Part shown: positions 1-64,000 of the stretch, piece after piece | How positions within the stretch are numbered: the stretch's first letter is position 1 | Layout: each line of letters begins with the position of its first letter | Assembly: GCF_008704655.1 (NCBI RefSeq) | Contig: NZ_CP023688.1 | Span: 124,001-188,000 of the forward strand | Reading direction: 5' to 3' | DNA: 64,000 bases | DNA from: Streptomyces rimosus | Lineage (GTDB): Bacteria > Actinomycetota > Actinomycetes > Streptomycetales > Streptomycetaceae | Translations under genes and position numbers: made by a program | The notes under the pieces: generated by a model | What the model was told of the DNA's origin: nothing | What the model saw: only the letters and a program-made list of their open reading frames with translations | The model's database searches: none

Positions 1-1
1 C

Positions 2-2845
<2,844 letters not shown>

Positions 2846-2924
2846 GAGGGCGTGCCCGGTCGGCCGGGCACGTCCGGGACCCGCGCACGCGCCGCACTCA
2901 CCGCATCGAGGAATCGACACGATC

Positions 2925-5429
2925 ATGAGCCCTTTCGAGCACGTCGGGACCCCGTCCGGGGACGACGGGTCGCCGGCGTCCGAGGACGGGCCGGGCCGAG
3001 GCCCGTCCGTACCGGGCGGCCTGCCCGTGCCGTCCGGGCCGGAGCGCGGCCCCGCCTCCAGCGGCGCCCGGCCGGACCGTACGTCCGCCGTCGGCCGGCT
3101 GGCCGCCACGGTCGAGCGCCTGCGCAGCGAGGTCCAGGCGGCGCATGCGGCGGCCGACGGGCGTGCGCTGATCGAACTCGCCAAGGGCATCATGGTCGAA
3201 CGGCTGCGCTGCGGACCGGCCCAGGCGACGCGACAGCTGGCCGAACTCGCGGAGAAGGCCGCGGTCTCCCAGCTGGAGCTGGCCGTGGACATCATCAACC
3301 AGGCGGCCCGCGACCGCGTGGCGGAGATCGCCGGTGACTTCCTGCACCGCACCCGTACCGAGCCCGCCGGGACGGGCCCGGCCGACGCGGCGTGCGCGAC
3401 CGTCGGAGTGCGCCTGCGTACGGCCGAGAGCGCGGCCCTGGCCGCCGGTGACGCGCAAGCCGTCGCCGACTCGCTCCTTCAGCACGCGCTGTCTCCGCTC
3501 GGGGCCACGGCCGTCGCCATCTGGACCGCGGGCTCGGACACGTCCCTCACCCTGGCCGGTCACGCGGGCTTTCCCGCCGACGAGGCGGTGCGCTGGCGGT
3601 ACGTGCCTCCCGGCGTGGTCACCGTCGCCCGCCAGGCGCTGACCGAACGTGACACCGTACGGTTCGCCTCCCTGTCCGAGACGGGCATCCCCTCGATCGG
3701 CCGGACACACCACCCGCACGGCGGCCGCGTGGCGCTCCCCGCCGGCACCGGCGGCCGTATCCACGGCGTACTGGAGATCTGCTGGCAGCAGCCGCTGCCC
3801 CCGCAGCCACCCGTGATCATGCGTCAGATAGAGGCTCTGGCGGAACTGTGCGCCCACGCCCTCGAAACCGCCCCGGCCTCGTACGGGCACGGCCCCACCC
3901 CCGCCCAGCGCGTCCCCGCCGTGGCCGAACTGGTGGACCTGGCCGACGGACTCCACGACCCCGCCCTCGTCCTCACCCCCCACCTCGGCCCCGACGGCGA
4001 GCTGACCGACTTCCGCATCCACCACGCCAACGGCCGCTTCATGGACCCGGCGGGCCGCCCCCGCAGCACCGTCAACGGTGCCCTCCTCCTGGAGGCGTAC
4101 CCGATGGCCGCCGACGAGAGCGAGCTCTTCGACAAGGTCCAGCGCGTCTACGCCACCGGAGAGCCCTTCCGCGCCCAGCGGATGACCCTGACCGCCCTGG
4201 TGGACCAGGTCCCCTTGGCCGCCGTCGCCGACATCAGCGTCAGCCGCCACGGGGACAGCGTGCTGCTCATCTGGCGCATCGAGGACGAGGCCGCCCGGCT
4301 CGCCAGCCTGCTCCAGCACGCCCAGCGCCTCGGCCGTATCGGCGGCTTCGAGGAGAACCTGCTGACGGACGAGATCACCTGGAACGGGCAGCTCTTCGCC
4401 CTGTACGGACGGCCGCCCACCGGCACCCCCGTATCGCTGCGCGACCTGGCCGCCCACGCGCACCCGGACGACGGCATCGCCATCGGCCGCTTCCTGCGCG
4501 CCGTACTGCACCACCAGCGCTCCGCCTCGGCCGCCTTCCGTCTCCAGCGCCGCGACGGCGTCACCCGGCACATCCGGGTGATCGCGGAGCCCGTACACGA
4601 CGCCGACGGCAGCCTCCTCGCCGTACGCGGCGCCTACCAGGACATCTCCGCGCAGCACTGGACCGAGGTGGCGCTCGCCGCCACCCGTGACCAGCTCGCC
4701 CACACCGAACAGGAATCGGCCGAGCGCAACCGTCTCGCGCTGCAACTCCAGCAGGCCATCATGCCGCCGACCCGGGGGCCGATCGCCGCGCCCGGCCTCC
4801 AGATAGCCGTGCGTTACCGGCCCGCGGAAACCGAGTCCCTGGTGGGCGGCGACTGGTACGACGCGGTCGTCCTGCCGTCCCGGCGCGTGCTGCTCTGCGT
4901 CGGTGACATCGCGGGCCACGGCATCGAGGCGGCCACCGGCATGGTGGTCCTGCGCAACGCGCTGCGCGGTCTCGCCATCACCGGAGCCGGACCGGCCCAG
5001 CTGCTGTCCTGGCTGAACATCGTGGCGCACCACCTGACCGACCAGGTCACCGCCACGGCCGTCTGCGGCCTGTACGACCCCGAGACCCGCACCCTGCGCT
5101 GGGCCAGAGCCGGCCATCTGCCGCCGGTCCTGGTCCGCGGCCGTGAAGCGACCCGGCTGCCCCTGGTCGGCGGCCTGCTCCTGGGAGCCGTCGCGCAAGC
5201 GGCCTACGAGGAGGCCGAACTCCAGCTGGAGGCGGACGACACCCTCCTGATGTACACGGACGGCCTGGTCGAACGCCGCGACACCGCCATCCACGACTCC
5301 CTGGCCCAGCTGCTCGCCACCGCGCAGTCCCCCGCGGCCACGCTGGAACACCGGCTCGATCAACTGCTGACGCACAGCAAGTCGGACACCGATGACGACA
5401 CGTGTCTGGTGGGGATTCAGGTGGTGTGA
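2925..5429 (+). CDS. ANTAR-GAF-PAS-PP2C (SpoIIE-type) phosphatase regulator
   Basis: Predicted cytoplasmic serine phosphatase of 834 aa. An ANTAR-like helical segment (about residues 70-125, LAKGIMVERLRCGPAQA) is followed by a GAF-like region (about 150-310), one or two PAS folds (about 340-590, ending in the PAC-like AVRGAYQDIS), and a C-terminal SpoIIE/PP2C domain with GGDWYD, GDIAGHG, LLMYTDGLVE and DDDTCLV metal-binding motifs. Such proteins usually dephosphorylate anti-sigma-factor antagonists. ANTAR domains bind RNA hairpins in antitermination, so an RNA-binding plus phosphatase combination is notable. The ATG start is preceded by GAGGAA. It follows the hybrid kinase closely and is probably co-transcribed with it. 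The substrate is unknown. Confidence 0.88.
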   Translation: MSPFEHVGTPSGDDGSPASEDGPGRGPSVPGGLPVPSGPERGPASSGARPDRTSAVGRLAATVERLRSEVQAAHAAADGRALIELAKGIMVERLRCGPAQATRQLAELAEKAAVSQLELAVDIINQAARDRVAEIAGDFLHRTRTEPAGTGPADAACATVGVRLRTAESAALAAGDAQAVADSLLQHALSPLGATAVAIWTAGSDTSLTLAGHAGFPADEAVRWRYVPPGVVTVARQALTERDTVRFASLSETGIPSIGRTHHPHGGRVALPAGTGGRIHGVLEICWQQPLPPQPPVIMRQIEALAELCAHALETAPASYGHGPTPAQRVPAVAELVDLADGLHDPALVLTPHLGPDGELTDFRIHHANGRFMDPAGRPRSTVNGALLLEAYPMAADESELFDKVQRVYATGEPFRAQRMTLTALVDQVPLAAVADISVSRHGDSVLLIWRIEDEAARLASLLQHAQRLGRIGGFEENLLTDEITWNGQLFALYGRPPTGTPVSLRDLAAHAHPDDGIAIGRFLRAVLHHQRSASAAFRLQRRDGVTRHIRVIAEPVHDADGSLLAVRGAYQDISAQHWTEVALAATRDQLAHTEQESAERNRLALQLQQAIMPPTRGPIAAPGLQIAVRYRPAETESLVGGDWYDAVVLPSRRVLLCVGDIAGHGIEAATGMVVLRNALRGLAITGAGPAQLLSWLNIVAHHLTDQVTATAVCGLYDPETRTLRWARAGHLPPVLVRGREATRLPLVGGLLLGAVAQAAYEEAELQLEADDTLLMYTDGLVERRDTAIHDSLAQLLATAQSPAATLEHRLDQLLTHSKSDTDDDTCLVGIQVV

Positions 5430-5446
5430 GGCGGTGGGCCACGGGT

Positions 5447-5465
5447 CCTGGTTAGGCTACCCTAA
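5447..5465 (+). promoter_or_regulatory. Iron-box-like DmdR/IdeR operator
   Basis: The 19-mer matches the actinobacterial iron box TTAGGTTAGGCTAACCTAA at 15 of 19 positions, by eye. It sits inside an imperfect palindrome with GGTTAGG and CCTAACC arms. It lies about 57 bp upstream of the hydrolase start, where an iron-dependent repressor would block transcription. Confidence 0.68.
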
Positions 5466-5522
5466 CCACCCCAGGGGCCGACGGTCACCAGACCGACCAC
5501 GAAACGGGGAGCGGGACAGCCC

Positions 5523-6449
5523 ATGCCCTCAACCACCAGCACTGTTACGCACATTCAGGGCCAGGCAGAGTGGGTGCCCACACGCGACGGGCGCAAGCTG
5601 TACGCCATGGTGCTGGCAGGGCCGCGCGGCGGAACCGGCTCCGACGCGGGGACGGGGGCCGACTCCGACGTCCCGACCGTCGTCTTCGAGGCGGGCGCCG
5701 CCGCCACCCGTTCGTCCTGGGCCCTGGTGCAGCCCACGGTGGGCACCTGGACACGCGCCATCGTCTACGACCGCGCCGGACTCGGCCGCAGCCCCGCCGA
5801 CCCCGCCTCCCGCACGATGCGTCGCATGGCGGACGACTTGCAGGACCTGCTCGACCACTTCGGCCCCGGCCCGTACGTACTCGTCGGCCACAGCGCGGGC
5901 GGCCCGCTGGTACGCCTCGCCGCGGCCGGACGCCTGGACCGGATCCGCGGCCTGGTACTGGTCGACCCGACCGACGAGGGCGCGGACCTGCTGTTCGGCC
6001 CGCTGTTCCGGCGGGCCGAGCGCACGTCCATCGCGATCAACCTCCTGCTGGCCCGACTACAGCTGCTCGGCCTCGTCCACCGATCCGCAGCCGCACCCCT
6101 GCCCGAGGATGCGCGCCGCGACATGCAACGCGACGGATTCACCGCCGACCTGATCAAAACCCAGCGCGCCCAGGCCCGCACTTTCCTCGACGAACTTGCC
6201 ACATTCCGCAACACCCCACCCGAACTGGGCGACATTCCCATCACCCTCATCTCCGGCGCTCTCCCCGGCAACGGCATGACCAAGTCCACCCGCCACGCTG
6301 CCAACGATTCCCACGCCCGCAGCGCGGCCAAATCCGCGCAGGGCAAGCATGTCGTCGCTCCCCGGTCGGGGCATTATGTACCGCTCACCGACCCGGAGTT
6401 GATAGCTGAGGAGATCCGTCTGATCGCTGTTGGGGCGCATCGTTCGTGA
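5523..6449 (+). CDS. Alpha/beta hydrolase, probably iron-repressed
   Basis: Protein of 308 aa with an alpha/beta hydrolase fold. The nucleophile elbow is GHSAGG, preceded by the strand and oxyanion region VVFEAG and YDRAGLGRS. A late acid/His region (APRSGHYVPLTDP) supplies the catalytic His. No signal peptide is seen, so it is probably cytoplasmic. The ATG follows GGGAGCGGGACAGCC. The gene stands alone: the next gene is convergent. The iron-box-like palindrome upstream suggests expression under iron limitation, where such enzymes can hydrolyse ester-containing iron chelates, but no siderophore genes are near and the substrate is inferred only. Confidence 0.82.
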   Translation: MPSTTSTVTHIQGQAEWVPTRDGRKLYAMVLAGPRGGTGSDAGTGADSDVPTVVFEAGAAATRSSWALVQPTVGTWTRAIVYDRAGLGRSPADPASRTMRRMADDLQDLLDHFGPGPYVLVGHSAGGPLVRLAAAGRLDRIRGLVLVDPTDEGADLLFGPLFRRAERTSIAINLLLARLQLLGLVHRSAAAPLPEDARRDMQRDGFTADLIKTQRAQARTFLDELATFRNTPPELGDIPITLISGALPGNGMTKSTRHAANDSHARSAAKSAQGKHVVAPRSGHYVPLTDPELIAEEIRLIAVGAHRS

Positions 6450-6471
6450 CCTGAGCCGTGTGCCCTATGGT

Positions 6472-7206
6472 TTATCCGGCCTCCGGACGTCGCACGAGAA
6501 AGACGAATTCTTTCCCCGGCCGGTCCGGCGCATCACGAATGTCGTCCACCACAAACCCTTGCGACAACAGGTCCCCCTCGATCTCCGACCGCTCACGAAA
6601 CCGCAACGTCGACTCCGAGGTCAGGATCTGCCCATCCGCCGCGAACACATAACTCCAACGAAACGTGACCAGCGGCAGGCTCACCTCCACCAGTTGCACC
6701 CAGCTTTCGACGCGGCCGACACCGGGAATGTCCGCCACCTTGTAGGAGGACTCCCGGTTCCACTCTTCCCAGGCGCGCCTGGCAGGGTCCCGAGACTCGA
6801 ACACCAAGCAGCCGCCGGGCCGCAGGGACGCGTACGCCGCCCGAAGGGTCTTCTGCCACAGCCACGGATCGCTGATCGCCTGGGCGACGTTCGCCGTCAT
6901 CGTCACGAGATCCACGCGAAGCGGCGGCAGGGCCGTCGCGTCACCACAAATCCAGCGCACGCGGTCAGCGCCGGGTTTGGCGCGGGCCACATCGATCGAG
7001 GCCCGGGCAGGGTCGATCCCGGTCACCTCAACGCCACGCTCGGCCAACAGCAGCGCGAACACGCCTGTCCCGCATCCGATGTCGAGCACGCGACGTGCGC
7101 CGAACTCCGTCGCCAAACGGACGTACGGGTCGAGGTCGCCTCGGGCCGGGTGGAGCGGATCGTAGATCGCGGCGAGCCGTGGATGCCCGAAGCATGCGTC
7201 AGCCAT
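6472..7206 (-). CDS. Class I SAM-dependent methyltransferase
   Basis: Protein of 244 aa with the Rossmann methyltransferase motif I VLDIGCGTGVFAL (about residues 40-52), an acidic residue after strand 2 (VTGIDPA) and a post-III segment LRPGGCLVFE. The N-terminus MADACFGHPRLAAIYDPL is typical of small-molecule methyltransferases that begin with a YDxL stretch. The substrate cannot be told from the sequence. It is transcribed towards the hydrolase, with only about 20 bp between the convergent stops. The gene upstream on the same strand ends 33 bp away, so the two may form one unit. Confidence 0.85.
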   Translation of the reverse strand: MADACFGHPRLAAIYDPLHPARGDLDPYVRLATEFGARRVLDIGCGTGVFALLLAERGVEVTGIDPARASIDVARAKPGADRVRWICGDATALPPLRVDLVTMTANVAQAISDPWLWQKTLRAAYASLRPGGCLVFESRDPARRAWEEWNRESSYKVADIPGVGRVESWVQLVEVSLPLVTFRWSYVFAADGQILTSESTLRFRERSEIEGDLLSQGFVVDDIRDAPDRPGKEFVFLVRRPEAG

Positions 7207-7239
7207 AGGGCCGAAGATACGGGGAGCCGGTCCCGGGAA

Positions 7240-7923
7240 CTACCCCGTCAAGGCCGTGCGCCGGCGAGCCCCATAGCGTTTCCTGTTCCCGGCCACGCTC
7301 TCAGCGCTCACCGATGAATAGATGGCGCGCACGTCTCCCACGCAGTCGGCGCTGCGCGGGTATTTCTGCCATTCCTCACGGGCCCGGAACACCAGGACGG
7401 ACACCTGTGAAGCGGGTTGCCAGTGCTGGGTGAACGCCGGCGCGTTGGCGTCCGGAACGTATTCCAGGGGGACGCCGCGCTTGCCCAGCAGCCGTTCCAG
7501 TTTGTCGAACCGCAGGTGGCGGTCGAAGCGGCCGTACCGCTCGCGAATGGCCTCGTTGACGACGCTGCCGCCGTGACGCGCCAGCTGATGCACGCCCAGC
7601 GTGAAGTGGTGCCCCTCCCACGGGCGGTCCGGCGAATCCCGTAGCCAGAAGAACTCGACCATTCCATAGTCACGGGACATGCTGTGGTCGTCGAAGGAGT
7701 TCTCGGCGAAGTCGGAACCCAGGATCTCGGTGACCCGGTCGGGGCTGTCCGTCGGCCTGGCTCCGAGCACCGTTCCTGAGATCACCACGTCCATGTAGAA
7801 CGCGAGAGAATACGGGGTCAAGTGGTCGCTCCAGTCCACGAACGATTCGGCAAACCAGCCTCTCGGAGACGGTCCAGCGGGCAACGGTACACCGCTGATC
7901 CCCCCGCCTTGGCTCGAACTCAT
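7240..7923 (-). CDS. Hypothetical protein next to the RiPP locus
   Basis: I do not recognise a family. The 227-aa product has no signal peptide or membrane segment and is rich in aromatic and charged residues (EFFWLRDSPDRPWEGHHF). The ATG at 7923 is chosen because GGGGTGG lies about 10 nt upstream; an in-frame ATG nine codons earlier lacks a clear ribosome binding site. It is divergent from the predicted RiPP precursor, about 60 bp away, so the two share an intergenic region and could be co-regulated. Its last third may form a helical domain. An immunity or accessory role for the RiPP is possible but only by position. Confidence 0.6.
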   Translation of the reverse strand: MSSSQGGGISGVPLPAGPSPRGWFAESFVDWSDHLTPYSLAFYMDVVISGTVLGARPTDSPDRVTEILGSDFAENSFDDHSMSRDYGMVEFFWLRDSPDRPWEGHHFTLGVHQLARHGGSVVNEAIRERYGRFDRHLRFDKLERLLGKRGVPLEYVPDANAPAFTQHWQPASQVSVLVFRAREEWQKYPRSADCVGDVRAIYSSVSAESVAGNRKRYGARRRTALTG

Positions 7924-7985
7924 CCACGCGTCCACCCCGAAGCATGCCAATCTGACAGCACCCCACGCGCGAGGAAGGTGCCGGC

Positions 7986-8177
7986 ATGACCCACACGTAC
8001 CTGCCCGGACAGCCGAGTGAGGCGCAGCTTCCCGATTTCAGTGCTCTGCCGCTCGGGGAGCTGGCGTCTTGTACGGAGCATCCGGTGCTGAGCACGCTGC
8101 TTCCCGGCGTGTGCGAGCGTCTGGAGGATTCGGGCGGCGCGGTCGCGTTCTACGATGACGCGCCTCCTGTTGCATGA
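7986..8177 (+). CDS. Predicted cyclophane (triceptide-type) RiPP precursor
   Basis: A 63-aa peptide directly before, and overlapping by 4 nt (ATGA), an FxsB-like radical SAM enzyme. The N-terminal two thirds (LPDFSALPLGELAS) resembles the leader of FxsA-type precursors. The C-terminus ends FYDDAPPVA. Radical SAM enzymes of the FxsB group crosslink an aromatic residue to the side-chain carbon of a residue two positions later; here F-Y-D or Y-D-D could serve. The usual FxSxx ending is absent, so this would be a variant core. A strong ribosome binding site (GAGGAAGG) precedes the ATG. The assignment rests mainly on context and overlap. Confidence 0.72.
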   Translation: MTHTYLPGQPSEAQLPDFSALPLGELASCTEHPVLSTLLPGVCERLEDSGGAVAFYDDAPPVA

Positions 8178-9361
8178 GTGAGGCGGTGCGGCCCGTTCCC
8201 TTTCGGCAGTTCGTGCTCAAGGTGCACAGCAGGTGCAACCTCGCTTGTACCTACTGTTACGTCTACGAGGGCCCCGACCAGAGCTGGCGCGAGCGTCCCG
8301 TCCGCGTGGCCGAGCGCACCATGCGCCGTACCGCGGAGCGGATCGCCGAGCATGTCGCCGCCCACGGGCTCCGTTCGATACGTATCGACCTGCACGGCGG
8401 GGAGCCCCTGCTCGCCGGCCCCGCCGCACTCATCGCCTACGCGCAGACCGTCCGCGACGCCCTGCCGCACCACTGCTCCGCAGCCGTCTCGGTGCAGACC
8501 AACGGCACGCTGCTCACCGCGGACATCCTGAAGCGGCTCAGCGCGGCCGGCATCACCGTCGGCCTGAGTCTCGACGGCGGCAGCGCCCACCTCAACCGCC
8601 GGCGCATCGACCGCGCCGGACGCTCCTCGTGGCCTTCGGTACGGCGCGCGGCCGGGCTGCTGGCCGATGCCCCCGCCTCGTACGGGGGCATCCTGTGCAC
8701 CATCGACGTGGACACCGGCCCCGGGGAGATCTACCGGTCCTTGGTCGCGCTCGGCCCGCCCAGCCTGGATTTCCTGCTGCCGTACGGAAATTGGACCGAA
8801 CCGCCGCCCGGGATCGGCCCGTTCGCCGGGCCCGCGTGCCGGGCGGCGCGCCCCGTCCCGTACGGTCACTGGCTGGCTCACGTCTTCGACCTGTGGTGGG
8901 ACACACCGTCCGGCCATCCGCCCGTACAGGTGCGCCTGTTCGGAGAGATCGTGGCGCTGCTACTCGGCGCGGCGAGCAGGACCGAGACGGTGGGGCTGTC
9001 CCCGCTGGCCGTTGTGGTGATCGACACCGATGGTTCCATTCAACGCATCGATTCCCTCAAGACCGCGTACGCGGGCGCGCCCGACCTGGAAATGGACATT
9101 TTCCGGAACGACTTCGAGGACGCCCTGCACCACCCGCATACCGTGGCCGCCCAAATGCGGGGACTGGCCACGCTGTGCGACAGCTGTCGGAGCTGTCCCG
9201 TGGTCGGTGTCTGTGGCGGCGGGAGATACACCGACCGTTATGTGCACGGGGCGGGCTTCGATCATCCTTCGGTGTACTGCGCGGATCTGGAATACCTGAT
9301 TCGCCATATCGGCGATCGGCTTCAGCACGCCGTGCGCGAGGAGCGTGCCCATTCGGAATAG
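8174..9361 (+). CDS. FxsB-like radical SAM/SPASM peptide maturase
   Basis: Protein of 395 aa. The radical SAM CxxxCxxC cluster motif is Cys21-Cys25-Cys28 (RCNLACTYCY), followed by the GGEP motif (HGGEPLL), VSVQTNG and GLSLDGG typical of peptide-modifying members. The C-terminal SPASM domain carries Cys335, Cys338, Cys341, Cys347 and Cys369 for auxiliary Fe-S clusters. FxsB relatives form three-residue cyclophanes by C-C crosslinks between an aromatic ring and a neighbouring side chain. The start codon lies within the stop of the precursor gene, indicating translational coupling. No protease or exporter is encoded nearby, so maturation and export would need genes elsewhere. Confidence 0.9.
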   Translation: MSEAVRPVPFRQFVLKVHSRCNLACTYCYVYEGPDQSWRERPVRVAERTMRRTAERIAEHVAAHGLRSIRIDLHGGEPLLAGPAALIAYAQTVRDALPHHCSAAVSVQTNGTLLTADILKRLSAAGITVGLSLDGGSAHLNRRRIDRAGRSSWPSVRRAAGLLADAPASYGGILCTIDVDTGPGEIYRSLVALGPPSLDFLLPYGNWTEPPPGIGPFAGPACRAARPVPYGHWLAHVFDLWWDTPSGHPPVQVRLFGEIVALLLGAASRTETVGLSPLAVVVIDTDGSIQRIDSLKTAYAGAPDLEMDIFRNDFEDALHHPHTVAAQMRGLATLCDSCRSCPVVGVCGGGRYTDRYVHGAGFDHPSVYCADLEYLIRHIGDRLQHAVREERAHSE

Positions 9362-9394
9362 TGCCCGGTGCCTGGCTCCCGGTACGCTGCGCCA

Positions 9395-9910
9395 ATGCCC
9401 TATTGGATCACTCTTGTCCGCCGGCTTCCGGGCCGTACGCTCTCGGAAACGCTCGACCAGCGGGCCGCGGCTTGGGATGGTGAAGTGGATTTCGAGCGGA
9501 ACCCCATGAACCTCACGCCGGATCGGCGCGCCGCTTGGGATGAGATCGTGCGCCGGGTGAGCGCGGAGATCGGGCCCGTATCCGTCGAGGAATATCCGTG
9601 CAACCTGACCCTGGATCGCAACGGGCCCGTCGGCCGCATTCAGCTCGACTATGACGGGGACTCGGCCGATATCGAGTTCGCGTACCGTCATTTCGGCGAG
9701 GCGGCGCGGCAGATCGTCGTGGAGGCGTACCGTCTCGCGGGCATCGTGGAAGACATTACCGGGCTCGTAGGCTTCGACTGCCAGACGGAACGCCCTACGG
9801 CAGAGGGTGACATCGATGCGGCCGCCGCCTTGCTCGGCGGCGTTTCCCACTGGGCCCAGACCGAGATTCCCCGCATGCTGGCGGAAAACCGGCCGGGGAC
9901 GGCCCCGTAA
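9395..9910 (+). CDS. Hypothetical protein downstream of the radical SAM gene
   Basis: A 171-aa soluble, acidic protein of no family I can name. It starts MPYWITLVRRLPG, contains two related NLT segments (MNLTPDR and CNLTLDR, which may reflect an internal repeat) and ends with an Ala-rich helix. The ATG at 9395 is preferred over a GTG nine codons earlier because the protein-like sequence begins there. It lies 33 bp after the maturase and may be co-transcribed with the RiPP pair, which would make an accessory or immunity role conceivable. That is inference from position only. Confidence 0.7.
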   Translation: MPYWITLVRRLPGRTLSETLDQRAAAWDGEVDFERNPMNLTPDRRAAWDEIVRRVSAEIGPVSVEEYPCNLTLDRNGPVGRIQLDYDGDSADIEFAYRHFGEAARQIVVEAYRLAGIVEDITGLVGFDCQTERPTAEGDIDAAAALLGGVSHWAQTEIPRMLAENRPGTAP

Positions 9911-9912
9911 CT

Positions 9913-9946
9913 GTTCGGATCGGCCGGCCGCAGTGGGCGGCCGAAC
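9913..9946. terminator. Hairpin between convergent genes
   Basis: GTTCGG pairs with CCGAAC, with further GC pairing inside. It lies between two convergent stop codons, so it could end transcription in both directions. No T-run is present. Confidence 0.5.
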
Positions 9947-9950
9947 CCCC

Positions 9951-11621
9951 TCACATCCGTTCCGGCGCCGAAACCCCGAGCAGCCGCAGCCCGTTCCGCA
10001 GCACCACCCTGCTGGCCTCCGTCAGCCACAGCCGGGCCCGGGTGCGGTCGTCCGCGTCCTCACCCGTCCGCGGCAGGACGCGGCATGCGTCGTAGAAGCG
10101 GTGATACGTGGCGGCCAGCGCCTCCAGGTAGTGCGCCACCCTGTGCGGTTCACGCAGCGTCGCGGCGCCCGCCACGACCTGCGGAAACTCGGCCAGCATG
10201 CCCAGCAGGGCCGCCTCCCGCGGGTGGGTGAGCAGGGAAGGATCGAAGTCCTGCGGCACGCCCTTGTCGATTCCGGCTTCCCGTGCCTTGCGCTGCACGG
10301 CGCACAGCCGAGTGTGCGCGTACTGGACGTAGTGCACCGGGTTGTCGTTCGACTGCCGGGTGAGCAGGTCGATGTCGAGATCGATCACCGCGTCCGCACT
10401 GGCCCGCGCGAGCGCGTACCGCGCGGCGTCCACACCGACCGCTTCGACCAGGTCGTCCAGGGTGACGACCGTGCCCGCCCGCTTGCTCATCCGGACCGGC
10501 TCCCCGTCCCTGACGAGGTTGACCAATTGCCCGATGAGGATCTCCAGGTGGGTGTCCGGGTCGTCACCGAAGCAGGCCGCCATGGCACGCATCCGGCCCA
10601 CATAGCCCGCGTGGTCGGCGCCGAGCATGATGACGACCCGCTCGAAGCCCCGGGACCGCTTGTTGAGGTAATACGCGCAGTCCGCGGTGAAATACGTCCA
10701 GGAACCGTCGCTCTTCGCCAGTACCCGGTCCTTGTCGTCACCGAATTCGGTCGTGCGCAGCCAGAGCGCGCCCGCCTCCTCGAAGACATGGCCGCCCTCC
10801 CGCAGCCGTGCGACCACGGCGTCCAGGTCACCCCGGTCGTGCAGGTCCTTCTCGTTGAAGAACACGTCGAAACGGGTGCCGAACGCGGCGAGCGACGCCT
10901 TGATCTCGTCGAACATCAGCGCCGTACCCTCCGCCCGGAAGACGGCGAGGGCAGCCTCGGAGTCGGGCAGTTCCAGCACACCGGGCCGCCGCCGCACCAC
11001 CGCGGCGGCGATCTCCTCGATGTACGCGCCGCCGTAGCCGTCCCGCGGCACCAGCGAGCCCTGCGCCGCGGCGAGCAGCGAGCGCGCGAACCGGTCGATC
11101 TGCACGCCCGCGTCGTTGAAGTAGTACTCCCGCGCCACGTCCGCGCCCGCGGCCTCCAGCAGCCGGGCGAGCACGTCGCCCACGACCGCCCACCGCGCCC
11201 CGCCGATGTGCACCGGCCCCGTGGGGTTCGCCGAGACGAACTCCAGGTTGAGCCGTACGCCGCCGAGCCGGTCGGTACGGCCGTAAGCGTCACCGGCCGG
11301 CACGATGTCGCGCGCCAGGGCGCCCAGCACCCCGCTCTCCAGCGTGATGTTCAGGAACCCGGGGCCCGCGACCTCGGCTTTCGCGATGCCGTCGGCCGCG
11401 CTCACCAGCGGGGCGAGCACCTCGGCGACGGCGCGGGCGGACAGACCGGCGGCGGGGGCGAGCCGCAGGGCGACATTGGTCGAGTAGTCGCCGTGGTGGC
11501 GGTGCCGGGGGCGCTCCACGCGGATCTCCTCGGGCACAGGCACCTCTGCGGAGAGGTGTCCGGACCGGATGGCCGTGTGCACGCCGTCGGAGATGACGGC
11601 CGCGAGATCCGCTGGAGTCAT
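9951..11621 (-). CDS. argS: Arginyl-tRNA synthetase
   Basis: A 556-aa class I aminoacyl-tRNA synthetase that charges tRNA-Arg. It shows the N-terminal Arg_tRNA_synt_N region (about 1-95, with GDYSTNVAL), the HIGH-type motif in NPTGPVHIGG (about 130), a KMSKS-type motif in VRMSKRAGT and a helical DALR anticodon-binding domain at the C-terminus (NPVHYVQYAHTR). The ATG at 11621 begins MTPADLAAV; the reading frame stays open further upstream but without a ribosome binding site. No tRNA ligase or amino-acid biosynthesis gene is adjacent. It may be the only argS or a second copy; this window cannot tell. Confidence 0.95.
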   Translation of the reverse strand: MTPADLAAVISDGVHTAIRSGHLSAEVPVPEEIRVERPRHRHHGDYSTNVALRLAPAAGLSARAVAEVLAPLVSAADGIAKAEVAGPGFLNITLESGVLGALARDIVPAGDAYGRTDRLGGVRLNLEFVSANPTGPVHIGGARWAVVGDVLARLLEAAGADVAREYYFNDAGVQIDRFARSLLAAAQGSLVPRDGYGGAYIEEIAAAVVRRRPGVLELPDSEAALAVFRAEGTALMFDEIKASLAAFGTRFDVFFNEKDLHDRGDLDAVVARLREGGHVFEEAGALWLRTTEFGDDKDRVLAKSDGSWTYFTADCAYYLNKRSRGFERVVIMLGADHAGYVGRMRAMAACFGDDPDTHLEILIGQLVNLVRDGEPVRMSKRAGTVVTLDDLVEAVGVDAARYALARASADAVIDLDIDLLTRQSNDNPVHYVQYAHTRLCAVQRKAREAGIDKGVPQDFDPSLLTHPREAALLGMLAEFPQVVAGAATLREPHRVAHYLEALAATYHRFYDACRVLPRTGEDADDRTRARLWLTEASRVVLRNGLRLLGVSAPERM

Positions 11622-11703
11622 GGCGGAGACGCTAGCGGGGCGGATGGCCCCGGAGACACCGGATATTCGGGTGCCCCCTACAGATGCACCTGACAAATGT
11701 CCC

Positions 11704-11898
11704 TTACAGTCCGAGGTCCAGCGCCAGGCAGGAGAAGTGGTTCCACGATCCTTCGGGGTTGTACGTGTTCTGTGGGCGGTTCTCCGATACGGCCTTCTCC
11801 GTGACCATGTCCTCGTACGGGATGCGCTCGGGCAGCTTGCCGAACTTCGCGTGCCGGGCTGCTGCCGCGCCGTCCGGCGTGGTGGTGGTGTGCTGCAT
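11704..11898 (-). CDS. Small hypothetical protein
   Basis: A 64-aa hydrophilic protein I do not recognise. The start at 11898 has an excellent ribosome binding site (GGAGGT, 5 nt before ATG), which supports it as real. Its C-terminal half (PERIPYEDMVTEKAV, NPEGSWNHFS) looks conserved and well formed, with no membrane segment. It lies 64 bp downstream of the Tat-exported hydrolase on the same strand and is probably its operon partner. Confidence 0.7.
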   Translation of the reverse strand: MQHTTTTPDGAAAARHAKFGKLPERIPYEDMVTEKAVSENRPQNTYNPEGSWNHFSCLALDLGL

Positions 11899-11962
11899 TG
11901 TCGACCTCCGGTCTTTGAGCCAGGGCAATCAGGGACGGTCGGGAACAGTCAGGGTCGGTCGA

Positions 11963-13039
11963 TCAGAAGTGGTCCACGTCCACGACCGCCTGGGCGAAGG
12001 CGGTGGGGGCTTCCTGCGGCAGGTTGTGGCCGATGCCGGTCAGGGTGCGGTGTTCGTACGCGCCGGTGAAGCGGTCGCGGTACGAGGCGCCGTTGCCGGG
12101 CGCGGTGAACGGGTCGCGCTCGGGGTCCAGGGTGATGGTCGGCACGGTGATGACCGGCCGGCCGGCGAGCCGCTTCTCGTAACGGTCGTAACGGCGTTCG
12201 CCCTCGGCCAGGCCCAGGCGCCAGCGGTAGTTGTGGATCACGATGTCGGCGTAGTCGGGGTTATCGAAGGCCGTGGCGGTACGCGCGAACGTGGCGTCGT
12301 CGAAGTCCCATGTCGGCGAGACGGTCTCCCAGACCAGGCGGCACAGTTCGCGGCGCTTGTCCCGGTCTTCCATCGCGCGTCGGCCGCGCTCGGTCGAGAA
12401 GTAGTACTGGTACCACCAGGTGTGCTCGGCCCGCGCGGGCAGCGGCTCCTGCTGCGCCTCGACGTTGGTGATCAGGTACCCGCTCACCGACACCAGCGCT
12501 TTGACGCGCTCGGGCCACAGGGCCGCGATGATGTCGGCCGTCCGGGAGCCCCAGTCGAAGCCGGCCAGTACGGCCCGGTGGATGCCGAGGGCATCCATCA
12601 GGGCGACGATATCCAGGGCGACCGCGGACTGCTGGGCGTTGCGGAACGTGGCGGCGGAACGGAAGCGGGTCGAACCGTGACCGCGCAGGTACGGAACGAT
12701 CACACGGTAGCCATGCGACGCCAGCAAGGGCGCGACGTCGACGAAGCTGTGAATGTCGTAGGGCCAGCCATGCAGACAGATGACCACCGGCCCGTGCGCG
12801 GGGCCCACCTCCGCGTAACCGACGTTCAAAAGCCCCGCGGTGACGTGCCGCATCCGGCCGAAGGTCGTGTGCGTACCGGGGGCGATGTCGGGGAGGGCGG
12901 ATGCGCTCGTACCGCCTGAAGTACTCGCGCCCGAGCGGGGAGCCGCGACAACGGGTGCGGTCTGCGGGCCGGTCAGCGATACGGCTGCCGCGCCGGCACC
13001 CAGCGCCATGGCCTTGCCGAAGGTGCGCCTGTTGATCAT
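11963..13039 (-). CDS. Tat-exported alpha/beta hydrolase (epoxide-hydrolase-like)
   Basis: Protein of 358 aa. The N-terminus MINRRTFGKAM followed by an Ala-rich hydrophobic stretch is a twin-arginine signal, so it is exported folded. The mature part has the alpha/beta hydrolase pattern of epoxide hydrolases and haloalkane dehalogenases: oxyanion region VVICLHGWPYD, RVIVPYLRGHGSTRF, nucleophile elbow LAGFDWGSR (Asp) and a late His in LTGIGHNLPQEAP. A nucleophilic Asp rather than Ser favours epoxide or dehalogenase-type chemistry. The ATG at 13039 follows CGGAGG. The small gene downstream is probably in the same operon. Confidence 0.86.
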   Translation of the reverse strand: MINRRTFGKAMALGAGAAAVSLTGPQTAPVVAAPRSGASTSGGTSASALPDIAPGTHTTFGRMRHVTAGLLNVGYAEVGPAHGPVVICLHGWPYDIHSFVDVAPLLASHGYRVIVPYLRGHGSTRFRSAATFRNAQQSAVALDIVALMDALGIHRAVLAGFDWGSRTADIIAALWPERVKALVSVSGYLITNVEAQQEPLPARAEHTWWYQYYFSTERGRRAMEDRDKRRELCRLVWETVSPTWDFDDATFARTATAFDNPDYADIVIHNYRWRLGLAEGERRYDRYEKRLAGRPVITVPTITLDPERDPFTAPGNGASYRDRFTGAYEHRTLTGIGHNLPQEAPTAFAQAVVDVDHF

Positions 13040-13079
13040 CGGGGCCTCCGTGTGCTGTTCCGTCCGCGTCCGCATGCCG

Positions 13080-13156
13080 TGCCGCATACCAAGTGCGGCA
13101 TGACTCTTGCAGGCATCACGTCACCGGTCAAGACGGTGACGAACGCGAAAGCGTTC
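13080..13156. promoter_or_regulatory. Cluster of three inverted repeats upstream of the Tat hydrolase
   Basis: Three successive repeats are visible: TGCCGCA-N7-TGCGGCA (13080-13100), GTCACCG-N7-CGGTGAC (13120-13140) and GAACGC-GAAA-GCGTTC (13141-13156). The first lies about 41 bp upstream of the hydrolase start and has the form of a TetR-family operator. The last could fold as a tetraloop hairpin in RNA. Confidence 0.5.
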
Positions 13157-13513
13157 CCATGCGCGAGGCCCGCTCGGGTTCAGGTCCGCTTCTGGACAGC
13201 CGTTCACGGCTTCCGCCAACTCCGCTTCACTACGGGCACGTTCGCCCCAGAAGACCAATTCCAGCCATCCACGCCCACCCACCCCGCATACCGGGAGAAA
13301 CGCCTGCCCCACCCTCCACAGACCGACCACCCACACCGCACCTGACGTGCACTCACGCACCCACAACTCCCCCGACCTCCGAACCCGAGCACCACGACGC
13401 AAGCCGGCCACACGCCACCCCGCCAGGGCACAAACACCAGGTCGCCGCGCCCTCCCACCTGACCGAAGTTCCGCCTGTACGGGACGTCCGCGAGCTGCGT
13501 ACCGTAGCGATCA
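13157..13513. other. Intergenic region without a supported gene
   Basis: About 360 bp between the divergent hydrolase and cupin genes. Reading frames here have a Pro/His/Arg-rich, non-protein-like composition and no ribosome binding sites. I see no gene. Confidence 0.6.
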
Positions 13514-13537
13514 GGCAGAACGAACGTTCTTTCTGCC
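13514..13537. promoter_or_regulatory. 24-bp near-perfect palindrome before the cupin gene
   Basis: GGCAGAA and TTCTGCC arms flank a central GAACGTTC core, with a single mismatched pair. It ends 13 bp before the ATG and abuts the ribosome binding site, so a bound repressor would block expression. The TetR gene about 0.5 kb downstream is the obvious candidate. Confidence 0.65.
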
Positions 13538-13550
13538 GGAAGGGCACCTC

Positions 13551-13970
13551 ATGATCGACCGTCACCTCCCGCTGCACTCCGGCAGCACCACAGCAGCCAC
13601 CCCCGATCCCCCGCCGGCCAACCCCGCTCCCACCCCCTCCGACGACCCGACCAGCGGCGTCACCCGGACCGAACTCCAGCGGCACCCGTCGCCGGCCAAG
13701 GGCTGGCTGACCGTGCAGACCGTCGTGGAGATCCCCCAGCGCAAGGAGTCCGGCCGCCACAGCCACCCGGGAGTCGAAGTCGGGTACATCGTGCGCGGCG
13801 ACGTGCTGATGGAGTTCGACGACGGCCCCGCCCAACGGCTGCGCACCGGCGACCCGTTCTTCATCCCGTCGGGCATGATCCACAACGCCCGCAACGTCGG
13901 CACGGTGACGACGATGATGCTCTCCACCTACGTCATCGACGAGACCAAGCCGCTGGTGACGACGTACTGA
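13551..13970 (+). CDS. Cupin domain protein
   Basis: A 139-aa single-domain cupin. The two conserved motifs are visible: RHSHPGVEVGYIVRGDVLM (metal-binding His pair and Glu) and FFIPSGMIHNARNVG (third His). The first 45 residues are Pro/Thr-rich and disordered. Small cupins of this form act as metal-dependent dioxygenases, isomerases or sensor domains; the substrate is unknown. The ATG is preceded by GGAAGGG. A palindromic operator overlaps its leader, and a TetR gene follows on the same strand, so the two are probably linked in regulation. Confidence 0.85.
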   Translation: MIDRHLPLHSGSTTAATPDPPPANPAPTPSDDPTSGVTRTELQRHPSPAKGWLTVQTVVEIPQRKESGRHSHPGVEVGYIVRGDVLMEFDDGPAQRLRTGDPFFIPSGMIHNARNVGTVTTMMLSTYVIDETKPLVTTY

Positions 13971-14061
13971 CGATGTGCTGAAGACATAGCGGCGACGCCC
14001 CGACGGCCCCCTGAGGTGACGGGCCGACCGGCGTCGATGGACCGTCCGTACGCTGGTGGTC

Positions 14062-14628
14062 ATGACTTCGAGCGCCAGTGGGACGATCCATCCGCGTGAG
14101 CGGCTGCTGAACATCGCGGGAAAGCTGTTCTACGCGAACGGAATCCACACCGTGGGAGTCGAACAACTCGTACGGGAGGCAGGCGTTACCCGGGCCACCT
14201 TCTACCGCCATTTCGCCGGCAAGGAGGGCCTGGTGATCGCCTACCTGCAGGAGCGGGACGCCCGGGTGAAGCGGGCGGTGGAGGCCATCCTCCGTGCCCA
14301 CCGCGGGCGCGACGCCCTGCTGGAGATCGTCACCATGATCGCCGACAGCGTTCTGCAGCCGGACTTCCGCGGCTGCGGATTCCTCAACGCCGCCGCCGAG
14401 TATCCCGATCCGCGGCATCACGTACGCCTCTGCGTGGCCGAGCACCGCGACTGGTTCCGCGGCGTTCTGCGCGATGTCGCGCACGATGCCGGGCACCCCG
14501 ACCCGGACCGGGCGGCGCGGGCGCTCATGGTGCTGCGCGACGGAGCGATGGCGGCCGGATACCTCGACGACCCGCACGATGTCGCCCGCACCTTGCGCGA
14601 GGCGGCCGAAACCATCCTGGACGCTTGA
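14062..14628 (+). CDS. TetR family transcriptional regulator
   Basis: A 188-aa regulator. The N-terminal helix-turn-helix is clear (VGVEQLVREAGVTRATFYRHF, about residues 28-48), followed by a ligand-binding helical domain with a GCGFLNAAAEY segment seen in several TetR members. The ATG at 14062 is preferred over the GTG two codons upstream. It lies about 90 bp after the cupin gene; the palindrome ahead of that gene is its likely operator. The ligand is unknown. Confidence 0.88.
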   Translation: MTSSASGTIHPRERLLNIAGKLFYANGIHTVGVEQLVREAGVTRATFYRHFAGKEGLVIAYLQERDARVKRAVEAILRAHRGRDALLEIVTMIADSVLQPDFRGCGFLNAAAEYPDPRHHVRLCVAEHRDWFRGVLRDVAHDAGHPDPDRAARALMVLRDGAMAAGYLDDPHDVARTLREAAETILDA

Positions 14629-14723
14629 CCGGCTCTGGACCCGGACTCGGCCCCGGACCCCAGCCCGACACCATCGGCGCACCGTCCGCGCCGCCCCCCA
14701 TCCCCACCACCCAAGGCGGAAAC

Positions 14724-15098
14724 ATGACCACAAAGTTCACCAGATTCGCGGCCGTTGCCGGCGGAGTCCTCGCGAGCGGACTCCTGATGCTCGGCGCCGC
14801 AGGCTCGCCCGCCGGTGCGGCCGAGCTTCCGGGAGTCACCTTCTACACCGGAGCGAACACCACCGGCAGCGCCGTCAAGGCCGACCTCAACAAGGTCGGC
14901 GTGTGCCAGGAACTGTCCACTCCCGTCCGGTCCTTCCGCGCCATCGCCGACCGGAGCGTGGAGGTCTACTTCAACGCCGGCTGCCGTCCGGGCGCCCCCG
15001 GTACGAACGGCGACCTGGTCTACGTGGTGGGCTCGCTGAGCTTCGGCGACCTCCCCTACCCCGGTGTCAGCTACCGCGTCCGCGCGAACGCGAGCTAG
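14724..15098 (+). CDS. Small secreted protein, peptidase-inhibitor I36 / beta-gamma-crystallin-like
   Basis: A 124-aa precursor with a Sec signal peptide (hydrophobic LASGLLMLGAAG, cleavage after SPAGAA). The mature part of about 90 residues has a beta-rich pattern, with GVTFYTGANTTGSAV resembling Greek-key repeats of the Streptomyces metalloproteinase inhibitor (I36) family, and two cysteines that could form a disulfide. The true start is the ATG at 14724 behind GGCGGA; the frame upstream of it is Pro/Ser-rich and non-coding. Its 3' end overlaps the convergent CGNR gene by 4 nt. The inhibitor assignment is tentative. Confidence 0.75.
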   Translation: MTTKFTRFAAVAGGVLASGLLMLGAAGSPAGAAELPGVTFYTGANTTGSAVKADLNKVGVCQELSTPVRSFRAIADRSVEVYFNAGCRPGAPGTNGDLVYVVGSLSFGDLPYPGVSYRVRANAS

Positions 15099-15667
15099 CC
15101 GGCAGCAGTCGCGGGCGCGCTCTTCTTCCGCGCCCGGTACGCAGCGGCCTTGATCTTGTTGCCGCACGATTCCATGCCGCACCAGTGCCGCCGCATGCCC
15201 CGCGAGCGGTCGATGTAGACGCGGGTGCACTCGGGGTTGCCGCACTCCTTGAGCAGCGGTACGTCCGGGCCGCTCAGCAGTTCCACCGCCTGCCGGGCCA
15301 CGGTGGACAGCGCTTCCTGCGAGGTGGCGTCGGTCCGGCGCCCGGCCCTGGTGAGCTGCGGGGCCGCGGCGGGCTTGCGGGCCGCCGCGTTGAGCACCTC
15401 CATGGCCCGGTCGCCGAAGGGTTCGCCGAGGCGGCGCGCGGTGATCAGTTCGTAGACCGCTTCCCGTACGGCCTTCGCGCGCTCGACGTCGGACGGCCGG
15501 CTGGGCGCCACGGAGTCCACGATTGTCGACTCCACGTACCACGCGTCCAGCCGGTCCGGCGCCGCGAACATCTCGAAGCGCAGGGAGCGCCGGGCCCGGA
15601 GCGTCGCGGCGAAGTCGAGGGCCGGATGTCCGCAGACGAAGACATGATCGAGATTCACGGTCACCAT
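15095..15667 (-). CDS. CGNR zinc-finger transcriptional regulator (ABATE domain)
   Basis: A 190-aa protein with the N-terminal ABATE (ligand-binding) region, opening with a GHPALDFAATL-type motif, and a C-terminal CGNR zinc finger: CGNPECTRVYIDRSRG, then HWCGMESCGNKIKAA. Four cysteines bind zinc, and the basic tail contacts DNA. These are predicted stress-responsive repressors in actinobacteria. The ATG at 15667 is chosen because the conserved VNLDHVFVCGHP follows it directly. It lies just downstream of the ABC-F pair on the same strand, with 33 bp between them, and could be co-transcribed. Confidence 0.88.
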   Translation of the reverse strand: MVTVNLDHVFVCGHPALDFAATLRARRSLRFEMFAAPDRLDAWYVESTIVDSVAPSRPSDVERAKAVREAVYELITARRLGEPFGDRAMEVLNAAARKPAAAPQLTRAGRRTDATSQEALSTVARQAVELLSGPDVPLLKECGNPECTRVYIDRSRGMRRHWCGMESCGNKIKAAAYRARKKSAPATAAG

Positions 15668-15700
15668 TCTGGCGGGTGACCGTGGGCGCGGCAAAGCCCG

Positions 15701-17410
15701 TCAGCGACACAGTGGGCGCCCCCTGAGTTGGGCTTCGCCGCTCTCGTCCGCGTGCGCCCGGCCGGAGTGCAGGTGCAGCCGCCTGCCGTTCCACCGCCCG
15801 CGCAGCCAGCGGTCGTGGCTGGCCACGACGATCGTGCCCGGACCCGCGCCGAGGGCGTCCTCCAGCTCGTCGCACAAGCGCGGGGACAGGTGGTTCGTCG
15901 GCTCGTCGAGCAGCAGGAGGTGCGGCGGGCGCGCCACCAGGAGGGCGAGCGCGAGCCTGCGGCGCTGGCCGACCGACAGCTGTCCCACCGGTTTGCCGAG
16001 GTCCGCGGCGTGCAGCAGCCCCAGTGAGCCGAGAGGCACCGCTTCCGCCCGCTCGGCGCCCAGTACGTACGTATAGGTGTCGCGCGCCGTACGGTCCGGG
16101 CGCTCGAACGTGGTGTCCTGCGACAGCAGCCCTACGGACAGGCCTGGACGCCTGTGCACCTCGCCCTCGGCGTGGAGTCGCCCGGCCAGCAGCGACAGCA
16201 GCGTCGATTTTCCGGCACCGTTGCCGCCCGTGACCAGGAGCCGGTCTCCGGACGGGATGTCCAGCCGGTCGAGGTGCAACCGGCCGGGTACGCATGCGCC
16301 CCGCAGCGCTACGAGAGGGGCGTCAACGAGCTCCGCCGTCTCCGCCGTCCTCTCCGTCTCCTCCGCCTCGACGGCAACCGCCCCGACATGCAGCCGCAAC
16401 GGCCGCGGCGGCTCGCCCACCTGCGTCCGCTCCAGTTCTTCGAGCCGGCGGGTGGCGTTGCGTACCCGCCGGGAGATCTGCTGCTGGACCCGGCCCGCCC
16501 GGTGGCCGTAGCCCATCTTCTCGTTGTCCCGCCGCCCGCGGTCCGGGGCGACGCGGTGCGCGGTCACCCCGGCCGAGCGGCGCAGCGCCTCCAGTTCCTC
16601 CTGCTCCTCGGCGTATCTGCGCTCCCAGCGCTCCCGTTCCGCGCGCTTCGCGGCCTGGTAGGCGCTGTAGTTGCCGCCGAACCGCACGGGACCGTCCACG
16701 GCCGGGTCGAGATCGATCAGTTCCGTACAGACGGCGTCGAGAAACGCCCGGTCGTGGCTCGCCACCACGACGACGCCGGGCAGCTGGCGGAGCCGGTCTT
16801 CCACGAAGGCGGCCGCTTCGTCGTCGAGGTGGTTGGTCGGCTCGTCCAGGAGGAGGGCCGCGGGGCGGCGTACGAGAAGCGCGGCCAGGGCGAGGCGGCC
16901 GCGCTGCCCGCCGGACAGGGAGCCGAGCGTCCGGTCGTGCGCGATGCCGCCGAGGCCGAGCCCGTCGAGGACGATCGCGGCCCGGCGGTCGGCGTCCCAG
17001 GCTTCGCGTTCCTGGGCCTGTTCGAGCCGCTGCCCATACGTCTCCAGCAGTTCGGCGTGGGCGGGGCGGTCCTCGGGGGTGTCGGCGAGCAGTCGGCTGA
17101 GCCGGTCGAGTTCGGCCAGGTCGGCGCGGGCTTCCCGGAGGGCGTCGTCCAGGACCCGGGCGATCGTCGCGTCAGCGGCGAACGGCATCTCCTGGTGCAG
17201 GAAGCCCAGGTCGTACGGGCGGGTGACCTGGCCGGCGTCGGGTTCGTCGACGCCCGCGAGCAGGCGCAGCAGTGTCGATTTGCCGACACCGTTCTCGCCG
17301 ATCAGCCCGACGCGGTGGCCGGGTGCGGCGGTGAGGGACACGCCGTCCAGGACCCGTCGGGTCCCCAGTGTGCGGACGAGGTCGTAGGCGAGCAGAGCTG
17401 GTCGGGGCAT
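15701..17410 (-). CDS. ABC-F family ATPase (second of tandem pair)
   Basis: A 569-aa protein of two fused ATP-binding cassettes with no membrane segments. The first cassette has Walker A GENGVGKST, signature LSGGQRGRL and Walker B LLLDEPTNHLD. A charged interdomain linker carries an Arg/Glu-rich coiled coil. The second cassette has GGNGAGKST, LSVGQRRRL and LLLDEPTNHL. ABC-F proteins act on the ribosome, and many actinobacterial ones protect it from antibiotics bound at the peptidyl transferase centre. The ATG at 17410 has AGGTGG ahead of it. It follows the other ABC-F gene after 80 bp, so both are probably on one transcript controlled by the leader upstream. Confidence 0.92.
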   Translation of the reverse strand: MPRPALLAYDLVRTLGTRRVLDGVSLTAAPGHRVGLIGENGVGKSTLLRLLAGVDEPDAGQVTRPYDLGFLHQEMPFAADATIARVLDDALREARADLAELDRLSRLLADTPEDRPAHAELLETYGQRLEQAQEREAWDADRRAAIVLDGLGLGGIAHDRTLGSLSGGQRGRLALAALLVRRPAALLLDEPTNHLDDEAAAFVEDRLRQLPGVVVVASHDRAFLDAVCTELIDLDPAVDGPVRFGGNYSAYQAAKRAERERWERRYAEEQEELEALRRSAGVTAHRVAPDRGRRDNEKMGYGHRAGRVQQQISRRVRNATRRLEELERTQVGEPPRPLRLHVGAVAVEAEETERTAETAELVDAPLVALRGACVPGRLHLDRLDIPSGDRLLVTGGNGAGKSTLLSLLAGRLHAEGEVHRRPGLSVGLLSQDTTFERPDRTARDTYTYVLGAERAEAVPLGSLGLLHAADLGKPVGQLSVGQRRRLALALLVARPPHLLLLDEPTNHLSPRLCDELEDALGAGPGTIVVASHDRWLRGRWNGRRLHLHSGRAHADESGEAQLRGRPLCR

Positions 17411-17490
17411 GGTGGTCCACCTGGTGTGAGGGAGGTACGCGGCCCGCCGGGTGAGGCACCTCGGACGCGGGCCAGGCCGTGGCCGGCGCC

Positions 17491-19125
17491 TCACACCTCG
17501 GGGGCCGCCGTCTCCCGCAGCTCGCCGTCGGCCAGCCGCAGCCACCGGTCGATGCCGATGCGGCCGAGGAAGCGTTCGTCGTGGCTGACCACGACGAACG
17601 CCCCCTGGTAGGAGGCCAGCGCGCTTTCCAGCTGCCCGGCGCTGACCAGGTCGAGGTTGTTCGTCGGCTCGTCCAGCAGCAGCAGTTGCGGGGCCGGTTC
17701 GGCGCACAGCACACACGCCAGGGTGGCGCGCAGCCGCTCGCCGCCGGACAGTACGTGCACCGGCAGGTGGGCCCGGGGCCCCCGGAAGAGGAAGCGGGCG
17801 AGCAGGTTCATCCGCTCCGCCTCCGTACGGTGCGGGGCGAACGCGGTGAAGTTCTCGGCCACGGTCTTGGACGGGTCGAGCAGGTCGAGGCGCTGCGAGA
17901 GGTAGGCGATCCGGCTGTCGGCCCGCTTGATCTGGCCCGCGTCGGGTTCCAGCTCGCCGTTGAGCAGGCGCAGCAGCGTGGTCTTGCCCGCGCCGTTGGG
18001 GCCGGTCAGCGCGATCCGTTCGGGGCCGCGGATCGTCAGGTCGACGCCGTCCCCGGCGAACAGGGGCCGCTCGCCGTGGCGGACGAGCAGGCCCTCGCCG
18101 AGGAAGAGGTTGCGCCCCGCGGGCACCTGGGTGGCGGGCAGGTCCAGCGTGATGCGCTGCTCTTCGCGTACGGCGCGCCCCGCCTCGTCCAGGCGGGCCT
18201 TGGCCTCGCTGACCCGCGAGGCGTGCATCTGGCCGGCCCGGCCGGCCGACTCCTGGGCGCCGCGCTTCATGTTCCCGGCGAAGATGCGGGGCAGGCCCGC
18301 GTTCTTGAGGTTGCGGGAGGCGTTGCTCGCGCGGCGCTCGGCGCGCTCGCGGGCCTGCTGCAACTCCCGCTTCTCGCGCTTGAGTTCCTGCTCCGCGTTG
18401 CGGACGTTCTTCTCGGCCACCTCCTGCTCGGCCTGTACGGCTTCCTCGTACGCGGTGAAGTTGCCGCCGTACACGCGCAGCGCGCCGCGGTCGAGTTCGG
18501 CGATGCGGTCCATGCGGTCCAGGAGCGCGCGGTCGTGGCTGACCAGGAGCAGGCAGCCGTTCCAGTCGCCGAGGACGTCGTAGAGCTTGTGCCGCGCGTC
18601 GAGGTCGAGGTTGTTGGTCGGCTCGTCGAGCAGCAGGACGTCGGAGCGCTTGAGGAGCTGCGCCGCCAGGCCGAGCGAGACGATCTGGCCGCCGCTGAGC
18701 GTGCTCAGGCCGCGGTCGAGGGCCAGTCCCGTCAGGCCGAGCCGGTCGAGCTGGGCCCGGGTGCGCTCCTCGATGTCCCAGTCGTCGCCGATGGTGGTGA
18801 AGTGCTCCTCGCTCACATCGCCGGACTCCACGGCGTCCAGGGCACGGATCACGTCGGCGACGCCCAGCACCTCGGCCACGGTGAGGCCGGCGGCGAGCGG
18901 GAGGCTCTGCGGGAGGTAGCCGAGGACGCCGGAGACGGACACGGAGCCCGCGGTGGGGCGCAGTTCACCGGCGATCAGCTTGAGCAGGGTGCTCTTGCCG
19001 GAACCGTTGGGCGCCACCAGGCCCGTGCGGCCGGTGCCCACGGTGAAGGAAAGGTCCTGGAAGACGGGGGTGTCGTCGGGCCAGGAGAAGGACAGGTTCG
19101 AGCAGACGACGGAAGCGTCGGACAT
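17491..19125 (-). CDS. ABC-F family ATPase (first of tandem pair)
   Basis: A 544-aa twin-cassette ATPase. Cassette 1: APNGSGKST, LSGGQIVSL, LLLDEPTNNLD. Interdomain linker: a long Lys/Arg/Glu-rich helical hairpin (about residues 240-300). Cassette 2: GPNGAGKTT, LSGGERLRA, LLLDEPTNNLD. No transmembrane segments, as expected for ribosome-acting ABC-F proteins. It shares only the family motifs with its neighbour, so the tandem pair is not a recent duplication. The ATG at 19125 is preceded by GAGGTC. Upstream lie a short uORF and two hairpins that look like an antibiotic-responsive attenuator. Ribosome protection or translation-factor roles are both possible. Confidence 0.92.
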   Translation of the reverse strand: MSDASVVCSNLSFSWPDDTPVFQDLSFTVGTGRTGLVAPNGSGKSTLLKLIAGELRPTAGSVSVSGVLGYLPQSLPLAAGLTVAEVLGVADVIRALDAVESGDVSEEHFTTIGDDWDIEERTRAQLDRLGLTGLALDRGLSTLSGGQIVSLGLAAQLLKRSDVLLLDEPTNNLDLDARHKLYDVLGDWNGCLLLVSHDRALLDRMDRIAELDRGALRVYGGNFTAYEEAVQAEQEVAEKNVRNAEQELKREKRELQQARERAERRASNASRNLKNAGLPRIFAGNMKRGAQESAGRAGQMHASRVSEAKARLDEAGRAVREEQRITLDLPATQVPAGRNLFLGEGLLVRHGERPLFAGDGVDLTIRGPERIALTGPNGAGKTTLLRLLNGELEPDAGQIKRADSRIAYLSQRLDLLDPSKTVAENFTAFAPHRTEAERMNLLARFLFRGPRAHLPVHVLSGGERLRATLACVLCAEPAPQLLLLDEPTNNLDLVSAGQLESALASYQGAFVVVSHDERFLGRIGIDRWLRLADGELRETAAPEV

Positions 19126-19205
19126 GAAAAGACCTCGGAAAAGCACAACGGGCGGCCCGGCGGACACCGGTGCGGCCCGGGAACGGGTGGAGGGCACGAC
19201 GAGGC

Positions 19206-19288
19206 GGCCACCACGGCGGTGCTCCTGTGCACCGGCCGGTGGCCATCAGGTCCGGGTATCACCCGGAGATGTCGTCGTCACCCACCAC
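19206..19288 (-). promoter_or_regulatory. ABC-F leader: uORF plus two hairpins (putative attenuator)
   Basis: Read on the minus strand, GGAG (19300-19297) is followed after 8 nt by a GTG that opens a nine-codon uORF (MVGDDDISG) with stop at 19261-19259. The stop overlaps a perfect 7-bp hairpin TCCGGGT-GAT-ACCCGGA (19267-19251). A larger hairpin follows (19244-19206), with GGCCACC/GGTGGCC and CGGTGC/GCACCG stems. Such uORF-hairpin leaders control ABC-F genes by ribosome stalling. The arrangement is seen; the mechanism is inferred. Confidence 0.6.
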
Positions 19289-19468
19289 GGCTGCGTCTCC
19301 TCGATCCGAGATCACGTTCGTTCGACAGGGTAACACCATGGCTCGGGTCGCCTGTGGCATCCGGCCTCCGTACGGCTCCGGACCGCAGCGGGGGCGACGT
19401 GTTCCGGCCGCGCCGGGCGCCCGGAGAAGCCGGGTGCGACGGCCCCCGGAGAGGCCGGACACCCGCCG

Positions 19469-19508
19469 AAAAAGTGGACTTGCGGGTCCATTTTTGCCTC
19501 CATACGCT
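19469..19508 (+). promoter_or_regulatory. Promoter and TetR-type operator of the quinone oxidoreductase
   Basis: A -35 TTGCGG (19480-19485) and a -10 TACGCT (19503-19508) are 17 bp apart. The inverted repeat TGGAC-N6-GTCCA (19475-19490), bordered by A5 and T5 runs, overlaps the -35. This is a classic repressor position; the TetR gene at the end of the unit is the likely ligand-responsive repressor. Confidence 0.7.
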
Positions 19509-19561
19509 CCTCGCAGCCGAGGCTCACAGCACCCGGCCAACCCCCTGGAAAGGAACGTGTC

Positions 19562-20524
19562 ATGCACGCAATATTCATCGACCAGCACGGCGGCCCCGAA
19601 GTCATGCGGTGGACCGCATTACCCGATCCGGCACCCGCAAAGGGCGAAGTTCTGGTGCGGCTCGCCGTCGCCGGCGTGAACTTCATGGACGTGGGAGCAC
19701 GGACGGCCGGCGGCCCCGGCTGGGCCGCGCCCACGGTTCTCGGGGCCGAGGGAATGGGATATGTGACCGCCCTCGGTGACGATGTGCAGGACTTCGCCGT
19801 AGGGGACCGCGTGGCCTGGTTCTACCACATCGGCAGTTATGCCGAATTGCTCGCCATTCCCGCGTCCTCGCTGGTCAAAGTTCCGGACGACGTGTCCGAC
19901 GAGACCGCGGCCGCGGTGATGGTGCAGGGCCTGACGGCCAATCACTTGACCACCGAGACGTATGCCGTCAGGCCGGGTGATATCGCTGTCGTGCATGCCG
20001 CGGCCGGCGGTGTCGGTCTGCTGCTGACGCAGATGATCAAAGCCCGTGGCGGGCGTGTGATCGGGCTGGTCTCACGGGAGGAGAAAGCCGCTTTGGCCCG
20101 GGAGGCCGGAGCGGATCACGTTCTCGTTTCCAGTGGGGGCGGATTCGAGGAAAAGGTCAGGGAATTGACGGGTGGCGAGGGCGCCCACGTGGTGTACGAC
20201 GGGGGCGGCGCCGCGACCTTCCGTTCCTCGCAGCTGGCCCTGCGCCCCCACGGCGTGCACGCCTACTACGGGCCGTTCATGGGCGTCCCGTCCCTCACCC
20301 CGACCGACCTGCCCAACAGCATCCTTCTGACGTACCCCGTGGTCCACCACCACGTGCCCACGCGCGATGCCCTGGTCCAGCGCAGCGGAGAGGTCTTCGG
20401 CATGATCCGCAAGGGGCAGGTGACGCCGCGCATCGGCGGTCGCTACGCCCTGTCGGACGCCGCACAGGCCCACACCGACCTCGAATCCCGCCGGACCACC
20501 GGAAAACTCCTGCTCGTGCCCTGA
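19562..20524 (+). CDS. NADPH:quinone oxidoreductase (zinc-free MDR family)
   Basis: A 320-aa medium-chain reductase with the quinone-oxidoreductase pattern: N-terminal GroES-like fold (FIDQHGGPEVMRW, GVNFMDVGAR), a VLGAEGMGYV segment, and a Rossmann NADPH motif AAAGGVGLLLTQ. The zinc-binding Cys cluster of alcohol dehydrogenases is absent. It probably reduces quinones or alpha,beta-unsaturated carbonyls in the cytoplasm. The ATG is preceded by GGAAAGGAACGTGTC. A TetR gene follows after 35 bp, and an operator overlaps the promoter, which suggests induction by quinone or electrophile stress. Confidence 0.9.
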   Translation: MHAIFIDQHGGPEVMRWTALPDPAPAKGEVLVRLAVAGVNFMDVGARTAGGPGWAAPTVLGAEGMGYVTALGDDVQDFAVGDRVAWFYHIGSYAELLAIPASSLVKVPDDVSDETAAAVMVQGLTANHLTTETYAVRPGDIAVVHAAAGGVGLLLTQMIKARGGRVIGLVSREEKAALAREAGADHVLVSSGGGFEEKVRELTGGEGAHVVYDGGGAATFRSSQLALRPHGVHAYYGPFMGVPSLTPTDLPNSILLTYPVVHHHVPTRDALVQRSGEVFGMIRKGQVTPRIGGRYALSDAAQAHTDLESRRTTGKLLLVP

Positions 20525-20559
20525 CCGGGCCGCCGATTCGAGAATTGGGTGAGCATCGC

Positions 20560-21159
20560 ATGACGTTGACGCGCAAGGGAACCGCCACCAGGCAGCGCAT
20601 CATCGAGGGCGCGGCAGCGGAGATCCGCGGGCAGGGCATTTTCTCCTTCACGCTGGACGCGGTCATGCAGCGCACCGCGACGAGCAAGAGCCAGCTTTTC
20701 CACTACTTCCCCGACGGAAAGGACGAGCTGCTCCTCGCCGTGGCGCGGCACGAGGCCGCCGGGGTGATCAGTGACCAGCAGCCGGAACTGGGAGCGCTGG
20801 ATTCCTGGTCCGCCTGGCAGAGCTGGCGCGACAAAGTGGTCGACCGTTATCGGAATCAGGGGCCCAACTGCCCGCTCAACGCGGTTATGGGGCAACTCAG
20901 ACCGACGACGGAAGGCGCCCAGGCCGTGGCGGCGGAACTGCTCGCCCAGTGGCAGGCGGAATTGGCCGCGGGCATCCGCAGTATGCAGAGCCAGGGCGAG
21001 ATCGACGCGGGCTTGGACGCCGAACGCAGCGCCCAAGCCCTCGTAGCCGGTATTCAGGGAGGAGTCCTGATCCGCATCACGACCGGCAGCCTTGAGCACC
21101 TGAAGGCTGCCCTGGACCAGGGAATCGAGTTCCTGCGGAATTCGGTGGCGAAGGCGTAG
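20560..21159 (+). CDS. TetR family regulator of the quinone oxidoreductase
   Basis: A 199-aa regulator. The helix-turn-helix lies at residues about 25-45 (FTLDAVMQRTATSKSQLFHYF), and the C-terminal domain has CPLNAVMGQL, a Cys-containing segment common in redox-responsive TetR members. The ATG at 20560 has GGGTGAG about 6 nt ahead; a TTG five codons upstream is less likely. It forms an operon with the oxidoreductase and probably binds the TGGAC-N6-GTCCA operator in the shared promoter. The conserved Cys suggests quinone or thiol sensing, which is inferred. Confidence 0.9.
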   Translation: MTLTRKGTATRQRIIEGAAAEIRGQGIFSFTLDAVMQRTATSKSQLFHYFPDGKDELLLAVARHEAAGVISDQQPELGALDSWSAWQSWRDKVVDRYRNQGPNCPLNAVMGQLRPTTEGAQAVAAELLAQWQAELAAGIRSMQSQGEIDAGLDAERSAQALVAGIQGGVLIRITTGSLEHLKAALDQGIEFLRNSVAKA

Positions 21160-21161
21160 CG

Positions 21162-21870
21162 TCACCGCGCCTTCAACGGGCCCACGGGTGTCACGGCGGA
21201 CACGCCGCACGGTGGGCACACCCGACAGATAGTGAGACGTTCCTGCCCGGTCAGGTCCCGGCCGACGGTACGGTAGATCGGGGCCGTGGCCTCGGCGGGC
21301 GTCGGCCGGACCAGCTGCCACAGATGTGCCTTGTTGTCGGTCTGTCCCACGGCCAGCGTGCTTCCGTCGGGACTGATGGCCATCGAGGTCACCCGCCACC
21401 TGCTGCCGGCCGGGCCGAGGCGATGTCCCACAGCCACACCGTACGGTCGTCGCCGCCGGTCGCGAGGGTGCGGCCGTCCGGGGTGAAGGCCAGGGCCGTA
21501 CGGCGCCGATGTGACCGGCCAGAACGGTCCGGGACCTACGGGTGGAGGTGTCCCACAGCCGGACCGTGCCGTCGGAGGCCAGGCTCCGTCCGTCCGGGCT
21601 GAAGGCCACCGCGTGCACCGCGCTCCGGTGCCCCGTCAGGGGCGGGCGCGGCCGTTCGGTGAGGGTGTCCCAGAGCCGTACCGCTTCGTCAAAGCCGCCG
21701 GAGGCCAGGGGGCGGCCGTCCGGGCTGAAGGCCACCGACATCACGCTTCCGGAAGATCCGCTGTCGGTGGCCCTGAGCCGGCCGCTTGCCGCTTCCCACA
21801 GCCGCGCGGCGCCGTCGTCGCCGCCGGTCGCCGACGTACGGCCGTCCGGGTGGGGATCGCGAGCCTGTCC
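21162..21870 (-). pseudogene. WD40-repeat protein remnant (frameshifted, truncated)
   Basis: Several WD40 repeats can be read on the minus strand in three successive frames: AFSPDGRPLASGGFDEAVRLWD, then [22 protein letters not shown], then AISPDGSTLAVG with KAHLWQ and a C-terminal tail rich in Cys. A one-base loss near 21495 and a second shift near 21435 break the frame, and the N-terminus with any kinase or TM part is missing. Streptomyces WD40 repeat proteins are often fused to kinases; here only the last propeller blades survive. It ends next to another decayed gene. Confidence 0.75.
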
Positions 21871-22221
21871 CTGGGAGCCGGTGCCGCCGTACCGGCGAAC
21901 GCCGCCAACTCCCGCGGCACCACAGCCCGTCCCTCGGCGGCAGACCACCGCGAAGCCCCACGACGCCGACCTGAAGGCCCGCATTCCCTGGCACTCTTCG
22001 GTACCCCGCTGTGCGCGGCGCGGGAAGCTGAACGCCTCTGGTTTCACGGACAAGCTGAAGGTCACGAGCAAGTGTCGCGGCAAGATCGGGTACAAATCGG
22101 GTACAAGGCGTACCTCAAGCGCGGCCGGGACTTCGTCTGCCACATGGTCAAGAAGAACAGGTCGCAGAACTTCACGTGGAACTGGCCCACCGCCATCGAC
22201 AAGATCAAGAGGTGCTACTGA
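21850..22221 (+). pseudogene. Decayed small secreted Cys-rich protein (11-bp tandem duplication)
   Basis: A reading frame ending YLKRGRDFVCHMVKKN and then KRCY joins an upstream segment (ARIPWHSSVPRCARRGKL, SKCRGKIGYK) if one copy of a perfect 11-bp tandem duplication, ATCGGGTACAA (22085-22106), is removed. The joined product has four cysteines and a basic charge, like small secreted proteins. A signal-like stretch (ASLSLGAGAAVPANA) lies upstream in a different frame, so at least one more shift may exist. I do not know the family. Confidence 0.6.
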
Positions 22222-22637
22222 TCCGGTGACCCGGTCGTGAACCCCCGTACCGCCTCACCGGTCGCACGGAACGGCCCGGCCCCGACCGGGTCCGGACTTC
22301 CGTGCGGTCGGCGGGAGTTCGCGCACCGACTCCTTCAGGGCCTGGGCCGTGGTTCGGATAGCAGGCCCCGAGCGATGGTACGGATGGCGTGCCGTATCTT
22401 CGCCGCGCACGCCGCGGAATTCGGCCATCCGGTCCGCCATTCCGGGCCAGACTGGCCGAATACGCCCGCGATTTCCGGACTGTTGCGCCCAAAGGGGGTT
22501 GTGAGGCGAACGTGGTCCATGGCACTCATGTTCCTGAGAGCGCTCTCAGAATCGTCGTACCCCAAGTCCGCGCCCGGCGTTGCCGGGCGCGCGCCGACAC
22601 CGGTACACCCCCGGACGCACTCGGACGGAGAGAAACC
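22222..22637. other. Intergenic region with a LacI-type palindrome
   Basis: About 415 bp without a convincing gene on either strand. It contains the perfect palindrome annotated separately and presumably the promoter of the secreted protein downstream. Confidence 0.6.
22534..22549. promoter_or_regulatory. 16-bp perfect palindrome, LacI-type operator
   Basis: CTGAGAGCGCTCTCAG is a perfect dyad. It differs at only a few bases from the CebR-type operator TGGGAGCGCTCCCA of Streptomyces cellulose/cellobiose control. It lies 88 bp upstream of the secreted double-psi barrel gene. Confidence 0.6.
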
Positions 22638-23054
22638 ATGCGTACTTCCCGCCCCTGGAGAACGCTGGTCTGCGGCGTGATCGCCGCCACCGGCATCGCC
22701 CTCGGTACGGGTACGGCCCAGGCCGTGCCCATCGGTCAGACCATGAACGGCAAGATGACCTACTACAACGACCGGGGCTACGGCGCCTGTGGCACGCCCA
22801 TCGACGCCACCTCGCAGGACCTGGTCGCCGTCTCCGCGGCCTGGTGGACCTCGCCCAACCCGAACAACGACCCGCTCTGCTCGGGCGTGAAGGTACAGGT
22901 CACGTACAACGGCAGGACCATCACCGTGCCGGTCAGGGACAAGTGTCCCTCCTGTGCCTCGACCCACATAGACCTCAGCCAGGCGGCCTTCCGCAAGCTG
23001 GTGCCCGCGGGCACCGACATGGTTCCGCAGGTCACCTGGAAGTTCGTCCGCTGA
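22638..23054 (+). CDS. Secreted double-psi beta-barrel protein (RlpA/expansin-like; papain-inhibitor-like)
   Basis: A 138-aa precursor with a Sec signal (LVCGVIAATGIALGTGTAQA). The mature domain (GKMTYYNDRGYGACGTP, VTVPVRDKCPSC-like segment, THIDLSQAAFRKL) is a double-psi beta-barrel as in expansins and RlpA. It strongly resembles the small Streptomyces papain inhibitor family, with four Cys in two likely disulfides. An expansin-like wall or plant-polymer role is the alternative. The ATG follows GGACGGAGAG. A LacI-type palindrome upstream suggests carbohydrate control, and a hairpin terminator follows the stop. Confidence 0.85.
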   Translation: MRTSRPWRTLVCGVIAATGIALGTGTAQAVPIGQTMNGKMTYYNDRGYGACGTPIDATSQDLVAVSAAWWTSPNPNNDPLCSGVKVQVTYNGRTITVPVRDKCPSCASTHIDLSQAAFRKLVPAGTDMVPQVTWKFVR

Positions 23055-23093
23055 CCCGGCTTCCGGTCCTCCGGCTCCGCTGAACGGCACGCT

Positions 23094-23127
23094 CCGGGCA
23101 GCCGCCGATGACGCGGCGACTGCCCGG
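23094..23127 (+). terminator. Hairpin terminator after the secreted barrel gene
   Basis: CCGGGCAG pairs with CTGCCCGG, and an inner CGCCG pairs with CGGCG. It lies 40 bp after the stop codon. No T-run, as is usual in Streptomyces. Confidence 0.6.
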
Positions 23128-23162
23128 GCGTCCGGCCGCGATGCCCCCGCCCGGCCCCGTAC

Positions 23163-23199
23163 GCAAGCAACTTGCAACGCTTGCGCTAGTGTTGCGCAG
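23163..23199 (+). promoter_or_regulatory. malR promoter with TTGC repeats; probable leaderless start
   Basis: GCAAGC (23163) and GCTTGC (23179) form an inverted repeat, and TTGCAA, TTGCGC, TTGCGC follow at 23172, 23181 and 23192. A -10-like TAGTGT (23187-23192) ends 7 nt before the malR ATG, and no Shine-Dalgarno is present, which suggests a leaderless mRNA. The TTGC repeats are likely MalR sites for autoregulation. Confidence 0.55.
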
Positions 23200-24210
23200 A
23201 TGACGCGACGACTTGCGCAGGTGGCGAAGAAGGTGGGCGTCTCCGAGGCGACCGTCAGCCGGGTACTGAACGGCAAACCCGGAGTCTCGGAAAGCACCCG
23301 GCAGGCGGTGCTCACGGCCCTGGACGTACTCGGTTACGAGCGGCCCACCCAACTGCGCGGGGAGCGCGGCAAACTCATCGGCCTGGTGCTGCCCGAACTG
23401 TCGAACCCGATCTTCCCCGCCTTCGCCGAGGTCGTCGGCGGCGCACTCGCCCAGCGCGGACTGACGCCCGTGCTCTGCACCCAGACGCCGGGCGGCATCC
23501 AGGAGACCGACTACGTGGATCTCCTGCTCCAGCAGCAGGTCTCCGGCGTGGTGTTCGCGGGCGGGCTGTACGCCCAGGCGGACGCGCCGCACGACCACTA
23601 CCGGCTGCTGCACGACCGCAACCTGCCGGTGGTCCTGGTCAACGCGCCGATTCCGGGGCTCGACTTCCCCTGCGTCTCCACCGACGACGCGGTCGCGGTG
23701 GAGCAGGCATGGCGCCACCTCGCCTCGCTCGGACACGAACGGATCGGCCTGGCCCTCGGCCCGTCCGACCACGTGCCCTCGCGGCGCAAGCTGGCCGCCG
23801 GTCAGGCCGTGGCGCGGTCCGCGGGCGCCGAGCTGCCCGAGGAACGCCTGGTGCGCGGGATGTACTCGATGGAGGGCGGTCACGCGGCGGCCTCCCGGCT
23901 GCTGGACGCCGGAGTGACCGGCGTCATCTGCGCCAGCGACATCATCGCGCTGGGCGCGGTGCGCGCCGCACGCCGGCGCGGGCTGCGGGTTCCGCAGGAC
24001 GTGTCGGTGGTGGGGTACGACGACTCGCCGCTGATGACCGTCACGGAACCGCCGCTGTCGACCGTACGGCAGCCGATCGACGCGCTGGGCCGCGCCGCGG
24101 TACAGCTGCTGACGGCGCAGATCGACGGCAGGGAGGTGGTCCGCGACGAGATCCTCTTCGAGCCGGAACTGGTCGTACGGGGGTCGACGGGGCCGGTTCG
24201 GGCGGGGTGA
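23200..24210 (+). CDS. malR: LacI family repressor of maltose/maltodextrin uptake
   Basis: A 336-aa regulator. The first 25 residues (LAQVAKKVGVSEATVSRVLN) are the LacI helix-turn-helix, followed by the hinge helix and a periplasmic-binding-like sensor (IGLVLPELSNPIFPAFAE, SVVGYDDSPLMT). Sequence and position before malEFG match Streptomyces MalR, which represses maltose uptake genes and is released by maltodextrin-derived signals under glucose control. It is in the same orientation as malE, 323 bp upstream, so each probably has its own promoter. The ATG lacks a ribosome binding site and probably starts a leaderless message. Confidence 0.93.
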   Translation: MTRRLAQVAKKVGVSEATVSRVLNGKPGVSESTRQAVLTALDVLGYERPTQLRGERGKLIGLVLPELSNPIFPAFAEVVGGALAQRGLTPVLCTQTPGGIQETDYVDLLLQQQVSGVVFAGGLYAQADAPHDHYRLLHDRNLPVVLVNAPIPGLDFPCVSTDDAVAVEQAWRHLASLGHERIGLALGPSDHVPSRRKLAAGQAVARSAGAELPEERLVRGMYSMEGGHAAASRLLDAGVTGVICASDIIALGAVRAARRRGLRVPQDVSVVGYDDSPLMTVTEPPLSTVRQPIDALGRAAVQLLTAQIDGREVVRDEILFEPELVVRGSTGPVRAG

Positions 24211-24533
24211 AGCGGCGCGCTGTCGTGGATGCGGGGCCTGGGGCGCGGGGCTGACGGGTGCGGTCGTCGCCACCGCACGGTCGCGTGGGCTCGGGCCGTA
24301 CGGACGCGCGGGCTCACCACTCTGTACGGACGCGCAGGCTCGCCCCGTACACCGCGCCAACAAGCACGCCCAGCCGGGCAGTTCACCATGCCCTCCGGGA
24401 AGCCACCGACACCCCGCTCCACCTCTGTCAATTTTTTGCAGACATCGCGCGAGATATTGCGCTCCCCTGACCCCGGTGCTTGAGTGTGCGCCGTCACTCC
24501 GTACGCCTCGCTCACGCCCGGAGGGGTCCACCG
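24211..24533. other. malR-malE intergenic region
   Basis: No gene seen. An 18-bp imperfect direct repeat (copies from 24298 and 24324, beginning GTACGGACGCGC) has a 26-bp period. Closer to malE, TTGCAG (24436) and TTGCGC (24457) resemble the TTGC elements before malR, so this is the likely MalR operator and malE promoter. Confidence 0.5.
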
Positions 24534-25901
24534 ATGTCATCCACGAGAAGCCGTTCCGTCGCGCTCGCCTCCGCCGCCGTCGTGTCCCTGGCCGCGCTCT
24601 CCGCCTGCGGCACCAGCAGCGACGGCGCCGGGAGCGCGCCGGGCGGCAAGGTGACGCTCTCCGTCAACGGGCAGCCGCCCACTACCCAGGCGTTCGAGCG
24701 GCGGCTCTTCGACCGGCACGTGGAGCAGTTCGAGAAGGCCCACCCGGACATCGACATCGTCCCCCACGAGGGCTTCATGGACCCGAAGACGTTCAACGCC
24801 AAGCTGGCCGGCGGCCAGTTGGAGGACGTCTTTTACGTCTACTTCACCGACACGCGCGGCCTGATCGGGCGGAACCAGGCGGCCGACATCACCGATCACC
24901 TCAAGGGCATGCCGCACCGCGGCGATGTGCAGGACGCGCTGATGAAGGTGTTCCAGGACGCGAAGGGCCGCCAGTACGGTCTGCCGACCGCCAACTATTC
25001 GATGGGCCTGCTCTACAACCGCACACTGTTCAAGAAGGCCGGGCTGGATCCCGACAAGCCGCCGCGGACCTGGGCGGAGGTCCGCGCCGCGGCGAAGAGG
25101 ATCGCGGTGCTCGGTGACAGCACCGTCGGCTACGCCGACTACTCCAAGAACAACCAGGGCGGCTGGCACTTCACCGCCGAGCTGTACTCGCGCGGCGGCC
25201 GGATCGCCACCGAGCGGGACGGGAAGTGGAAGGCCGCGTTCAACTCGGCGGCGGGCAAGGCCACCCTGCGGGATCTGCACGCCATGCGCTGGCAGGACGG
25301 CTCGATGGGCAGCAAGCAGCTGCTCCAGGCCGAGGATGTGCAGCGGATGATGGGCAGCGGAAAGCTCGGGATGTACGTCTCGGCCGCCGACAACATCACC
25401 GTCATCGCCAAGCAGTTCGGCGGCGCCTACCGTGACTACGGTCTCGCGCCGGTCCCCGACGCCAGGTCGACCCTGATCGGCGGCGAAGGTTACATGTTCA
25501 ACCCCAAGGCGTCTCCCGAGAAGATCAGGGCCGGCATCAAGTGGCTCCAGTGGAAGTACCTCAACCCGGACCTCGTCGAGCAGAACATCCGGGACAACAT
25601 CGACTCCAAACTCCCCGTCGGGCTGCCCATGCCGCCCACGCCCGACATCTGGAAGGGCGCCGTCCGTGAACGCGTCGAGCAGGCCAAGCGGAAGTACGCC
25701 AACGTCCCCGTCGCCAATTACCAGCCCTTCATGGACGCGGCACCCCGCGTCCCCGGCGTGGTCGAGCCCCCGGAGGCACAGCAGGTCTACGCGGTGCTCG
25801 ACACCGTGATGCAGGCGGTGCTCACCAGGAAGGACGCCGATATCGACACGCTTCTCACCGCCGCCGAGAAGAAGGTCGACCAGATCTACAGCGCGCTGTG
25901 A
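24534..25901 (+). CDS. malE: Maltose/maltodextrin ABC transporter substrate-binding lipoprotein
   Basis: A 455-aa extracellular solute-binding protein. The signal peptide ends in the lipobox LSAC (Cys25), so it is anchored on the outer face of the membrane. The body has the family-1 binding-protein pattern (FEKAHPDIDIVP, YGLPTANYSMGLLYNRTLFK, IGGEGYMFNPKASPEK). The ATG at 24534 follows GGAGGGG. The gene overlaps malF by 1 nt. It delivers maltose or maltodextrins to MalFG; the ATPase (usually MsiK) is not encoded here, as is normal in Streptomyces. Confidence 0.93.
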   Translation: MSSTRSRSVALASAAVVSLAALSACGTSSDGAGSAPGGKVTLSVNGQPPTTQAFERRLFDRHVEQFEKAHPDIDIVPHEGFMDPKTFNAKLAGGQLEDVFYVYFTDTRGLIGRNQAADITDHLKGMPHRGDVQDALMKVFQDAKGRQYGLPTANYSMGLLYNRTLFKKAGLDPDKPPRTWAEVRAAAKRIAVLGDSTVGYADYSKNNQGGWHFTAELYSRGGRIATERDGKWKAAFNSAAGKATLRDLHAMRWQDGSMGSKQLLQAEDVQRMMGSGKLGMYVSAADNITVIAKQFGGAYRDYGLAPVPDARSTLIGGEGYMFNPKASPEKIRAGIKWLQWKYLNPDLVEQNIRDNIDSKLPVGLPMPPTPDIWKGAVRERVEQAKRKYANVPVANYQPFMDAAPRVPGVVEPPEAQQVYAVLDTVMQAVLTRKDADIDTLLTAAEKKVDQIYSAL

Positions 25902-26848
25902 TGGCCACCGCTCCCCTGCTGGAGAAGCCGGTGTCGCCCCCGGTCACCGCCGAGCGTGAGCGGCGCGCCGCCCGCCTCCGCCGTTCCGTCCGCGAGCATC
26001 TGACCGCGTACGGCTTCCTGTGCGCCGCCGTGGTGCTCTTCGCGCTGTTCTCGTGGTGGCCGATCATCCGCAATGTGCTGCTGAGCTTCCAGCACGTCAA
26101 CTTCGCCACCGGCAGCACCTGGGCGGGAACCGCCAACTTCGAGAAGCTCTTCGACGACCCGCTGCTGGCCACGGCCTGGCGCAACACCGCGCTGTTCACC
26201 GCATACGCGCTGGTCCTGGGCTTCTTCGTACCGTTCTTGACCGCGGTGCTGCTCAACGAGTTCCGGCACGCCCGCGCGTACTTCCGTGTCCTGGTCTACC
26301 TTCCCGTGATGCTGCCGCCGGTCGTCGTGGCGCTGCTGTGGAAGTGGTTCTACGACCCGGGCCCCGGGCTGTTCAACGAGGTGCTGCGCACCCTCCACCT
26401 GCCGGCTTCCGACTGGCTGGATTCCTCCTCGACCTCACTGTTATCCCTGGTGATCGTCTCCACCTGGGCCAACATGGGCACCGCCACACTGATCTACCTG
26501 GCCGCGCTCCAGACCATCCCCGGCGAGCTGTACGAGGCGGCGGAGCTGGACGGCGCGAACCTGTGGCAGCGGCTGCGCCACGTCACGATCCCGCAGACCC
26601 GGTTCGTCCTGCTGGTCCTCCTGCTCCTCCAGATCGTCGCGACGATGCAGGTGTTCACCGAGCCGTACGTGATGACCGGCGGCGGGCCCGAGGACTCCAC
26701 GGTCACGGTGATGTTCCTCATCTACCGCTACGCCTTCGTCTACAACGACTTCGGCACCGCGAGCGCGCTCAGCCTGCTGCTGCTCCTCGTCCTCGCCGCC
26801 TTCTCCGCCCTCTACCTGCGTGTCACGCGCGGCGCCAAGGAGGACTGA
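25901..26848 (+). CDS. malF: Maltose/maltodextrin ABC transporter permease MalF
   Basis: A 315-aa permease with six predicted membrane helices. It carries the EAA motif with the G in EAAELDGANLWQRLRHVT, which contacts the ATPase. The N-terminal 30 residues are cytoplasmic and charged. The start is the ATG overlapping the malE stop (TGATG); a GTG one codon earlier is possible. It forms a heterodimer with MalG in the membrane and depends on a shared ATPase encoded elsewhere. Confidence 0.93.
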   Translation: MATAPLLEKPVSPPVTAERERRAARLRRSVREHLTAYGFLCAAVVLFALFSWWPIIRNVLLSFQHVNFATGSTWAGTANFEKLFDDPLLATAWRNTALFTAYALVLGFFVPFLTAVLLNEFRHARAYFRVLVYLPVMLPPVVVALLWKWFYDPGPGLFNEVLRTLHLPASDWLDSSSTSLLSLVIVSTWANMGTATLIYLAALQTIPGELYEAAELDGANLWQRLRHVTIPQTRFVLLVLLLLQIVATMQVFTEPYVMTGGGPEDSTVTVMFLIYRYAFVYNDFGTASALSLLLLLVLAAFSALYLRVTRGAKED

Positions 26849-27729
26849 TGGCCGCCTCGGCCCGTACGCTGATCCGCCCGGCCGTACTGCGCACCCGCAA
26901 GGGAAAGCTGGTCTACTGGTCGGTGCTGGCCGTGGCGCTGGCGCTGTTCACCGCCGCCTTTCTCGTACCGCTGTACTGGGCCGCGACGGGCGCGATGAAA
27001 TCCTCGGCCGAACTGGCGCAGAGCCCGCCCACGTACGTCCCCGCGCACTGGCACCCGGAGAACTACGCCCGCGCCTGGCGCGAGATGGATCTGACCCGCT
27101 ACTTCCTCAACACGGTGCTGCTGGCAGGCGGCGCCTGGCTGATCCAGCTCGCGGTGCAGGTACCGGCCGCGTACGCGCTGTCCAAGCTGCGGCCCCGGTT
27201 CGGGAACGTGGTGCTGGGACTGATGCTGGTCACCCTGATGATGCCCGCCACCGCGCTGCTGGTGCCCGCCTACCTCACGGTCGTCGACGTGCCGCTGGTC
27301 AACCGCAATCTCATCAACAGCCCGAGCGCGGTCTGGCTGCCCGCCGCCGCCAACGCCTTCAACATCTACCTTCTGAAGAACTTCTTCGACCGCGTCCCCG
27401 ACGAGCTGCTGGACGCCGCCCGGATCGACGGCGCCGGCCCGCTCGGCACGATGTGGCGGATCGTGCTGCCGCTGTCCCGGCCGATCCTCGCCGTGGTGTC
27501 GATCCTGTCGGTCGTCGCCGCGTGGAAGGACTTCCTCTGGCCGCTGCTGGTCCTGCCGGACCCGGCGAAGCAGCCGCTGAGCGTGTTCCTCCAGCGCGTC
27601 GCCCAGGACACCCCGCTCAACAGCCTGGTCGCGGGCCTGGTCATGGCATCGCTGCCGCTGATTGCGCTGTTCCTGGTCTTCCAGCGACAGATCATCGCCG
27701 GTCTCGGCGCGGGGTGCCTCAAGGGCTGA
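26848..27729 (+). CDS. malG: Maltose/maltodextrin ABC transporter permease MalG
   Basis: A 293-aa permease with six predicted helices and the EAA-loop variant LLDAARIDGAGPLGTMWRIVLP. The ATG overlaps the malF stop by 1 nt (TGATG), with AAGGAGG just ahead, so translation is coupled. An alanine-rich reading frame runs through malF on the same strand into this gene, but the real N-terminus is MAASARTLIRPA. It completes the MalEFG importer. Confidence 0.93.
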   Translation: MAASARTLIRPAVLRTRKGKLVYWSVLAVALALFTAAFLVPLYWAATGAMKSSAELAQSPPTYVPAHWHPENYARAWREMDLTRYFLNTVLLAGGAWLIQLAVQVPAAYALSKLRPRFGNVVLGLMLVTLMMPATALLVPAYLTVVDVPLVNRNLINSPSAVWLPAAANAFNIYLLKNFFDRVPDELLDAARIDGAGPLGTMWRIVLPLSRPILAVVSILSVVAAWKDFLWPLLVLPDPAKQPLSVFLQRVAQDTPLNSLVAGLVMASLPLIALFLVFQRQIIAGLGAGCLKG

Positions 27730-27810
27730 CGCGGGTCTCGGCGCGGGCGGCGCCTGCCCCGCCTGCCCCCCTCACATACGTACCTACGCCACGCACGAAA
27801 GGACCTGTCC

Positions 27811-29415
27811 TTGTCCCGCACGGACTGGTGGCGCAGCGCCGCCATCTACCAGGTGTACGTCCGCTCCTTCGCCGACGCGAACGGTGACGGGACCGGCGAT
27901 CTGGCCGGGGTACGCGCCCGGCTGCCGTACCTGGCGGAGCTCGGCGTGGACGCCCTGTGGTTCACCCCCTGGTATCTCTCGCCGCTCGCCGACGGCGGTT
28001 ACGACGTCGCCGACTACCGCACCGTGGACCCGGCCTTCGGCACCCTCGCCGAGGCCGAGGCGCTACTGGCCGAGGCGCGCGAGCTGGGCCTGCGTACCAT
28101 CGTGGACATCGTCCCGAACCACGTCTCGGACCAGCATCCATGGTTCAAGGCCGCGCTCGCCGCCGGCCCCGGATCGCCGGAACAGGAGCTGTTCCACTTC
28201 CGGCCGCCCTCCCCCGCGCCGCCGAACGACTGGGTGGGCGAGTTCGGCGGCGTGCCCTGGTCCCGTACCGAGAGCGGGCAGTGGTATTTGCACCTGTTCA
28301 GTCCCGAGCAACCGGATCTCAACTGGAACCACCCACAGGTGCGCCAGGAACACGAGGACGTGCTGCGCTTCTGGTTCGAGCGCGGCGCGGCAGGCGTACG
28401 GATCGACTCCGCCGCGCTGCTCGCGAAGGCCGACGGGCTGCCCGACATGCCCCGCGACGGCGGCCCGCACCCCTTCCACGACCGGCCGGAACTGCACGGC
28501 ATCTACCGGTCCTGGCGGCGCCTGGCCGAGGAGTACGGGGCCGTGCTGATCGGCGAGATCTGGCTGCCGGACGCCGAGCGTTTCGCCCGCTACCTGCGCC
28601 CCGACGAGCTGCACACCGCCTTCAACTTCGACTTCCTGGCCCGCCCCTGGGACACGGCCGAGCTGCGCGCGTCCATCGACCTCACGCTGGCCGCGCACGC
28701 CCCCGTGGGCGCTCCCGCCACCTGGGTGCTGGCCAACCACGACGTGACCCGTACGGTCACCCGCTACGGCCGGGCCGAGGACACCGGCTTCGCCTTCGAA
28801 CGCAAACGTTTCGGCGTACCCACCGACCTCGCCCTGGGCACCCGCCGAGCGCGCGCCGCCGCGCTGCTCACCCTGGCCCTGCCCGGCTCGGTCTACCTCT
28901 ACCAGGGCGAGGAGCTGGGCCTGCCGGAGGCGGAGATCCCGCGCGAGCTGATCCAGGACCCGATGCACGCCCGTTCCGGCGGGGTGGACCCGGGCCGGGA
29001 CGGCTGCCGGGTGCCGCTGCCCTGGCGCGCCGAAGGCGAGGACGGCCCGGGCTGGCTGCCGCGCCCGGCGGACTGGTCGAGTTACGCGGCCGAACGGCAG
29101 GCCGCCGACCCGGACTCGATGCTCGCGCTGTATCGGACCGCGCTGCGGCTGCGGCGCTCCTTCCGGGACGCGGGACCGCTGCACTGGCTGCGTACGGAGG
29201 CGCCGGAGGCGCTGGCGTTCGCGCGGACGGTGGCGCGTGGTGGTGCCGTACTGGGCAGTGGCTCCGTACTTGAGGGCAGCACCTTGCTGTGCGTCGTCAA
29301 CTTCGGGCCGCGGGACATGGTCCTCCCCGCCCACCGAGAACTCCTCCTAGCGAGCGGCCCCCTGACTTCAGGAGGCGCGCTGCCGCAGGACACGGCGGTC
29401 TGGCTGCGGGCCTGA
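27811..29415 (+). CDS. aglA: GH13 alpha-glucosidase
   Basis: A 534-aa cytoplasmic enzyme of the alpha-amylase superfamily. The catalytic set is complete: nucleophile Asp199 (GVRIDSAAL), acid/base Glu249 (IGEIW) and transition-state Asp311 (NHDVTRT), with region I VDIVPNHVSDQHPW. It should cleave imported maltose and maltodextrins to glucose. The start is a TTG preceded by GAAAGGA; no ATG fits. It follows malG after about 80 bp, the order known from the Streptomyces mal locus. It is probably also controlled by MalR. Confidence 0.92.
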   Translation: MSRTDWWRSAAIYQVYVRSFADANGDGTGDLAGVRARLPYLAELGVDALWFTPWYLSPLADGGYDVADYRTVDPAFGTLAEAEALLAEARELGLRTIVDIVPNHVSDQHPWFKAALAAGPGSPEQELFHFRPPSPAPPNDWVGEFGGVPWSRTESGQWYLHLFSPEQPDLNWNHPQVRQEHEDVLRFWFERGAAGVRIDSAALLAKADGLPDMPRDGGPHPFHDRPELHGIYRSWRRLAEEYGAVLIGEIWLPDAERFARYLRPDELHTAFNFDFLARPWDTAELRASIDLTLAAHAPVGAPATWVLANHDVTRTVTRYGRAEDTGFAFERKRFGVPTDLALGTRRARAAALLTLALPGSVYLYQGEELGLPEAEIPRELIQDPMHARSGGVDPGRDGCRVPLPWRAEGEDGPGWLPRPADWSSYAAERQAADPDSMLALYRTALRLRRSFRDAGPLHWLRTEAPEALAFARTVARGGAVLGSGSVLEGSTLLCVVNFGPRDMVLPAHRELLLASGPLTSGGALPQDTAVWLRA

Positions 29416-29456
29416 CCCGCGTACGACCGCCCCCTCTCCCCACAGAAGGGAACGTC

Positions 29457-31952
29457 ATGGGCACAACAGAACACACCACACAGCGCACCGCGCCACGCAG
29501 AAGAGCTTGGCGGCCCGTACTGGCCGCCGTGCTCAGCACCGGACTGATGCTGAGCGGCTGGCAGGCCGCTTCTGCCGGAACGCCGACGAACGGCGGAAGC
29601 GCGGCTCCCCTCCCGGCCACCTTCAGCGGCGACGGGGCCGCCCGCGCGCACGACGGCGATCCGGCCTCGTACGCGAAGGGCAGCGCCTCCCACTGGATAA
29701 GGGCCGACCTCGGCGCGACCCGCCGCCTGGACCGGGTTGAGCTCTCCCTGCCCGGCGAGGCCCAGCGGGTCAAGCTCCAGGGCTCCGCCAATGGCCGCGA
29801 CTTCGTGGACCTGTCCGACACGCAGGCCCGCAAGGGCAAGGTCACATTGCGCCTGGACGGTGCCCCCGTGCGCTACGTCCAGGTCGTCGGCGCACATCGG
29901 GTCGGGGAACTCGCGCTGTACGGCGCGGCATCGGGCGACTCCACGCCCCCACCGGCGCCCCGCGGCGTCCACCTGAACGGTGCGACGCTGAGCTGGGAGC
30001 GTGCCGCCGGAGCCTCCGGGTACGACATCTACGCCGACGGCCGGCTGCGCGCCGGGCTGCCCGCGACGGCGACGCATTGGCAGGACACCACGGCGCCCGG
30101 CGGTGCCGCGCGGAAGACCGTCTACAGCGTGCGGGCCCGGGACGCGGCGGGCAACCAGTCCCCGGACAGCCGTACGGTCACCCGTACCGTCGCCGCGGGC
30201 AAGGGCTCCTCGCGCGCCGCGTTCACTCCCCCAGCCGGAAAGCCCCGGCCCACGCCGCTGCGCGCCAAGGCCGCTCGCGGCGCCACCATGCCGTACACCA
30301 CGGTCGAGGCGGAATCGGGCGCCGTCGGCGGGGGCGCCCAGGTGGTCGGCCCCAACCGTAAGATCGGCGACTTGGCGGGCGAGGCGTCGGGGCGCAAGGC
30401 CGTGACGCTCAAGCAGACGGGCCAGTACGTCGAATTCACCACTCCGGTGGCGACCAACACCCTGGTCACCCGCTTCTCCATTCCCGACGCCCCGGGCGGC
30501 GGGGGCACGAACGCGACCCTGAACGTGTACGTGGACGGCGCGAAGGCAAAGCCGCTGAACCTGACGTCCAAGTACGCCTGGCTCTACGGCCCCGAGGCGT
30601 CCCCGGTGAATGATCCGGGCGCGGGCCCGGCCCGGCACATCTACGACGAGGCGCACCTCGACCTCGGCCACACCGTACCGGCGGGCAGCAGGATCCGGCT
30701 CCAGAAGGACGCCGACAACGCCTCCTCCTACGCCATCGACTTCGTCGACTTCGAGAAGGTCTCCGCGGCGCCGAACCCGAACCCACAGGCATTCGTGCAG
30801 CCGACCGGATTCGGTCACCAGGACGTGCAGAACGCCCTGGACAAGGCCCGCATGGACACCACTGGAAAAATCCAGGGCGTTTACCTGCCGCCGGGCGACT
30901 ACGAAACCTCCAGCAAATTCCAGGTCTACCTCAAGCCGGTCAAGGTGATCGGCGCCGGGCCGTGGTTCACCCGCTTCCACGCCCCGGCCGGCCAGCAGAA
31001 CACCGACGTGGGCTTCCGTGCCGCCGATGGCGCCGACGGCTCGACGTTCTCCGGCTTCGCCTACTTCGGCAACTACACCTCCCGTATCGACGGGCCCGGC
31101 AAGGTATTCGACTTCCAGAACATCTCCGGCATCACCATCGACACCATCTGGGCCGAGCACATGGTCTGCCTCTACTGGGGCGCCAACACCGACCGGATGA
31201 CGCTCAGGAACAACCGTATCCGCGACACCTTCGCCGACGGCCTGAACATGACCAACGGCTCCACCGACAACCTGGTGACCAACAACGAGGCCCGGTCCAC
31301 CGGCGACGACTCCTTCGCCCTGTTCTCCGCGCTCGACGCGGGCGGCGGCGACCAGCGCAACAACGTCTACGAAAACCTCACCTCCAAACTCACCTGGCGG
31401 GCCGCGGGCCTGGCCGTCTACGGCGGCCAGCTCAACACCTTCCGCAATATCCACATCGCGGACACCCTGGTCTACTCCGGAGTGACCGTCTCCTCCCTGG
31501 ACTTCGGCTTCCCGATGAACGGCTTCGGCCCCGGCCGGACCACGTTCGAAAACCTCCGCATCGAGCGGGCGGGCGGCCACTTCTGGAACGGCCAGACCTT
31601 CCCGGGAATCTGGCTCTTCTCGGCCTCCAAGCCCTTCCGGGCGATCCGGGTGAACGGCGCCCAGATCACCGACCCGACCTACCACGGCATCATGTTCCAG
31701 ACGAACTACACAGGCCAGCAGCCACAGAACCGCATCGAAGACACCGAATTCTCGGACGTGACCATCACCGGCGCGAAGAAGAGCGGCGACGAGTACAACG
31801 CCAAGTCCGGCATCGCAATCTGGGCCAACGAAATGCCGGAACCGGGCCAGGGCCCGGCAGCAGGGAAGGCGACCTTCCGCAGGCTGACCCTGCGGGACAA
31901 CGCGGAGAACATTCGTAATACGACGTCTACGTTCCAGATCGGCGTGGAGTAG
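29457..31952 (+). CDS. Secreted GH87-like mycodextranase / alpha-1,3-glucanase
   Basis: An 831-aa precursor with a Sec signal (LSTGLMLSGWQAASA). A discoidin-like domain (about 45-160), a fibronectin III module (about 165-245), a CBM6/35-like carbohydrate-binding domain (about 275-435), and a parallel beta-helix (about 440-831) follow, the last with repeated N/D-rich turns and acidic motifs such as TGDDSFALF. This matches GH87 enzymes that cut alpha-1,3/1,4-glucans such as nigeran. It lies 42 bp after aglA and likely belongs to the mal transcript, linking extracellular glucan hydrolysis with MalEFG uptake. The GH87 call is from motif pattern, not a search. Confidence 0.8.
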   Translation: MGTTEHTTQRTAPRRRAWRPVLAAVLSTGLMLSGWQAASAGTPTNGGSAAPLPATFSGDGAARAHDGDPASYAKGSASHWIRADLGATRRLDRVELSLPGEAQRVKLQGSANGRDFVDLSDTQARKGKVTLRLDGAPVRYVQVVGAHRVGELALYGAASGDSTPPPAPRGVHLNGATLSWERAAGASGYDIYADGRLRAGLPATATHWQDTTAPGGAARKTVYSVRARDAAGNQSPDSRTVTRTVAAGKGSSRAAFTPPAGKPRPTPLRAKAARGATMPYTTVEAESGAVGGGAQVVGPNRKIGDLAGEASGRKAVTLKQTGQYVEFTTPVATNTLVTRFSIPDAPGGGGTNATLNVYVDGAKAKPLNLTSKYAWLYGPEASPVNDPGAGPARHIYDEAHLDLGHTVPAGSRIRLQKDADNASSYAIDFVDFEKVSAAPNPNPQAFVQPTGFGHQDVQNALDKARMDTTGKIQGVYLPPGDYETSSKFQVYLKPVKVIGAGPWFTRFHAPAGQQNTDVGFRAADGADGSTFSGFAYFGNYTSRIDGPGKVFDFQNISGITIDTIWAEHMVCLYWGANTDRMTLRNNRIRDTFADGLNMTNGSTDNLVTNNEARSTGDDSFALFSALDAGGGDQRNNVYENLTSKLTWRAAGLAVYGGQLNTFRNIHIADTLVYSGVTVSSLDFGFPMNGFGPGRTTFENLRIERAGGHFWNGQTFPGIWLFSASKPFRAIRVNGAQITDPTYHGIMFQTNYTGQQPQNRIEDTEFSDVTITGAKKSGDEYNAKSGIAIWANEMPEPGQGPAAGKATFRRLTLRDNAENIRNTTSTFQIGVE

Positions 31953-31961
31953 GGGGAGGTT

Positions 31962-31997
31962 GTGGCCGGGTCGCTGTGGGGGGGGCGGCCCGGCCAC
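31962..31997 (+). terminator. Terminator of the mal/GH87 operon
   Basis: GTGGCCGGG pairs perfectly with CCCGGCCAC across an 18-nt loop, 10 bp after the GH87 stop codon. It ends the malE-to-glucanase transcription unit. Confidence 0.6.
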
Positions 31998-32068
31998 GTT
32001 GAGTATCGCCGACAGCTCGCCATCGCTGGCAACCTGCCGCCTATATGCCTCCTCGAAAACCCTGACAC

Positions 32069-32260
32069 CTACCGGCTTGAACGCGCTAATCGTTGCCCGT
32101 CGACGTCGGCAGTGTTCGGTGTGTCGAAGCGGCGTCGGCCGAAGCGGATGAATGCGTGCCAGGCGTGTTCTGTGTCCAGGTCGGTGAGTGGCTGCCGCTC
32201 TGCCCGCAAGTCGGCTTCGAGCAGGCGCACGGCCTCGTCCGTTGGCGGGCTGCTGGGCAT
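32069..32260 (-). CDS. Small hypothetical protein
   Basis: A 63-aa charged protein (DEAVRLLEADLRAERQPL, then HAWHAFIRFGRRRFD) with no recognised family. The start at 32260 is chosen because AGGGAAG lies about 9 nt upstream. ATGs at 32296 and 32347 are in frame but lack good ribosome binding sites. It follows the 351-aa hypothetical gene after about 60 bp and is probably in its operon. Confidence 0.6.
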   Translation of the reverse strand: MPSSPPTDEAVRLLEADLRAERQPLTDLDTEHAWHAFIRFGRRRFDTPNTADVDGQRLARSSR

Positions 32261-32318
32261 TGTGTTGCTTCCCTGTTTCTTTTGTTTCTTGCTCATAGGG
32301 GTGGAGGACGGAATGCCG

Positions 32319-33374
32319 TCAGAAGCAGTGAGCGTACCCACGGTCATTCACCCGATCGTAGATCTCACGCAGCCACGGCTGTCGGACCTCCGGTATGCGT
32401 GCCAGCGTGTAGAGGAAGACGTTCCTGTCGGGCCGGAACAATTCCCATGGGCGCATCGGCGGCGGATCATCCCGTATGACGCCGTCGGGCAGTCCTCCTG
32501 TCGCCGGGAGCAGCAGCCGTTCGTCAGGGGCGACCAGGTGCCGCCACATGTCAAAAGGCAGAGGGAAGCTCTGCTTGATGCCCGGCGCTCGCCAGAACTC
32601 GCCTGTCCGTGGATTTTTCGGCACCAGGAAGATGTGGTCATCCGAGTTCCGGACGGGAAGGCCCGGCCCTGCCGGAACCACTGCCTTCGCCGGTGTGCCT
32701 GACGGGAGCAACGCATCGAGCAGGCGGCCGAGCAGGTCCGTCATGAGGCCGTCGGGCAGGGCGACGGGCCTGCCGCCCGACGCCGCCAGCAGATGCGCCA
32801 GTCCAGCTCCGACCGCCGCGGCCCACTGCGCGCTCCAGGCCCCGGAGGGATCGATCGGCGGCGTTGCCGGGCGCCCCTGCGCATCCCAGTCGGCCGTCGT
32901 TCCAGTGGACGCGTCGGCGGGCAGGCCGCGTACGGCGTCCGGGGCGAACCACACCGCCTGCCACAATGAGCAGTCGTCGATACGGGTCGCCACTGCCAGA
33001 CCGCATCGGGCGCAGGCCAGATTGGGGCCGTCGCTCCCATCCAGCCCACAGCAGTAGCCGCCGCACCTTTCCGGAATGAGGTCGGTGCCGCGAACGTCAC
33101 CCGGCGCGATGGCAATCGCTCCCGGGGTGCCGAAGGAGAGCGTATGGACCGGCGCGAACACGCCGCGGTCTGCCGCCTTTTCCTCTCCGACCTCACTCCA
33201 CGGACGCCAGGGCGGCCCGGAAGGCTCCGGGTCCACGGCGTAGGTTCCCGATTCCATGAGAACCGGGAGCAGTACTCCATTGCCCCATTGCTGATGGGCA
33301 TGGGCGGGAAGCGCAGCCTGCGAAAGGGGAGCACTGAGCACAGCACCGCACCCCGCACACACGAATTCCGTCAT
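32319..33374 (-). CDS. Conserved-looking hypothetical protein with N-terminal zinc-ribbon-like Cys pair
   Basis: A 351-aa soluble protein I cannot assign. The N-terminus MTEFVCAGCGAVLSAPL carries a CxxC, and a second set CGGYCCGLDG with CARCG follows at about residues 105-125, so a zinc site is likely. The C-terminal part has a well-formed DDHIFLVPKNPRTGEFWRAP segment. GC bias and length support a real gene. It is the first gene of a short minus-strand unit with the small protein downstream. Confidence 0.75.
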   Translation of the reverse strand: MTEFVCAGCGAVLSAPLSQAALPAHAHQQWGNGVLLPVLMESGTYAVDPEPSGPPWRPWSEVGEEKAADRGVFAPVHTLSFGTPGAIAIAPGDVRGTDLIPERCGGYCCGLDGSDGPNLACARCGLAVATRIDDCSLWQAVWFAPDAVRGLPADASTGTTADWDAQGRPATPPIDPSGAWSAQWAAAVGAGLAHLLAASGGRPVALPDGLMTDLLGRLLDALLPSGTPAKAVVPAGPGLPVRNSDDHIFLVPKNPRTGEFWRAPGIKQSFPLPFDMWRHLVAPDERLLLPATGGLPDGVIRDDPPPMRPWELFRPDRNVFLYTLARIPEVRQPWLREIYDRVNDRGYAHCF

Positions 33375-33538
33375 ACGTCCTCTCTGCTGCAGATCTGCGC
33401 ACTATGCCGGTTCCGCGGGGCGGCGGCCAACGTATTTGCGTAGCGCCGGGCACCCGGTGTGAGCGAGCCGGTCGGCGTGTCCGAATGTGACAGTCGATCG
33501 TCATTGCGGCTGCCGGCGGCAGCGGTGAGGATCAATGC

Positions 33539-34531
33539 ATGTCCGCTTCACACCGTGTCGTCATCGCCGTCTTCCCCGATGTCGATCTCCTTGATGTCAC
33601 CGGCCCGGCCGAGGTCTTCGCCCTGGCCAACCGGGAGACCGGGGGCCGGGCCGGCTATGAGGTGCGTCTCGCCGGGCCGGTTGCCGGGCCGGTGCGTACG
33701 TCGGCGGGGGTGCAGCTGTTCGCCGACGTGGGTTTCGAGGACGTGCGGGGGCAGGTGGACACCCTGGTGGTTCCGGGGGCGGTCGATATGGGCGAGGACG
33801 GGCCCGTTGCCCGTATCGATGCCGAGGTCGTGGCGTGGGTGAAGGAAATGGCCCCGCACGCGCGGCGAGTGGCTTCGGTGTGTGTCGGCGCGCATGTGCT
33901 GGCCGCGGCCGGGCTGCTGGACGGGAAGACGGCGACCACCCACTGGTCGACGGCCGCCCAGCTCGCCGCCGACCATCCGGACGTCACGGTCGACGCAGAC
34001 CCGATCTTCGTCCGTTCCGACTGCGGGCGGCTGTGGACCGGGGCCGGGATCAGTGCCTGCCTGGACCTCGCGCTGGCCCTGGTGGCCGAGGATCTGGGCG
34101 AGCAGACGGCCCTGGCGGTGGCCCGGCAGCTGGTGATGTACCTCAAGCGGCAGGGCGGGCAGAGCCAGTTCTCCGTACCGCTGAGCCGTCCGGCCGCCGA
34201 GCGCCGGGATATCGACGAGCTGCGCCTGTGGATCGCCGACCACCTCGACGCGGACCTGTCCGCGCCGGCGCTGGCCGCCCGTATGTGTCTCAGCGAACGG
34301 CACTTTGCCCGCGTCTTCAAGCAGGAGACGGGCAGCAGTCCCGCCGCCTACGTCGAGGAGGCCCGCGTCGAGATGGCGCGGCGGCTGCTGGAGACCACCG
34401 ACTGCCCGCTCGACCAGGTCGCGGCCGCTGCCGGGCTCGGGTCGGCGGAGACCTTGCACCGGGCCTTCCGGCGGCAGCTCGCCACCACCCCGGCGGCCTA
34501 CCGCCGCCGCTTCCGCGCCCGGCCCGCCTGA
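33539..34531 (+). CDS. GlxA-type regulator (DJ-1/PfpI domain fused to AraC HTH)
   Basis: A 330-aa protein. Residues 1-185 form a DJ-1/PfpI-like domain with the nucleophile-elbow VASVCVGAHVLAAAG and the following THW; residues about 220-325 form an AraC-type double helix-turn-helix (LAARMCLSERHFARVFKQ and the second DQVAAAAGLGSAETLHRAF). Such regulators activate amidohydrolase or stress genes. The ATG at 33539 follows GGTGAGGATCA. The isochorismatase-like gene lies 115 bp downstream on the same strand and is its likely partner. The ligand is unknown. Confidence 0.92.
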   Translation: MSASHRVVIAVFPDVDLLDVTGPAEVFALANRETGGRAGYEVRLAGPVAGPVRTSAGVQLFADVGFEDVRGQVDTLVVPGAVDMGEDGPVARIDAEVVAWVKEMAPHARRVASVCVGAHVLAAAGLLDGKTATTHWSTAAQLAADHPDVTVDADPIFVRSDCGRLWTGAGISACLDLALALVAEDLGEQTALAVARQLVMYLKRQGGQSQFSVPLSRPAAERRDIDELRLWIADHLDADLSAPALAARMCLSERHFARVFKQETGSSPAAYVEEARVEMARRLLETTDCPLDQVAAAAGLGSAETLHRAFRRQLATTPAAYRRRFRARPA

Positions 34532-34646
34532 ACCGCCGTATCCACAAGTACCTATCTATAAGCGCCTACTACCTACACACATCGGGGCGTGTGCGGCTTC
34601 GTCATGCCCGGATGCCCCCATCCCCTCCCCTGCGAAAGGTTTCCCG

Positions 34647-35276
34647 ATGACCGGCATCACCTCCTCCCCCTCCACGACCCTGCGCAACGTGATCGGACTG
34701 GACCAGCAGCCTCCTCGGCTGAGCGAATCCGCCTTGCTCATGATCGACTTCCAGAACACCTACCGCACCGGCGTGATGTCCCTGGACGGCGCCGAACCGG
34801 CCCTCGCGGCCGCCGCCCGCCTGCTGGAACGTGCCCGCGCCGCGGGGACACCGGTGGTTCACGTCATCAACGACGGCGGCGCGAACACCCCGTACGACAT
34901 CCGCGCCCACACCGGTGCCATCAGCGACGCGGTCTCCCCGGTCGACGGAGAACCGGTCGTGGTCAAGCAGTTCCCCAACGCCTTCCACGCGACGGAGCTG
35001 GAGAAGACCCTGAGTGATCTGGGCTTCGGGGCGGGCAGCGGCCGGGATCTCGTGCTGGCCGGCTTCATGACGCACATGTGCGTGGCCTTTACCGCGCAGG
35101 GCGCCTTCAACCTCGGCTACCGGCCCACCGTCGTCGCCGAAACCACCGCCACCCGCGCCCTGACCGCTCCCGACGGTACGGTTCTGTCCGCGGCCGCCCT
35201 TCAGTCCGCCGCCCTGACCACCGTCACGGACCTGTTCGGCCTGGTCGTCCCGGCCGTCGACAGCCTCCGCGACTGA
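34647..35276 (+). CDS. Isochorismatase-like cysteine hydrolase
   Basis: A 209-aa hydrolase of the isochorismatase/nicotinamidase superfamily. The catalytic triad pattern is visible: Asp in LLMIDFQNTY, Lys in VVKQFPNAFH, and Cys in GFMTHMCVAF. Members cleave amides or enol-ethers; this subgroup is usually of unknown substrate. The ATG at 34647 follows GCGAAAGG. It is downstream of a GlxA-type regulator and convergent with an HxlR gene, with only about 20 bp between stops. Confidence 0.88.
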   Translation: MTGITSSPSTTLRNVIGLDQQPPRLSESALLMIDFQNTYRTGVMSLDGAEPALAAAARLLERARAAGTPVVHVINDGGANTPYDIRAHTGAISDAVSPVDGEPVVVKQFPNAFHATELEKTLSDLGFGAGSGRDLVLAGFMTHMCVAFTAQGAFNLGYRPTVVAETTATRALTAPDGTVLSAAALQSAALTTVTDLFGLVVPAVDSLRD

Positions 35277-35295
35277 CGAGTCCCCCGTCGCCCAC

Positions 35296-35676
35296 CTATC
35301 CGGTCTGTCGAGCAGCGTTGTCGTACGCCTCGCGGGCGTCGAGCAGTTCGTCCCAGTGCTCCGCCGTCCAGGCGCAGGCCGCCGCCAGCGGGCGGAGCAT
35401 GCTGCGGCCCAGCGGCGTCAGCTCGTACTCGACGTGCGGGGTGGACCCGGCGTGGACGGTGCGTTTGATCAGTCCGTCGCGTTCGAGGGACCGCAGCGAC
35501 CGGGTGAGGACCTTGGGCGTGACGCGGCTCAGCGGCACCCGTAGCTCGGAGAAACGGCGCGGCCCCTGCTCCAGACAGCGGATGACCAGTGCTGCCCATT
35601 TGTCGCCGAACCGGATCGGATTGAGCGACGAAGGGCACAGTTCGTCGAACATGTCGGCGGGCAGGGGCTCCCTCAT
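35296..35676 (-). CDS. HxlR family transcriptional regulator
   Basis: A 126-aa winged-helix regulator. The HxlR pattern is clear: FGDKWAALVIRCLEQGPRRF, LSRVTPKVLTRSLRSLERDG (recognition helix) and HVEYELTPLGRSML. It is divergent from an NAD(P)-binding protein gene about 135 bp away, which it probably represses. HxlR proteins respond to electrophiles, quinones or aldehydes. No Cys pair for redox sensing stands out beyond the N-terminal Cys in ELCPSSL, which matches the conserved sensor Cys of many members. Confidence 0.92.
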   Translation of the reverse strand: MREPLPADMFDELCPSSLNPIRFGDKWAALVIRCLEQGPRRFSELRVPLSRVTPKVLTRSLRSLERDGLIKRTVHAGSTPHVEYELTPLGRSMLRPLAAACAWTAEHWDELLDAREAYDNAARQTG

Positions 35677-35811
35677 GGCGTCACCCTAGCTGGTCCTCCA
35701 CCGGTCTCTCGGTGGCGTATCAGCGGTATCCCCGTGGAAACCATGCCCCTCGATAGCGTCCGGGCAGCGGCCGGGCGAACGGGCTCCGGCCCAGGTGAGA
35801 GGCGATTCATC

Positions 35812-36468
35812 ATGGACATCGTGGTTTTCGGGGCGGGTGGCCGGGCCGGGCGGCAGGCTGTTGCCGAGGCGCGCCGTCGCGGCCATCGGGTCACCGCCGT
35901 GGTACGCGATCCCGCGGCCCACGGCGGCGGCCCGGCCGGCGTGCGGATCGTGGCCGGTGACGTCACCGACCCGCTGAGCGTCGCCCGTGCGGCCGTCGGG
36001 CACGATGCCGCCATCAATGCCGCCGTGGATCTGTCCGCCCCACCGGCCGAGTTCTTCACGGCGTCGGCCCGTGCCTTGATCACCGGACTGGCGGAGGCGG
36101 GGGTGGGCCGCCTGGTGGCGATCGGGCTCGCGTCGATCATGCCGGGGCCCTCCGGCACCCTCCTGATGGACGAGCCCGGCTATCCGAACGAGTACCGCTC
36201 CTTCTCTCTCGGCCACGCGGCAGGCTTGGAGGAACTGCGGACGTCGTCCGGCCTGAACTGGGCGTACATGGCTCCGGCAGGCGACTTCAATCACGATGAC
36301 CAGGGTGACCAGGGTGACGACGGTGGTGCGCGGACCGGCCGCTACCGCATCACCGAACACGGCGACCCGGCCGACCGGATCTCGTACGCGGACTTCGCGG
36401 TCGCCCTGCTCGACGAGGCCGAGTCGCCTCGGCATCACCGTGCCGCCGTTTGTGTGCGTGAGGGGTGA
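35812..36468 (+). CDS. NAD(P)-dependent oxidoreductase (atypical SDR, NmrA-like)
   Basis: A 218-aa protein with an N-terminal Rossmann motif (VVFGAGGRAGRQAV) and the atypical SDR pattern AGDVTDPLSVARA. It lacks the YxxxK catalytic pair, as do NmrA-like NAD(P)-sensing proteins. The ATG at 35812 is chosen because the Rossmann strand starts there; an upstream ATG has no ribosome binding site. It is divergent from HxlR, a frequent arrangement in which HxlR represses the reductase until an electrophile is present. An Asp/Gly-rich loop (DDQGDQGDDGG) is unusual. Confidence 0.85.
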   Translation: MDIVVFGAGGRAGRQAVAEARRRGHRVTAVVRDPAAHGGGPAGVRIVAGDVTDPLSVARAAVGHDAAINAAVDLSAPPAEFFTASARALITGLAEAGVGRLVAIGLASIMPGPSGTLLMDEPGYPNEYRSFSLGHAAGLEELRTSSGLNWAYMAPAGDFNHDDQGDQGDDGGARTGRYRITEHGDPADRISYADFAVALLDEAESPRHHRAAVCVREG

Positions 36469-36496
36469 CGACGACGGATGGCTTCGGCAGGGCCGT

Positions 36497-37009
36497 CTAA
36501 GCCCCCGCTCCCCGCTCCTCCACCCGCCGCGCCGCCAGCGCGAGTTCCGCGGCCACGGGGGCGAGTGCCTCTTCGGTGAGGAAACCCTCTGCCACGGGTA
36601 TCCCGCCCGCACCGCGGATCGCGTGCTTCAGGCCGGTTGCCCATACGTGTTCGAGGAGGATGAAGGCCGCCGCACTGCCCGGGTCCATGGCTTCGGCCAT
36701 GGACCTGATCTCGGATACGGACAGGCCGAAGGCGCCACCGGCGTCCGGTGACGGGGTCCTCGGCCCTGTCACGGGCGGGCGGTCGCCGGAGAGGCCGAGC
36801 AGTGCGGCGACGGTGTCGCCCATGCTCTCCGCCTGGTAGTCGAGGGTGAAGAGCTGCCCGCCCGGCTCCTTGCGGACGAAGAGCATGTCGAGGACGCGGA
36901 TCTGTTCGCCGGCTTCCAGGACGCCCAGCTCCTCGATGATGCGGCCCTCGAACTTCGCGTCGGGGCCGAAGGCGACGGTCAGCAACTGTACGGGGCCGAT
37001 GCCGGCCAT
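36497..37009 (-). CDS. DUF1269/DUF6325-like small protein
   Basis: A 170-aa soluble protein. It opens MAGIGPVQLLTVAFG and continues with IIEELGVLEAGEQIRVLDMLFVRK, the pattern of DUF6325/DUF1269-like proteins whose function is unknown. The C-terminal half is helical and Ala-rich (HVWATGLKHAIRGAGG). The ATG at 37009 has GGAAGGGAG ahead. It is divergent from the membrane-protein gene upstream, about 135 bp apart. Confidence 0.78.
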   Translation of the reverse strand: MAGIGPVQLLTVAFGPDAKFEGRIIEELGVLEAGEQIRVLDMLFVRKEPGGQLFTLDYQAESMGDTVAALLGLSGDRPPVTGPRTPSPDAGGAFGLSVSEIRSMAEAMDPGSAAAFILLEHVWATGLKHAIRGAGGIPVAEGFLTEEALAPVAAELALAARRVEERGAGA

Positions 37010-37145
37010 GGGGTGCTCCCTTCCGACGGGCCCGGTGACGGGGTGGCCTCCATCCAGCCGGTACGCGCCGTACGCCGCGTCACCCGCCGCAGGTGAGGGC
37101 CGGATGGCGCGGTCTTCGCGACGGTGGCGGCGGAGGTGCGAGGCC

Positions 37146-38684
37146 ATGGCCCATGAGGAGACGGCGCACGGCGGTTCGGCGGATCGCGGTACGGCACACG
37201 GCGGTACGGCTGACGCGAGCGCGGCCGGCGGCGCCGCGACCGGAAGTGAGCGCGATCCCGAAAGCGGGCGTCAGGACGGCAGCGGGGGCGAACTCGAACG
37301 GCTGCGCGCCGAGGTACAGGAGCTGCGGGCCCGCGTCAGTACGAGGAAACAGCGCCGCATACGGCTGCTGGCCGTGCGGCGCGTCGTTGCCGCCGTGGTG
37401 ATCGCCCTGGTGGCCGTCCTCACCGTCACCTCGGTCGTCGGCGTATGGGGCGCGCGGACCGCGCTCAACACGGACCGCTGGGTCGCCACGGTGGGTGCCC
37501 TTCCCGAGGATCCGACGGTGGACGCGGCCGTCGCCGCCTATCTCACGGACGAGATCTTCAACCAGCTGGACGTTGAGCAGCGGCTGTCCGGAGCGCTGCC
37601 GCCGCGCGCGTCGTTCATCGCGCCGCCGGTCACCGACGCCGTCCACGACTACATGCGCGACTCGGTCGCCAAGCTGCTCAAGACGGAGCAGTTCCAGGAC
37701 CTGTGGCGTTCCGCCAACCGTCTCGCGCACGAGCGGATCATCGCGGTGCTGGAGCAGCGCAGCGAAGGCGTGCAGGTAAAAGGCGACACGGTCACCCTCA
37801 ATCTGCTTCCTCTGGTCAACAATCTGCTCAACGCCCTGGAGGACCGGCTTCCGACCCTGTTCGGCAAGCGGCTGGACCTGCCCACCGTGTCGTCGGGCGA
37901 GATCCCGCCCGGCCTGCACGACCGGATCGAGAAGGCGCTCGGCGTATCGCTGCCGGCCGACTTCGCGCAGATCACCCTCTACGACCGGCATACGCTCGGG
38001 CAGTTGCAACAGGCCGTGCTGCTGTTCAAGCGCGCGCTGGTGGGTCTGCTGCTCTCCGTTCCCCTGCTGCTCGGCCTGGCCCTGTGGGTCTCGCCGAATC
38101 CCCGGCGTACGCTGCTCCAGCTGGGCCTGTGGCTCGTGATCGCTGTCACCGCGCTGTCCGGCGTGCTGCGGGCGGTACGGGACCAGCTTCTCGCCCATGT
38201 GCCGTCCGGCGTCTACCGGGACGGAACGCGCGACGCGCTGTGGACGGTCTTCACGACGCTGCGCGAACGCGGTGACCAACTGCTGTGGCTCGGCATCGTG
38301 CTGGCTGTCCTGGCGTACCTGGTGGGTCCTGGTCGGTTGCCCGTCGGCCTGCGCCACCACACGTCGCGTGGCGCCCGCGCCACCGGCCGCCTCGCCGCGC
38401 GCGCCGGACGCCGACTGGGCAAGCCCGGCACGTCTCTGCGCCCGTGGGTACGCGAGCACGCCGACGCGCTCCGGGTCGGCGGCGTGATCATCGCGGCCCT
38501 GATCGCGCTGCTGCTCTCGTCGTGGACGGGCCTCCTCGTCATCGCGGTCGTCCTGGCGCTGTACGAGGCGGCGGTCACGCTCGCCCTGCACCATGGCTCT
38601 TCACCCGGGCCAGGTGAGGCAGAGCCCGGCCCGCCGGGTGAGGCGGAACCGAGTGCGGGCGCCCGGCGGTCGGGGGCCGGGTGA
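37146..38684 (+). CDS. Large integral membrane protein
   Basis: A 512-aa protein of unknown function. A low-complexity Gly/Ala/Thr-rich N-terminus with a short coiled coil (about 48-65) is followed by a first membrane helix (about 80-102), an extracellular domain of about 210 residues, then four further helices (about 300-460) and a Pro/Gly-rich cytoplasmic tail. The external domain (TDRWVATVGALPEDPTVDAA) is typical of actinobacterial membrane proteins annotated only as hypothetical. The ATG at 37146 follows GGAGGT. A hairpin terminator follows the stop. Confidence 0.85.
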   Translation: MAHEETAHGGSADRGTAHGGTADASAAGGAATGSERDPESGRQDGSGGELERLRAEVQELRARVSTRKQRRIRLLAVRRVVAAVVIALVAVLTVTSVVGVWGARTALNTDRWVATVGALPEDPTVDAAVAAYLTDEIFNQLDVEQRLSGALPPRASFIAPPVTDAVHDYMRDSVAKLLKTEQFQDLWRSANRLAHERIIAVLEQRSEGVQVKGDTVTLNLLPLVNNLLNALEDRLPTLFGKRLDLPTVSSGEIPPGLHDRIEKALGVSLPADFAQITLYDRHTLGQLQQAVLLFKRALVGLLLSVPLLLGLALWVSPNPRRTLLQLGLWLVIAVTALSGVLRAVRDQLLAHVPSGVYRDGTRDALWTVFTTLRERGDQLLWLGIVLAVLAYLVGPGRLPVGLRHHTSRGARATGRLAARAGRRLGKPGTSLRPWVREHADALRVGGVIIAALIALLLSSWTGLLVIAVVLALYEAAVTLALHHGSSPGPGEAEPGPPGEAEPSAGARRSGAG

Positions 38685-38690
38685 GCGTGG

Positions 38691-38719
38691 GAGGGCGGGA
38701 GGCCCCGCGCCCCGCCCTC
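38691..38719 (+). terminator. Hairpin terminator after the membrane protein gene
   Basis: GAGGGCGGG pairs perfectly with CCCGCCCTC around an 11-nt loop, 6 bp after the stop codon. Confidence 0.65.
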
Positions 38720-38777
38720 GAACAACTACGGTGAAAATGACGTGCGTTGACCGCTCTTGCGTCAGTACGGTCCTGAC

Positions 38778-39518
38778 ATGCTCGATGACGACGGTTACTT
38801 CGGAGAAAGCGTCGCGGCCACCTACGACCAGGCGGAGGCGGACATGTTCCGCCCCGAAGCGGTGGACCCGGCGGTCGATCTGCTGGCCGAGCTGGCCGGT
38901 GACGGCCCGGCCCTGGAGTTCGGTATCGGCACCGGGCGGATCGCGCTGCCGCTGAGCGGCCGCGGCATCGCGGTGCACGGTATCGACATGTCCCGGGCCA
39001 TGGTGGCACGGCTGCGCGCCAAGCCGGGCGGGGACGGTATCGGGGTGACGATCGGTGACTTCGCCACGGCGCGGGCGGACGGCTCGTACACGGTCGCGTA
39101 TCTCGTCTTCAATACGATCAACAATCTGACGACCCAGGACGCCCAGGTGGCCTGCTTCCGCAATGCCGCGGCCCATTTGCGGCCCGGCGGATGCTTCGTC
39201 GTCGAAGTGGGCGTACCGGAGCTGCGCCGGCTGCCGCCCAACCAGACCGCGGTGCCGTTCCGTATCGGCCCGAAGCAGTGGGCGTTCGACACGTACGACG
39301 TCGCCACGCAGGCGATGAGTTCGCATTACGTGACGATCGTCGACGGACGCGCCGAGTACACGTCGACCCCGTTCCGGTACGTGTGGCCGGCCGAGCTGGA
39401 CCTGATGGCCCAGCTCGCCGGGCTGCGGCTGCGCGACCGGTGGGAGGACTGGTCACGCGCCCCGTTTACCGGCGAGAGCGGCCGGCACGTCTCGGTGTGG
39501 TGCAAGCCCGCGGACTGA
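38778..39518 (+). CDS. Class I SAM-dependent methyltransferase
   Basis: A 246-aa methyltransferase with motif I ALEFGIGTGRIALPL, post-I acidic VHGIDMS, and motif III LRPGGCFVVEV. The opening YFGESVAATYDQAEADMF is typical of this subfamily of small-molecule methyltransferases. The ATG at 38778 is chosen because the conserved segment begins there, although its ribosome binding site is weak. Its neighbours give no pathway clue, and the substrate is unknown. Confidence 0.87.
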   Translation: MLDDDGYFGESVAATYDQAEADMFRPEAVDPAVDLLAELAGDGPALEFGIGTGRIALPLSGRGIAVHGIDMSRAMVARLRAKPGGDGIGVTIGDFATARADGSYTVAYLVFNTINNLTTQDAQVACFRNAAAHLRPGGCFVVEVGVPELRRLPPNQTAVPFRIGPKQWAFDTYDVATQAMSSHYVTIVDGRAEYTSTPFRYVWPAELDLMAQLAGLRLRDRWEDWSRAPFTGESGRHVSVWCKPAD

Positions 39519-39544
39519 TACCGGTCGGGCGGGGTGCCTCGCGG

Positions 39545-39967
39545 CTAGTCGTTGATCGTGTCGCGGCGGACCACGCACAGGGCCCAGATGGTGAACCCGT
39601 ACAGCGCGATCAGGGTGATCGACCAGACCGGGTAGTAGGGAATGGTCAGGAAGTTGATGATGATCAGCAGCGCCGCGATGCCGATCGCTACGACCCGGGC
39701 CCAGGTGGCCGCCGTGAACAGACCGAGGCTCACGACCACGGCGACGGCCCCGAAGGCCAGGTGGATCCATCCCCAGCTGGTCAGGTCGAATTTGAACACA
39801 TAGTTGGGAGTGCTGAGGAAGACCTCGTTCTGGGCGACGCCCATGATGCCCCGGAAGAGGTCGAGCACACCGGAGATGAACAGCATCACCGCGGCGAAGA
39901 TCGTCAGACCGCCGGCGGCGGCCATGGATCCTGACGAGCGGTGGTGCGGGCTGGTCGTGGTGGCCAT
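39545..39967 (-). CDS. DUF7144-type four-helix membrane protein
   Basis: A 140-aa protein with four predicted transmembrane helices. Its pattern (GLTIFAAVMLFISGVLDLFRG, WGWIHLAFGAVAV, FLTIPYYPVWSI) is common in actinobacterial small membrane proteins of the DUF7144 type, whose function is unknown. The N-terminus is Thr/Ser/His-rich and cytoplasmic. It is convergent with the methyltransferase gene. Confidence 0.85.
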   Translation of the reverse strand: MATTTSPHHRSSGSMAAAGGLTIFAAVMLFISGVLDLFRGIMGVAQNEVFLSTPNYVFKFDLTSWGWIHLAFGAVAVVVSLGLFTAATWARVVAIGIAALLIIINFLTIPYYPVWSITLIALYGFTIWALCVVRRDTIND

Positions 39968-40040
39968 GGCAGGCCCCTCCGTCTCCGAGGCGGGTGCGGA
40001 TTGCCCCGCGTCGGCGCCGAGGGTGCACCAGGGCGTACGG

Positions 40041-40073
40041 GCCCGTCGTCACCCCCGGCGGGTGACGACGGGC
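40041..40073 (-). terminator. Strong hairpin terminator of the aldolase operon
   Basis: GCCCGTCGTCACCC pairs perfectly with GGGTGACGACGGGC (14 bp) around a 5-nt loop. It lies about 75 bp downstream of the DHDPS-like stop codon on the minus strand. Confidence 0.72.
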
Positions 40074-40146
40074 GATCACGGATCACGGGCGGCCGGCGGC
40101 CGGGAGGCTGCCTGCGCGCCCCGGTCCGTACGCACCGCCCCGCACC

Positions 40147-41079
40147 TCACTCCGCCCCCGCCACCCCCATATCCGCAGCCTCCGCCTTTCCGAGCCGTTC
40201 CAGCAGCTCGCGCAACTGCCGTGTCTCCTCGTCCGGCAGCGGCAGCAGTGGTGGCCGCGGCCGTCCGACCCCTCGGCCCTGGATCTCCAGACCCGCCTTG
40301 ACGGCCCGGGGCAGCCCGTGGCCGACGATGAACTTCAGGAACGGCAGGAGCTCCGCCAGCACCGCGTCGGCCCGCTGCTCGTCCCCGCCCGTCACCGCGG
40401 CGTACAGCTCGGTGCACCACCGGGGCACGAGGCAGGGCGCCGCGGTGCACCAGCCGACGGCGCCTGAACGGAAGGCTTCGAGTGCGACCGGGTTGTTCCC
40501 GTTGTAGACGGACAGTGTGCCGTCGGACAGGTCACGGAGGGCCCGGAAGCGGGCGACGTCGCCGGAGCTCTCCTTGACCATGGTGAGGTTCGGGATCTTG
40601 CGGGCGAGCGCGACCACCGTTTCCGGACGGAGGTCGACTCCACTGGTGCCCGGGTTGTTGTAGAGCATCACCGGGAGGCCGGTCGCCGCCGCGACCGTGG
40701 CGAAGTGCTGTTCGAGTTCCGCTTCGGTCAGTTGCCAGTACGTCTGCGGCAGCACCATGAGCGCGGTGGCGCCGTGGCGGGCGGCCACGCGGGCGCGGCG
40801 TACCGTTTCCGCGGTGCTCCAGTGCGAGACGCCGACCAGGGTGGGCAGCCGCCCGGCGACGGTGTCGAGGGTGGTCTCGCAGACGGCGTCCCACTCGCCC
40901 TCCGTGAGGTACGCGCTTTCGCCGGCGCTGCCCAGCGGGGCGATGGCGTGGCTGCCGGTGTCGACCAGTTCGCCGACGAGGCGGCGCAGCGCGGCCAGGT
41001 CGATGTCGCCGGTGTCCGCGGCGAAGGGGGTGACGGGGTAGGAGATGATGCCGCGTAACGGTAGGGGTGCTGTGGCCAT
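40147..41079 (-). CDS. Dihydrodipicolinate-synthase-family aldolase/lyase
   Basis: A 310-aa TIM-barrel lyase. The DapA/NAL family landmarks are present: GSAGESAYLT, the Tyr in MLYNNPGTSG and the Schiff-base Lys in TMVKESSGD. It is unlikely to be the biosynthetic DapA because it is paired with a class II aldolase and regulated by an XRE-cupin protein. A catabolic sugar-acid or hydroxyproline-type role is more likely. Its ATG overlaps the stop of the upstream aldolase gene by 1 nt (TGATG), so the two are translationally coupled. Confidence 0.88.
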   Translation of the reverse strand: MATAPLPLRGIISYPVTPFAADTGDIDLAALRRLVGELVDTGSHAIAPLGSAGESAYLTEGEWDAVCETTLDTVAGRLPTLVGVSHWSTAETVRRARVAARHGATALMVLPQTYWQLTEAELEQHFATVAAATGLPVMLYNNPGTSGVDLRPETVVALARKIPNLTMVKESSGDVARFRALRDLSDGTLSVYNGNNPVALEAFRSGAVGWCTAAPCLVPRWCTELYAAVTGGDEQRADAVLAELLPFLKFIVGHGLPRAVKAGLEIQGRGVGRPRPPLLPLPDEETRQLRELLERLGKAEAADMGVAGAE

Positions 41080-41876
41080 CAGAGGTTCACCTTGTCCGTG
41101 AGGCAGTCGGGGTGGTTGCGGAGCGCCCTGCGCGCGTAGTAGGCGAAGTTCGCCTGGTTGCGCCGGTGCGTGGACGTCCAGTCGTGGGCCTCGCGGGCGC
41201 GGGCCGGGTCCAGGGGCTGGATGGTGCCCGCCGACATGGCGAGCAGCTGGAGGCGGGCGGCGCGCTCGATGAGCAGCGCGAGGTTGCACGCCTCCTCGAC
41301 GGTGGCGCCGGTGACGAGCTGGCCGTGGTGGGCCAGGAGGATGGCGCGTTTGTCGCCGAGGGCGCCGGAGATGATCTCGCCTTCCTCGTTGCCCACCGGT
41401 ACGCCCGGCCATTCCCTGAGGAAGGCGCAGTCGTCGTACAGCGGTGTGGTGTCCATCTGGGAGACCAGCAGGGGCACTTCGAGCATCGCGAGGGCGGCCG
41501 TGTGCAGGGCGTGGGTGTGGACGATGCAGTGGACGTCCGGGCGCGCGCGGTAGATCCAGGTGTGGAACCGGTTCGCGGGGTTGGGCATGCCCTCCCCTTC
41601 CAGCACCTGGAGGTCCTCGTCGACCAGCAGGAGGTTGTCCTCGGTGATCTCGTCGAAGCCGAGGCCCAGGCGCTGGGTGTAGTAGGTGCCCGGTTGCTGT
41701 CCGCGGGCGCTGATCTGTCCGGCGAGGCCGGAGTCGTGTCCGCCGTCGTAGGCAATGCGGCAGGTCAGGGCCAGCTTCTGTCGCGTGGTCAGGTCCGAGT
41801 CCGCGAAATGGTCGTCCATCTGCCGCTCGGCGCGGTCGATGAGTACGTTCTTCGGGTCGTGCAGGGTGTTCGCCAC
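41079..41876 (-). CDS. Class II aldolase/adducin family protein
   Basis: A 265-aa protein of the class II aldolase/adducin fold. The metal site is visible in HTHALH and a later His in LAHHGQLV. It should use Zn or Mn to cleave or epimerise a phosphorylated or free sugar acid. It is the first gene of a two-gene operon with the DHDPS-like lyase. The divergent XRE-cupin gene starts about 180 bp away, with three operator repeats between them. Together they look like a small carbon-catabolism unit whose substrate cannot be read from the sequence. Confidence 0.88.
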   Translation of the reverse strand: MANTLHDPKNVLIDRAERQMDDHFADSDLTTRQKLALTCRIAYDGGHDSGLAGQISARGQQPGTYYTQRLGLGFDEITEDNLLLVDEDLQVLEGEGMPNPANRFHTWIYRARPDVHCIVHTHALHTAALAMLEVPLLVSQMDTTPLYDDCAFLREWPGVPVGNEEGEIISGALGDKRAILLAHHGQLVTGATVEEACNLALLIERAARLQLLAMSAGTIQPLDPARAREAHDWTSTHRRNQANFAYYARRALRNHPDCLTDKVNL

Positions 41877-41972
41877 TTCTGCTCCCGTTCCGAGGCGCCG
41901 GTCCGCCGGCGGCCTCGTCTTCCGGTGCTGCGCGTCTCGTGCAACACTGCGAGGAAACGTGGTTCACCGTAG

Positions 41973-42016
41973 GACACAAGGTGTCATGCCACAAGGTGTT
42001 CCTCGCACCAAGGTGT
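41973..42016. promoter_or_regulatory. Three CAAGGTGT operator repeats
   Basis: CAAGGTGT occurs at 41977, 41992 and 42009, with 15- and 17-bp spacing. The first copy lies in the perfect dyad GACACAAGGTGTC (41973-41985). The repeats occupy the divergent promoter region of the aldolase operon and the XRE-cupin regulator gene, whose product is the obvious ligand. Confidence 0.68.
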
Positions 42017-42054
42017 GCGTGACGGGCAGCCGCCGGTGACCGGGAAGGCGACCA

Positions 42055-42666
42055 GTGATCGCGGAAGCGGTCGGCGAGCGGGGGAAACGGCCGGTGTTCA
42101 ATCGGGTACGGCAGCTGCGCAAGGAGCGGCTGATGACCCTGGAGGCGCTCGCCGAGCGCTCCGGCGTCACGAAGAGCTATCTCTCCAAGGTCGAACGAGG
42201 CCACAGCGTCCCCTCGATCGCCGTCGGCGCCTCACTGGCCAGGGCCCTGGGCGTCCCGCTGGACCACCTGTTCGCCGATACGGAGGAGCTGACCGAGGTC
42301 ACCGTCACCCGGGCCGGGGACCGGCGGCCGCTCACCGCCGACGACGAGCCCGGCTCCCGTTACGAGGGCATAGCGCTCCAGGCCGGCGCCAAGAAGATGA
42401 CCCCGTTCATGCTGTATCCCCCGCACGACACCGGTCCGGTGCCCTTCCGGGACCACCCGGGAGAGGAATTCCTCTTCGTCCACCACGGTCAGGCCGAGCT
42501 GCTCTTCCCCGCCCGGTCCCTCACCCTCGGACCGGGCGATTCCGCGTACTTCAAGGCGACCACGCCGCACAAAGTGCGCTCTCTCGGTACGGAGCGCGCC
42601 GCCGTACTGCTCCTGGTGTGCGACGACCGGGACAGGGCGGAGACGCCCCACCCGCATCTGCCCTGA
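42055..42666 (+). CDS. XRE-cupin transcriptional regulator
   Basis: A 203-aa regulator. Residues about 15-70 form a Cro/C1-type helix-turn-helix (MTLEALAERSGVTKSYLSKV), and residues about 110-190 form a cupin sensor (HPGEEFLFVHHGQAEL). This architecture regulates catabolic or polyamine operons and senses small acids or amines. The GTG start follows GGGAAGG. It is divergent from the class II aldolase operon. Three repeats in the shared region are its probable sites. Confidence 0.93.
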   Translation: MIAEAVGERGKRPVFNRVRQLRKERLMTLEALAERSGVTKSYLSKVERGHSVPSIAVGASLARALGVPLDHLFADTEELTEVTVTRAGDRRPLTADDEPGSRYEGIALQAGAKKMTPFMLYPPHDTGPVPFRDHPGEEFLFVHHGQAELLFPARSLTLGPGDSAYFKATTPHKVRSLGTERAAVLLLVCDDRDRAETPHPHLP

Positions 42667-42688
42667 CCGGCAGCGCCCGCGGTCGCGC

Positions 42689-43711
42689 TCAGGACGCGGC
42701 CAGCGGCACCGTGATCTCCTTCAGCCAGGCGCGGCGGGCGAAGTCGCGCGCCTTGATGACGACAGCGTCGCGGCGCACCTCGACCTGGAGGCCCTGGTTG
42801 AAGGTGCCGCCGACGGAGACTTCGCCGCCCTTGCCGTCGTCCCGGTAACCCGTCTGGATCGCGCCGGTGTTGACGACCGTGAACCCGCTGAGGTTCGCGG
42901 TGCCGGGTACGACGCGGCGCACCACCCAGTCGGAGAGTTCCAGGTCCCAGTGGGTGTGGCCGCAGAAGAGGAACACGTCGGGGTGGCGGCCGAGCAGGCC
43001 CAGGAGGCGGTCGGCCTGGAGGTAGTCGCTCGCGTAGAGCTTGTTGCGGGTGCCGGAGACCGTGTTGGGCAGGGGGTGGTGGGTGATCACCATGACCGGA
43101 CGGCGGCGGCGCGACCAGTACCATAGCCGGTTCTCCAGCCACGCGAACTGCGCCTCGCTGATCCAGACCTCGTCCCAGAGCTTGGGGTCGTGGTAGTGCA
43201 TGTACCGCTCGGTGCCGAGGGTCAGTACGGGGATGCCGCCGAAGGAGGTTTCCGCGTGGACCGTGTTGCGCCCGGCGAAGCGGTAGAAGCTGCGGAAGAG
43301 GGAGTCCTCGGTGGTGCCGTTGGGCCAGGTGTCCTGCGACAGGGTGCCGGGGTCGCGCCACTTCGGTACGTAGAACTCGTGGTTGCCGATGGCCCAGGCG
43401 ACCTCGCGCGGGTGGGAGTGGCGCTTCAGTTCGGCGCCGACCTGCGCGTACTCGGCGTCGTAGCCGCGCGGGGTGATGTCGCCCGCGACGGCGAGGCCCG
43501 CGCTGTGCGGGTTGACGGCCGCCATGTCGTCCAGGGCCCGGCCGAAGTCGCCCAGGTCCCCTTGGATGTCGCTGATGACGTTGAACCGTACGGTGTCGCG
43601 ACCGGGCCACCGGCCGATGGTCCCCGGCGGGGTGGCCTGTGCCTGCGGGGCGCCGGCGGCGACCGCCAGTGCGGCACCTCCGCCGGCGGCGAGAAGGGAT
43701 CTGCGGTCCAT
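42689..43711 (-). CDS. Secreted metallophosphoesterase
   Basis: A 340-aa precursor. The N-terminus MDRRSLLAAGGGAALAVAAG is a twin-arginine-type signal. The mature protein has calcineurin-like phosphoesterase motifs: NVISDIQGD, AVAGDITPRG, AIGNHEFY, ITHHPLPN and CGHTHWD, which bind two metal ions. It should hydrolyse phosphoesters outside the cell. It ends near the stop of the convergent XRE-cupin gene. The ATG at 43711 lacks a strong ribosome binding site. Confidence 0.92.
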   Translation of the reverse strand: MDRRSLLAAGGGAALAVAAGAPQAQATPPGTIGRWPGRDTVRFNVISDIQGDLGDFGRALDDMAAVNPHSAGLAVAGDITPRGYDAEYAQVGAELKRHSHPREVAWAIGNHEFYVPKWRDPGTLSQDTWPNGTTEDSLFRSFYRFAGRNTVHAETSFGGIPVLTLGTERYMHYHDPKLWDEVWISEAQFAWLENRLWYWSRRRRPVMVITHHPLPNTVSGTRNKLYASDYLQADRLLGLLGRHPDVFLFCGHTHWDLELSDWVVRRVVPGTANLSGFTVVNTGAIQTGYRDDGKGGEVSVGGTFNQGLQVEVRRDAVVIKARDFARRAWLKEITVPLAAS

Positions 43712-43856
43712 GTGCGGCTCCGTGTCCGTGAGGCGTGCGGCATGGGGCTGTGGCCATACCGTTGGCGAAGATCACGGGGCTGGGTGCACGGTGGCGTACG
43801 CGCGGGGGTCGGGTGTGTGAGCAGGGCATGAACAAGGGCGCGGGCTGGTGCGCGCC

Positions 43857-44567
43857 CTACGAACCGTCGTCCTCCGGGCCGCCCGTACTCCGCACCGGCT
43901 TCGCAGCGCCCCGCCCCGCCTCCCCCGCGCTCCGCACCGGTTCCGGAGCCGGAGCCAGTACCAGCGGCAGATACACGTCATCGACGATCTCGATGACGGT
44001 CTCGTCCTCGACGGGGGCGCCGAACAGCAGGAACTCGTTGCGCAGCAGGTCGGTGGCGACGGTGGCCCGCCGCGAGTCGAGCACCCAGGGCTGCACCTCG
44101 CCGCGCTCGACGGCCCGTTGCAGGATGCCGCGGATGCCGACCGGCCCCACCGTGTGGATCCGTTCGCGGATCAGCCGGGCGAATTCGGGGTCGCGGGTCA
44201 TCTCGCCGAGCAGACCGCGCAGGATGCCTCCGATCGGCGTCGCCATCTTCGCCGACATCTGCCGCAGCAGGGCAATCACATCGCCGCGCAGCGTCCCGGT
44301 GTCGGCCAGGTCCAGATCGGAGAAGCCGCGTACCTTGCAGGCATCCAGGACGAGTTCGGCGCGGCCGGTCCAGCGGCGGTAGAGGGCGGCCTTGCTCGTA
44401 CGGGCGCGGGCCGCGACGCGTTCCATGGTCAGCGCCGCGTAACCCACCTCCGTCAGCTCCTCCAGCGCCGCGGTCAAAATCGCGTTCTCCAGCTCCTCGC
44501 CGCGGCGCCGGGGGCCTTTGCGGTGGTCGGCGGCCTGCGGGGCGGTCCGGTCGGCGTGCGGTGACAG
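43857..44567 (-). CDS. TetR family regulator with probable CTG start
   Basis: A 236-aa regulator. The helix-turn-helix is MERVAARARTSKAALYRRW, and the C-terminal domain is a long helical ligand pocket with a Pro/Glu-rich tail. A TTG at 44477 would truncate helix 1; the frame extends upstream only to a CTG at 44567, which has an ideal AAGGAG 5 nt ahead. No ATG, GTG or TTG fits, so CTG is the likely start. It is divergent from a P450-ferredoxin operon, and the inverted repeat between them is its probable operator. Confidence 0.85.
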   Translation of the reverse strand: MSPHADRTAPQAADHRKGPRRRGEELENAILTAALEELTEVGYAALTMERVAARARTSKAALYRRWTGRAELVLDACKVRGFSDLDLADTGTLRGDVIALLRQMSAKMATPIGGILRGLLGEMTRDPEFARLIRERIHTVGPVGIRGILQRAVERGEVQPWVLDSRRATVATDLLRNEFLLFGAPVEDETVIEIVDDVYLPLVLAPAPEPVRSAGEAGRGAAKPVRSTGGPEDDGS

Positions 44568-44597
44568 CGTGACTCCTTGAAGTATGCCGAGAGGACG

Positions 44598-44640
44598 TTG
44601 CGTTCTCTAAGTGCGCAGTTTAGCCTCTGAGTTAGAGAAC
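44598..44640 (+). promoter_or_regulatory. P450 promoter with 9-bp inverted repeat operator
   Basis: A -35 TTGCGT (44598-44603) and a -10 TAGCCT (44621-44626) are 17 bp apart. Perfect arms GTTCTCTAA (44602-44610) and TTAGAGAAC (44632-44640) flank the -10. The divergent TetR protein is the likely repressor. Confidence 0.7.
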
Positions 44641-44682
44641 TCACCGTTCCTTAAGCGAGTGTCAGAGACTTCGAGGGGACCG

Positions 44683-45903
44683 ATGACCGAGACCTCCACC
44701 GCCTTCCCGGCCCAAGACGCTCCTGCCTTCCCCAGCGACCGTACCTGCCCGTACGGGCTGCCCGAGACGTACGCACGGTTACGCGACAGCGAGGACGCGC
44801 TGCGCCCCGTGACCCTCTTCGACGGCCGCACCGCCTGGGTCGTCACCAAGCACGAGACCGCCCGCACCCTGCTCGCCGACCCGCGGCTCTCCTCGAACCG
44901 CACCCACCCCGACTTCCCTCTCACCTCCCCGCGCCTGGCGGGCCTGCGCGATCGCCGCCCCGCCTTCATCAGCATGGACCCGCCCGAGCACGGGCCCCGG
45001 CGCCGGATGACGATCAGCGAATTCACCGTCAAGCGCATCAAGGGCATGCGACCGGACATCGAGCGAATCGTGCACGGCTTCCTCGACGAGATGCTCGCCG
45101 CGGGCCCGCCCGCCGACCTGGTCAGCCGGTTCGCGCTGCCGGTGCCCTCCATGGTGATCTGCCAACTGCTCGGTGTCCCCTACGCCGACCACGACTTCTT
45201 CCAGGACGCCAGTCGGCGCCTGGTGCAGTCGACCAGCGCGGAGGAGGCGACCGGCGCGCGCGACGACCTGGAACGCTACCTGGACGGGCTGATCACCACC
45301 CTGGAGTCCGAGCCCGGGCCCGGACTCCTCGGCGCGCTGGTCACCCGGCAGCTCGCGGACGGCGCCATCGACCGCGACGAACTGATCTCGAACGCGCTGC
45401 TGCTGCTCGTCGCCGGCCACGAGACCACCGCCTCCATGACCTCCCTGAGCGTCATCACCCTGCTCGAACACCCCGAGCAGCACGCCGCCCTGCGCGACGA
45501 TCCGTCCCTGATCCCGGGCGCGGTCGAGGAACTGCTGCGCTACCTCGCCATCGCCGACGTGGCGGGCGCCCGCGTCGCCACCGCCGACATCGAAGTGGAC
45601 GGACAGGTCATCCGGGCCGGCGAGGGCGTGATCGTCGTCCACTCCATCGCCAACCGCGACGCCGGGGTGTTCGAGAACCCGGACACCTTCGACATTCACC
45701 GCTCGGCCCGCCACCACCTCTCCTTCGGCTACGGCGTCCACCAGTGCCTCGGCCAGAATCTGGCCCGCCTCGAACTCGAAATCATCCTGAGCGCGCTGTT
45801 CGAACGCATCCCCACGCTGCGGCTGGCCACACCGGTCGAGCGCTTGACCCTGCGGCCCGGCAGCACCATCCAGGGCGTCAACGAACTCCCCGTCACCTGG
45901 TGA
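44683..45903 (+). CDS. Cytochrome P450
   Basis: A 406-aa bacterial class I P450. The I-helix AGHETTAS, the ExxR motif in EELLRYL and the heme-binding FGYGVHQCLG (Cys355) are intact. It resembles the CYP105 group, which hydroxylates varied xenobiotics or secondary metabolites. The ATG at 44683 follows GAGGGG. A ferredoxin gene follows after 20 bp as the direct electron donor; no ferredoxin reductase is adjacent. Control by the divergent TetR is likely. Confidence 0.95.
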   Translation: MTETSTAFPAQDAPAFPSDRTCPYGLPETYARLRDSEDALRPVTLFDGRTAWVVTKHETARTLLADPRLSSNRTHPDFPLTSPRLAGLRDRRPAFISMDPPEHGPRRRMTISEFTVKRIKGMRPDIERIVHGFLDEMLAAGPPADLVSRFALPVPSMVICQLLGVPYADHDFFQDASRRLVQSTSAEEATGARDDLERYLDGLITTLESEPGPGLLGALVTRQLADGAIDRDELISNALLLLVAGHETTASMTSLSVITLLEHPEQHAALRDDPSLIPGAVEELLRYLAIADVAGARVATADIEVDGQVIRAGEGVIVVHSIANRDAGVFENPDTFDIHRSARHHLSFGYGVHQCLGQNLARLELEIILSALFERIPTLRLATPVERLTLRPGSTIQGVNELPVTW

Positions 45904-45923
45904 GCGGGGCGAAGGGAGCGACC

Positions 45924-46115
45924 ATGCACGTGACCGCCGACCGCGACGTGTGCGTCGGTGCCGGGATGTGCGCCCTGACCGCGCCCGGCGTCTTCGACCA
46001 GGACGACGACGGGCTCGTCACCGTCCTGACCTCCGATATCGGAGAGAACGACCGGGACGCCGTGCGCGAGGCCGGCATGCTGTGCCCGTCCGGGGCCCTT
46101 CGGGTCACGGAGTAG
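45924..46115 (+). CDS. [3Fe-4S] ferredoxin, P450 electron donor
   Basis: A 63-aa ferredoxin. The cluster ligands are Cys in DVCVGAGMCALTAP and the last Cys in LCPSGAL, with no second CxxC cluster, which is typical of the P450-associated [3Fe-4S] type. The ATG follows GAAGGGAG. It lies 20 bp after the P450 and passes electrons from a reductase encoded elsewhere. Confidence 0.93.
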   Translation: MHVTADRDVCVGAGMCALTAPGVFDQDDDGLVTVLTSDIGENDRDAVREAGMLCPSGALRVTE

Positions 46116-46141
46116 TCCGGACCGCAACCCGAGGTTGAAGC

Positions 46142-46188
46142 CGGGGCCGTACGCGACGTGCCCACACGGGACATCGCGTACGGCCCCG
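46142..46188. terminator. Bidirectional terminator between ferredoxin and GNAT genes
   Basis: CGGGGCCGTACGCGA pairs perfectly with TCGCGTACGGCCCCG (15 bp) around a 17-nt loop. It lies between the stops of two convergent genes. Confidence 0.72.
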
Positions 46189-46205
46189 TCGGCCCCGGTC
46201 ACTGT

Positions 46206-47177
46206 TTACGTATGGGCCGCCGATTCCTTGATCAGCTCCCAGGCGTCCACGGCGAAGTCGAGGGTCATGCCATGCCGCTCGTACAGCGCCAGTGCGCCAG
46301 TGCTGTTGTCCGTGTCGACGTTGAGGCCGATGCGGTGGCGGCCGAGCGCCGCGTAGTGGCCGAAAGCGTGGCGCAGGAGGTGGCTGCCGAGGCCGTTGCC
46401 GCGGGCTTTCGGCAGTACGCCGAGGGAACTTATCCAGGCCATCGAGGGGCGGGCGTTGTGGGTGCGCAGCGCCGCGACGTCGCCGAGGCCACGCAGGTGG
46501 GCGATCCATATGAGCGACCAGTCGGCGTGTTCGGCGTCGATGTCGCCCAGCCACTGTTCGTACGTCCGCGGCTGGAAGCCGAAATGGTCGGCGAAGGACT
46601 CCTGGAGCAGCGCGTGGGCGCTCCGGCGGTCGGGCTCGGTCCGGCAGGAGCGCAGCGTCACACCGGGCGGCGGCGCGGGAAGCCGGTCGGTGGCGGCCGA
46701 CAGGGGGCGGTGCAGTACGTGGTAGCGGCGCACCGTACGCCAGCCTCGTGCGCGCAGCGCGTGCAGGTCCATGGTCGGTGTGGCGTTGAGGTGGAGGTGT
46801 ACCACCGCGCGCGAGGCTCCGTTGGCGGCTGCCCGTTCCGCAGCCCGTGCCTCCATCAGGTCGTACAGGTACAGAGCGCCGGGCAGCCGGCCTGGCAGGG
46901 TGTAGTGGTCCATGTCGATCCGCTCACCACCGGAGTCGTCCCAGAGCAGGCCGTACGCGATCAGCCGGCCGCCGTCGAACAGCAGCCAGGAGTCGTTCTC
47001 CAGGTCCGCCTCGGGATGCTTCAGCTCGGCCTGCACCTCGGTCAGGTCGGTGTCGGCACGTCCGATCTCCCACACGTCGATCTGGTTGAGCAGCGCGCAC
47101 ACCGCCGCCGCGTCGTCGGGCGTCGCCGGTCGCACGGTCAGACCGGGCGGCGGGGTGCGAGGGGCGGTCGCGGTCAT
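46206..47177 (-). CDS. Tandem GNAT acetyltransferase
   Basis: A 323-aa protein with two GNAT folds. The N-terminal half (VRPATPDDAAAVCALLNQ) is degenerate; the C-terminal half has a clear acetyl-CoA loop in SLGVLPKARGNGLGSHLLRH and the typical ending ALYERHGM. This arrangement is like mycothiol synthase, but the conserved MshD C-terminal features are not evident, so another small-molecule acetyltransferase is likely. It is convergent with the ferredoxin gene. Confidence 0.88.
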   Translation of the reverse strand: MTATAPRTPPPGLTVRPATPDDAAAVCALLNQIDVWEIGRADTDLTEVQAELKHPEADLENDSWLLFDGGRLIAYGLLWDDSGGERIDMDHYTLPGRLPGALYLYDLMEARAAERAAANGASRAVVHLHLNATPTMDLHALRARGWRTVRRYHVLHRPLSAATDRLPAPPPGVTLRSCRTEPDRRSAHALLQESFADHFGFQPRTYEQWLGDIDAEHADWSLIWIAHLRGLGDVAALRTHNARPSMAWISSLGVLPKARGNGLGSHLLRHAFGHYAALGRHRIGLNVDTDNSTGALALYERHGMTLDFAVDAWELIKESAAHT

Positions 47178-47375
47178 GCGACCACTGTCCGGATGCCGGG
47201 TTGAGGCCGCAACTGACTTTTACTGTACGGGAGTTGCGCGTACGTGGTACGGGAGTGACCGCCCCCGGCGTCACGCCGCACCGCGCATGATGCGCGAAGG
47301 AGCAGGCCCCGGAATCCGCGCCCTCCAGCGGTCCCCCCTCCCCCCGCTTCCACCGGAAGCGCCCGCCACCTGCGC

Positions 47376-47871
47376 TTGGCTGCGTTGGGGCGGAAGTACG
47401 ACACGTGGCTGGGGGTGTACGCCCTCGCGACTGATACGGGAGGCACGGTCACCCATCGGGCGGACGGACACGGTCACCCGGATGGATCGGATCGAGCCGG
47501 CGATCACGGAAGCCACTCCAGGGGATCCGCGCGACACGACCTCTCCTTGGGCCTTCGGTGCGGATTACCGGAAGGTCGTGCTGGGGAATGTCCTGGCCGC
47601 CGATAAGCGCGCCTTCCTCCGCGACCTCCTGGAATGCAACACCACTGGCGCGCAACGCATCCGGGCCGCCGTTCCGCGAGGATGGACCGTGGCCGACAAG
47701 ACCGGCACCGGTAACTACGGGACGCTCAACGACATCGACATCGTGTGGCACACCAAGTCCGCGCCGCCGCTGCTCAACTCCCTCATGTCCAGCAAATCCA
47801 CCAAGGACGCCGCTTACGACCAGGCGCTCATCGCCGATGCCGCCGCATACGTGGTGGATACGCTCGGCTAG
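47376..47871 (+). pseudogene. Class A beta-lactamase remnant, active-site core deleted
   Basis: An N-terminal stretch (KYDTWLGVYALATDTG, then HRAD) is followed after about 25 bp, in another frame, by the C-terminal half: RMDRIEPAITEATPGDPRDT (omega loop with Glu166 position), VVLGNVLAADKR and DKTGTGNYGT (KTG box) to the stop. The whole middle with the nucleophilic SxxK and the SDN motif is missing, as is the signal peptide. An 11-bp direct repeat CACGGTCACCC (47444 and 47469) sits at the joint. It can no longer be an active enzyme. Confidence 0.82.
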
Positions 47872-47898
47872 GGCGTGTTTTGAAAGTTGGAGTAGCCG

Positions 47899-48321
47899 TT
47901 AGCCAGTGGTTGGTGACGGCGATGAAGTGCGTGGGCGATGGGCTCGAACGTCCACAGGGCGTCCATCGGGATCGCGAGCTGTCATCGTCCACTGCGTGGG
48001 CAGTGTTTCGATCTGTCCGACCGGCCACCCGGCACCCAGGATTTGTTCGCGGACCTCACATAGTTGGGCATGTGTTCCCACGCGCAGCCCCCATCCGGCC
48101 TTGCCGAGGGGATCGAGATCAGCGGTGGGGGCGGTAGCGGTTTCGACGAGCATCAGGTGGTCATCGCCGCCGACATCGATGACTGCGATCCGAGGGTCAG
48201 AAGGGGTCGCGGCGCGCTCGAAGGCGAGCACTGCTCCGAGCAACTCCGTGTAGTACGCCACGAGCCGGTCGAGGTCGGTCGTGGACAGAGTCAGATGGTT
48301 GATTCCGAAGAGTTCGGGCAT
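47899..48321 (-). CDS. VOC family (glyoxalase/bleomycin-resistance-like) protein
   Basis: A 140-aa single VOC domain. It opens INHLTLSTTDLDRLVAYYTE and ends with the metal-site segment TMTARDPDGRPVDVRAH, giving the beta-alpha-beta-beta-beta fold of glyoxalases and dioxygenases. It probably binds a metal and a small substrate as a dimer. It sits between a beta-lactamase pseudogene and a broken transposase, so the locus has been rearranged; the gene itself looks intact. Confidence 0.86.
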   Translation of the reverse strand: MPELFGINHLTLSTTDLDRLVAYYTELLGAVLAFERAATPSDPRIAVIDVGGDDHLMLVETATAPTADLDPLGKAGWGLRVGTHAQLCEVREQILGAGWPVGQIETLPTQWTMTARDPDGRPVDVRAHRPRTSSPSPTTG

Positions 48322-48375
48322 GGTGGGCCAACTGTAGTGCAGCCGCTGGAGGGCACCTGGGTCGCGATTGAGATG

Positions 48376-48940
48376 TCACAGCGCCTGGCGTATCAAGGTG
48401 AGTTGGGTCGCGGCTTCGAAGCGGACGGCAAGCTTCTCGTACCGTGTCGCGACACCCCGCGCCTGCTTGAGGAGCCCGATCCGGCACTCGACTTTGTGTC
48501 TGGCCTTGCATTTCTCACGGTCGAAGCCGGGTGGGCGGCCGCCGGCCGAACCCCGGCGTCGGCGGTGGCCGACCTGGTCGCGCTTCTCCGGAATGGTGTG
48601 AGGGGCCTGCCGGCGGCGTAGGGACTCGCGGATCTTCCGGGAGGAGTAAGCGCGGCCGGCCAGAACGTGAGCGGGTGGAGTGCGCGGATATCCGCCGCCG
48701 ATCCGCGGAACGCGAATGCGGGCCATGACCTCGGCGAACACCGGGGTATCAGCCCGCTGTCCAGCGGTGACCACGATGGCCAGGACACGGGAGGAGGCGT
48801 CGACGGCCAGATGAATCTTGGTGGTCAGTCCACCTCGCGAGCGGCCGAATGCGTGATCGTCCGGCTCGGCCACCAGCCCGTCCGGACTCGTCCGGCCTGG
48901 ACTGACAGCCCCCTTATCTGTTTGAGGGGCCGGGTCAAGC
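48376..48940 (-). mobile_element. IS5-type transposase fragment (3' half)
   Basis: The minus-strand frame from about 48940 to the stop at 48376 encodes the C-terminal half of an IS5-family DDE transposase: DDHAFGRSRGGLTTKIHLA, then VLAGRAYSSRKIRESLRRR, GHRRRRGSAGGRPPGFD and the acidic residue in HKVECRIGLLKQ. The N-terminal half is replaced by unrelated sequence, so it is inactive. I could not identify matching terminal inverted repeats. Confidence 0.8.
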
Positions 48941-48954
48941 GGTGTGTGGGCATG

Positions 48955-49852
48955 TGTGCGTCCTGGGATGGTGCGTGGCCGGCCCAGCCTTATCTCGGTG
49001 CGCGGACGTCTCGGGTGGCGTCCGGCGACATGGGCAAGCCCGCCGAACTGCGCGAGACCCACCGCGTGCTGGAGGACACCCACACCCTGACCGGGCCCCG
49101 CAAGAGCGATCCGCCGCTCACCGTGCGAAGGATCCTGGTCCACTCCACCGCGAACGCCGCCGACCGGCAGGCCGCCCGCAGCAAACGTCTGGCCAAGGCC
49201 ACCGAGGACCTGAACAAGCTCACCGCTGCGGCCGGCGGTCGCCACTACAGGACCCGGGAGAAGATCGTCACCCGGATCGGTGTCATCGCCGCCAGGCGCC
49301 GCGTCACCTCCTGCCTGCGCTGGACCGTCACCGGCAACGAGGACGGCACCCCGGTCCTGGCCTGGCACTTCGACGCCGGCGTACTGGACGCCGAAGCCGC
49401 TGTCGACGGCTGGTACGCATTGCTGACGTCCGTCCCCGCGGACCAGGCGGATGCCGGGCAGGTCCTGGTCCACTACAAGGGCCAGGGCGCGGTCGAGCGC
49501 CGCTACCACGACTTTCAAGGGCCCGCTCGCGGTTGCGCCGGTCTTCGTCCAGCACAACCGGCGCGTCGCCGCCCTCGTCCAGGTGATCTGTCTGGCCCTG
49601 CTGGTCTTCTGTCTGATCGAGCGGCAGGTCAGACGGGCGCTCGGCCCCGAGCAGACCATGAGCGGTCTCTACCCTGACAACCGCCGCGTCCGCCCCACCG
49701 GCCGCATGACCTTCTACCACCTCGGCGAACTCACCCTGCAGATCGGGAACATCACCGACCCGCCCACCGTCCGGATCACCCGCGGCGTCCAACCCCACCT
49801 CCTCGACCTGCTCGACACCGACATCGAACAGACCCGCTGGCCGCAGGCCTGA
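48955..49852 (+). mobile_element. IS1634-type transposase remnant with frameshift
   Basis: On the plus strand the C-terminal half of an IS1634-family transposase is readable: DPPLTVRRILVHSTANA, then DGWYALLTSVPAD, YKGQGAVERRYHDF; after an extra T in the T-run at 49513-49515 the frame shifts to FKGPLAVAPVFVQHNRRV and ends QTRWPQA. The N-terminal half is missing. It lies tail-to-tail with the IS5 fragment, joined near 48950, which suggests nested insertion and deletion. Confidence 0.8.
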
Positions 49853-49951
49853 AACGGGGACCGCGAAGTCCGGGGCCAGAGGGAACCACGCCTCACACAA
49901 TGCCTGGGCCGAGATCGTTATGGATTACTTGTCTCGCATGGGACTGGTCGC

Positions 49952-51286
49952 TCATGCACCCGTACGTGTAGTGCGCAGGTGTGCCGGCACGGCCCACCAC
50001 TGGTCCGGGCGGTCGACGACCGGGGCGTCGGGGCCGGTCTCGCCATATCGGGCGAGGCGCAGAAGGTAGGCCGCGATGCCTGCCGCGCCCTGCATCCACG
50101 TCGTGCCGGGCGGCAGCAGCGGCGGGTCCTCGCGGTGTTCCAGAAATCGCCAACGGGCGCCCGCCTCATCCCTGATGACCCGGTCGACCAACGCGTCACC
50201 CATCCTGTGCGCGGCCCGCAGCAGGGTCTGTCTTCTCTCCGGCGCCCGGCAGTCCTGGGCCGCGTCCAGCAGGACGTCTCCGACGCCCGCCGTTCCGCAG
50301 CAGCGGCCGTCGTTGTCCCAGAAGCCGGGACGGAGGCGCTCCGGCAGACCCGAGGTGAGGATCGAGGTCATACAGCGGTGCCGCAGTTCGTCGACGCCGT
50401 GGCCGGCCACCTCGGTGACCCCTGCGTGCGCCAGCGCGGTGAACAGGTGCGAGGTGCCCGCCGGGCCGTGGCACCACGTGTACGTCACCGGTTCCACCTC
50501 CCGGCGCGACGGCGGGATCGTGTGCGGGACGACGAAGCCCGCATCCTTCAACGACCCCACCGAGAGGACGTGCCGGGCGCCCGCGACCGCTGCCTCGACG
50601 AAGTCCTCGCGGTCCAGGGCGGCGCCCGCGACCGCCAGAGCGGCCGCGACCCCGGCGGTTCCGTGCGAGTAGTTCGGCGCCCTCGACGCCGCCCCCGGTG
50701 TCATGCCCCAGTCGAGGCCCGCCTCCGTGCGGTCCGCCGCCCGCAGCAGGGCCTCGCCTCCCGTCGTCGCGATCACCTCGGTGAACTCGCTCTTCGCCCA
50801 GACCGCCGTCATCACCACGCCCGCGGTGCCCATGACGACGTCGGTGAGGGGCGTGTCGGAGCCCGGCTCGAAGTCGAGCGTGGTCTTCCATCCGTCGCCG
50901 GTCGCCAGGGCGGCCAGCCGCCGCAGTGCCACCACTTCCTCGCCCGGGGCGAGCAGTCTGAGCGCCGTCGCGTCGCCCGCGAGGCCGTCGTACAGCGAGG
51001 GTTCCGTTCGCCGCCCGGCCTGGGCCGACAGTCTGGTCACGATGCCGGTCGCCAGTGCCGTCTCCCGTACGCCCAGCTCCCGGTACTGCGCGATCTCGGC
51101 CAGCACCGGGGCCAGGCCGGCGATCCCCGCGTACAGCGAGTCGCGGTCCTGGGCAGGTGACGTGGCCTCAGGACCGCCCTCCACCACGGCCTGCACCAGC
51201 CACGGGCCCTCGTCCTCGCGCACGTGGTCCAGCACCCACGACCACGCGGCCTCGCCCACATCCCGATATACGTCGCTTCTCACCAC
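49952..51286 (-). CDS. Orphan LanC-like lanthionine synthetase C family protein (CCG zinc motif)
   Basis: A 444-aa alpha/alpha-barrel of the LanC type. The family motifs are NYSHGTAG, TWCHGPAG (first zinc Cys) and GRCCGTAG, where the usual Cys-His-Gly is Cys-Cys-Gly (codons at about 50297-50302), as in CCG-type LanM enzymes. GTTWMQGAAGIAAYLLRL closes the barrel. The GTG at 51286 is chosen because GGAG lies 6 nt ahead; a TTG four codons earlier is possible. No dehydratase or precursor peptide is visible nearby, so it may act with distant partners or as a LanC-like glutathione-adduct enzyme. Confidence 0.88.
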   Translation of the reverse strand: MVRSDVYRDVGEAAWSWVLDHVREDEGPWLVQAVVEGGPEATSPAQDRDSLYAGIAGLAPVLAEIAQYRELGVRETALATGIVTRLSAQAGRRTEPSLYDGLAGDATALRLLAPGEEVVALRRLAALATGDGWKTTLDFEPGSDTPLTDVVMGTAGVVMTAVWAKSEFTEVIATTGGEALLRAADRTEAGLDWGMTPGAASRAPNYSHGTAGVAAALAVAGAALDREDFVEAAVAGARHVLSVGSLKDAGFVVPHTIPPSRREVEPVTYTWCHGPAGTSHLFTALAHAGVTEVAGHGVDELRHRCMTSILTSGLPERLRPGFWDNDGRCCGTAGVGDVLLDAAQDCRAPERRQTLLRAAHRMGDALVDRVIRDEAGARWRFLEHREDPPLLPPGTTWMQGAAGIAAYLLRLARYGETGPDAPVVDRPDQWWAVPAHLRTTRTGA

Positions 51287-51503
51287 GCCACGCTCCAACC
51301 GCCGGATTACCGGCCCGTGCGGTGCGGTGTTGCCGCTCCGTCAGTTCCAGCGGTCGCGGAGGACCGGTCAAGACGCTGACGCTGAGCCCGTGGCCGCGGA
51401 GACCGGGAAGTCATCGACACACCCGATCCAACGCCACACCACCGGCCCAGGACACCACCGAACCGGTCACACCAAACGAATCAACGACCCGCGAAGTACG
51501 GGC

Positions 51504-52196
51504 CTAGACGTGAAAGCGGGTCGTTTCCGCCAGTTCGGCCCGGGGGACGGTGATGTTGTTGACGGGCGCCGAGGTGTCCGCGAATCCGAAGGAGATGCCG
51601 AAGAGGATCTTCCTGTCGCTGACGATGCCCAGTGATTCCCGGATGGTGTCGGCGTAGAAGCTCAGGAGCCCTTGGGGGCAACTGGCGATACCGTACGCGG
51701 TCAGGGCCAGCAGGAGCGTTTGCCCGTACATGCCGACATCGGCGGCCATGCGTTCTTCCGCGTTCGGCGGCAGGAACAGCAGTGCCACGTGCGGCGCGCC
51801 GTAGAAATTCAGGCTCTCGGCGTTGAACGCCTCGCGCCGCTCGTGGTCGTCGCGGCCGATGCCCAGTGCGCCGTACATCGCGGCGCCCGCCTCGTGGCGC
51901 CGCTGCGCGTACGTACCGGTGTAGAGGTCGTCGCGGTAAGGGAAGTCCAGCGACATGCGCCGGTCCGTGTGCGCGGCGATCAGGTCCTTGCCCAGGCGGT
52001 CCCTGGCCGCCCCGCTGACCACTTCCACGTGCCAGGGCTGGGTGTTGGAGTTGGAAGGAGCCGCACCGGCCAGGGAGAAGACGGCCCGGAGGGTGTCTTC
52101 CGGCACGGGGTCCGGCCGGAATGCGCGGGTCGCGCGGCGACCGCGTATCAGTTGCTCGGCGTAGTCCGGGAGGTGAGTGGCGGTGGTGGCAGGCAT
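51504..52196 (-). CDS. Nitroreductase family flavoprotein
   Basis: A 230-aa FMN-dependent reductase of the nitroreductase fold. The FMN-binding Arg pair is in RGRRATRAFRPDPV, and the SNSNTQPWHVEV segment and the C-terminal GFADTSAPVN loop fit the family. It should reduce nitroaromatics or quinones with NAD(P)H. It lies 54 bp after a TetR gene on the same strand and is probably repressed by it through the palindromes upstream of that gene. Confidence 0.92.
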   Translation of the reverse strand: MPATTATHLPDYAEQLIRGRRATRAFRPDPVPEDTLRAVFSLAGAAPSNSNTQPWHVEVVSGAARDRLGKDLIAAHTDRRMSLDFPYRDDLYTGTYAQRRHEAGAAMYGALGIGRDDHERREAFNAESLNFYGAPHVALLFLPPNAEERMAADVGMYGQTLLLALTAYGIASCPQGLLSFYADTIRESLGIVSDRKILFGISFGFADTSAPVNNITVPRAELAETTRFHV

Positions 52197-52250
52197 GACG
52201 GTCTCGATTCGCGAAAGAACGGACTAAGACGGAATGAGGGCGGTCGGGGC

Positions 52251-52835
52251 TCACCGCTCCAGGTAGGAGTCGATGAGGCGGTCCGCCGCTTCTTTCAGTG
52301 CGGTCGCGGATTTCTCCGCCTCATAGATCTGGGTGGTGACGCTGGCGCCCTCCACCAGCATTTGCAGCATGTAGGCCAGGGTGCGGTGGTCGCGTACGGG
52401 AAGCCGGGAGACGAGTTCGGCCAGCAGTTCCAGATACTCGGCCTTCAGTTCGTCGACGGCCACCCGCACCGGATGGTCACGGTGGGGGAACTCGACGGAC
52501 GCGTTCACCAGCGGGCAGCCCCGGTAGCCGGGCGCGCTGATCTGCTCCGCTATTTCGGCGATGACGTGGCGGAGCTGCCCCAGCGGGTCGTCCGGGCAGG
52601 CGGCGCGCGCGGTTTCCAGCCATACGCGCGAAGGGACCGCCTTCGCTTTCACATAGGCCAGCGCGAGGCCGTCCTTGGACTCGAAGTTGCGGTAGATGCT
52701 CGGCTTTCCGACGCCCGAGCGTTCCGCGATCTCGGCCACGCCCGCCGAGCGAATGCCTTCCCGGTAGAAGAGGTCGCACGCGGTCTCCCACACACGCTGC
52801 CCGGCCGGCGAGTGCCGCGGTTGCCCGTCCGCCAT
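52251..52835 (-). CDS. TetR family regulator of the nitroreductase operon
   Basis: A 194-aa regulator with the helix-turn-helix SAGVAEIAERSGVGKPSIYRNF and a TetR_C-type sensor domain containing GCPLVNASVEF. The ATG at 52835 begins MADGQPRHSP; the frame is open upstream but runs through the operator palindromes. Two perfect palindromes immediately upstream point to autoregulation of the TetR-nitroreductase unit. Its inducer is probably the substrate of the reductase. Confidence 0.92.
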   Translation of the reverse strand: MADGQPRHSPAGQRVWETACDLFYREGIRSAGVAEIAERSGVGKPSIYRNFESKDGLALAYVKAKAVPSRVWLETARAACPDDPLGQLRHVIAEIAEQISAPGYRGCPLVNASVEFPHRDHPVRVAVDELKAEYLELLAELVSRLPVRDHRTLAYMLQMLVEGASVTTQIYEAEKSATALKEAADRLIDSYLER

Positions 52836-52898
52836 CAGAACTCCTCGAAGTGGTCGCCGCGTTGCCGCCGACAGCGGAATCGGAGGCGGCACCGCACC

Positions 52899-52944
52899 CA
52901 TGCGTACCGATCGGTACGCATGCGACAGTACCGATCGGTACGCA
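52899..52944. promoter_or_regulatory. Two tandem perfect palindromes (TetR operators)
   Basis: A 24-bp perfect palindrome (52899-52922, arms CATGCGTACCGA) and a 14-bp one (52928-52941, GTACCGATCGGTAC) share a 16-bp direct repeat at 24-bp spacing. They lie 64-109 bp upstream of the TetR start, in an interval where no other promoter is needed. Confidence 0.78.
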
Positions 52945-52961
52945 GGGCGTCAAACCACCGG

Positions 52962-54218
52962 CTACAGGCGGCCGGAAGCAGCGGTGAGTTGGGTGAGGTC
53001 CACGGAGTCCGCGCCCTGGTTCGGTGCGGGAAGGAAAAGACAGGCGGCGGCAACGGCCGCCAGTGCGGCGGCGAAGCAGACCATTCCCGTACGGCCCCGG
53101 GCCCAGCGGGCCTTGAACCGTATCGGGTCCTCCACCAGGACCTTGGAAAGGAATCCGACTGCGAGGGAGACGGGAACCAGGACCGCCGTACGGCCCCATC
53201 CGCCGAATCCCAGGAATTTCTCGGAGAGCAGCAGATAGATCGGCCAGTGCCAGAGATAGAGGCTGTAGGAGATGCCGCCCAGCCATCGCAGGGGCCGGCT
53301 GCCCAGGAGACGGCCGACCAGGCCGCCCGGGGCGTGCGCGAGAAGGGCGATGAGGAGGGCGGCGGCCAGGGCATGGAGGAAGAGGCCGCCCCGGAAGAGG
53401 AAGGGCGAACTGGGGCCGTCGGTAAGGAACCAGTACGTCCCGAGGCCGCACACCAGGACGGCACAGAGGCCCCCGGCCACCCGACCGGGCACCCTGGCCA
53501 GCAGGCCGCGGGCCGGGGCGGTGGCCATCAGGGCGCCCAGCAGCAGCGAGAAGGCGCGGGTGTCGGTGCCCTCGTACACGCGCGTGGTGTCCGGGCCGTG
53601 AGCGAGCGCGATCATGACCGCAAGGGAGATGACGGCACCTGCGGCGGCGATCACCGGCACCAGACGGCGCGTGGCCCGACCCCGGACGAGGACGGCGACC
53701 ACCACCGGCCAGACCACGTAGAACTGCCACTCGACGCCGATGCTCCACAGATGGCTGAAGACGCGGGTGTCGGCGTCGTTCCAGTAACCGACCTGCTCGC
53801 TGATGAAGTGCCAGTTCGTCGCCTGGAGCGCGGCCCACGGGCCGTCCTCCAGGGCGAAGCCGAGCAGGTACGGCGGCCCCACGGCGACGAGGAGCAGCGT
53901 CCCGACGATCATCACCGTCAGTGCGGGCAGCAGGCGGCGTGCCCGGCGTTCCCAGAAGGCGGCGAGGTCGATGCTGCCCCGGCGGTCACCGGCCTCCTTG
54001 AGCAGCAGGCCGGTGATCAGGAAGCCGGACAGGACGAAGAACAGGTCCACGCCGAGGAAGCCGCCGCCGAAGTGTCCGGCGTGGAAGAACAGGACGCCGA
54101 GGACGGCCAGGCCGCGCAGGCCGTCCAGGGGTGCGATGTGCCGGGCCGTCGGGCGCGGTCGGCGGCGTTGGCCGGAGCGGTGGGAGGGCGGCGTGGTCGT
54201 GGGTGTGGTCGTCGGCAT
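52962..54218 (-). CDS. Acyltransferase 3 family membrane protein (OafA/YrhL type)
   Basis: A 418-aa integral membrane protein with about ten helices. The family marks are HIAPLDGLRGLAVLGVLFFH (Arg and His of the active site), GVDLFFVLSGFLITGLLL, and SYSLYLWHWPIYLLL. It transfers acyl groups, usually acetyl, to sugars or lipids at the membrane. The N-terminal 35 residues are disordered and Thr/Arg-rich. The ATG at 54218 follows GAGGAC. The SGNH hydrolase encoded just upstream on the same strand would provide the usual partner domain, here as a separate lipoprotein. Confidence 0.9.
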   Translation of the reverse strand: MPTTTPTTTPPSHRSGQRRRPRPTARHIAPLDGLRGLAVLGVLFFHAGHFGGGFLGVDLFFVLSGFLITGLLLKEAGDRRGSIDLAAFWERRARRLLPALTVMIVGTLLLVAVGPPYLLGFALEDGPWAALQATNWHFISEQVGYWNDADTRVFSHLWSIGVEWQFYVVWPVVVAVLVRGRATRRLVPVIAAAGAVISLAVMIALAHGPDTTRVYEGTDTRAFSLLLGALMATAPARGLLARVPGRVAGGLCAVLVCGLGTYWFLTDGPSSPFLFRGGLFLHALAAALLIALLAHAPGGLVGRLLGSRPLRWLGGISYSLYLWHWPIYLLLSEKFLGFGGWGRTAVLVPVSLAVGFLSKVLVEDPIRFKARWARGRTGMVCFAAALAAVAAACLFLPAPNQGADSVDLTQLTAASGRL

Positions 54219-54390
54219 ATACGGGTCCTCGGAGCAGCGGGGAGCGTGGGAGACGGCGGCCGAGGGCGCCGCTCCGGCTGTTGGAGCAGCGCCCTCGACG
54301 CGTTGGCGGGCGTGTGGTCCGCTCACCGCCGTCGCTCCCGGTGCACCTCCGTACGTACGGACGCGGCACCCGGGCGACGGCGTACGGGCA

Positions 54391-55281
54391 TCAGCCGCAC
54401 TTGAGCTGGCCGTAGACCTTGGAACCGGTCCAGGGGCCCTTGGCCCACTTCTCCGGGGCCGCCGGGGTGAAGGAGTAGTGCCTGCTCAGCTGGCCCCCGA
54501 ACCAGTTGGCGAACGCCGCGGCGCCCTGCTGGCAGGTGTGGATGCCGTCCTGGCTGCGCTGGGCCTTGGCCGCGGCGCTGTCGGTGCCCCACAGGGCCGC
54601 GGCGTCGAAGAAGCGGGCCTGGCCCGCGTTCTTGGCGGCGGCGTCCTGGGCCGCCTTCGGCGCGGACTTGATGGCGGCCTCGTGGCTCTTGTAGAAGTCG
54701 TCGATCTTGAAAGGCGGCGCGGAGACGATGACGAGTTCGGCGCCGGCGTCCTTCGCGACCTTGGCGAGGTGTTCGTACGAGCTGGTCTGCTGGGCGGCGG
54801 TGCCCCAGTCGTACGTGGTGACCTGGTAGGCGATGACATCCGGATGGAAGGTTTTGGCCGTGTTGGCCAGTTCCTTGTAGGTGTCCTCGGCGAACTTGGC
54901 GGTCGGGCCTTCGCCCTTGACGACCGTACCGCCGCCCGCGGAAGCGATGGACTTGAATTCCGCGCCGCCCGCCTTGACGGCCGCTTCGAGGGCGGGTGCT
55001 TCGGCCTCGGCGATCGAGTCGCCCATCCAGAGCAGCTTCGAGAGCTGCTTTCCGCCGTTCTTCCCGGCGGGCGGGGCGGAAGCGGCGGAGTCGGCGTTGT
55101 CGCCGTTGCCAGACGCCGAGTTGCCGCAGCCGGTGAGGGCGACGAGGGACACGCCCGCGATCAGGAGGGCACCGGCGGCCAGTGCGGGGCGCCCGCGCCG
55201 TCCGGGGCGGCGCGGGGAAGCGGCGGGGGTGGGGAACTGCTGCGATGACGACGGGCTGTCCGCGATGTGCTTGCTGTGCAT
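54391..55281 (-). CDS. SGNH/GDSL-type hydrolase lipoprotein
   Basis: A 296-aa lipoprotein (lipobox LTGC, Cys52). The SGNH blocks are LLWMGDSIAEAEAPALE (Ser), a Gly-containing ASAGGGTVVKGEG, and DGIHTCQQGA with the Asp-x-x-His pair. Low-complexity residues follow the lipobox as a spacer. It should act as an esterase or acyltransferase on cell-surface glycans. Many OafA-type proteins carry a fused SGNH domain; here the two are separate neighbouring genes on the same strand, and the membrane gene follows 170 bp downstream. Confidence 0.87.
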   Translation of the reverse strand: MHSKHIADSPSSSQQFPTPAASPRRPGRRGRPALAAGALLIAGVSLVALTGCGNSASGNGDNADSAASAPPAGKNGGKQLSKLLWMGDSIAEAEAPALEAAVKAGGAEFKSIASAGGGTVVKGEGPTAKFAEDTYKELANTAKTFHPDVIAYQVTTYDWGTAAQQTSSYEHLAKVAKDAGAELVIVSAPPFKIDDFYKSHEAAIKSAPKAAQDAAAKNAGQARFFDAAALWGTDSAAAKAQRSQDGIHTCQQGAAAFANWFGGQLSRHYSFTPAAPEKWAKGPWTGSKVYGQLKCG

Positions 55282-55436
55282 GTTTTCGAGGTAAGCACGG
55301 CGCACGGCCCGTACGGGGGCCTGTCATTCTCCGGTCACATACCGCGGAAATTTCCGTCATACGACGGTCACGGGGCGGCGGAATTCCGGCTCGGAAGGCC
55401 CGTCAGAAGCGCGCTCGGCGCGCTGTACGGGACGTG

Positions 55437-55781
55437 TCACCCCTGCGCGCCGGAGAACTTCTCCGCGAGATCACGGTGCCAGTCCGCCGCTGACTTTCCC
55501 TGAGCGGGGCTGATGACCGATCCGAGCATCCGGCTCAGGCGCTCGGCCTCCTCCGCGAGGCGCAGGTGCACGCGCCGCGCGTGCTCGCGGCAGGCCAGGC
55601 ACGTGACACGGTCCGGGCGCGGCGAGGTCATCGCATATGGCACCCGCAGCCCGCATCCGGTGGTGACCCGGCTCGGCAGGTCGCCGGCCAGGCCGAACGT
55701 GGCGGCCAGCATCGTGCGGGCAGCGGCGTCGCCGTGCACCACCTCCGACTCGACATGAATGTGCGGATCGTTCCCTGCCAC
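55437..55781 (-). CDS. Small hypothetical protein with a Cys/His cluster
   Basis: A 114-aa soluble protein of unknown family. Cys in TTGCGLRVPY and the CLACREHA segment (CxxC with following His) could bind zinc. The GTG start follows a strong GGGGGGAG. It is short, acidic and helical at the C-terminus. It is in the same orientation as the NTF2-like gene but its context gives no clue to function. Confidence 0.65.
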   Translation of the reverse strand: MAGNDPHIHVESEVVHGDAAARTMLAATFGLAGDLPSRVTTGCGLRVPYAMTSPRPDRVTCLACREHARRVHLRLAEEAERLSRMLGSVISPAQGKSAADWHRDLAEKFSGAQG

Positions 55782-55809
55782 GATGCTCCCCCCTGTGCGA
55801 CGACTCGGC

Positions 55810-56214
55810 TCAGATCGCCCCCAGCGCCGTCATCATGCCGAGCCCGTCCGAGACGACCCAGTATTCGGCGAATCGGCCGTCGACGACGCGGAAGATGTCC
55901 TGCCCGGCGAAGGAGACGCGGGTGCCGGGCTCGGCGGTGGCGCCGGGGATGCCGCCGCGGTACGAGCCGTGGAAGGTCCAGTGCGCGGCCACCAGGCCGT
56001 CGCCGATGACCGGGCCGACGTCGAGGGTGTTGCGGATGTCGGTGAAGTACGCGTGCGACTGGCGGATCTGGTCGGCCGCGCCCTTCGGTCCGTGCACGTC
56101 CATGGTGGGCCAGTGGCCCACGAAGTCGGGGGTGAGGATCTCCTCGGCCACGGCGAAATCGCCGTGCCAGAGGTCGAAGAGCCAGCGGCGGTAGAGCGTT
56201 TCGACGACGTTCAT
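55810..56214 (-). CDS. NTF2-like / SnoaL-type protein
   Basis: A 134-aa protein with the SnoaL-like cone fold pattern: VETLYRRWLFDLWHGDFAV, AEEILTPDFVGHWP and GQDIFRVVDGRFAEYWVV. Such proteins act as small cyclases, isomerases or ligand binders. The ATG at 56214 is chosen because the conserved helix begins there. The TetR gene upstream ends 32 bp away on the same strand, so the two are probably one regulated unit. Confidence 0.85.
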   Translation of the reverse strand: MNVVETLYRRWLFDLWHGDFAVAEEILTPDFVGHWPTMDVHGPKGAADQIRQSHAYFTDIRNTLDVGPVIGDGLVAAHWTFHGSYRGGIPGATAEPGTRVSFAGQDIFRVVDGRFAEYWVVSDGLGMMTALGAI

Positions 56215-56245
56215 ACCGCCATTTTGTGTACGCGTACGCAACGGG

Positions 56246-56965
56246 TCAACCACCGGCGGCCGGGCGCGCCGCGCAACGCTGCGGCAGCGTCGCCGTCAGC
56301 GCCGTCACCAGCGTGGCGAGATCGTCGGCGAGGTGGCCGCGGCGGTCCGGGGACAGCCAGTACGGGCGCAGCGCGGCCACCGTGGGATACCGCTCGGCGT
56401 CGGCCTCGGCGGGCAGGCCGGCCTGGTACGGAGAGCGGCCCTCGGGGTGCGCGGCGTGCTGGGCGAGGTCGCCGAGGAGGAAGTTCCAGACGATCCGGTT
56501 GGCCGTGGCCGCCTCCTCCAGCGACAGGCCGCAAGCCCGCCAGGCGGCGTAGATCTCCTCCAGCAGCCACAGGACCGAGGGAGCCATCAGGTCACCGCGG
56601 GCCAGTACGTCCACGATCCAGGGCCGGGCCGCCAGCTCGTCGCGCTGCCAGGTCAGCAGCGCCAGGAGGCGGGCCCGGGGCTCGTCGGGCAGGGCGGGCC
56701 GGGGCAGATCGGTCACGATGCGGTCCAGAAGCAGCACCAGGAGTTCGTCCTTGTCCCGTACGTGCCGGTAGATGCTCATCGGGGAGCTGCCCAGCGCCTC
56801 GGCGACCCGGCGCATGGTCAGCGCCGCGCTGCCTTCCCCGGTGACGATGCCGAGGGCCGCTTCGATGATCCGGTCACGGGAGAGGCGGGCCGGCCGTCCC
56901 CGGCGTCCCGGCCCCCGCCCGGCGGTCGCGCTCCGTTCCGTACCCGCTGTGCTGTGGTCGCTCAC
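56246..56965 (-). CDS. TetR family regulator
   Basis: A 239-aa regulator. The helix-turn-helix lies at about residues 48-68 (LTMRRVAEALGSSPMSIYRHV), with a TetR_C-type sensor domain after it. The first 28 residues are Arg/Gly-rich. It is followed after about 30 bp by an NTF2-like gene, the likely target. The inducer is unknown. I see no clear palindrome in the short upstream region. Confidence 0.92.
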   Translation of the reverse strand: MSDHSTAGTERSATAGRGPGRRGRPARLSRDRIIEAALGIVTGEGSAALTMRRVAEALGSSPMSIYRHVRDKDELLVLLLDRIVTDLPRPALPDEPRARLLALLTWQRDELAARPWIVDVLARGDLMAPSVLWLLEEIYAAWRACGLSLEEAATANRIVWNFLLGDLAQHAAHPEGRSPYQAGLPAEADAERYPTVAALRPYWLSPDRRGHLADDLATLVTALTATLPQRCAARPAAGG

Positions 56966-57102
56966 GGGAGCAGTGTGGCATTGGGGGGTGAGGGGGCCGG
57001 TTCGCGAGGGGACGGCCTACGGGCGGAGGCGGACGGCGTACGCAGGGGGACCGCTCGTCGGTCTCCGGGTCCGCAGGCACGTTTCCTCCGCCCGGGCCAC
57101 GA

Positions 57103-58116
57103 TCACGCCCCCACGGATTCTCCGGCCTGGTGCTCCGCCGCCCGCTGGGCCAGTTCGGACCAGTTGTCCGAGCAGGCGCGGGCCAGTTCGGCTACGGTGC
57201 GCCGGCAGTCCGCCGGAATGTCCGCGGTGATCCTCTCCCACTCCTGGGGGCTGACCGTGTGGATGCCGAGCAGCCGCAGCAGGGTGCGGCCGGTATTGCT
57301 GTACCGCAGCGCCGGATCGTCCTTGAGCCGCCGCACGGTCCTGCTCCGGTCCACCGCGGGCATCCGTACGGGCGTCACCGCGCCGGCGGTCCCCCGGCGC
57401 CGGCCGACGGGCCGTCCGGGTCCCCGCTGTCCGCCACGTTGGCCGCGCGGGCCAGTGCGCGGTCCCGTCAGCAGGGGTTCCTCGCCGCGGCGGATCCGGT
57501 TGCGTACGTCGCGCGCGGTTTCCGGTGAGATGCCCGTCGCCCGGGCGATCTGGCGGAGCGAGAGGTCGGGGTTCTCGGCGATGAGATCACCGGCAAGCTT
57601 GCGGCCCTCGGCGCCGTCGAGCGGCCGGAACCGGCCGTCCTGGCCGACGCGTCCGCGCTCCGGCGTCGCGCTGCCCGGCATCTTCCGGCGGACCTTGGCC
57701 ACCGTGGCCGGGGCCAGGCCGACGATCGCGGCGATCATCCGGTTGGACCAGGTGGCATGCGAGGTGATGATGCGTTCGGCCGCGCGCTTGCGGTCCGCCT
57801 TGGTCAGCGGCAGCCCGTGGGCGCTGTTGGACTCGACGGCGAGGACGAAGGCGTCCGCCTCGTCACCGTCGAAGAACCGAACCGGAATGGTCTCCTGGCC
57901 GCGCCGCAGGGCCGCGCGCAGCCGGTGCATGCCGTCGATGACCCGCATCGTGTCCCGGTGGACGAGGATGGGCGGCAGCGGTCCGTCGGCCACGGCCAGC
58001 AATTCGATGTGCTCCGCACTCTCCCCAGCGATCCTCGGCGAATCACTCACCGACAGGGCACTGATCTCGACCTCGACGACCGTGTTCAGGTCGACCTGCG
58101 ACTGCCCGGGTTCCAA
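57103..58116 (-). CDS. StrR-like ParB-domain transcriptional activator
   Basis: A 337-aa protein with a ParB/Srx-like N-terminal domain (LPPILVHRDTMRVIDGMHRL, DADAFVLAVESN-like region) and two helix-turn-helix segments (NRMIAAIVGLAPATVAKVRR and LSLRQIARATGISPETARDV), matching the StrR/NovG/Tei15 activator group of antibiotic clusters. Such proteins activate cluster genes by binding GTTCGACT-type inverted repeats. An Arg/Gly-rich linker divides it from a C-terminal SPQEWERITADIPADCRRT region. No biosynthetic cluster is present within this window, so it is either an orphan or its targets lie outside. About 630 bp of intergenic DNA lies upstream. Confidence 0.87.
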   Translation of the reverse strand: MEPGQSQVDLNTVVEVEISALSVSDSPRIAGESAEHIELLAVADGPLPPILVHRDTMRVIDGMHRLRAALRRGQETIPVRFFDGDEADAFVLAVESNSAHGLPLTKADRKRAAERIITSHATWSNRMIAAIVGLAPATVAKVRRKMPGSATPERGRVGQDGRFRPLDGAEGRKLAGDLIAENPDLSLRQIARATGISPETARDVRNRIRRGEEPLLTGPRTGPRGQRGGQRGPGRPVGRRRGTAGAVTPVRMPAVDRSRTVRRLKDDPALRYSNTGRTLLRLLGIHTVSPQEWERITADIPADCRRTVAELARACSDNWSELAQRAAEHQAGESVGA

Positions 58117-58750
58117 TGCTTCCCTCCTAGGCTCGCGTTCGCCGTTGGCTGCCCTTGTTCCGGAATGCCGGACGGCTTACGGCCTGCCCCCTCGTTTCGG
58201 ATAGGGCCGACGGCGGCGGACGGTGTTTCGCCTTGCGTCTGCGGATTGCGGAGCAGCGGAGAAAAGGAATCGCGCGGTACGGCGCGTCCGCGTCGGGCCC
58301 GGTCCCCCCGCTTCGGCACTGCTCGGCGCGGCGGGCCGGAAACCGGCGGCCCGTCCCCAAGCCGATGGCCCGCCGCCGCGCCGCCACGGCCGGTCGTCGC
58401 CGGTCGGCCGTGGGTGCCCGGCGACTCCGTTCGGCGCGGGTGCGGTTTGCCTACCGTGCGCACCTGGCTCGAAGTCGCCGTCTGGTGATGATGCTGAGGC
58501 GGTCGGCCGGGCCCGGGAAGAGGGCCATTGTCCAGGACTTGTCCAGCACTTGTCCGGCCTGCTCAGCCCGGGTACAGGCGGCAGATCCGGACAATCTCGC
58601 GAGGTTTGTTCGGAAGGAATTCCCTGAGACAAGTGTGAGAGCGCGCGAGGGAAGACGGCTGCTGCGGGGACCGGTTACGGAAGCGGGCCCGGGCAACCGG
58701 CCGTTGCGCGGGCCGGCAGGTCCGCCCCGCGCATTACCCGGCCCTCTGCC
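58117..58750. other. Long intergenic region upstream of the StrR-like gene
   Basis: About 630 bp without a supported gene. It holds the 11-bp tandem repeats annotated separately and presumably the promoter of the StrR-like gene. Confidence 0.5.
58528..58594. promoter_or_regulatory. 11-bp tandem repeats with an inverted copy
   Basis: TTGTCCAGGAC, TTGTCCAGCAC and TTGTCCGGCCT follow one another with an exact 11-bp period (58528, 58539, 58550). An inverted CCGGACAA lies at 58587-58594. Direct repeats in phase with one helical turn are the form of SARP-type activator sites. No -10 hexamer is obvious at the usual distance. Confidence 0.45.
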
Positions 58751-60415
58751 CTACTGGCCGCGTGCGCCGAACACCTGCGTCCAGGTCGGTCCGCCGGACC
58801 CTTCGTGGGTGCCTATGCCGATTTCCTTGAAAGCGCAGTTGAGAATGTTCGCCCGGTGGCCGGGGCTGTTCATCCAGCTGTTCATCACCTCGGCGGCGGA
58901 CCGCTGTCCCCGGGCGATGTTTTCCCCGTAAGTACTCCACTGGTATCCGGCGGCCTTGATCCGGTCGCCCGGGTCCGTTCCGTCCGGACTGGTGTGGTCG
59001 AAGTAATTGCGCGCGTCCATGTCCTGCGAATGGCGCCCTGCCGCGGTGTCGAGCTGACTGTTGCCGCGTACTGGCGCGCAGCCCTGCTTGGCGCGTTCGG
59101 TGTTGACCAGAGCGGTGACCTGCTGCGCGAACGGCGACTGGCCGCTCGAGGAACCGGCGGCCGGGGCGGGTGCGGCGGACGACGGGCGCGGAGCCGGGGT
59201 GGCCGATTCCGTGGGGGTCCGTTTCTTCCTGGGCGTGTGCGGCTCCTTGGAATGGGAGGCCGAAGCGGACGGAGTGGGCGTCGGACTGTGGCTCTTCCCG
59301 GAGGGCGAAGGGCTCGCGGAGGGGCTGCGCGGCGGCTGCCCGGCCAGCGGCGCCGACTCGGGCTCCGTGGCGGCGCGGGTGGCACCGGGTTCCTCGTCCG
59401 GTCCGGAAGTGATCAGCGGGAGGACGCCGCCCACGGTGGCGAGAGCGGCGGCGGCCACGGCGGCCGCGGTGACGGCGCGTCGGCGGCGGACGCGGCGGCT
59501 CTCGCGCAGCGCGTCACGGAGTTGGGCCCGTCCCCCGGCGGCGGTGGGGCCGCCCACCGAGGGAGCCGCCGACCCGTCTGGCGCCGGGGTCATGGCGGGC
59601 TGCTGGGTGGTGGCGCCCGCGAGGACCGGGGACTCCAGGGTGTCCGGCGCGAGCGTGGCGGCCAGCGGCACCAGCGCCAGACCGACGAGCAGCTTGTCCG
59701 CGGGCACCAGTCCTGAGGAGAAGGAGGAGCAGACCGTGCACTCGCGGGCGTGCCGCGCGATGCGCTTACGCCACAGCGCGGAGGGCACGCCGTCCCACTG
59801 CTCGACGACGGTCTCCAGCAGCACGCACCGCGGGTTCGCGGACAGCGCGCGCACCACCACGCGGGAGGCTTCGAGCTGGGTCTTCATGCGCTGGACCCGT
59901 ACGGCCGTGTGCTGGGGCGAAAGCTCCATGGCCGTGGCGACCTCGGCACGGGTCAGTTCACCGGCCGCCTCCAGCCACCACAGCGACAGCAGGGCCCGGT
60001 CGGCCTCGTCCAGCCAGCGGGTGGCTTCGGCGACCTCCCGGCGCTGCCCGGACAGGCCGAGACGGACGATGGTCAGCCCGACGAAGTCGGCGCGGGGGTC
60101 GGCGACGTCGTAAGCGGTGTCCAGGCCGCCGTCCACGGGTGCGGCCTGGTCCTGACGCCAGTGCGCGCGTATCTGGTTCATCGTGATGGCCACCAGCCAG
60201 GACCGGAAACTGCCCGGATCGCGCAGTTCCCCGAGGCCGGCGAGGGCCCGGAGCATCGTCTCCTGCGCCACGTCGTCCACGTCCGCGTGGCCGTGCAGCG
60301 CGCGCCCCACGATGTTGTACACCAGGGGCATGGACTCGGTGACGAGCCGGTCCCTGGCCTGACCGTCCCCGGCCTGGGCGGCGGCGATCACCGCAGGGTC
60401 GAGTTCGCTGCTCAC
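58751..60415 (-). CDS. Membrane-tethered ECF sigma factor fused to extracellular CAP domain
   Basis: A 554-aa fusion. Residues about 20-90 are sigma region 2 (VDDVAQETMLRALAGL, WLVAITMNQIRAHWR) and about 125-185 sigma region 4 (ELTRAEVATAMELSPQHTAV). A zinc-binding HxxxCxxC (His222, Cys226, Cys229), as in anti-sigma ZAS domains, follows. A transmembrane helix (about 314-335) leads to a Pro/Ser/Thr-rich linker and a C-terminal CAP (SCP/PR1) domain (about 430-553; YFDHTSPDGTDPG, YGENIARG). It looks like a sigma factor, its regulator and an external sensor in one chain, perhaps released by proteolysis. The GTG start has only a weak ribosome binding site. Confidence 0.88.
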   Translation of the reverse strand: MSSELDPAVIAAAQAGDGQARDRLVTESMPLVYNIVGRALHGHADVDDVAQETMLRALAGLGELRDPGSFRSWLVAITMNQIRAHWRQDQAAPVDGGLDTAYDVADPRADFVGLTIVRLGLSGQRREVAEATRWLDEADRALLSLWWLEAAGELTRAEVATAMELSPQHTAVRVQRMKTQLEASRVVVRALSANPRCVLLETVVEQWDGVPSALWRKRIARHARECTVCSSFSSGLVPADKLLVGLALVPLAATLAPDTLESPVLAGATTQQPAMTPAPDGSAAPSVGGPTAAGGRAQLRDALRESRRVRRRRAVTAAAVAAAALATVGGVLPLITSGPDEEPGATRAATEPESAPLAGQPPRSPSASPSPSGKSHSPTPTPSASASHSKEPHTPRKKRTPTESATPAPRPSSAAPAPAAGSSSGQSPFAQQVTALVNTERAKQGCAPVRGNSQLDTAAGRHSQDMDARNYFDHTSPDGTDPGDRIKAAGYQWSTYGENIARGQRSAAEVMNSWMNSPGHRANILNCAFKEIGIGTHEGSGGPTWTQVFGARGQ

Positions 60416-60780
60416 GCTGTGTCCACTCTCTTTCGACTAGGGCCTCTTGCGTCCCACACCCAGGAGATGCTGCGGCGACCGGGCGGATAACAGAAATCGA
60501 GCAACCGTCCGCGGAAATCGTACGGAGCAGCGATGCGGCGGGGGTGGCGGGTCCTGCCGTACGGGCTGTCCGAGGCGGCGGACGTTGCCCGTACCGGGCC
60601 TGTGACCAGGGGCGCGGCGGCGAAGCCGGAGGCGCGTCCCGCCTCTTCACCGGTGGCGCATCAGTACAACACCGGCCAATTTTTCCCGTGTGGCACGCAT
60701 CCTTCGGCCTGTTTCCCGCGTCTCATGAGCGAGCCACTTCCTCATGTGGCCGTACTACAGGTACAATTGGAGAATTTGCA
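60416..60780. other. Divergent intergenic region
   Basis: About 365 bp between the sigma-CAP fusion and the carboxypeptidase gene, which must carry both promoters. I see no gene or strong repeat. Confidence 0.5.
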
Positions 60781-61743
60781 TTGAAAACTGGCATTAAGGG
60801 CGTACGTCGTCTGTCCGCGACGGCCGTCACCGCCGCGGGTGCGGTGCTGATGGCCGGGACGTTCGCCGCTCCGGCACAGGCCGCGACACCCGGGGCCGCC
60901 ACCTTGCGGGCCGCGGCGACCAAGGCCGCCGAGCAGGCCCGGGCGACGGCCGGCACGCCCCAGGCGCCCACGATCACCGCGGCGGGCGGGTTCGTGATGA
61001 ACAACGCCACCGGCGCGGCCGCGTTCACCAAGGCGGCGGACTCCCGCCGTTCCATGGGGTCCACCACCAAGATCATGACCGCGCAGGTGGTGCTGTCGCA
61101 GCGCAACCTCAACCTGGACACCCAGGTCACGGTCGACAAGGCGTACAGCGACTACATCGTCTCCAAGACCGCCTCGTCGGCCGGTCTGATCGTCGGGGAC
61201 AAGGTCACCGTCCGCCAGCTGCTGTACGGGCTGATGCTCCCGTCCGGCTGCGACGCGGCGTACGCGCTCGCCGACAAGTTCGGCAGCGGGTCCACGCGGG
61301 CGGCGCGGGTGCAGTCGTTCATCGGCCAGATGAACACCACGGCCAAGAACCTCGGCCTGAACAACACCCACTTCGACTCGTTCGACGGCATCGGCAACGG
61401 CGCGAACTACTCGACGCCGCGCGACCTGACGAAGCTGGCCTCCAACGCGATGAAGAACGCCACGTTCCGCACCGTCGTGGGGACCAAGTCGACCAAGCAG
61501 AAGGTCACCACGAAGAGCGGCGGCTACCGCTACATGTCGTGGACCAACACCAACAACCTGCTGGGCAGCTACGCCGGCACCATCGGCGTGAAGACCGGTT
61601 CGGGTCCGGAGGCCAAGTACTGCCTGGTCTTCGCCGCCACCCGGAACGGCAAGACGGTCATCGGTACGGTCCTGGCCTCCTCCTCGGTGGCCAACCGCAC
61701 CGCCGACGCGAAGAAGTTGCTGGACTACGGCTTCGCGAAGTAG
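60781..61743 (+). CDS. D-alanyl-D-alanine carboxypeptidase
   Basis: A 320-aa exported penicillin-binding protein of the PBP5/DacA class. The signal peptide ends near APAQAA. The active-site triad is complete: Ser94-x-x-Lys97 (SMGSTTK), SxN-equivalent Ser155-Gly-Cys157 (PSGCDAA) and Lys271-Thr-Gly (VKTGSG). It trims the terminal D-Ala of peptidoglycan stems. The start is a TTG with TTGGAG 8 nt ahead; the frame upstream is non-coding. No C-terminal membrane anchor is visible. It is divergent from the sigma-CAP gene and may be among the cell-wall genes that sigma factor serves, an inference. Confidence 0.93.
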   Translation: MKTGIKGVRRLSATAVTAAGAVLMAGTFAAPAQAATPGAATLRAAATKAAEQARATAGTPQAPTITAAGGFVMNNATGAAAFTKAADSRRSMGSTTKIMTAQVVLSQRNLNLDTQVTVDKAYSDYIVSKTASSAGLIVGDKVTVRQLLYGLMLPSGCDAAYALADKFGSGSTRAARVQSFIGQMNTTAKNLGLNNTHFDSFDGIGNGANYSTPRDLTKLASNAMKNATFRTVVGTKSTKQKVTTKSGGYRYMSWTNTNNLLGSYAGTIGVKTGSGPEAKYCLVFAATRNGKTVIGTVLASSSVANRTADAKKLLDYGFAK

Positions 61744-61754
61744 CGAACGGCAGA

Positions 61755-61791
61755 GGGGCCTGCCCGTGGCATCCGGCCACGGGCAGGCCCC
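61755..61791 (+). terminator. Strong intrinsic terminator after the carboxypeptidase gene
   Basis: GGGGCCTGCCCGTGG pairs perfectly with CCACGGGCAGGCCCC (15 bp) across a 7-nt loop, followed by the T-rich TGTTGTTG. It lies 11 bp after the stop. Confidence 0.85.
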
Positions 61792-61945
61792 TGTTGTTGC
61801 CGGGGCGGTGGCGCGCGGGCTCTTCTCCTGCCGTCGGCCGGGAGGTTACGGCTGTTGAGTGCCGAATCGGGGTGCAGAAGTCTTCAGGTCGAAACGGTGG
61901 AATACCGCATTCCCCGGGCCCTCGTGGGTCTCTAGCGTCATAGCC

Positions 61946-62845
61946 ATGACCCAATCCCTGCGGACCCTGACACCGCCGCCCCTGTCACCCCGCCGCCGCG
62001 GGCCGCTGGTGTTCCTCGGTGTGGCCTACCTGGGCATGTGGGTGGCCATGACGCCTCTCCTGGCCACCGGCTTCCAGCGGGAGAGCGCCCGGTCGGGCAT
62101 GGGAACACTGGAGCAGGTCTGCGTCTCGGCCGCGATGTTCGCGCCCGCCCTCGCCGCTCTCCTCGTGGTCAAGTACGTGGAGCCCGCCGGCCGGATACGG
62201 GACGTCCTCGCCCTGCGGCCGTCACGGTCGTGGGCCCACGTCGCGCGCTCCTGCCTGCCGGCCCTCGTGGTCCCCGCCCTCCTGACCGTCGCCGCGCTCG
62301 TCATCGGGGCCACGACGGGGCACTACCCCTTCCACGTCCCCTGGAGCGGGCTCGGCGCCTGGGCGATCGGCCTGCTGCTCAAGATGGTGGTGTCGCTGCC
62401 GCTGTTCCTCGGCGAGGAACTGGGCTGGCAGGGCTATCTCTTCCCGCGTCTCGCCGGGCGCGGCAAAGGCTCGCGCCTGGTGTGGGCGTACGTGGGCACC
62501 GGCGCCGCCTTCGCGCTGTGGCACCTGCCCACGCTCCTGATGGGCGGGCAGTACCCCGGCCGCCACTGGTATGTGTCCGTGTTCGCGATAGTCGTCAGCT
62601 GCGTCCTCATCCTGCCGGTCTTCACCTGGCTGCGCCTGCGCTCCGGGTCGGTGGTGCCGGCGGTCGTCGGCCACGCCTTCGTCAGCACGGCGAGCGTGAG
62701 CATGGTCAAGGAGTTCGCCGCGCCGAACGCCCCGGTGGACCCGCTGCACATGGGGATGACCGGCTGGCCCGGCTGGATAGCCACCGGCGCGTTCGTCGCC
62801 TTCCTCGCGCTGACGGGGCGGCTGCGGCCGTCGGCGTACGGGTAG
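61946..62845 (+). CDS. CPBP family intramembrane glutamic protease
   Basis: A 299-aa membrane protein with about eight helices. The CPBP/Abi motifs are intact: GEELGWQGYLF (motif 1 with the Glu pair), FALWHLPTLL (motif 2 His) and VVGHAFVST (motif 3 His). These proteins cleave or process prenylated or small membrane substrates, and in bacteria are often linked to bacteriocin immunity or maturation. The ATG at 61946 begins MTQSLRTL. No neighbouring substrate gene is apparent. Confidence 0.92.
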   Translation: MTQSLRTLTPPPLSPRRRGPLVFLGVAYLGMWVAMTPLLATGFQRESARSGMGTLEQVCVSAAMFAPALAALLVVKYVEPAGRIRDVLALRPSRSWAHVARSCLPALVVPALLTVAALVIGATTGHYPFHVPWSGLGAWAIGLLLKMVVSLPLFLGEELGWQGYLFPRLAGRGKGSRLVWAYVGTGAAFALWHLPTLLMGGQYPGRHWYVSVFAIVVSCVLILPVFTWLRLRSGSVVPAVVGHAFVSTASVSMVKEFAAPNAPVDPLHMGMTGWPGWIATGAFVAFLALTGRLRPSAYG

Positions 62846-63000
62846 GGGCGATCGGGCCGCGGTGCCATCCGGGCAGCTGCGCGTTCGCGATCAGCGCCCA
62901 TGTGCGCGAGTCGGGCGGGCCGGTCGGTCACCAGGAGGTGTGCGTGGGTTGCGGCCGGTGCGGTACGGGGAGCAGCGGGATGCCGGAACGGCGGGCACCG

Positions 63001-63585
63001 TCACTGATCGGCGACGGATGAGCCGGACACCGCTCGGCAGCCGGAAACGGCGGGAGGGGTGGCCGCCGCGGAAGTCGCCGCCGTATGCGTGGCGGAAACT
63101 GCCGTGGCGGCGGATTTCGCGCGCTGCTCCTCGTAATGCGTCCAGTCCGCGGGCGGCCAAGTCGCCGTACGGGCCGCGAGCGCCTTGTCGATGTTTTCCC
63201 GCAGCCCCTCTCCGAAGAAGTCGGAAACCTGGCGCACCAGTTTCAGCGCCTCGATGGTGCCGGAAGTGAGGGGCCTGGCCATGCGGTCGGTGCCGCCCGG
63301 CACACTGCGCGGCGAGATATGCGCGCTTTTCGTCGCCCGCAGCGCGTGCGCGTGCAGACCGGCGCAGGCGTATCCGATCGCCAGGGCGATCCGCCGCACC
63401 GCGTCGTCCGCACCGCGCGTCAGCTCCCCGGCGCCGAGAAGTGTCTGATGGGGGCTGCCGGGGCCTTCGTCCCCGTCCGCCGTCCGGGGCGGGAGCTTTT
63501 TCTCCTCGGCTACGAGCAGCCGGTGCGCCCGTTCCATGACGGCCGCCACAAAGGCCAGTTCTTCCAGGTCGATGGACTGGGTCAT
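63001..63585 (-). CDS. Hypothetical helical protein
   Basis: A 194-aa soluble protein with no family I can name. The first 150 residues are mostly helical (LEELAFVAAVMERAHRLL, RIALAIGYACAGLHAHAL); the last 40 are an Ala/Thr/Ser-rich tail. No signal peptide or membrane helix. Good codon bias and an ATG start support a real gene. It is followed by nothing on its own strand for about 150 bp and lies about 130 bp from hemC, also on the minus strand. Confidence 0.72.
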   Translation of the reverse strand: MTQSIDLEELAFVAAVMERAHRLLVAEEKKLPPRTADGDEGPGSPHQTLLGAGELTRGADDAVRRIALAIGYACAGLHAHALRATKSAHISPRSVPGGTDRMARPLTSGTIEALKLVRQVSDFFGEGLRENIDKALAARTATWPPADWTHYEEQRAKSAATAVSATHTAATSAAATPPAVSGCRAVSGSSVADQ

Positions 63586-63716
63586 TGCGATCCTCCCCTG
63601 CCGTGTGCGTTACAACGGCACCGTAGGATCGGCCGGTCCCATACATGACCCGATCCGGCAAAAGCAGACCCATTGGAGTTACGGGCCGGGCTGCCGCCGG
63701 TATGTCAATCCTTACG

Positions 63717-64000
63717 TCAGTGCGCGATGGAGTCGATCAGGTCGCGCGCCCCCTGGCGCAGCAGGGCGACCGCGACGGACGTGCCCAGGGTCGCCGGGTC
63801 GAGCGGCCCGGCCCACTCGTGGGCGTTGAGCACGGTCTTGCCGTCCGGGGTGAAGACACAGGCCCGCAGCGACAGTTCCCCGTTGCGCTCGGTCTTCGCG
63901 TAGCCGGCGATCGGCGAATTGCAGTGCCCCTGGAGGACGTGGAGGAACATCCGCTCGGCCGTCGCCTCCCGGAAGGCATCCCGGTCACCGAGCGCGCTGA
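63717..64000 (-). CDS. hemC: Hydroxymethylbilane synthase, C-terminal part (5' end outside window)
   Basis: The last about 94 residues of a porphobilinogen deaminase, continuing beyond the window. The cofactor-binding Cys lies in [12 protein letters not shown], equivalent to the GGCxxPIG motif, but with His in place of the second Gly. The ending [19 protein letters not shown] is typical. It polymerises four porphobilinogens in tetrapyrrole synthesis. The altered Cys loop suggests a second, divergent HemC paralogue, as other Streptomyces HemC carry GGC; this is not provable from the fragment. Confidence 0.82.

What the first reader, a model, noticed from the sequence alone, without database searches (positions are those of the whole stretch)
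58751..60415. Sigma factor, zinc site, membrane helix and CAP domain in one polypeptide
Sigma regions 2 and 4 at the N-terminus, an HxxxCxxC zinc motif, one transmembrane helix and an extracellular SCP/PR1 domain are fused. This would put a transcription factor and an outside sensor on one chain, possibly activated by proteolysis. Its neighbour is a peptidoglycan carboxypeptidase.
Basis: partly seen in the sequence, partly recalled or inferred. Interest (0 to 1): 0.72.

Follow-up and report, generated by a model that had tools for sequence, protein, structure and literature searches.

The report
Membrane-tethered sigma factor with CAP domain
A Streptomyces protein joins a gene-switching sigma factor, a zinc-type inhibitor segment, a membrane anchor and a wall-side CAP domain in one chain; the design is a known kind, CAP as its sensor is a variant shared by many Streptomyces, and a strikingly conserved promoter in front of the gene makes its regulation testable.

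Summary
ORF 58751-60415 (- strand, 554 aa) is one open frame with an ECF sigma factor (about residues 4-190), a zinc motif C197-x24-H222-x3-C226-x2-C229, one N-in transmembrane helix (about 314-335), a Pro/Ser-rich linker and a CAP/SCP domain (435-549). It is neither chance nor a frameshift: 70 of 80 related loci carry the CAP fusion, seven more are cut by contig ends, and the zinc ligands are kept in 189 of 189 aligned proteins. Two CAP cysteines are kept or lost together, as expected of a disulfide outside the cytoplasm.

The architecture is a known kind: membrane-anchored, self-inhibited ECF sigma factors (ECF48/52/53), for which activation by proteolysis has been proposed. The same genome holds a sister with AbfB in place of CAP and a more distant protein with NPCBM. 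The carboxypeptidase neighbour is found in only 3 of 80 loci.

New here: a two-block promoter, TTTYTGTTATC-(17/18)-TCTCC, precedes the gene (core in 76 of 80 upstream regions). In four loci of one clade it recurs before an adjacent secreted papain-family protease or CAP protein. Best reading: an autoregulated, membrane-released ECF sigma factor with a CAP sensor. Release, recognition and ligand are inferred. Verdict: new variant of a known kind.

The parts
58751..60415 (-). ECF sigma factor - zinc module - TM helix - linker - CAP fusion protein, 554 aa, GTG start
   Evidence: 70 of 80 related loci carry the same fusion
60463..60496 (-). Conserved ECF-type promoter: -35 block TTTCTGTTATC (60496-60486), -10 block TCTCC (60467-60463), 47 nt before the start codon
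   Evidence: GTTAT core in 76 of 80 upstream regions; in 64 of 64 non-redundant ones with that core TC[T/C]C follows at 18 (46) or 19 (18) nt
60146..60346 (-). Sigma region 2 (residues 24-90)
   Evidence: Pfam PF04542 E 6.3e-14
59846..60049 (-). Sigma region 4 (about residues 123-190)
   Evidence: TIGR02937 spans 20-182; helices 137-150, 156-163, 167-192 in the model; no Pfam region-4 hit
59729..59827 (-). Zinc-type anti-sigma-like module C197-x24-H222-x3-C226-x2-C229
   Evidence: four ligands 189 of 189
59411..59476 (-). Transmembrane helix (about residues 314-335), N-terminus inside
   Evidence: hydropathy and charge asymmetry; the model has a helix at 296-325, at middling to low confidence
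59144..59398 (-). Pro/Ser/Thr-rich disordered linker (about residues 340-424)
   Evidence: sequence; pLDDT under 50 over most of 317-424
58769..59113 (-). CAP/SCP/PR1 domain (residues 435-549); H474, E498, H520 and C446/C527 conserved

Best explanation
It is a membrane-anchored ECF sigma factor that carries its own anti-sigma module and its own sensor. Regions 2 and 4 plus a zinc module sit in the cytoplasm, one helix crosses the membrane, and a flexible linker holds a CAP domain on the wall side. At rest the zinc module and the anchor keep the sigma domains from RNA polymerase (inferred). A wall-related signal seen by the CAP domain, probably binding of peptidoglycan, a lipid or a protease, leads to cutting near or in the membrane or to a conformational change (inferred). 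The freed sigma domains then transcribe from TTTYTGTTATC-(17/18)-TCTCC promoters, first of all that of its own gene (promoter conservation shown; recognition by this sigma inferred). In four loci of one clade the same promoter stands before an adjacent secreted papain-family protease or secreted CAP protein, so the response there probably includes secreted wall-side proteins.
For: Domains and intact frame. Zinc ligands 189/189 and exact x24 spacing 80/80. N-in charge pattern 189/189. C446 and C527 both present in 179 and both absent in 9 of 189, with one exception. CAP fold at pLDDT about 97 matching solved bacterial SCP domains. The zinc region (191-240) has pLDDT 90-96 in the full-length model but a mean of 65 when folded alone, as if it packs on the sigma domains (suggestive only, since alignment and length differ). 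Promoter: GTTAT core in 76 of 80 upstream regions, -10 block at fixed spacing in 64 of 64 non-redundant ones, spacer not conserved; best-site score at least 11 in 80 of 80 regions against 20 of 800 first-order simulated ones. Second promoter copies just after the sigma stop in L023, L025, L054 (strict) and L024 (relaxed), before secreted C1 peptidase or CAP genes. A truncated SCO4117, of the same architecture, goes with raised expression of its own gene (PMC5826349, passages).
Against: No cleavage site, protease or ligand was shown. Region 4 misses the Pfam models. The zinc module matches zf-HC2 only marginally (3 of 40 members at E <= 1, best 0.013) and found no PDB fold when modelled alone. 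The promoter could be read by another sigma factor. Genome-wide the strict motif gives 3 matches in the own genome, one of them the own promoter, and 10 in four other genomes, of which 3 are own promoters and 1 the C1 promoter (placed by my reckoning from coordinates); in one of those genomes the control pattern matched more often (3) than the motif (2). So no wider regulon is shown. In 6 of 10 loci with a C1 neighbour the C1 gene lacks the motif.
Confidence: 0.62

Rival explanations
1. The chain is not cut: the CAP domain only anchors or positions it in the wall, and activation is a conformational or redox switch of the zinc module in the cytoplasm, as in zinc anti-sigma factors of the RsrA type.
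For: The complete C-H-C-C zinc set is invariant. The linker is long and modelled as disordered, which would pass on little mechanical signal.
Against: It would not explain why the CAP pocket residues H474, E498 and H520 are kept (186, 186 and 185 of 189).
Confidence: 0.2
2. The gene is driven by a different sigma factor that recognises the conserved promoter, and the fusion protein controls other, unrelated promoters.
For: No recognition test was possible; in five genomes the strict motif has only 1 to 5 exact matches each, and no shared target beyond the sigma locus was seen.
Against: The motif goes with this gene through the loci examined and reappears next to it before adjacent genes in four loci; positive autoregulation is described as common for ECF sigma factors (PMC5826349, passages).
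Confidence: 0.2
3. The CAP domain is an enzyme or scaffold for the wall and the sigma part is a relic or a minor function.
For: CAP hits the DalA model (2.8e-23, 82.6 bits, below its cut-off of 200), and DalA binds peptidoglycan (PMC10470522, passages).
Against: The sigma and zinc part is better conserved than CAP: of the invariant columns of 73 sequences only one (R521) lies in CAP. Two relatives, L077 and L079, keep the sigma and zinc parts although no CAP is found.
Confidence: 0.06

Closest known systems
ECF52 sigma factors, SCO4117 of S. coelicolor (PMC5826349)
   Same: One chain: ECF sigma, zinc finger, TM, proline-rich linker, extracytoplasmic domain; Actinobacteria; truncated form goes with activated expression of its own gene
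   Different: Sensor is smart00776 (NPCBM, as I recall), not CAP; an NPCBM protein of that type in the same genome (L122) scores only 14.8 bits with this family's sigma profile against 267 for the AbfB sister; published motif CSGYN-17bp-SRHA differs from the promoter here
ECF53 (and ECF48) fused sigma factors (PMC8999054, PMC10766802, passages)
   Same: Fused zinc and TM anti-sigma part; some ECF52 and ECF53 members are said to bear predicted glycosyl hydrolase or carbohydrate-binding domains, which the AbfB sister L082 would fit
AbfB-bearing sister L082 in the same genome
   Same: 43% identity over residues 9-386 of the query; same sigma-zinc-TM chassis
   Different: AbfB (PF05270) replaces CAP; the conserved promoter is not evident in its upstream sequence (read by eye)
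Bacterial SCP/CAP proteins (4ifa, BB0689 4d53) and DalA (PMC10470522)
   Same: CAP fold (4ifa, 4d53); DalA is a wall-side lipoprotein that binds peptidoglycan
   Different: No sigma factor attached; our CAP is below the DalA cut-off, and the term CAP domain does not occur in the DalA paper's text

Membership tests
ECF sigma factor (sigma-70 group 4) | Regions 2 and 4 only, general ECF model above cut-off | tested here: met
   TIGR02937 62 bits against 42.9; region 2 E 6.3e-14; structural match to sigmaE over 3-187
Zinc anti-sigma (ZAS) module | C/H-x(~24-25)-H-x3-C-x2-C ligand pattern (pattern recalled) | tested here: met
   C197-x24-H222-x3-C226-x2-C229; 80 of 80 loci
Zinc anti-sigma (ZAS) module | zf-HC2 profile or ZAS fold match | tested here: inconclusive
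   zf-HC2 in 3 of 40 members at E <= 1, best 0.013; module alone pLDDT 65 and no PDB hit
ECF52 | Sigma domain belonging to the ECF52 group | tested here: inconclusive
   The NPCBM-type protein L122, taken as ECF52-like, is the last of the 20 own-genome rows scored by this family's sigma profile (14.8 bits, which saw only the loci in hand); ECF group profiles not available
ECF52 | Carbohydrate-binding extracytoplasmic module | tested here: not met
   CAP PF00188 instead; no carbohydrate-binding family among the four Pfam rows at E <= 1
ECF53 | Match to ECF53 reference WP_030276194.1 or group profile | not testable with these tools
CAP/SCP superfamily | CAP profile and fold, conserved His/Glu pocket | tested here: met
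DalA | NCBIfam NF052539 equivalog cut-off of 200 bits | tested here: not met
   82.6 bits
Proteolytically released ECF sigma factor | Cleavage by an extracytoplasmic and an intramembrane protease | not testable with these tools
   No cleavage data

The most novel reading that the evidence does not exclude
The CAP domain is the protease-sensing end of a closed loop: a secreted papain-family (C1) protease, made from the same promoter type as the sigma gene in one clade, cuts or binds the CAP domain and so sets off release of the sigma factor, while secreted CAP proteins act as decoys. This would be a bacterial counterpart of the plant pairing of PR1 proteins with papain-like proteases (that pairing is recalled, not looked up).
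Probability: 0.1. Interest if true: 0.78.

Novelty: new variant of a known kind. Interest (0 to 1): 0.47.

Why it matters
Sigma factors that carry their own inhibitor and outside sensor act as one-chain signalling systems, and few have been studied (the SCO4117 paper calls it the first ECF52 member characterised, PMC5826349). This family adds a CAP sensor, a domain whose bacterial ligands are poorly known (my recollection). Its conserved promoter gives an immediate reporter, so ligands, proteases and the autoregulation claim can all be tested in ordinary Streptomyces strains.

Tried and rejected
Rejected: chance fusion or sequencing frameshift (70 of 80 loci show the fusion; one of the 70, L031, has CAP only in part because its contig ends). 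Rejected: functional tie to the D-Ala-D-Ala carboxypeptidase (3 of 80 loci). Rejected: an obvious genome-wide regulon by motif; the two other strict matches in the own genome do not sit clearly before a gene (read by eye), and the second TGTTAT-N18/19-TCTC match touches the start codon of an amidase-like gene (named by eye), too close for a promoter. The own genome has no papain-family (PF00112) match. A metalloprotease-like gene (reprolysin-like, below the Pfam cut-off, with fn3 and ricin-lectin domains) lies next downstream in 6 of 80 loci and farther off in L038, with a weak 134-residue match in L048, all without the motif. No Rfam match at gathering score and no tRNA in the window, and no tandem repeat in 54000-64000. 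Folding the zinc module alone gave a weak model without PDB match.

Papers on a sigma-CAP fusion: the searches returned none; others (6 papers; 25 shown of 64) gave no title or abstract start that describes one; I saw listings only. The ECF classification papers (Huang 2015, Casas-Pastor 2021) are not held, so it may be in print.

Rows dropped and limits: 10 of 80 loci were left out of the 189-protein alignment (contig ends, or no CAP found), as were two identical sequences. The 120 proteins are the best of 4390 and the 80 loci the best of 281, so counts lean towards close relatives. Of 56 own-genome sigma-region-2 matches I read ten further long frames for fused domains, besides the query and L082; at least two other long frames (565 and 443 residues) were not read. 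L007 was left out of the promoter counts for lack of upstream sequence. The tree is a FastTree with support 68 for the C1 branch and long-branch warnings.

Full report

Zinc module, membrane, sidedness. The spacing is exactly 24 in 80 of 80 loci, and all four ligands are invariant in 189 of 189 aligned proteins. The profile match to zf-HC2 is marginal (3 of 40 members at E <= 1), and the module folded alone had no PDB match, so the fold is not established. One hydrophobic helix follows an arginine-rich stretch; net charge is higher before it than after it in 189 of 189, giving N-in, C-out. Two CAP cysteines, C446 and C527, are present together in 179 and absent together in 9 of 189, with one exception; 188 of 189 have exactly two cysteines in the part after residue 340. 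That is the pattern of a disulfide and fits an exported domain.

Distribution. The protein search found 4390 proteins at E <= 0.001 among 8000 candidates; the 120 listed all bear region 2 and CAP. The genome scan found 281 related loci and returned 80, from Streptomyces, Kitasatospora and Streptantibioticus. Of the 80, 70 have the CAP domain in the frame (L031 in part, at a contig end); seven are cut by contig ends before it; L060, L077 and L079 show none. L077 and L079 keep the sigma and zinc parts, and another frame of L077 holds words resembling CAP, so the end has probably decayed (read by eye).

Other fusions in the genome. The best paralogue, L082, has 43% identity over residues 9-386 but ends in an AbfB domain. 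Of ten further long sigma frames read (of 56 region-2 matches), L122 (zinc finger, TM, NPCBM) and L125 (zinc finger, TM, Pro-rich tail) share the plan, and L120 (HxxxCxxC, weaker helix, Ser-rich tail) may. NPCBM is, to my recollection, smart00776, the module that the SCO4117 paper names, so L122 is probably the ECF52 representative (PMC5826349, passages). With a profile of this family's sigma part, L082 scores 267 bits and L122 only 14.8. The CAP and AbfB families therefore look like one group with swapped outside domains, separate from the ECF52-like protein. AbfB would suit the statement that some ECF52 and ECF53 proteins bear predicted glycosyl hydrolase or carbohydrate-binding domains (PMC10766802, one passage), so ECF53 is a plausible home, not tested.

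The promoter. Comparing 80 upstream regions (79 of the 80 loci and the window; L007 has too little) showed a two-block motif. In 49 non-redundant regions a pair GTTAT/CTCC at one spacing occurs in 31, against at most 6 for any pair in five simulated sets; the best-site score is 11 or more in 80 of 80 regions against 20 of 800 simulated ones. Anchored on GTTAT alone, 76 of 80 have it in the last 200 bases; L060, L071, L077 and L079 do not. Among 64 non-redundant regions with it, TC[T/C]C follows at exactly 18 (46) or 19 (18) bases, with conserved TTTYT before GTTAT and an unconserved spacer. This looks like an ECF -35/-10 pair. In the window it is at 60496-60463, 47 bases before the start codon. 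The strict form occurs 3 times in the own genome, once as this promoter, and 10 times in four other genomes: by their coordinates 3 are the sigma gene's own promoter, 1 stands before a C1 peptidase gene and 6 are elsewhere. The control pattern gave 3 matches in one of those genomes, more than the motif's 2 there, and none in the other three. A broad regulon is thus not visible.

Neighbours. The carboxypeptidase (60781-61743, own start TTG, 320 aa) is adjacent in only L001, L002 and L008. Over 978,513 bases of the 80 loci the strict motif has 72 own-promoter matches and four others: one in L059, 165 bases before its sigma start and probably its own promoter, and three just after the sigma stop in L023, L025 and L054; L024 has a relaxed one (the relaxed form has four further matches, in L020, L030, L053 and L077, that I did not tie to a gene). 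The next gene is a secreted papain-family peptidase (L023, L024, L025) or a secreted CAP protein followed by such a peptidase (L054) (the secretion signals are read by eye). Peptidase neighbours occur in 10 of 80 loci, which need one change on a FastTree of the sigma part (branch support 68); in the other six the gene points away from the sigma gene and lacks the motif.

Mechanism. Shown: architecture, conservation, topology signals, conserved promoter, and its reuse before adjacent genes in four loci. Inferred: inhibition by the zinc module, release by proteolysis or conformational change, recognition of the promoter by this sigma factor, and a wall-side ligand. The parallel is SCO4117: a strain with its truncated sigma part shows activated expression of the gene, and release of the sigma domain from the membrane by a protease is proposed (PMC5826349, first part of the text and passages). 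A review expects the same for ECF48, ECF52 and ECF53 (PMC8999054, passages). DalA, a lipoprotein whose model our CAP domain hits below cut-off, binds peptidoglycan (PMC10470522, passages), which makes a wall ligand reasonable.

Judgement. The finding is real but belongs to a known kind; CAP as sensor is a variant that I did not find described in the searches named in Tried and rejected. The promoter is the most useful result, since it turns an annotation into an experiment.

Noticed in passing
61859-62845 (+): CPBP/Rce1-like intramembrane protease gene (PF02517 9.8e-14) two genes away from the sigma gene, found there in 3 of 80 loci, those of the S. rimosus clade.
   Followed up: partly
57103-58116 (-): Regulator that looks ParB-like in its N-terminal part (by eye) with an HTH (only HTH families hit in Pfam); beside the sigma gene in 3 of 80 loci.
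   Followed up: no
L082:1048-2613, L122, L125, L120 (own genome): Further sigma-zinc-TM fusions with AbfB, NPCBM or low-complexity tails in the same genome; L120 is the least certain.
   Followed up: partly
L022, L033, L051, L076, L077, L079 downstream of the sigma gene: Metalloprotease-like gene (reprolysin-like below cut-off, with fn3 and ricin lectin domains) next downstream in six loci, without the conserved promoter.
   Followed up: partly
L077:5980-7563 and L079: Relatives that keep sigma and zinc parts but have no recognisable CAP domain.
   Followed up: partly
L143 (own genome 5724013-5724041): Only other TGTTAT-N18/19-TCTC match in the own genome, touching the start codon of a secreted amidase-like gene (by eye); spacing argues for chance.
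   Followed up: partly
54391-55305 (-): Putative lipoprotein (by eye) with SGNH-type domain (PF19040 1.3e-06), found near the sigma gene in 3 of 80 loci.
   Followed up: no
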